Source of the DNA: a virus
Length of the DNA: 20,189 nt
IMG/VR virus record: IMGVR_UViG_3300025887_000192
Span: 1-20,189 of that record
Direction: 5' to 3' (one strand)
Shown here: positions 1 to 20,189 of the stretch, in pieces
How positions within the stretch are numbered: position 1 is the first letter of the stretch
How the letters are laid out: every line of letters begins with the position of its first letter
The notes under the pieces: model-generated
What the model was told of the DNA's origin: nothing
Database searches by the model: none
Seen by the model: only the letters and a program-made list of their open reading frames with translations
Translations under genes and position numbers: made by a program

Positions 1-2
1 CC

Positions 3-155
3 AAGACTGCTTGTGGTAGTTGTATTCAGAATGTAAAGGTTGCTATATTCAAGTGGTATCACTTTGATAGTTCGGCACCAGAGTTTGATGGTTTGTTTTT
101 TAAGGAGCGATTTGGGATGCATAAAATACCGTTATATGGCGTCAAAGAGAAATAG
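3..155 (+). CDS. 3' end of an unidentified small gene (truncated by window edge)
   Basis: This reading frame is open from the left edge to a TAG at 153-155, giving 50 residues. The fragment carries a CGSC (CxxC) motif near its visible start and ends in a basic tail (YGVKEK). It overlaps the terminase small subunit start at 136 by 20 bases, the kind of overlap seen throughout this cluster. I do not recognise the family. The CxxC could bind metal, but with only one pair of cysteines visible that is speculation. It could also be the C-terminus of a much longer protein, so a link to a portal or packaging gene upstream cannot be excluded. Confidence 0.5.
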   Translation, partial: KTACGSCIQNVKVAIFKWYHFDSSAPEFDGLFFKERFGMHKIPLYGVKEK

Positions 156-588
156 TCAAGGAAGGATAGTTAAGGGTCGCGGTAGCGAACTAACAGACCT
201 TCAGTTCGAGTTCCTTGAGAGGATTAAGGATGAGGGTATGGATGCATCATCTAAGGTTGCTAGAGATTTGAATTACACCAATTATTATCGGGACAGGAGA
301 ACTTCGGGTACAGCTTTTCATAAGGAGCTTATGGCGATAGCTAATGCTGAGATGAAGAGTATTGAGGCAGCGAAGGGTACTAACCTTACGGCACTCATTA
401 GGATTCGTGATATGGCATTGGTCAATAACGATATGAAGGCTGCTATGGAGGCGATAAAGATTATTAACGATATGCAAGGGTATAAGGCTCCTACCAGGGT
501 AGAGCAGACGAAGATTGATATTACTGCTACGATAGACTTGACTGAGCCTACAGAGGAACAAGACTTTTTGGATATAGATGCAGATTAA
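136..588 (+). CDS. terS: Probable terminase small subunit
   Basis: The 150-residue product lies immediately upstream of, and overlaps by 11 bases, the terminase large subunit gene. This is the classic position of the DNA-recognition subunit of the packaging motor. Residues 1-20 are basic (MASKRNSQGRIVKGRGSE). Residues about 21-60 look like a helix-turn-helix region (LTDLQFEFLERIKDEG then ASSKVARDLNY). The middle is helical, as expected for the oligomerisation core, and the C-terminus is acidic (ends DFLDIDAD), often the part contacting the large subunit. The frame is open further upstream to an ATG at 40, but that would add 32 cysteine/hydrophobic-rich residues unlike the rest and overlap the previous frame by over 100 bases, so I chose 136. 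The assignment is by position and general architecture, not by a diagnostic motif. Confidence 0.65.
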   Translation: MASKRNSQGRIVKGRGSELTDLQFEFLERIKDEGMDASSKVARDLNYTNYYRDRRTSGTAFHKELMAIANAEMKSIEAAKGTNLTALIRIRDMALVNNDMKAAMEAIKIINDMQGYKAPTRVEQTKIDITATIDLTEPTEEQDFLDIDAD

Positions 589-1834
589 GTTATATAAACC
601 TACTGAGCCGCAAAAGGATTTTCATCGGCTCGTACATCAGGATGCTCCATTTATTAGTTGTTTAGTTGCGGGTAGACAGACGGGTAAGACTTTCTTTATG
701 CAGAATGATTGTGTGATGAGGGCTTTAAACAACCCTAAACACCGAATGTTCTGGGTATCGCCTATACAGGATCAGGCCAATAAGGTGATGAAGGATATCG
801 AGGGGATGTTCAGTGGCCATCAGGATTTATGGAGCAAGATAATCAAGAGGTACGATAGAAAGGCTAACGAGATGTATTTCTACAACGGGAGCTTTATTAA
901 GTTTCGCTCTGCTGACTCTGGCGATAACCTTCGTGGTGCTACATTGGATTATATTTACTTGGATGAGGCAGCGTATATGAAGCTTGACTTTATCAATGAA
1001 GTTCTACTTCCTATGGTTACTAGAACGGGTGGTAAGGTTTGTGCCGCATCTACCTTCAATGGGCCTAACTGGTTTTACGAGTGGTATAAGGAGGGGCAGG
1101 TAGAGGAGAATGTTGAGCAGATAAAATCTATTAAGCGTACTTACCTTGACTTGAATGATGAGAATGTGGATAAGACTGTACTTGGGATTAAGAAGAGTAT
1201 GACCAAGTCGCAGTTTGACCAGGAGTTCTTGTGTAAGCCTGTTAGTGCGAATGCTTTGTTTAGCAATGTTGATGAGGCTGTGGATGAGAATATGAGCAAG
1301 GAATGTGAGCGTGTTTACATAGGTATGGATATCGGTGTGGCGCAGGATTATACCGTGCTTACAGCAATAACAGAGGACTACAGAGTTATTGGCATAGACA
1401 GATTCAACTTTAAGGAGGAGAATATGGACTCGGAAGAGTTTAAAAACCGAATAAAGGACTTTTACTTGCACTACGACAGGGATGGATTGCTTGCAGCGGC
1501 TTATTTTGAGGTTAATAACAACGATTTATTGTTTGATGACCTTACTGAGGATGATCGCCTTTACAAAATGGTTCCTTTTTACACCACCAGTAAGAGTAAA
1601 CCAGAAATTATTCGTAACTTGATTAAGTTATTTGAGGACAGAATAATTAAAATACCTAACGATACCAACCTTGTGAAGGAGATTTACGATTTCAAGAGTA
1701 AGAGAAACCCTATTACGGGAAACTTGCAGTTCTCAAATACTGAGGGCAAGCACGATGATATGGTAATGAGCCTTGCAATTGCAGCATATTGTGCCTTTGA
1801 AGAGCAAGACGGAGGTATAACTATGTTTATATGA
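578..1834 (+). CDS. terL: Terminase large subunit (packaging ATPase/nuclease)
   Basis: The 418-residue product powers DNA translocation into the procapsid and cuts the concatemer. The N-terminal ATPase domain has a Walker A motif GRQTGKT at residues 32-38 and a Walker B motif YIYLDE at 125-130 with the catalytic glutamate at 130. The C-terminal RNase H-like nuclease domain begins around residue 245; its acidic residues appear as D251 (GMDIG), E311 (YFEVNNN) and the D393-D394 pair in GKHDDMVMS. All are intact, and the length is typical of compact TerL proteins. The start overlaps the small-subunit gene by 11 bases and the stop overlaps the next gene in an ATGA, so the three are probably translationally coupled. 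This is the most secure call in the window and makes the rest a phage late module. Confidence 0.97.
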   Translation: MQIKLYKPTEPQKDFHRLVHQDAPFISCLVAGRQTGKTFFMQNDCVMRALNNPKHRMFWVSPIQDQANKVMKDIEGMFSGHQDLWSKIIKRYDRKANEMYFYNGSFIKFRSADSGDNLRGATLDYIYLDEAAYMKLDFINEVLLPMVTRTGGKVCAASTFNGPNWFYEWYKEGQVEENVEQIKSIKRTYLDLNDENVDKTVLGIKKSMTKSQFDQEFLCKPVSANALFSNVDEAVDENMSKECERVYIGMDIGVAQDYTVLTAITEDYRVIGIDRFNFKEENMDSEEFKNRIKDFYLHYDRDGLLAAAYFEVNNNDLLFDDLTEDDRLYKMVPFYTTSKSKPEIIRNLIKLFEDRIIKIPNDTNLVKEIYDFKSKRNPITGNLQFSNTEGKHDDMVMSLAIAAYCAFEEQDGGITMFI

Positions 1835-2547
1835 TCGATTTTAAGACCCATATAGAGCTTTTTAAGCAGTTTAATTCAGAAAATGACATAGATGTATATC
1901 TGAATAAATTGGAGCCGTTAGAAAGGCTTAAAATGTCTCGGCTCATAAGGGAAACTTATCCCATAAGTGAGAAAGCAGAGGTTAGTGACTACATAAAAGA
2001 GAAATTTAGCGTCACCTATGGTGTTGAGCAAGCCGTATTGGGTCAGTTTATTATGCTTGAGCAGATAATTACAGGAAAAACAAAGTTTACTAGCGAGAAT
2101 CAAAGGGATTTAGAATTCGCTAAACTAATCCTTCGACCTAAACACCATAAGGAGTTTGATAATGAAAACCCCGATGACGAAAAGCAAAATGAGCAAGATA
2201 TATTGTCATCACCCGTGCAAGATGTTTACAGTGTCGTAAATTTTTATTTAGAAAACAGAGATTATGTTTTGTTCAAGCAATTCTCAGGTGTGTTTTATGA
2301 GATAAACGATGATGAAGAGGATATAGAAGAGGAAGAGAAGGAGAATAAAACAAACGAAAACCTCTTTCATAGCCAATGGTACTGGTATTCTATGGTTAGA
2401 ATGCTAGCCAAGGAAGACATTACTCGATATGATGAGATATATATGCTTAAAATGTCTAAAGTGCTGCCTGAAATGAGCTACATTACTCAAAAAGAAAAGA
2501 TAGACAGAGCTGAGGTTAGAAGGCAAGAATCTATGAATAAATTGTAA
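1831..2547 (+). CDS. Unknown 238-aa protein, possible tail assembly chaperone
   Basis: The start is the ATGA overlap with terL. The protein is helical with no membrane segment. Residues about 65-110 contain VLGQFIMLEQII followed by LEFAKLILRPKHHKEFD. Then comes an asparagine/acid-rich linker, a second helical part, an acidic insertion (DDEEDIEEEEKE, about 161-172) and a conserved-looking C-terminus with SQWYWYSMVRMLAKED and a final helix. A late-operon helical protein ending in a W-rich segment and an L/M-rich helix, upstream of the tape measure gene, fits tail assembly chaperones (gpG/gpGT-like). That is inference from position and texture. No heptameric slippery site was obvious, and the protein is not long enough or of the right type to be a portal, the gene expected here in most phages. 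Confidence 0.4.
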   Translation: MIDFKTHIELFKQFNSENDIDVYLNKLEPLERLKMSRLIRETYPISEKAEVSDYIKEKFSVTYGVEQAVLGQFIMLEQIITGKTKFTSENQRDLEFAKLILRPKHHKEFDNENPDDEKQNEQDILSSPVQDVYSVVNFYLENRDYVLFKQFSGVFYEINDDEEDIEEEEKENKTNENLFHSQWYWYSMVRMLAKEDITRYDEIYMLKMSKVLPEMSYITQKEKIDRAEVRRQESMNKL

Positions 2548-2554
2548 ATTACAA
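2542..2554. promoter_or_regulatory. Intergenic motif TTGTAAATTA, copy 1 (palindromic form)
   Basis: TTGTAAATTA occupies 2542-2551 and is extended to the perfect odd palindrome TTGTAAATTACAA. It overlaps the stop codon of the 238-aa gene (the motif's internal TAA at 2545-2547 is the stop) and lies 13 bases before the next ATG at 2565. It is one of four exact copies, all at gene junctions. The role is unknown: operator, promoter element and RNA processing site are all possible. Confidence 0.5.
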
Positions 2555-2564
2555 AAATGCTGCT

Positions 2565-3002
2565 ATGAACAATCTATCTGATTTTTACCAGTTAGTAAAA
2601 GACTTTTGCACCAATCATAATATGATAAATGAGTTCTTATTCTTAGGGTCTGATGAAGACTTGCAGAACAGAGAATTTAATTACAGAACTATGGTTATGA
2701 TACCGAGCAGCTCTAATGTATCTAGAGATTTAGCTAGACCCATATATACCTTATCATTTGATTGCGCTTTATTAGACAGGTGTATATCCTCAGATGAATT
2801 AGCCTTAGTAAAATCTACAGAAGAAAATCTATTTGTCGTAGGTCAATTCCAAGATTACCTTATACAGCAAGACGAAAACTGCTATATAGACGATGTAGAT
2901 GTTATGAATATGGTTAGCGAGGACGATAATATAACCTCAGCTATGTTCGAAGTTACGGTATCATTCTCTAGAAAAAATTACAATGCAGGTATAGATAACT
3001 AA
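2565..3002 (+). CDS. Hypothetical neck/tail-completion protein (145 aa)
   Basis: I cannot assign this to a named family. It starts with an amphipathic helix (LSDFYQLVKDFCTNHNMINEF). Alternating strands follow (FNYRTMVMIPSS, IYTLSFDCALLD), then a helical part, and a final strand (MFEVTVSFSRKNY). An N-terminal helix followed by a small beta-sheet resembles tail terminator or tail-completion proteins, and it stands directly before an HK97-gp10-like candidate and the tape measure gene, where such proteins are usually encoded. It follows the first long-ish gap (17 bases) of the cluster. The upstream ATG at 2557 opens only a three-codon frame, so 2565 is the start. Its TAA shares the A of the next ATG (TAATG). 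Confidence 0.5.
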   Translation: MNNLSDFYQLVKDFCTNHNMINEFLFLGSDEDLQNREFNYRTMVMIPSSSNVSRDLARPIYTLSFDCALLDRCISSDELALVKSTEENLFVVGQFQDYLIQQDENCYIDDVDVMNMVSEDDNITSAMFEVTVSFSRKNYNAGIDN

Positions 3003-3622
3003 TGTTAAGTCCCCAACAACAGAGAGGAAGACTCAGGGCATTGGTAGTCAGAGAGTTAAGACGATTTGACGTAAAATCCACCTTTAAGTCTATGCTGAAA
3101 GGTAATAATCAGTATGCTAACGGTGGACTAACGCGAAGTATATCTGCGGCAAGGTACGGTAAGATGGTAACTGTGCGATCATCTATTGATGCTCAAACAA
3201 AAATACTAGACAATGTAGTTGTAGAGATAGAGATACCCTGGGGAAGATACGGAGTTAAGCTTGATTCTGAGTACGGTTCATCACAATATGCCGATTCGCA
3301 GATGATCCCTTCATTAGAAGGTCTCGTTAGATGGATAAAGGCTAAAAACATACGTGTAAATTCTTATGTAACCTCTTCACTAAAAAGTGGTGAGAAAAAA
3401 ACATACGGGCCTTACACAGGTATAACGGGTATGAAGATTATGGCTTACCATATTCAACAGAATATTATAGAAGAAAATGAATTAAGAACACGTTACGACT
3501 ACGCGGATGATATTAGACTACAGTTTCAAGATATACTTGAGGTAGCTATAAGTGATTGGGTGGCTGAGATGGCAGAAGACCAATACGTAGATGTGTTAGT
3601 AGAAATAGAAGAAATATATTAA
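3002..3622 (+). CDS. Probable HK97 gp10-like head-tail joining/tail-completion protein
   Basis: The 206-residue product has a basic helical N-terminus (RGRLRALVVRELRRFD). A beta region follows with an IPWGRYGVKLDSEYG loop, then a helix GLVRWIKAKNI, and an ITGMKIMAYHIQQNII helix. The 'L..W...K.I' then 'G....A..I...I' pattern recalls the gp10/tail-component family that joins the head-proximal tail end to the head, though my recognition is of the general pattern only. The C-terminus is helical and acidic. It starts in a TAATG overlap and ends one base before the tape measure gene, so it belongs to the same coupled set. It could also be a neck protein of another fold. Confidence 0.45.
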   Translation: MLSPQQQRGRLRALVVRELRRFDVKSTFKSMLKGNNQYANGGLTRSISAARYGKMVTVRSSIDAQTKILDNVVVEIEIPWGRYGVKLDSEYGSSQYADSQMIPSLEGLVRWIKAKNIRVNSYVTSSLKSGEKKTYGPYTGITGMKIMAYHIQQNIIEENELRTRYDYADDIRLQFQDILEVAISDWVAEMAEDQYVDVLVEIEEIY

Positions 3623-3623
3623 G

Positions 3624-6600
3624 ATGGCTAAAGGAAAAGGAGATGCAACTCTCGGTAAGTTAAGCAAGAGCTTAGGCTTAATTAATAGCGAACTACAAAC
3701 CATTCAGCGTGGTATTCAGTTGATGCGTGAGGCAGGTAAAAGTGCCAAGCAAATCTATACTGAATATGGTAAGCAGTTAGAAAAACTTATCCAAGATGAG
3801 GCTAAGTTAAACGAAGAGATAGAGGAGAGAAAAGAACTCGTAAAAAACGAATCAGACACTCTAGCTAAGTATAACACTCTCCAAAGAAAGTCTACTAAGG
3901 AAAGAAAAGATGCGTTAAAACAGCTTTCCGATATTGAACTCAAAGAGTACAAGAAGTCAGAGAATGTAAAAAACTCTGGGTTAAAAGCCGATAAGAGAAG
4001 AAAACTTGCTGCGTTAAAAGCAAACGACAAGCTTGAGCTTCAAAAAATACGTTCATCTAAATTAAGCACAACTAAACGTTTAGAAGCCGAACTAGCTGTA
4101 CTTAACCGTATTCAAAGAAGGTATAAGAAAAGCTCAAAAGAATACAAAGACGCTGAGACTTTAAAAGTAAAAGCTCAAGAAAACGCTCTTAAGGCTAGAG
4201 AGAAAAACATAAAAAAATACCGTGATTCAAGACCAAAAGAAGCTGCCGATGTTGGTGGTGGATTCGCTGCTAACCTAAGAAAAGGTTTCTCCGGCTCTGA
4301 GCTTGGTCGCTCTATCGGTCGTATCACAGGTATTGGTACAGCTGTAGAAGTCTTTCGTGGTATTCTTAACGGTGTTAAACAAGCTTTAGTAGGTTCATTC
4401 AAGGCAGCTGTAGACTTTGAGGCACAACTAGCGCAGCTACAAGCTGTTACTGGTATTAACAACGAGGAACTTTCTAGGCTAGAAAAAAACGTACTTAATG
4501 TTGCGGGTAGTACAAAGTTTACTTCAGAGGAAATTGTACAGCTACAAACAGAACTTGGTAAGTTAGGATTTACCGTTGATGAGATTGAAGGAGCTACACT
4601 TGCCGTGGCGGAAACGGCTCAGGCACTTGGTGAGCAGGTAGGTCCAGTAGCACAAAAGATTGGTCAGATTCTAAACCAATACAACCTTACGGCAGCTGAA
4701 ACGGTTAATGTATCGGATACCCTTGTTAGTGTAATTAACTCTTCGGCACTTTCATTTGAGTCCTTTGGTACAGCCTTGCAGTACATTGGGCCACTTGGTG
4801 CTGAGGTAGGCACAAGCTTTAGAGAGACCTCTACTGCGATGGCTATCTTGGCCGATAACGGTTTTACAGCATCTCGTATTGGTACTGGTCTTCGTGGTAT
4901 TTTAACAGAACTATCTACCACTGGTAAAGACCTTACTACGGTAGTTAAGGAACTCGCGCAAGAAGAGATATCTCTTGGTGAAGCAGTTGACCTTGTCGGT
5001 AAAAGAAATGCAGCACAGCTTATTACCCTTATTGAAAACGTAGATGTATTAGAAGACCTTGAGGGTAAATACTACAATGTAGGTGCAGCAGCTATTGCCT
5101 CGGCACAGCAGATTGATACCTACGCAGGAAACTTAGACCTTTTAAAGTCTGCATTTAACCGTGTTCAGATTGAGTTTGGTAATTTCCTAAAAGTATCGGG
5201 GTTACTACGTACATCGCTAAAGCTACTTGATAGGCAAGGATACGAAACTGCACTTGCTATGGAGTTTTTAGCAGATGTTGATCCTGACAGCTTTTCTGAA
5301 GGATTAGGTGAGGCAGCTGAAAATGCAGTTAAACTTGCTGATGCATCAGGTAAATTTGCAAACAGAGAAGAGATATACGCTAAAGAAGCTACAAAGCTAT
5401 TTAAGGACTCATTAAATCCTTTGCAGTTAGAATATGTAGAAAACCAAGAGCGAATTGCAGAGATAGATGCAATGAACTTACTTACAAAAGGTAGAGCTAA
5501 AGACCTTGGGAAAGAAACAGTCGCTGAATTATTAAATGAAAAGAATGAGCTAATAAACGCTAACAAGAAGAATAGAGAATACGCTGTTACCTCTGAAGAA
5601 AGGCTTTCTACCGAAAAAGAAATTGCTCGTCAGATTGGCCGTCAAGCCGAACAGTTTGTTTTATTTAACGCTCGTAACGATATTGAAACGCAATATGAAG
5701 ATACATTAAAAGGTCTTCAAGAAAGACGTGATAATGAGAATATGAGTCTTCGCGAGGGTCTTTTACTTAGAACTGATATTAACAATAAAGAGAAAGACCT
5801 TAGAGATATAAGAACTGATCAACAAGAGGTTACAACTAAACTTGAAACCACTTTAAAGTCTTTAAGAGCCGAGGGAAGTCCTGAGGAGGTTATCAAAGTA
5901 GCAGAAAGAGAACTTTCTATTGCTCAAGCACGATTAGAACAGTACGATCAAGAGATTACAAACCTAACTAACGTAAACCTTTCTAAAGAAGAGTTATTTG
6001 CTCTTGCACAAAAAGAATATGAATTAGAATTCTCAAGACTTAGAAACTCAATAGCAGAGCGCAAAAATCAATTAAAAGAAGACCAAAAGATACTTGAAAT
6101 ACAAATCAAGACTCGCCAAAATGAGATTGAGAATTTAGCGGTAAAAAAGGAAAATGCTAAAACAGACGAAGAGCGTAAGAAGCTTTCTGAAGAACAATCA
6201 GCTCTTATTGACCAACAAGTAAATGCAGAGAAAGAGAGAGCAGAACTTCAAAAGACTGCTAACTCTGATATACAGGGATACCTAGATAGCGTTAATAAGC
6301 AATTAGACGATCAAGAAAAGCTTTGGAAGGCTGCTGGTTTTTCTACTGATAACTTAAGGATATTAGAAAAGGCTAATGAACGTATGAAGCAAATGACCGC
6401 TTCTGTAGCTGAACTTACTCTAGATTTACCTGAGGCTTTAGATGCGGCAGATAACCTAGCGAAGTCTCTTCAAGATAGATTTGCTGACGTACTTAAGAAC
6501 GGTGGTGTATTAAGCTCAGACGATGAAGATGCAATCAACAAAAGTATAGCAGAAACATTTGCTGGTTTCGACCTTACCGATGATCAGATGCAGGTTATAT

Positions 6601-7499
6601 CTGACTACATATACTCTAACCTCACACCGGGTAAGAAGACTAAGGATGATATAATTAAAAACACTAAAAAGCTTTTAAATGATATCTTCGGAGAGATTGC
6701 AGATGCGGCTAAGGCTTACAATGAAACGGCTTTACAAAATACTACCAACAGATTAAATGCCGAGTTAGATGCAATAAAAAACAGATACAAGGTTGAAGGT
6801 GATATCTTAAAATCACAGTTAGATAATCAGTTAATTACCGAGTCTCAGTTTAGAGCAAAACAAAAAGAACTTAGACAAAAGCAACTTGCTGATGAGAACG
6901 ATATCAATAAACAGATATTTGATGCTCAAAAGAAATCAGACTTGAATATAGTAGCGGCAGAAACAGCTGAAGCTTTATTCTCAAACATACTTAACAACTA
7001 CGAAAAGTATGACTTTACTACTGCTGGTATTTTATCTATACTTAGTACAGCAGCTATTGGAGCAGCAGGAGCTGCTAAAGCTGATGCCATTAGAAGACGT
7101 AAATTCTTCCCTGTAAAATACGAAGAAGGGGGTATGGTTAACGGGCCATCACACGACCAAGGGGGAGTGCCTTTTACTGTTCAAGGTCAAAGTGGATACG
7201 AGATGGAGGGTGGAGAGTTTATTGTAAACAAGAAAGCCGCTGCTATGCATAGAGGTTTGCTTGAAAAGATAAACAGCTCTTACAAAGTTCCTGTTTCGCA
7301 ATCAGCTTATAAATTTGCCTCTGGTGGTATAGTTAACGCTAATGTTAATGAAAGTGTAGATTATCTAAAGGCTATCGCTGAAGCTACAACTTCTACAGCT
7401 ATAAGTACAAGTAAGCCCGTTAGAGCGTTTGTATCAAGTAAAGACTTGAGAGCAAATGAGAATGAGAGAAGATTAAGAGATAGAAACGACAAGATATAA
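3624..7499 (+). CDS. Phage tail tape measure protein
   Basis: At 1291 residues this is the largest gene here. It sets tail length and occupies the tail lumen before ejection. Residues 1-210 are lysine/glutamate-rich coiled coil. The TP901-type core lies at about 255-430 (FKAAVDFEAQLAQLQAVTG, then GFTASRIGTGLRGILTEL). Residues about 640-920 form another long coiled coil. A small hydrophobic/alanine-rich segment lies at about 1134-1155 (ILSILSTAAIGAAGAA). The C-terminal part has the EGGMVNGPSHDQGGVPF and EGGEFIVNKKAAA motifs common to tape measure C-termini. At roughly 0.15 nm per residue, the usual rule, the tail would be about 190 nm long, so a long-tailed virion, probably siphovirus-like since no sheath protein is visible. 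Start ATG is one base after the previous stop; the TAA overlaps the next ATG. Confidence 0.93.
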   Translation: MAKGKGDATLGKLSKSLGLINSELQTIQRGIQLMREAGKSAKQIYTEYGKQLEKLIQDEAKLNEEIEERKELVKNESDTLAKYNTLQRKSTKERKDALKQLSDIELKEYKKSENVKNSGLKADKRRKLAALKANDKLELQKIRSSKLSTTKRLEAELAVLNRIQRRYKKSSKEYKDAETLKVKAQENALKAREKNIKKYRDSRPKEAADVGGGFAANLRKGFSGSELGRSIGRITGIGTAVEVFRGILNGVKQALVGSFKAAVDFEAQLAQLQAVTGINNEELSRLEKNVLNVAGSTKFTSEEIVQLQTELGKLGFTVDEIEGATLAVAETAQALGEQVGPVAQKIGQILNQYNLTAAETVNVSDTLVSVINSSALSFESFGTALQYIGPLGAEVGTSFRETSTAMAILADNGFTASRIGTGLRGILTELSTTGKDLTTVVKELAQEEISLGEAVDLVGKRNAAQLITLIENVDVLEDLEGKYYNVGAAAIASAQQIDTYAGNLDLLKSAFNRVQIEFGNFLKVSGLLRTSLKLLDRQGYETALAMEFLADVDPDSFSEGLGEAAENAVKLADASGKFANREEIYAKEATKLFKDSLNPLQLEYVENQERIAEIDAMNLLTKGRAKDLGKETVAELLNEKNELINANKKNREYAVTSEERLSTEKEIARQIGRQAEQFVLFNARNDIETQYEDTLKGLQERRDNENMSLREGLLLRTDINNKEKDLRDIRTDQQEVTTKLETTLKSLRAEGSPEEVIKVAERELSIAQARLEQYDQEITNLTNVNLSKEELFALAQKEYELEFSRLRNSIAERKNQLKEDQKILEIQIKTRQNEIENLAVKKENAKTDEERKKLSEEQSALIDQQVNAEKERAELQKTANSDIQGYLDSVNKQLDDQEKLWKAAGFSTDNLRILEKANERMKQMTASVAELTLDLPEALDAADNLAKSLQDRFADVLKNGGVLSSDDEDAINKSIAETFAGFDLTDDQMQVISDYIYSNLTPGKKTKDDIIKNTKKLLNDIFGEIADAAKAYNETALQNTTNRLNAELDAIKNRYKVEGDILKSQLDNQLITESQFRAKQKELRQKQLADENDINKQIFDAQKKSDLNIVAAETAEALFSNILNNYEKYDFTTAGILSILSTAAIGAAGAAKADAIRRRKFFPVKYEEGGMVNGPSHDQGGVPFTVQGQSGYEMEGGEFIVNKKAAAMHRGLLEKINSSYKVPVSQSAYKFASGGIVNANVNESVDYLKAIAEATTSTAISTSKPVRAFVSSKDLRANENERRLRDRNDKI

Positions 7500-8062
7500 T
7501 GAGCGACTATAATTTTTACGGCACTAATACTCCCGTTGCATTAAACACGGGGTTGTGTACCGTTACAGATGAAGAGACTATAACTGCTACAAACCCATTA
7601 GGTGCTGCTGGAGATGTGGTTTATATTAAGATAAATGAAACTCGAGGTGTAGTAGTTGTGGTTAAAGATAATCCCAACAGAGGAAAGTTTGATAAGTTTA
7701 TCTATTCAAATGTACCTGCTGTTTCCTCTACCTTTACACCAAGCCTAGCGTATTACTTTGATGCTTCATCAACGCTACTGCATACCAATGTAAGTAGTTA
7801 CAAGATAGAGACCTCAACGGGATTAGCCTTATACTCAGAGAGCTACAGACCTTACAAGACATCGTTTGACTACAACCTTATTGTAGATGATACAAGGAGG
7901 TTTTTTAACGGAGATGTAAAAACACTTATATCTACTACTTGGACGGTGTTTAAAGACAGCTGTGATGACTTAGCGTACCTTGTAGCTTTTGGTGGCGATA
8001 GCATCATAACACTAAACAACAAGTTTAAGTCTTCTTTAGAGTTTAAAATAGCAACTAGATAA
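7499..8062 (+). CDS. Hypothetical beta-rich tail protein (187 aa)
   Basis: The protein lies between the tape measure and the large tail-tip gene, joined to both by TAATG overlaps. It has no signal peptide or membrane segment. The sequence is rich in V, T, S, N and Y, with repeated short strands (DVVYIKINETRGVVVVVKD, LAYYFDASSTLL), and contains no diagnostic motif I recognise. In siphoviruses the gene right after the tape measure commonly encodes the distal tail protein, so that is the leading guess. A small adaptor of the tail tip is equally possible. Expression level and function cannot be read from the sequence. Confidence 0.5.
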   Translation: MSDYNFYGTNTPVALNTGLCTVTDEETITATNPLGAAGDVVYIKINETRGVVVVVKDNPNRGKFDKFIYSNVPAVSSTFTPSLAYYFDASSTLLHTNVSSYKIETSTGLALYSESYRPYKTSFDYNLIVDDTRRFFNGDVKTLISTTWTVFKDSCDDLAYLVAFGGDSIITLNNKFKSSLEFKIATR

Positions 8063-10767
8063 TGGTTTTTAAATTAGAGATAAGCAGAGATAATTCTACT
8101 TTTTTTGAAGTTGATTTATTTCCAAACCCTCAGCTAGAATATAATGTAGACTTCTATGACAGCTTAGAGCCGGGTAAGATACGTCTGCCTTTTTCTAGCT
8201 CAATGAAGATACCTATGACTACTCTGAATATGAGTGCTTCTAGGTTTAATTACAATCCATTAGTAGACACGCAAGACCTGTTTCCTAAAGACCCTTTATT
8301 CTTTAAGATTACTGTGTTTGGATCGTCAAACGTAAATCTAGAAGGATTGCTTAATGTTCAGGCGTTTGAGTATTTATCTGACGAGCCGTATATAGATGTA
8401 AATTTAGATGACTATGTAAGCAAGTACATTAGTGATTTAAAAGACACTACTATAGCAGATGTTTATAATGCCGATACAAGTTCATACGGAACTTACTATC
8501 GTCAAGACAATGACTTCGTAAGGTTTTTTATTCCTGCTAGCTCAGCATTAAATCCTGGTGAAGCTGGTGTTATAGGTCAAAACCCTGTAGATAAACCAAT
8601 TATATTTCCATACATAGACTTCTGTAACGATGTAGATGGGAAGTTTGGGTATGGAGAAAGACAGTTTACCGAGTACGGTACGGGTATGGATAGAGCGGGT
8701 ATTGTACCTGTGTTTTCTGTAAAAAACTTTTTAACTACACTGGGGTACTGGCTAACGGCTCAAGGATTTAGCACTCGTGTAGACAGTAAGTTATTTGCGT
8801 TAAACTACGCTGAGGCTATACCAGACTTTGAAGCTGAGAAGCTACAGATGCTTATTCCTTGTAAGCTTGAAGCTGATGTAAATACAAACACTAGAGAGTT
8901 TTTCCTTCGTCAAGCACCGTTTTGGGCAGGTACAAATGAAAGCTTAACGGGAAATAAAACTCTTGACCAAGTAGATAAAGAGTTTATATCCAATTACTTT
9001 TGGAATTCAGAAACTTTTGGTAATTATGGTGCGTCTACTACAGACCCTGAGACAGGTTTAATTACACCCGTAACAACTAAAACAGATTACGGTCTAGATG
9101 CAACAAACGCTGCGTATCCAAACGATTTAGCCTTTGGCTATGAAAGAGGCTATTTTGCTCCTTTTATGTCTTTCAATGCAGGGATGGCTTTTAACTCTGG
9201 CAACGCCTCGGCTGTTGTAACTAATATGGATTTTGAAATACCTGTTATTGGTGAAGACGGTCTAACTTATCAAATAGATGTAGCAGACCCAAATAGCACA
9301 ATGACCTTTGGTATATTCATTGGTGTATGGGAGAATGGTGAGATGGTTAAGAAGTTAAGGTTAGAGGACTCAACTCAAACAGCTATTGAGCTTTCTATAT
9401 CAGATGCAATACCTCAAAGAGGAAGCTCTCAAAAGGTATGGGTCAGTGGAAGTACCGATTATCATTTCTTTGAAGACAATAGTTACAGAAGACCAGTGGT
9501 GTTTGCACCAAGTGTTCAGAATGTAGAAGATGAGCTTAGATGGGTACTTGAAGACGAGCTATTCCTACCTAGCGATACCGATATAGAAATCTCTGGTGAG
9601 AGTAGATACGGTATTAACTATTTCATTGAACCACTACAAGGAGAGGTTGTAGCCCGTGTAGCCGACAACTATGTTAATCAAGGAACTGGTAACAACAGAA
9701 GAAAAGAAGCTATATCTACGATAGCAAATACCTATACTACAGAAGATGTTAGAAAGGCTATTACTAGAACTGAGGACTACGCACAGTTAAATATTAAGTT
9801 TTTAGCCAATGCAAACTTCAATCCTTACTTTGTAGATGACGTTTATAATATTTATGAGTCTCTACAAAACACAGCTACCCTTACTCCATACGATGTATTA
9901 TTAGGTATATGTAAAAGATTTAATTGTGGAATCTATTACGAGAAAGTAGGTAGTCAAAACGTACTAAGGATAGACCCGCTTCATTTGATGAGAAGCGGTA
10001 ATCAAGATATAAACGACTTAGTAGATGACCTTAAGTCTGTAAAGGTATACCTTGGAGGTGACAAAGTCAAGGATTTGACAATAAATAATAAAGATTACGG
10101 ACTTTATTTTGACGATGAGTACGATAAAGATATCACTATAGGTAGCACTACTCAAGAGATAAACGCAGATGGTGTATCTGATTTAGTTATAGATTTTAAA
10201 TCTTCAGTGTACTATAAGTCAGTGTGTGGCGAAGCATTATTCCAACCAGAGAATGATAACCTTATAAACGGTATTGTCTCTTCTAACGAAGTTTCTTTTA
10301 CGCCTAACTTGTTTACAAAACATCAGGATATTGGGCTGAGATTTGCTTATGTAGATAAACCCCTCTTCAACACAATAATCAAAAAACCTTTTGTAGTTAA
10401 TAGTGAGGCTAGACCTAATATACTCACGATAACTCAAAGGATATATAAGAACTTTGCAATAATGCCTTTTAACGGTAGATTGTTTCACTACAATACTCAA
10501 GGGTGGAATCTACTAGCTGAGGACAAAGACGGTAACACAACCGACTACTACACCTTCTATACAGATAACGAAAAGATAAAGTATTCTAATCGTCCTACTA
10601 TAGAATTTAATATGGTACTACAAACTTCAGAGCTTGCGTCTTTAGACTTTTTCTTCAAGACTTTAGGATCAACTAGAATAAATCAGTCTGAGATATTAGT
10701 AAAGAGTGCAGAGGGTGAAGTCTTTGAAGACTACGCTTACTTGACTATTAAAGGATTACTACAATAA
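8062..10767 (+). CDS. Large tail tip/baseplate hub-like protein (901 aa)
   Basis: A 901-residue soluble beta-rich protein directly downstream of the tape measure region, where Dit/Tal or hub proteins are encoded. The N-terminus (LEISRDNSTFFEVDLFPNP) and the KIRLPFSSSMKIPMT stretch look like an adaptor that packs on the tail tube end. Around residues 605-635, TPYDVLLGICKRFNCGIYY followed by LRIDPLHLM resembles the 'helix plus strand' segment found in phage hub proteins, where a helical stretch precedes a sheet domain. No peptidase or lysozyme motif was found. The gene starts in a TAATG overlap, and its stop at 10765-10767 directly abuts motif copy 2. The assignment to the tail tip is good by context; the exact role is inference. 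Confidence 0.7.
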   Translation: MVFKLEISRDNSTFFEVDLFPNPQLEYNVDFYDSLEPGKIRLPFSSSMKIPMTTLNMSASRFNYNPLVDTQDLFPKDPLFFKITVFGSSNVNLEGLLNVQAFEYLSDEPYIDVNLDDYVSKYISDLKDTTIADVYNADTSSYGTYYRQDNDFVRFFIPASSALNPGEAGVIGQNPVDKPIIFPYIDFCNDVDGKFGYGERQFTEYGTGMDRAGIVPVFSVKNFLTTLGYWLTAQGFSTRVDSKLFALNYAEAIPDFEAEKLQMLIPCKLEADVNTNTREFFLRQAPFWAGTNESLTGNKTLDQVDKEFISNYFWNSETFGNYGASTTDPETGLITPVTTKTDYGLDATNAAYPNDLAFGYERGYFAPFMSFNAGMAFNSGNASAVVTNMDFEIPVIGEDGLTYQIDVADPNSTMTFGIFIGVWENGEMVKKLRLEDSTQTAIELSISDAIPQRGSSQKVWVSGSTDYHFFEDNSYRRPVVFAPSVQNVEDELRWVLEDELFLPSDTDIEISGESRYGINYFIEPLQGEVVARVADNYVNQGTGNNRRKEAISTIANTYTTEDVRKAITRTEDYAQLNIKFLANANFNPYFVDDVYNIYESLQNTATLTPYDVLLGICKRFNCGIYYEKVGSQNVLRIDPLHLMRSGNQDINDLVDDLKSVKVYLGGDKVKDLTINNKDYGLYFDDEYDKDITIGSTTQEINADGVSDLVIDFKSSVYYKSVCGEALFQPENDNLINGIVSSNEVSFTPNLFTKHQDIGLRFAYVDKPLFNTIIKKPFVVNSEARPNILTITQRIYKNFAIMPFNGRLFHYNTQGWNLLAEDKDGNTTDYYTFYTDNEKIKYSNRPTIEFNMVLQTSELASLDFFFKTLGSTRINQSEILVKSAEGEVFEDYAYLTIKGLLQ

Positions 10768-10777
10768 TTGTAAATTA
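10768..10777. promoter_or_regulatory. Intergenic motif TTGTAAATTA, copy 2
   Basis: The decamer begins on the base after the stop codon of the tail tip gene and ends five bases before the ATG at 10783. It is flanked so that TTGTA and TACAA form 5-bp inverted arms around AATTAA. If it is a promoter core, the mRNA from here would be leaderless or nearly so. It stands at the switch from tail genes to capsid genes. Confidence 0.5.
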
Positions 10778-10782
10778 ATACA

Positions 10783-11175
10783 ATGGCTACATACAACGAC
10801 TACCCACAATCTGCTACTAACAACGCTAAAAAAGTTCTTGAGTGGAAGAAGAAACACGGCAAAGAAGTTAAAGGAATGACTTCTGTGGGCTGGACTCGTG
10901 CAAACCAATTAGCATCAAGAAGAAAACTATCATATGAGACTATTGCTAGAATGGCTGCGTTTAATCGTCATAGAAAGAATGCTGCGATTGACCCTAAGTA
11001 TAAGGACACGCCTTGGAAAGATAGAGGCTATGTTGCTTGGCTTGGTTGGGGAGGAACAAGCGGTGTTAACTGGGCAATTAGAAAAGCTGAGTCTATACGA
11101 AAAGGAACAGTTAAGGCAAGTGCGGATGTGGCTAACGTCCCGTGGGGTGACCGTAAAATCAAGGATAAAAAATAA
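10783..11175 (+). CDS. Conserved phage morphogenesis-associated domain protein (130 aa)
   Basis: The product is one small, basic, helical domain. Its pattern (YPQSATNNAKKVLEWKKKHG, GWTRANQLASRRKLSYETIARMAAFNRHRKN, then YVAWLGWGGTSGVNWAIRK) is one I recognise as a recurring phage domain of unknown function, seen either alone or attached to head-maturation protease or related head proteins. Here it is a separate gene just upstream of the protease-scaffold, which matches that association. The tail is lysine-rich (DRKIKDKK). No catalytic residues can be assigned. A 92-codon frame overlapping its 3' half is a shadow. It starts shortly after motif copy 2 and is followed by a 38-base A/T-rich gap. 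Confidence 0.7.
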   Translation: MATYNDYPQSATNNAKKVLEWKKKHGKEVKGMTSVGWTRANQLASRRKLSYETIARMAAFNRHRKNAAIDPKYKDTPWKDRGYVAWLGWGGTSGVNWAIRKAESIRKGTVKASADVANVPWGDRKIKDKK

Positions 11176-11213
11176 CTACAACGGTTTTTTTGACAGATTT
11201 AAAATAAAATAAA

Positions 11214-12263
11214 ATGGATAAGTTACCATTATTTGATATATCATTAGAAGACATCGCTCAAGGGATGTACAAGATTTCTCTTGTAGACAAGCCCGCTATT
11301 GAGGAAGACTTTATTCACTTCAATGAAGTTGAGAAAGTACAGATGTTTGCTGATGAAAAGAAGAAAGAGGTTGTAGGGCCTATTATGATTCCTAATAAGG
11401 AGATCCTACGATTCTCACCCGATATGGGATACTACTATGTACGATTCACTGAGGAGACTATTCAGCAAATTATGTACAAGTATTCTAAGGAAGGACTATT
11501 TAACGCATTTGGTATTAACCACTCCTACGATACTGATGAGGTGGTTATGCTTGAAGTTTGGACTAAAGAGAGTGATAACGATAAGTCAGTAGACTATGGT
11601 TATAGCTTACCAAACGGAACCGTATTCGTAAAGGCAAAGATTGAGTCTGACGAATTATTTACTGCAATTGAAAATGGAGAGATTAATGGTTTCTCTATTG
11701 AGATTAAAGCGGATATTAAACCAACAATTAATAACGAAGAACAAATGAATGAATTTGCTTTCGCCAAAGAACTTGGTAAGTTAGAGGCTCAATTTGAGGC
11801 TATGATGAACAAGTACGAGGCAAGAATTGAGGCTTTGGAGAACGAGAATAACTCGCTCTTGGAAGTTATGACATCTTTTGAAGAAAAGTTCGCTGGCGTT
11901 GAAGACTTAAAGTCTGCCGTTGAAATGATTCAAAAGCACATCGAGTCTATGGGCACATCTGAAGAAAAAGAGATGGCTGAAGACAAAGATGAAGAAAAAG
12001 AAGAAATGGCTTCTGATGATAAAGAAGAGGAAATGACTTCTGACGAAGAAGAAATGGCCTCTGAAAAAGAAGAAGAGGTTATGAAGGAAGAAGAGAAATA
12101 CTCTGCTGAAGAAGAAACTAACGAGTTGGAAGTTGAGGAGCAATTTGCTGCTGAACAAAAAGCTGAGGAAGTATCTGAATCTGTAGAAGATAAGACAGTT
12201 GTTTTTGATGCCATCACTCCAGAGAAGATGGATATCATCAATAACTTCTTCAACCGTAAGTAA
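11214..12263 (+). CDS. XkdF-type prohead protease fused to acidic scaffold domain
   Basis: The 349-residue product combines two functions of procapsid assembly. Residues 1-170 match the putative phage serine protease XkdF type: an N-terminal YKISLVDKPAIEEDF segment, H103 in GINHSYD and S161 in NGFSIE as probable catalytic histidine and serine. The fold and mechanism are known only by family analogy. Residues about 176-245 form a coiled coil (helical KLEAQFEAMMNKYEARIEAL). Residues about 250-301 are a strongly acidic repeat with recurring EEM(A/T)S units, and the C-terminus ends in a helix (PEKMDIINNFFNRK) that may dock on the capsid protein. Together these suit an internal scaffold that the protease cuts away during maturation. 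It is directly upstream of the capsid gene. The 38-base leader is A-rich (TAAAATAAAATAAAATG). Confidence 0.85.
   Translation: MDKLPLFDISLEDIAQGMYKISLVDKPAIEEDFIHFNEVEKVQMFADEKKKEVVGPIMIPNKEILRFSPDMGYYYVRFTEETIQQIMYKYSKEGLFNAFGINHSYDTDEVVMLEVWTKESDNDKSVDYGYSLPNGTVFVKAKIESDELFTAIENGEINGFSIEIKADIKPTINNEEQMNEFAFAKELGKLEAQFEAMMNKYEARIEALENENNSLLEVMTSFEEKFAGVEDLKSAVEMIQKHIESMGTSEEKEMAEDKDEEKEEMASDDKEEEMTSDEEEMASEKEEEVMKEEEKYSAEEETNELEVEEQFAAEQKAEEVSESVEDKTVVFDAITPEKMDIINNFFNRK
11961..12116 (+). repeat. Degenerate acidic repeat in scaffold domain
   Basis: Residues 250-301 of the protease-scaffold consist mostly of E, K, D, M, A and S. An imperfect unit recurs as KEEMASDD, EEEMTSDE and EEEMASEK, with a related KEMAEDKD before it. 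The DNA is GAA/GAG-rich purine on the + strand, which produces long open frames on the opposite strand that are not genes. Such tracts tend to vary in length between relatives. Confidence 0.75.
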
Positions 12264-12266
12264 TTA

Positions 12267-12276
12267 TTGTAAATTA
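12267..12276. promoter_or_regulatory. Intergenic motif TTGTAAATTA, copy 3 (upstream of capsid gene)
   Basis: The decamer starts three bases after the protease-scaffold stop codon and ends 34 bases before the capsid ATG, leaving room for a short A/T-rich leader. Unlike the other three copies it lacks clear TTGT/ACAA arms, which suggests that the decamer itself, not a hairpin, is the conserved unit. Confidence 0.5.
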
Positions 12277-12310
12277 AGTAAAACGAATCATTTTTTAAAA
12301 CTAATATAAA

Positions 12311-13258
12311 ATGGCAAATAATATGAATTTCGGTGTTACAGGTGTAACTGGTGATTGGGGAGACCGCAGACCAGACTTGTTTATCGACACAATGGTAAAA
12401 TCAGCAGCTGTGCTGAACCGTTTCTCTATCGTTGATGGAGTAAAAAGTAAATTGAACGTACCAATCTTCTCTGTATCTGCTCAAGCAGGTGACGGTGACG
12501 GATTTGTTGCTGGTGCTAACTGTTCATTCGATGAGACTTTCGATGCTGCAGTTACTGAAAAAGAGATGACTGTTCAAACTTTCCACTGGGGTTTCAAAAA
12601 CTGTAAGGATGCTCTAGAGTCTTCTTACCGTGGTTTGATGCTTAAGAAAGGTCAGTTGAACCCAGAAACATTGGATGCTGAATTCCGTTCTTGGATCTTC
12701 GACCGTTTCGCTAAATTAGCTGCTCAGAAAGCTTTAGTTCAAGCTAACACTGAACTTCTTGCTGAAATGAAGTCTGGTGGCGATGCTGTACCAGCTGCTC
12801 AAGTTCTTGATATCGGTGCTACTGCTATCTCTTCTGCTAACATCTTAACTCATATGGAAGATGCATACGAGAAAATGTCTGCTGTAATGGTTGCTGCTGT
12901 ATACGGTGATGCTGATCGTGAGTTCAAGCCTGCTTACTTCTTAGGAAGCGTTGCTTACCAATCTTACCAAATCGCTATCGCTAACAAGCACACAACTACT
13001 CCTGAAGGTATTATCAAAGGTGAGATTCCAACATACTACGGTATGGAAGTAATCCATATGCCATCTTTGAGTGCTGACCACTTCTTCTTGTCTGCTCCAA
13101 GCAACTTGGTATTGTTGACAGATAACTACAATGATACTGGTGCTATCGGTAACGAATACGAAGCTAAAGAGCAAGCAGAATACTTGTTCGGTCGTTTCAA
13201 GTTAGGTTTCGATTACTACAAGGGTGAGGAAATGGTTCTCGCTTACGATGCTGCCTAA
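12311..13258 (+). CDS. Major capsid protein, HK97-fold-like
   Basis: The 315-residue product builds the icosahedral shell. It follows the protease-scaffold directly, as expected. The N-terminus is flexible and glycine-rich. The segment with FHWGFKNCKDALESSYRG and the helix FRSWIFDRFAKLAAQKALV could be the E-loop/spine-helix region. The C-terminal part (KPAYFLGSVAYQSYQIA, then IPTYYGMEVIHMPSL and NLVLLTDNYND) has the A-domain texture of HK97-fold capsid proteins from Bacteroidetes phages. Arginine is coded almost entirely by CGT/CGC (7 of 8), and TTC, AAC and GCT are frequent, unlike the AGA-rich neighbours, which fits very high expression. The leader is A-rich with no Shine-Dalgarno sequence. 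A minor alternative is another abundant head protein, but order and codon use favour capsid. Confidence 0.85.
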   Translation: MANNMNFGVTGVTGDWGDRRPDLFIDTMVKSAAVLNRFSIVDGVKSKLNVPIFSVSAQAGDGDGFVAGANCSFDETFDAAVTEKEMTVQTFHWGFKNCKDALESSYRGLMLKKGQLNPETLDAEFRSWIFDRFAKLAAQKALVQANTELLAEMKSGGDAVPAAQVLDIGATAISSANILTHMEDAYEKMSAVMVAAVYGDADREFKPAYFLGSVAYQSYQIAIANKHTTTPEGIIKGEIPTYYGMEVIHMPSLSADHFFLSAPSNLVLLTDNYNDTGAIGNEYEAKEQAEYLFGRFKLGFDYYKGEEMVLAYDAA

Positions 13259-13276
13259 TCATAATTAAATAATAAC

Positions 13277-13297
13277 GGAGGGGCCTGGTGCCTCTCC
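13277..13297 (+). terminator. GC-rich hairpin after the capsid gene
   Basis: GGAGGGGC and GCCTCTCC pair as an 8-bp stem (one G-U in RNA) around a 5-base loop, in an otherwise A/T-rich 58-base gap. No T-run follows, so it is a poor intrinsic terminator. It may instead stabilise the 3' end of capsid mRNA, pause polymerase or serve as a processing site between capsid and tail-tube transcripts. Confidence 0.5.
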
Positions 13298-13316
13298 ATT
13301 TAATACCTTATAAATA

Positions 13317-13865
13317 ATGGCTTGTAATACTGTAATTGCTGGAGTTTCTTACTCTTGTGATGACCTAGCCCTAGGAGGGCTTACAAAAATCTACATTGGC
13401 GATAAAGCTAACTTAACTGCAGGTGTTACACCTTTGGTTTCTGTAGCTTCTAATGTAGTTACTATTACTCCTGCAACTTCCGACCTTCTTGCTGATGGCG
13501 ATGTGTTTGAATTGGAGTTTAACATCAAAGACGGCTTCTCTGCTTTCACTGATGTAAAGACTATCTCTGATGGTTCTGTTTCTGCTGTACCTACTATCAC
13601 TGTAGAGATTCCTAAGATGTCTGGTACTCACCGTGATGTATTAGAAGAGTTGGCTAACCCAAATGCTGAGATCGTAGCTTTCATTGAAACTGCTGCTGGT
13701 ACTCACCACTTAGTTGGTTTTGACTACGGACTATTTGTTTCTACTGTTGATGGTGCTTCAGGTGCTGCTCGTGGTGACAAAAACCGTTACCAATTGACTT
13801 TGACTGGCGAGCAGTCTAGTCTTGCTTACGACATCACAGACGCTGAGTGGACTGACGTTGCTTAA
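13317..13865 (+). CDS. Major tail tube-like protein (copy 1)
   Basis: The 182-residue beta-rich protein is a probable tail tube subunit. It begins MACNTVIAG and has a CDDLALGGLTKIYIG segment, then FELEFNIKDGFSAFTD and EIVAFIETAAGTHHLVGFDYG, and ends with a strand-rich TLTGEQSSLAYDI part. It is clearly paralogous to the gene at 14459: both share Cx5-6GG(L/I)xK near the N-terminus, a (F/H)NxKDGxxxFT core and an IVA(F/V) strand at comparable positions. Location just after the capsid gene and good codon use (GCT, ACT, CGT) suit an abundant structural protein. The start is the ATG after a 58-base gap containing a hairpin. A minor capsid decoration protein is a less likely alternative. Confidence 0.65.
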   Translation: MACNTVIAGVSYSCDDLALGGLTKIYIGDKANLTAGVTPLVSVASNVVTITPATSDLLADGDVFELEFNIKDGFSAFTDVKTISDGSVSAVPTITVEIPKMSGTHRDVLEELANPNAEIVAFIETAAGTHHLVGFDYGLFVSTVDGASGAARGDKNRYQLTLTGEQSSLAYDITDAEWTDVA

Positions 13866-13875
13866 TAAGCAAAAC

Positions 13876-13885
13876 TTGTAAATTA
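13876..13885. promoter_or_regulatory. Intergenic motif TTGTAAATTA, copy 4
   Basis: The decamer lies 10 bases after the first tube gene's stop and is enclosed by CTTGT/ACAAG arms (13875-13879 and 13888-13892). It ends six bases before the stem of an intrinsic terminator. A promoter here would be terminated at once, so this copy argues for another role, such as an antitermination, pausing or processing signal, or for a regulator-binding site. Confidence 0.45.
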
Positions 13886-13891
13886 ACACAA

Positions 13892-13929
13892 GGGGGGAGA
13901 GTTGATTAATTTCTTCTCTCCCTTTTTTT
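13892..13929 (+). terminator. Rho-independent terminator between tube gene 1 and the homing endonuclease
   Basis: GGGAGAG (13895-13901) pairs with CTCTCCC (13916-13922) across a 14-base loop. The stem can be lengthened by G-U pairs between the three preceding G residues and the first T residues, and it is followed by a run of seven T (13923-13929). It is the only canonical intrinsic terminator in the window. Only 11 bases separate it from the next start codon, so downstream tube and fibre genes depend on read-through. Confidence 0.85.
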
Positions 13930-13936
13930 ATACTTA

Positions 13937-13950
13937 AATTATGGCTTTCA
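13937..13950 (+). repeat. Left copy of 14-bp direct repeat flanking the endonuclease gene
   Basis: The sequence AATTATGGCTTTCA contains the endonuclease ATG (13941-13943). It matches the right copy at 14455-14468 in 13 of 14 positions. The one difference is the first base of the start codon. Confidence 0.8.
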
Positions 13951-14456
13951 TTTACAAAATTAATATTAGTGACAATTTTTACATTGGTCAAACCACTGAT
14001 ATTAATATTAGAATGAAAAACCACATTAGCGAGTTGAAATCAAATAGACATTGTAATAGTTATATGCAAAACGCTTTTAACAAATACAATGATTTCAATT
14101 ACGAAATACTTTTTACTTCTACAGAGAGGTATTTAGACTTGGTTGAACAAGAGTTAATAGATTTATATAAAAGTCAAAAAGGCTTTATGAATCTTATGCT
14201 TTCTGTAAAGACTGCACGAGGAGAAAATCATCCTTGGACTGGGCAAAAACATACTAATGAATCAAAAATAAAAATGTCTATTGCGGCTCGTAAAAGAAAA
14301 AAACCATCCAGAGCTAAAAAGGTTATAGACACCTCTACGGGTAAAGTGTATTGTACCGTTAAAGACGCTGCTAAAAGTGTAAATTATAAAAGTAGAACGC
14401 TTAATGCAATGCTTACGGGTCAGAACCCAAATAAAACTAACTTAAAATATTTATAA
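13941..14456 (+). CDS. Free-standing GIY-YIG homing endonuclease
   Basis: The 171-residue product is a selfish nuclease that would cut alleles lacking the insertion. The N-terminal catalytic domain (about 1-90) shows FIYKI at 3-7 standing for GIY, YIG at 14-16, R24 as the likely catalytic arginine, H28 and a glutamate in VEQELID (E69 or E71) as the metal-binding candidate. A NUMOD3-like DNA-binding segment follows (HPWTGQKHTNESKIKMS, about 95-111), then a basic stretch RKRKKPSRAKK and a NUMOD1/IENR1-like helix-turn-helix (TVKDAAKSVNYKSRTLNAML). GC is about 29% by my count of several lines, lower than the capsid region at about 45%, consistent with a mobile gene. It lies between two paralogous tube genes, 11 bases after a terminator and 2 bases before a TTG start. 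Confidence 0.92.
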   Translation: MAFIYKINISDNFYIGQTTDINIRMKNHISELKSNRHCNSYMQNAFNKYNDFNYEILFTSTERYLDLVEQELIDLYKSQKGFMNLMLSVKTARGENHPWTGQKHTNESKIKMSIAARKRKKPSRAKKVIDTSTGKVYCTVKDAAKSVNYKSRTLNAMLTGQNPNKTNLKYL

Positions 14457-14468
14457 TTTTGGCTTTCA
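14455..14468 (+). repeat. Right copy of 14-bp direct repeat flanking the endonuclease gene
   Basis: The sequence AATTTTGGCTTTCA overlaps the last two bases of the endonuclease stop codon and contains the TTG start (14459-14461) of the second tube gene. It matches the left copy except for T in place of A at the start codon. Confidence 0.8.
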
Positions 14469-14986
14469 ACTGTTCTATATTACTAAGCGATATTGATATT
14501 AATTGTAACAAGAAAGTTACAGGTGGTATCAAGAAAGCTATTCTAATGCTACAGAGTGATATCACTATCACCTTTGACCCATTAGATGAAACCCTTGTAT
14601 CTTCTGTTGCTACTGCAAACACTGTTACATTTGAACACAATGTAAAAGATGGTACAACTACATTCACTGAAAATAAAAACACTTCTAACGGATTAGGAGT
14701 TGTTTCAACTAATATTACTATTCAATCACCAGCTGTAGATAATAAGGTCAATAAGATTGACTATATGAGCCGCAGAGAGGACATTGTAGCGGTTCTACTG
14801 CACAATAATGACTCTGTGACTATCTCAGGGTGGATGGATGGCTTAACGATGAACTACGAGGCTAATAGTGGTACAGGAGTATCAGACAAGTCTTTCGTAA
14901 ACATCACACTAAACACAGAAAGTGGGATTGCATCTTTAGTTCTTGATGACAAGACTCCATTTACTGACCAAACAATATTTGCATAA
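14459..14986 (+). CDS. Tail tube-like protein (copy 2), TTG start
   Basis: The 175-residue beta-rich paralog of the protein at 13317 has NCNKKVTGGIKKAILM near its N-terminus, the matching core VTFEHNVKDGTTTFTENKN, REDIVAVLLHNNDSVTISG and a final strand-rich region. It may be a second tube subunit or a tail-completion ring of tube fold. The only in-frame start before the conserved N-terminal region is TTG at 14459, two bases after the endonuclease stop; the first in-frame ATG would remove about 29 residues, including the GGIKK segment that aligns with copy 1. MAF from TTG-GCT-TTC matches the ATG-GCT-TTC that begins the endonuclease. Translation probably depends on coupling to that gene. The stop overlaps the next ATG as TAATG. 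Confidence 0.7.
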   Translation: MAFNCSILLSDIDINCNKKVTGGIKKAILMLQSDITITFDPLDETLVSSVATANTVTFEHNVKDGTTTFTENKNTSNGLGVVSTNITIQSPAVDNKVNKIDYMSRREDIVAVLLHNNDSVTISGWMDGLTMNYEANSGTGVSDKSFVNITLNTESGIASLVLDDKTPFTDQTIFA

Positions 14987-15315
14987 TGGCGTACAGCTAC
15001 AGAGGTACGGGATATTTAGCTGATGCTGTAACTACTGACATTGGAAGAAAGGTTTACCTTTTCAGAAGTGGTGGTTATCAAGGCTCTTCCACTGAAGTAG
15101 GGTACAAGAACTTTGGTCTTCGTGTATTTAATGATGGTGGTACTATAGAGTCTTACGATTGTATATCTGCTGAGATTACTGCACTACAGAACATAAATTC
15201 TGAGACGGGACTATTAGCATTCTTGCTTGAAGATATTCCTTCTTCGGCTACTATAGAGGCTAAGAGCTGCTTATTAGCATCTTATAACGCACTTGTTGCA
15301 ATACAAATAGCATAA
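14986..15315 (+). CDS. Hypothetical small tail protein (109 aa)
   Basis: I do not recognise this protein. It is glycine/serine-rich at the N-terminus (MAYSYRGTGYLADAV, GRKVYLFRSGGYQGSS), with probable short strands, and ends in an alanine/leucine-rich helix-like stretch (KSCLLASYNALVAIQIA). There is no signal peptide, transmembrane helix or catalytic motif. It is coupled to the preceding tube gene by TAATG and lies one base before the first fibre gene. Its position suggests a tail-tip adaptor or a fibre-associated structural protein. Conservation between relatives would be the first clue to its job. Confidence 0.45.
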   Translation: MAYSYRGTGYLADAVTTDIGRKVYLFRSGGYQGSSTEVGYKNFGLRVFNDGGTIESYDCISAEITALQNINSETGLLAFLLEDIPSSATIEAKSCLLASYNALVAIQIA

Positions 15316-15316
15316 T

Positions 15317-17071
15317 ATGAGTAACGCATTTGACAAGGCATCTTTGGTGATGCTCCCTCACGCATACGAGGAGGGCAAGTTATATAGTTTAAAGCCTACG
15401 GATAGGAGTGGTGACTTTAATTTTAGTAGAGGAACGGATACTGCTACGAGAGTAGGTGAGGACGGATACATCAAGAAGGAGTATGGTAACGTACTTGAGC
15501 AGAGTAATAATTTTTCGGATACATCTGCTTGGCAAAGTTCAGGGCTTGATACTCCAGAAAGTGGATATTTAGGATATGATGGTACGAATGATGCTTGGAA
15601 AATAACTGCTAATGCTACAAATGGATATTTAAGAGATTTCACTACTATATCTGGAGTTCAAACACATAGTTTCTATGTCAAAGAGGGAAATGTAAGTTGG
15701 TTTCAAATTAGAGTTTATACATCGGTTACCGAGTCTGCTTGGTTTGATTTGAGTGGTGATGGTGCATTAGGTTCTTCATCGGGAATTTCATCCTTTATTG
15801 AATCAGCAGGAAATGGATTCTTTAGATGCTCTTTTACGACATCAGGAAGTGTTACTCAAATACGATTGTTTATTGGAGATAATGGTTCTACAAGTATTTC
15901 AGCAGGAGACTATTTATACATCCAAGATGCACAGCTCAACCCAGGCCTTGTAGCCTACCCATACTTAGAAACAACTACAGCACCTGTATACGGAGGCCTC
16001 ACAGACGATATGCCGAGACTTGACTATAGTGGTGGAGCTACTTGTCCAAGTCTATTATTGGAGCCGAGTAGAAGTAATTTATTGTCCCAGTCAGAGTATT
16101 TAAATGCTTCAATAATAGCACGAAGCAATGATTTTATAATAAATACAAGCGATACAACAAGCCCCGAAGGATTAAACAATGCTTGTAAGTTTGAATTTAT
16201 ACCGGGTGGCGCAAGATACTTTGGTCGTAATGTAGGGACATTAAATGACGCCACAACATCTGTTTTTGTAAAAGCTGGTTCACATCAATATATTCAATAT
16301 GTAACAAGTACAAATTCAACATTTGCAGTCAATTTTGATGTAGCAAATGGAACCTCAAATGTTGTAGGAACCTTACCAAGTGGAGCAACCTATGATATTG
16401 AAGATTACGGAAACGGATGGTATAGAATTTGGGTATCACACGACCATTTAGGCACAGCACCAAGTGTATACTGGTGGGTAGCAAATGACTTAAATACACC
16501 TCGGGCACAAGCCGCTACAAGTGCTGGAGATATGTATTTTTACGGCTTCCAAATAGAAGCAGGCTCTTACCCAACCTCGTACATTCCAACCTATGGAAGC
16601 AGCCAAACGAGGGCTGCGGAAGGTCAAACATATACTGGCTTTTCTTCTTTGATTGGTCAAACGGAAGGTACTTTGTTTTTAGAGATTGAAGGACATTCAC
16701 CAAATGGCACCGAAATTTTTTCTTTAAATAGAACTACGACTAATGCTATTTTCTTGGATGCAAACAACGATATATATAGGGTTATTATTTGGGCTGATGG
16801 TGTGAGTTCTACTACATTTACATCAATTGCAAATACCGATAAAATCAAAATTGCCGTTGCATACCAATCAAACAATTTTGCTGTTTATGCTAATGGTTCG
16901 CAAATATTAACAAACAATACTTGGACTTGGACTCCAAATATTCTTATTGATACATTAAATTTTAATGTTGGTGGATATGTAAATTCAAAAAAATCATCAA
17001 AATTCAATCAATTAGTATTGTTTAAAGAACGATTAAGCGATGCAGAATTACAAGCCCTAACCACAGTATAA
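15317..17071 (+). CDS. Modular tail fibre/adhesin with jelly-roll and LamG-type domains (copy 1)
   Basis: The 584-residue protein probably mediates adsorption to a surface glycan. A conserved N-terminal cap (KASLVMLPHAYEEGKLYS, GTDTATRVGEDG) is followed by jelly-roll carbohydrate-binding-like module A (about 66-205, ending YIQDAQLNPG). Then come a joint PVYGGLTDDMPRLDY plus CPSLLLEPSRSN, module B (about 255-430, ending YGFQIEAGSYPTSYIPTYG) and a C-terminal LamG/concanavalin-like domain (about 445-584) with KIAVAYQSNNFAVYANGSQI and LVLFKERLSDAELQ. Modules A and B share texture (NGFFRC and NGWYRI before the closing strand). It is paralogous to the next gene, one base downstream. Several inner segments are more A/T-rich than the joints, which suggests mosaic history. 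Receptor specificity cannot be read. Confidence 0.75.
   Translation: MSNAFDKASLVMLPHAYEEGKLYSLKPTDRSGDFNFSRGTDTATRVGEDGYIKKEYGNVLEQSNNFSDTSAWQSSGLDTPESGYLGYDGTNDAWKITANATNGYLRDFTTISGVQTHSFYVKEGNVSWFQIRVYTSVTESAWFDLSGDGALGSSSGISSFIESAGNGFFRCSFTTSGSVTQIRLFIGDNGSTSISAGDYLYIQDAQLNPGLVAYPYLETTTAPVYGGLTDDMPRLDYSGGATCPSLLLEPSRSNLLSQSEYLNASIIARSNDFIINTSDTTSPEGLNNACKFEFIPGGARYFGRNVGTLNDATTSVFVKAGSHQYIQYVTSTNSTFAVNFDVANGTSNVVGTLPSGATYDIEDYGNGWYRIWVSHDHLGTAPSVYWWVANDLNTPRAQAATSAGDMYFYGFQIEAGSYPTSYIPTYGSSQTRAAEGQTYTGFSSLIGQTEGTLFLEIEGHSPNGTEIFSLNRTTTNAIFLDANNDIYRVIIWADGVSSTTFTSIANTDKIKIAVAYQSNNFAVYANGSQILTNNTWTWTPNILIDTLNFNVGGYVNSKKSSKFNQLVLFKERLSDAELQALTTV
15917..16071 (+). repeat. Conserved joint block shared by fibre paralogs, copy 1
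   Basis: This 155-base segment encodes the end of module A and the linker to module B. It aligns with 17661-17812, differing mainly at third positions and by one extra codon. The last 23 bases (16049-16071) are identical to 17790-17812. A second shared block is 15572-15598 against 17319-17345, coding GYDGTNDAW. Confidence 0.8.
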
Positions 17072-17072
17072 T

Positions 17073-18731
17073 ATGGCACAATTCCCACTAATAGACCAAG
17101 CCTCTCTTGTAATGATACCAGGGGCTTACAAAGAAGGAAAAATATACAGCCAACTACCTACTGATGGTAGTGGTGATTTCACTTATACTCGTGGTACTGA
17201 TACTGCTACAAGGGTAAATGAAAACGGACTGATTGAGAAGGGGTATGAGAACACGCTGCTACAATCAAATAATTGGGCGCAAAGCGATTCGCAGTATGAA
17301 ATTACAGGCGGAGAAGCAGGATATGATGGTACTAACGATGCTTGGCTTGTAAACAAACTTGCTGCTGCATATTTCAGTAAAGATGCATTGGTGCTTACAG
17401 GTGTGATGACAATTAGTTTTTATGCTAAAGCAGGTAGTTTAGATAGAATTTTTGTATTTATAGGTGGTGATGCTGCAAGATTTGATTTAACAAATGGAAC
17501 TGCCGTATCCGCTGGTGGTAATTCTGTTTCTCAAAACATTGAATTAGTAAGCGGTACTACGGATTGGTACAGATGTTCTATTGTTCTTAATAAAACTAGT
17601 ACGCAGAACTTACTTATCAAACCTCAAAACTCATCTAACCAAGATGTAACAGGGACTATCTACATCCAAGACGCACAGCTCAACCAAGGCTTAGTTGCAT
17701 ACCCATACCTTGAAACTACTACTGTTCCTGTGTATGCAGGTCTTACAGATAATATGCCTCGCTTGGATTATACGGATGCTACTTGTCCGAGTCTATTATT
17801 GGAGCCGAGTAGGACTAATTTGATTAAGCAAAGTGAGTGGATGGGTGGGCTTACACTGCAAGAAATATCTGTTGATGTAGATAATACTGTTAGCCCAGAA
17901 GGTTATGCTAATGTTTCAAAAATAACAAGTTTAAATATTAGTAGTAAAATAACAAATAGCGGCATACCTTACGTTGCGGGAACCACATATACTTTTAGTG
18001 CTTGGGTTAAAAATATAGATGCATCAACAGTTCAGTTTTTATGGTATGACGGTTCATCAAATCGTGTCTATAAAGAAAATGAAGTAAACACAGAAACATT
18101 TACAAGAATTAGTTTTTCTTTTACCCCATCTAATACTATAAGTGGTCAGATTCAAATAGCAAGGGATTTGCCTGCAGGTCAATCGTTCTATGTTTATGGC
18201 GCACAACTTGAAGAAGGCTCTTACCCAACATCCTATATACCAACCTACGGCTCTGCTCAAACAAGAGCAGCAGACAATCCATTTCAATTAGATGTTACGA
18301 ATTTGACATCTACCTATAATACTTTGTACGCTGAATTTGAAGTAATCAGTATAACAAATCAAGGTAAAATCGCTTTGTCGGACAATGGTCAAACCAATAG
18401 GATGACTATTTATCAAAACGGTGGTGGTGTACTTCTATTACTAAATGCTAACGGTAGTGCCCAAACAGTTATACAGGCATCAAATGTTTTATCTGTAGGC
18501 ACAAATTACAAAGTGATTGCAAAGCATCAAGATGGAAGCCACGCACTATTTATTAATGGAACAAAGATTGGAGAAGAATCTTCAACAACGCCAACAGGGT
18601 TAAATAGGTTAAGATATGGGAATGAGGCAAATTCAATTTCATCTCAAAAATTCTCAGGGAATATTAAACAAACATTACTATTTCCAGTAGCACTTACTGA
18701 CCAAGAATGTATAGATTTAACAACACTATAA
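17073..18731 (+). CDS. Modular tail fibre/adhesin with jelly-roll and LamG-type domains (copy 2)
   Basis: The 552-residue tandem paralog of the preceding fibre gene has the same plan. An N-terminal cap (QASLVMIPGAYKEGKIYS, GTDTATRVNENG) leads to module A ending YIQDAQLNQGLVAYPYLET. The joint PVYAGLTDNMPRLDY and CPSLLLEPSRTN follows, then module B ending YGAQLEEGSYPTSYIPTYG, and a C-terminal LamG-like domain with YKVIAKHQDGSHALFINGTK and LLFPVALTDQEC. Sequence between the joints is strongly diverged from copy 1, while the joints are nearly identical. So the two probably bind different ligands or form different fibres, or a hetero-oligomer. It starts one base after the previous stop and ends one base before the next start, so all are one transcription unit. 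Confidence 0.75.
   Translation: MAQFPLIDQASLVMIPGAYKEGKIYSQLPTDGSGDFTYTRGTDTATRVNENGLIEKGYENTLLQSNNWAQSDSQYEITGGEAGYDGTNDAWLVNKLAAAYFSKDALVLTGVMTISFYAKAGSLDRIFVFIGGDAARFDLTNGTAVSAGGNSVSQNIELVSGTTDWYRCSIVLNKTSTQNLLIKPQNSSNQDVTGTIYIQDAQLNQGLVAYPYLETTTVPVYAGLTDNMPRLDYTDATCPSLLLEPSRTNLIKQSEWMGGLTLQEISVDVDNTVSPEGYANVSKITSLNISSKITNSGIPYVAGTTYTFSAWVKNIDASTVQFLWYDGSSNRVYKENEVNTETFTRISFSFTPSNTISGQIQIARDLPAGQSFYVYGAQLEEGSYPTSYIPTYGSAQTRAADNPFQLDVTNLTSTYNTLYAEFEVISITNQGKIALSDNGQTNRMTIYQNGGGVLLLLNANGSAQTVIQASNVLSVGTNYKVIAKHQDGSHALFINGTKIGEESSTTPTGLNRLRYGNEANSISSQKFSGNIKQTLLFPVALTDQECIDLTTL
17661..17812 (+). repeat. Conserved joint block shared by fibre paralogs, copy 2
   Basis: This is the partner of 15917-16071. 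The blocks could serve as sites for homologous recombination that reshuffles modules between the two fibre genes or with other phages. Confidence 0.8.
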
Positions 18732-18732
18732 A

Positions 18733-19101
18733 ATGAGACAATTTCGTAAATACGAGTTTGGCAGCAAAGGTGCTGCAACCACAAAAATTAATTCCTTAGG
18801 AGTTGACGAGGAAGGCAACCCTACACACAACCACTGCATAGTACAGCTTGGTAACATCGTCCTTCAAGAAGGAACATACGATGAAGAAGGTAACGAGCTT
18901 ACAGCTCCTGTACTATCCTCTAATTGGCACGTTGATGTGCTATGGGATGGTGTAGCAGAAAGCTCTTGGAGCAACAATATGATTTGGTGTGAGCCAGTAG
19001 GTCTACACGGATTTGGTGCTAAAGCAGCAGCAGAATATACAGCAGCTTGCTATGAGGCTAATCCAGATATGATTCCCGTAATTGAAGAAATAGAAGAGTA
19101 A
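18733..19101 (+). CDS. Hypothetical fibre-associated protein (122 aa)
   Basis: A small soluble protein with a basic N-terminus (MRQFRKYEFGSKG), a central HNHCIVQLGNIVLQEG strand region, a WHVDVLWDGVAESSWSNNMIW stretch, and a helical acidic tail (AAAEYTAACYEANPDMIP, ends IEEIEE). HNH here is just three consecutive residues and not an HNH nuclease motif: the rest of the zinc-finger fold is lacking. Similar small proteins with 'W.VDVLW' are, to my recollection, common next to fibre genes in Bacteroidetes phages, with no known function. It could be a fibre chaperone or attachment adaptor. It overlaps the next gene as TAATG. Confidence 0.55.
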   Translation: MRQFRKYEFGSKGAATTKINSLGVDEEGNPTHNHCIVQLGNIVLQEGTYDEEGNELTAPVLSSNWHVDVLWDGVAESSWSNNMIWCEPVGLHGFGAKAAAEYTAACYEANPDMIPVIEEIEE

Positions 19102-19460
19102 TGGCAAGTGTAAATTTAGTAGTTAAGGAAGACCTTGATATAACGTGTATGAAGAACGACACGTTTAAGCTTAATATGGATTGGGTAGACGGAGACAGCA
19201 ACCCTATAAACCTTACAGGTTATAGCTTCAAAGCTCAAGTAAGAGCTACTGAAACCTCTACTAATATATTGCTTACTTTTGAAAATAGCGACTTTACAGG
19301 TGATGCATTAGGTAACCTACTTATGCAAAAATCTGCATCTGCTATGAACGTTAAGGCGGGTGTTTATCGTTATGACTTGCAGACTACAGAGATTGCTACA
19401 GGTGATGTAAGCACTTGGTTAGGCGGCTTGTTTGAGATACAAGGTGACGTTACTGAATGA
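19101..19460 (+). CDS. BppU N-terminal-like baseplate/fibre protein (119 aa)
   Basis: The protein is predominantly beta with the pattern NDTFKLNMDWVDGDSNPINL followed by TGYSFKAQVRATE. This is the 'polarised property, then L-T-G-Y..AQVR' signature of the N-terminal Ig-like domain of BppU-type baseplate and fibre-base proteins, which anchor receptor-binding proteins to the baseplate. It is only the anchor domain in length. The strand sequence continues through YRYDLQTTEI to GLFEIQGDVTE. It overlaps the next fibre by ATGA (start 19457, stop 19458-19460), suggesting that this gene supplies the base and the following gene the shaft and tip of the same appendage. Confidence 0.65.
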   Translation: MASVNLVVKEDLDITCMKNDTFKLNMDWVDGDSNPINLTGYSFKAQVRATETSTNILLTFENSDFTGDALGNLLMQKSASAMNVKAGVYRYDLQTTEIATGDVSTWLGGLFEIQGDVTE

Positions 19461-20189
19461 GTGTAATTATTAATTTGACTGAGGGTAACCAAGTCACTAT
19501 ACAGAAGCAGGAGCCTCCTGTTATCACTTTAGAGAATGCTGTGGCTAATGAAGTTACAGTTACTCAAGGTGATAATATATCTGTGTCGTTACAAAACGTT
19601 ACTGCTAATCAAGTTAATATAACTCAGCAAGACAATATAGGTGTAACTTTAGAAAACCAATCACCTATGGCTGTTACAGTAAGTAACGGTCTTAGTGGTG
19701 GTGGATCGTGGGGAAGCATTACAGGTGAAATAACTGATCAGTCGGATTTGGTTACTTATGTGAATCGCACACGCACCTCGTTTGATATGCAGTCGCAAGA
19801 CGGAAGCGTTTTTACTATTGTAGTAAATAACGCGGGGCAGTTGCTTGTCATTCCCGAAGGCTCAAGCGCACCTACTATTGTGGGCATTCCAACCATCAGC
19901 GGTACGGAAGCGGTATGGTACACCTTACTTGCGGTTCCCGCAGCGGTTACGGGAAGCCCTACGCCGACAAGAGCGTGGCAATGGCAACGCAGTAGCAACG
20001 GCACGGATTGGGTGGATATTGAAGGCGCAACATCAATCAGTTATTTGCTTGTAGATTTAGACGGCAGTAACTATATAAGAGTAAAGCAAAGCGAGAGCAA
20101 TGTATTGGGAACGGCAACGGCAGAAAGCGCAAGTACGGGCGTTATCTTCCCATCGCGGTTCAGCACTACGCAATGGCAGAATATCAATC
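19457..20189 (+). CDS. Modular tail fibre with Ig-like domain, truncated by window end
   Basis: The visible 244 residues begin at an ATGA overlap. Residues 3-78 form a four-fold 20-residue repeat. Residues 84-102 (SWGSITGEITDQSDLVTYV) match the W-G-x-I-x-G...DL motif that marks joints in many tail fibres. Residues about 139-230 form an Ig-like domain, with AWQWQRSSNGTDWVDIEGATS and NYIRVKQSESN like bacterial surface Ig repeats. Local GC rises from about 30% at 19561-19620 to about 63% at 19921-19980, with the change near 19750-19800, just after the joint motif. I infer that this distal part was acquired from a different source. The C-terminus, with receptor-binding or trimerisation parts, lies beyond the edge. 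Confidence 0.8.
   Translation, partial: MSVIINLTEGNQVTIQKQEPPVITLENAVANEVTVTQGDNISVSLQNVTANQVNITQQDNIGVTLENQSPMAVTVSNGLSGGGSWGSITGEITDQSDLVTYVNRTRTSFDMQSQDGSVFTIVVNNAGQLLVIPEGSSAPTIVGIPTISGTEAVWYTLLAVPAAVTGSPTPTRAWQWQRSSNGTDWVDIEGATSISYLLVDLDGSNYIRVKQSESNVLGTATAESASTGVIFPSRFSTTQWQNIN
19463..19690 (+). repeat. 20-residue periodic repeat in fibre N-terminus
   Basis: Residues 3-78 of the fibre show a 20-residue period: N11QVTIQK, N31EVTVTQ, N51QVNITQ and M71AVTVSN are spaced at exactly 20. Neighbouring segments VITLENAVA, SVSLQNVTA and GVTLENQSP also align. The codons differ between units, so the repeat is old or under selection. It probably makes a regular beta shaft. Confidence 0.7.

Follow-up and report, generated by a model that had tools for sequence, protein, structure and literature searches.

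A conserved intergenic decamer as a predicted late core promoter element in a family of flavobacterial phages

The decamer TTGTAAATTA, in the general form T[T/C]GTANATT[A] followed by four bases and AA, is very probably the late core promoter element of a family of flavobacterial phages. Judged from sequence comparison, this reading has a probability of roughly 85%, with its starts and message types included. It rests on copies at operon heads in divergent gaps, a copy after a terminator (genomes G017 and G023), a single start phase, absence from early operons, and the lack of a -33/-35 element. The decamer is best explained as the core of a late promoter of a new sequence type; it was not found in the phage literature searched. 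Little appears to be known about the switch to late genes in phages of Bacteroidetes. The element would provide a sequence-defined late promoter for a whole uncultured marine phage family, with the start base predicted to the single nucleotide, and the motif could be used for annotating late operons in metagenomic contigs.

In the proposed mechanism, RNA polymerase together with a factor would read a single -7/-10-like element without a -33/-35 element, and RNA synthesis would begin at the A that is the sixth base after the decamer. The principal start would lie at the head of the terminase operon; internal copies would restart transcription before the head-tail, protease, capsid, tail, fibre and portal genes. 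Three message types would follow from the start position: leaderless (ATG at +1), with a short A-rich leader, or with a 5'-hairpin cap.

The decamer in the window

The window (the whole stretch of DNA analysed, which is the entire public record of 20,189 bases) contains four exact copies of TTGTAAATTA on the plus strand, at 2542, 10768, 12267 and 13876, and none on the minus strand. The chance expectation is 0.17 copies, and four were reached in 0 of 100 shuffles; no other 10-mer occurs four times in the window. Six gaps are at least 15 bases long (17, 15, 38, 47, 58 and 75 bp). Four of these hold the decamer, which overlaps the preceding stop codon at one site and follows it by 0, 3 and 10 bases at the others. 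The preliminary description had reported this number, strand and placement of the copies, and all were reproduced on re-counting. The sites and the features around them are as follows.

2542 to 2551, plus strand: site A decamer, overlapping the stop of the gene at 1831-2547; predicted late promoter element; predicted +1 at 2557, ATG at 2565; family J0, 69 sites
2565 to 3002, plus strand: gene downstream of site A, 145 aa, head-tail region; no family match
10768 to 10777, plus strand: site B decamer; abuts a stop; predicted +1 at 10783, coinciding with the A of the following ATG (leaderless); family J1, 63 sites, spacing 5 in 54
10783 to 11175, plus strand: gene downstream of site B, 130 aa, phrog_2859, unknown
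11214 to 12263, plus strand: protease-like gene, 349 aa; weak match to head maturation protease phrog_34096
12267 to 12276, plus strand: site C decamer, preceding the major capsid protein gene; predicted +1 at 12282, leader of 29 nt; family J2, 52 sites
12311 to 13258, plus strand: putative major capsid protein gene, downstream of site C; weak match to phrog_1623; conserved in 15/15 near-complete relatives
13876 to 13885, plus strand: site D decamer; predicted +1 at 13891, hairpin directly after; families J3/J14/J16/J17
13891 to 13929, plus strand: site D hairpin and T-run, starting at the predicted +1; 5'-terminal hairpin and/or terminator of upstream transcripts
13941 to 14456, plus strand: GIY-YIG homing endonuclease gene, inserted between site D and the tail gene

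The endonuclease insertion (13941-14460) falls precisely on the tail-gene start codon. Where relatives have ATACTTAAATTATGGCTTTCAACTG, the first ATGGCTTTC here opens the endonuclease gene, and TTGGCTTTC remains for the tail gene. The gap behind the capsid gene (13259-13316) holds a hairpin, GGAGGGGCC-TGGT-GCCTCTCC, and no decamer.

Conservation among relatives

A capsid-protein scan yielded 28 relatives and wider scans yielded 173 loci; 10-mers were counted in 99 non-redundant related loci and records (1.55 Mb). In the capsid-scan relatives, down to 57% capsid identity, the decamer is found letter for letter at the same junctions and almost exclusively in the sense orientation. These junctions lie before the head-tail gene (A), the protease module (B) and the capsid gene (C), and behind the post-capsid gene (D). 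In the 99 loci, TTGTAAATTA is the top intergenic 10-mer, with 219 of its 233 copies in intergenic positions; the median total for 10-mers with nine A/T letters is 10.

In near-complete relatives, late and replication genes occupy opposite strands. Each relative carries 3-9 matches to the motif pattern on the late strand and 0-2 on the opposite strand, the TCG lineage (see below) being the exception. In the late gaps of all three genome classes, the top-ranking 8-mers are sub-words of the decamer, which do not appear in the top list for early gaps; host-type TTG-N17-23-TAHHTTTG promoters are found 10 times in early gaps and once in late gaps. Minus-strand copies in early genes (G011, G020, G025) were rejected as regulatory sites, as they are the codons C-K-L of a conserved small protein. 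The only repeated minus-strand decamer (L181:7421-7430, minus strand) encodes an in-frame Cys-Lys-Leu of a conserved early protein of 70 aa; the same gene is present in G011, G012 and G020.

Cultured phages with related portal and helicase genes infect Nonlabens/Persicivirga and Flavobacterium, which fits flavobacterial hosts. A terminase search of bacterial genomes for the host gave nothing close. In two such cultured phages, P12024S and FCL-2, the gaps lack the decamer, a point against the late-promoter model; as far as seen, the element is therefore confined to this uncultured family.

In one lineage, TCGTAAATTA replaces TTGTAAATTA at equivalent junctions. G016 and G022 carry TTCGTAAATTATAAAAAG there, in which position 2 of the decamer is changed from T to C, and G016 has it ahead of the terminase operon as well. 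That all sites changed together argues for a single trans-acting reader with an altered preference. TTG to TCG would be a natural change of specificity, traceable to the reading factor. G016 also contains two near-identical tail-gene cassettes, each with the same TCG promoter copy (L194, 21037-27752, and L195, 31252-37784); the pair is either a duplication or an assembly artefact.

Predicted start base and message types

The +1 register was taken from the mapped -7 element of F. johnsoniae (T-12 A-11; PMC6847099), which places the predicted +1 on the sixth base after the decamer. At 132 distinct non-leaderless sites, A occupies base 5 after the decamer in 92% and base 6 in 90%; the fraction of A is about 0.3-0.7 in the flanks of these two bases and about 0.3-0.4 one base further on. 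The spacing from decamer to ATG has a mode of 5 and a floor of 4, except for one site at 2. At the 71 sites with a spacing of 5, the sixth base is the A of the ATG. At D-type sites and at the fibre-gene sites (H), 32 of 32 distinct hairpins begin their stem 0-1 nt after the predicted +1. These hairpins are homologous, with 27 different stem sequences.

The coincidence at the predicted +1 rests on three independent features: the preference for A, the position of the ATG, and the base of the hairpin. That all three fall on the sixth base suggests that some late mRNAs are leaderless and others are hairpin-capped. A start codon at the RNA 5' end, or no more than 1-2 nt from it, is predicted for sites with a spacing of 4-5. 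By site, leaderless mRNAs are predicted at B, at a portal-like gene and at E; short leaders are predicted at A (8 nt), C (29 nt) and the terminase operon; hairpin-first mRNAs are predicted at D and H. Leaderless and hairpin-first messages are two testable mRNA designs. It should be noted that leaderless messages are rare in hosts of this type (5.5% in F. psychrophilum, PMC9723704), which counts against the late-promoter model. The hairpin at D and H probably also terminates transcripts from upstream. A terminator-like hairpin directly after the element sits uneasily with a promoter role, except where polymerase reads through it; the model is weakest here.

The terminase operon

A looser motif, T[TC]GTANATTN, is present upstream of the terminase operon in 33 of the 40 loci with enough upstream sequence, and once in antisense; the remaining 7 of 40 upstream regions lack the motif as searched, which counts against the late-promoter model. 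Many of the gaps that hold it are divergent, so that there is no upstream gene whose stop codon or message the motif could serve. Some of these sites read TTGTATATTTG, which is TTG plus a complete TAnnTTTG. TATATTTG is present only at some terminase-operon sites; internal sites have TAnATTA. Elsewhere, one decamer copy lies directly behind a terminator hairpin in both G017 and G023.

These sites bear on an alternative in which the decamer acts in RNA. A nuclease would recognise UUGUAAAUUA in late polycistronic RNA and cut five bases downstream, leaving leaderless and hairpin-capped mRNAs. The motif is sense-only and located in gaps near stop codons, as such a signal might be, and its constant phase to the hairpin base and the ATG would suit a cut as well as a start. 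However, no upstream RNA is expected at the operon-head copies in divergent gaps or at the copy after the terminator. The motif also has the register of the host -7 element, up to the complete TTGTATATTTG form at some terminase sites. Cleavage is accordingly considered very unlikely, and the late promoter is the preferred reading.

An inverted repeat, TGAAT-N-ATTCA, is often found just upstream of the terminase-operon motif and is a possible regulator site. Inverted repeats with TATTATAATA-type words form a conserved AT-rich array just upstream of the terminase-operon promoter (L035:290-400, L038:730-830), which may be an origin or packaging site.

Comparison with known promoters

Recognition of extended -10 sigma-70 promoters is confined to a downstream element and a TG-type extension, as would be the case here. 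The arrangement differs in that TTG abuts TA (TTGTA, not TGnTA), and the host group is different. The family-weighted profile consists of a sharp ten-base element and contains no conserved -33/-35 column.

The decamer shares T-12 A-11 and T-8 T-7 with the Bacteroidetes sigma-A promoter (-33 TTTG / -7 TAnnTTTG), and some terminase-operon sites have the complete TAnnTTTG. The preliminary description was correct that the decamer differs from the Bacteroidetes -7 consensus, but it missed this common TA..TT register. The differences are that there is no conserved -33 element (TTTG or TTG, 17-23 nt upstream); that the decamer has A at -6 where the host element has T-6 G-5, and internal sites do not match the -7 form TAHHTTTG; and that G at -10 is tolerated here (TTGTAGATTA variants) and avoided by the host element (PMC6847099). 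The decamer was rejected as the host -7 element itself on the grounds of A-6, the tolerated G at -10 and the missing -33. In F. psychrophilum, the SM5 motif TAnnTTGY is an alternative -7-type element at -12 to -5 (PMC9723704). It is likewise a -7-type element, from a flavobacterium, but the decamer sequence does not match it.

T4 late promoters consist of TATAAATA and depend on gp55, gp33 and the gp45 clamp (PMC2988020). Like these, the decamer is a lone, short, AT-rich element without a -35, placed roughly one helical turn ahead of the (here predicted) start; there are many copies inside the late region, and the DNA just downstream is AT-rich (PMC2988020). Sequence and register differ, the consensus here being T[T/C]GTANATTA and not the 8-bp TATAAATA. 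By this comparison, the decamer would work like a T4 late promoter, with a single downstream element, yet it falls outside that system by sequence.

A phage late activator or repressor could instead bind the decamer as an operator beside ordinary host promoters. The window copies do have the inverted arms noted in the preliminary description, and proteins resembling DnaA domain IV (see below) are plausible DNA binders. The arms at 2542 and 10768, however, vary among relatives; the ACAAG arm at 13876 is common in relatives and broken in G019, G020 and G024. The arms thus appear mostly incidental, and an inverted-repeat operator was rejected on their lack of conservation. There is also no host -33/-7 pair near internal sites, and the element is phased to the start base within one nucleotide, as core elements are. 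An operator is considered very unlikely. An RNA signal for antitermination or associated with termination, with the hairpins behind D and H as its target, fits the stem and T-run found after every D and H copy, but it is exceedingly improbable, as families A, B, C, terminase, portal and E fold weakly and lack a downstream hairpin and the post-capsid hairpin (about 13275-13297) lacks the decamer. Of the roles suggested earlier, promoter core is thus well supported, RNA processing is less likely, and an operator finds no support.

Candidate recognising factors

A sigma-70-like gene is present among the early genes (Sigma70_r4, E = 2.8e-6; PHROG sigma factor, 2.5e-8). In a fold search with a model of moderate confidence, its product matched sigma factors throughout, with region 4 matched best. 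The gene is found in G014 (2791-3525), G018, G019, G021 and G024, and in a strongly diverged form in G016 and G022. It also occurs in L098, which together with one other relative has the terminase closest to that of the window (92-93% identity). A profile search with filters off detected no sigma homolog in G015, G017, G020, G023, G025 and G026 (6 of 13 near-complete genomes), all of which carry the decamer. A phage sigma factor was therefore rejected as the only reader: the reader may be this sigma in some phages only, or a host polymerase altered by another phage protein. Where it is present, the early-encoded sigma-70-like protein is the candidate reader.

The C-terminal tail of this protein, YSxAMSF[LV], is conserved behind a variable linker (L121:2794-3498, minus strand, and homologs). 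It is possibly a clamp-binding peptide, recalling the tail of T4 gp55 (PMC2988020). The candidate sigma differs from gp55 in having both region-2-like and region-4-like parts, and in being missing from roughly half of the near-complete genomes. Among the annotated early genes, neither a gp33 nor a phage clamp was noticed. A form of replication-linked late transcription proper to flavobacterial phages can be imagined, in which a sigma factor with a clamp-binding tail would read TTGTANATTA and the mRNAs would be leaderless or carry a protective hairpin at base 1; this is speculative and rather unlikely.

Proteins with the fold of DnaA domain IV are encoded twice per genome in most relatives of the TTG class, and none were found in the TCG class. 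They were rejected as readers of the decamer; the fold is that of the DnaA box-binding domain, and the decamer is unlike a DnaA box. One such pair is encoded at L121:489-914 and L121:2493-2960, both on the minus strand, and the model of the first matches 3pvp and 1j1v.
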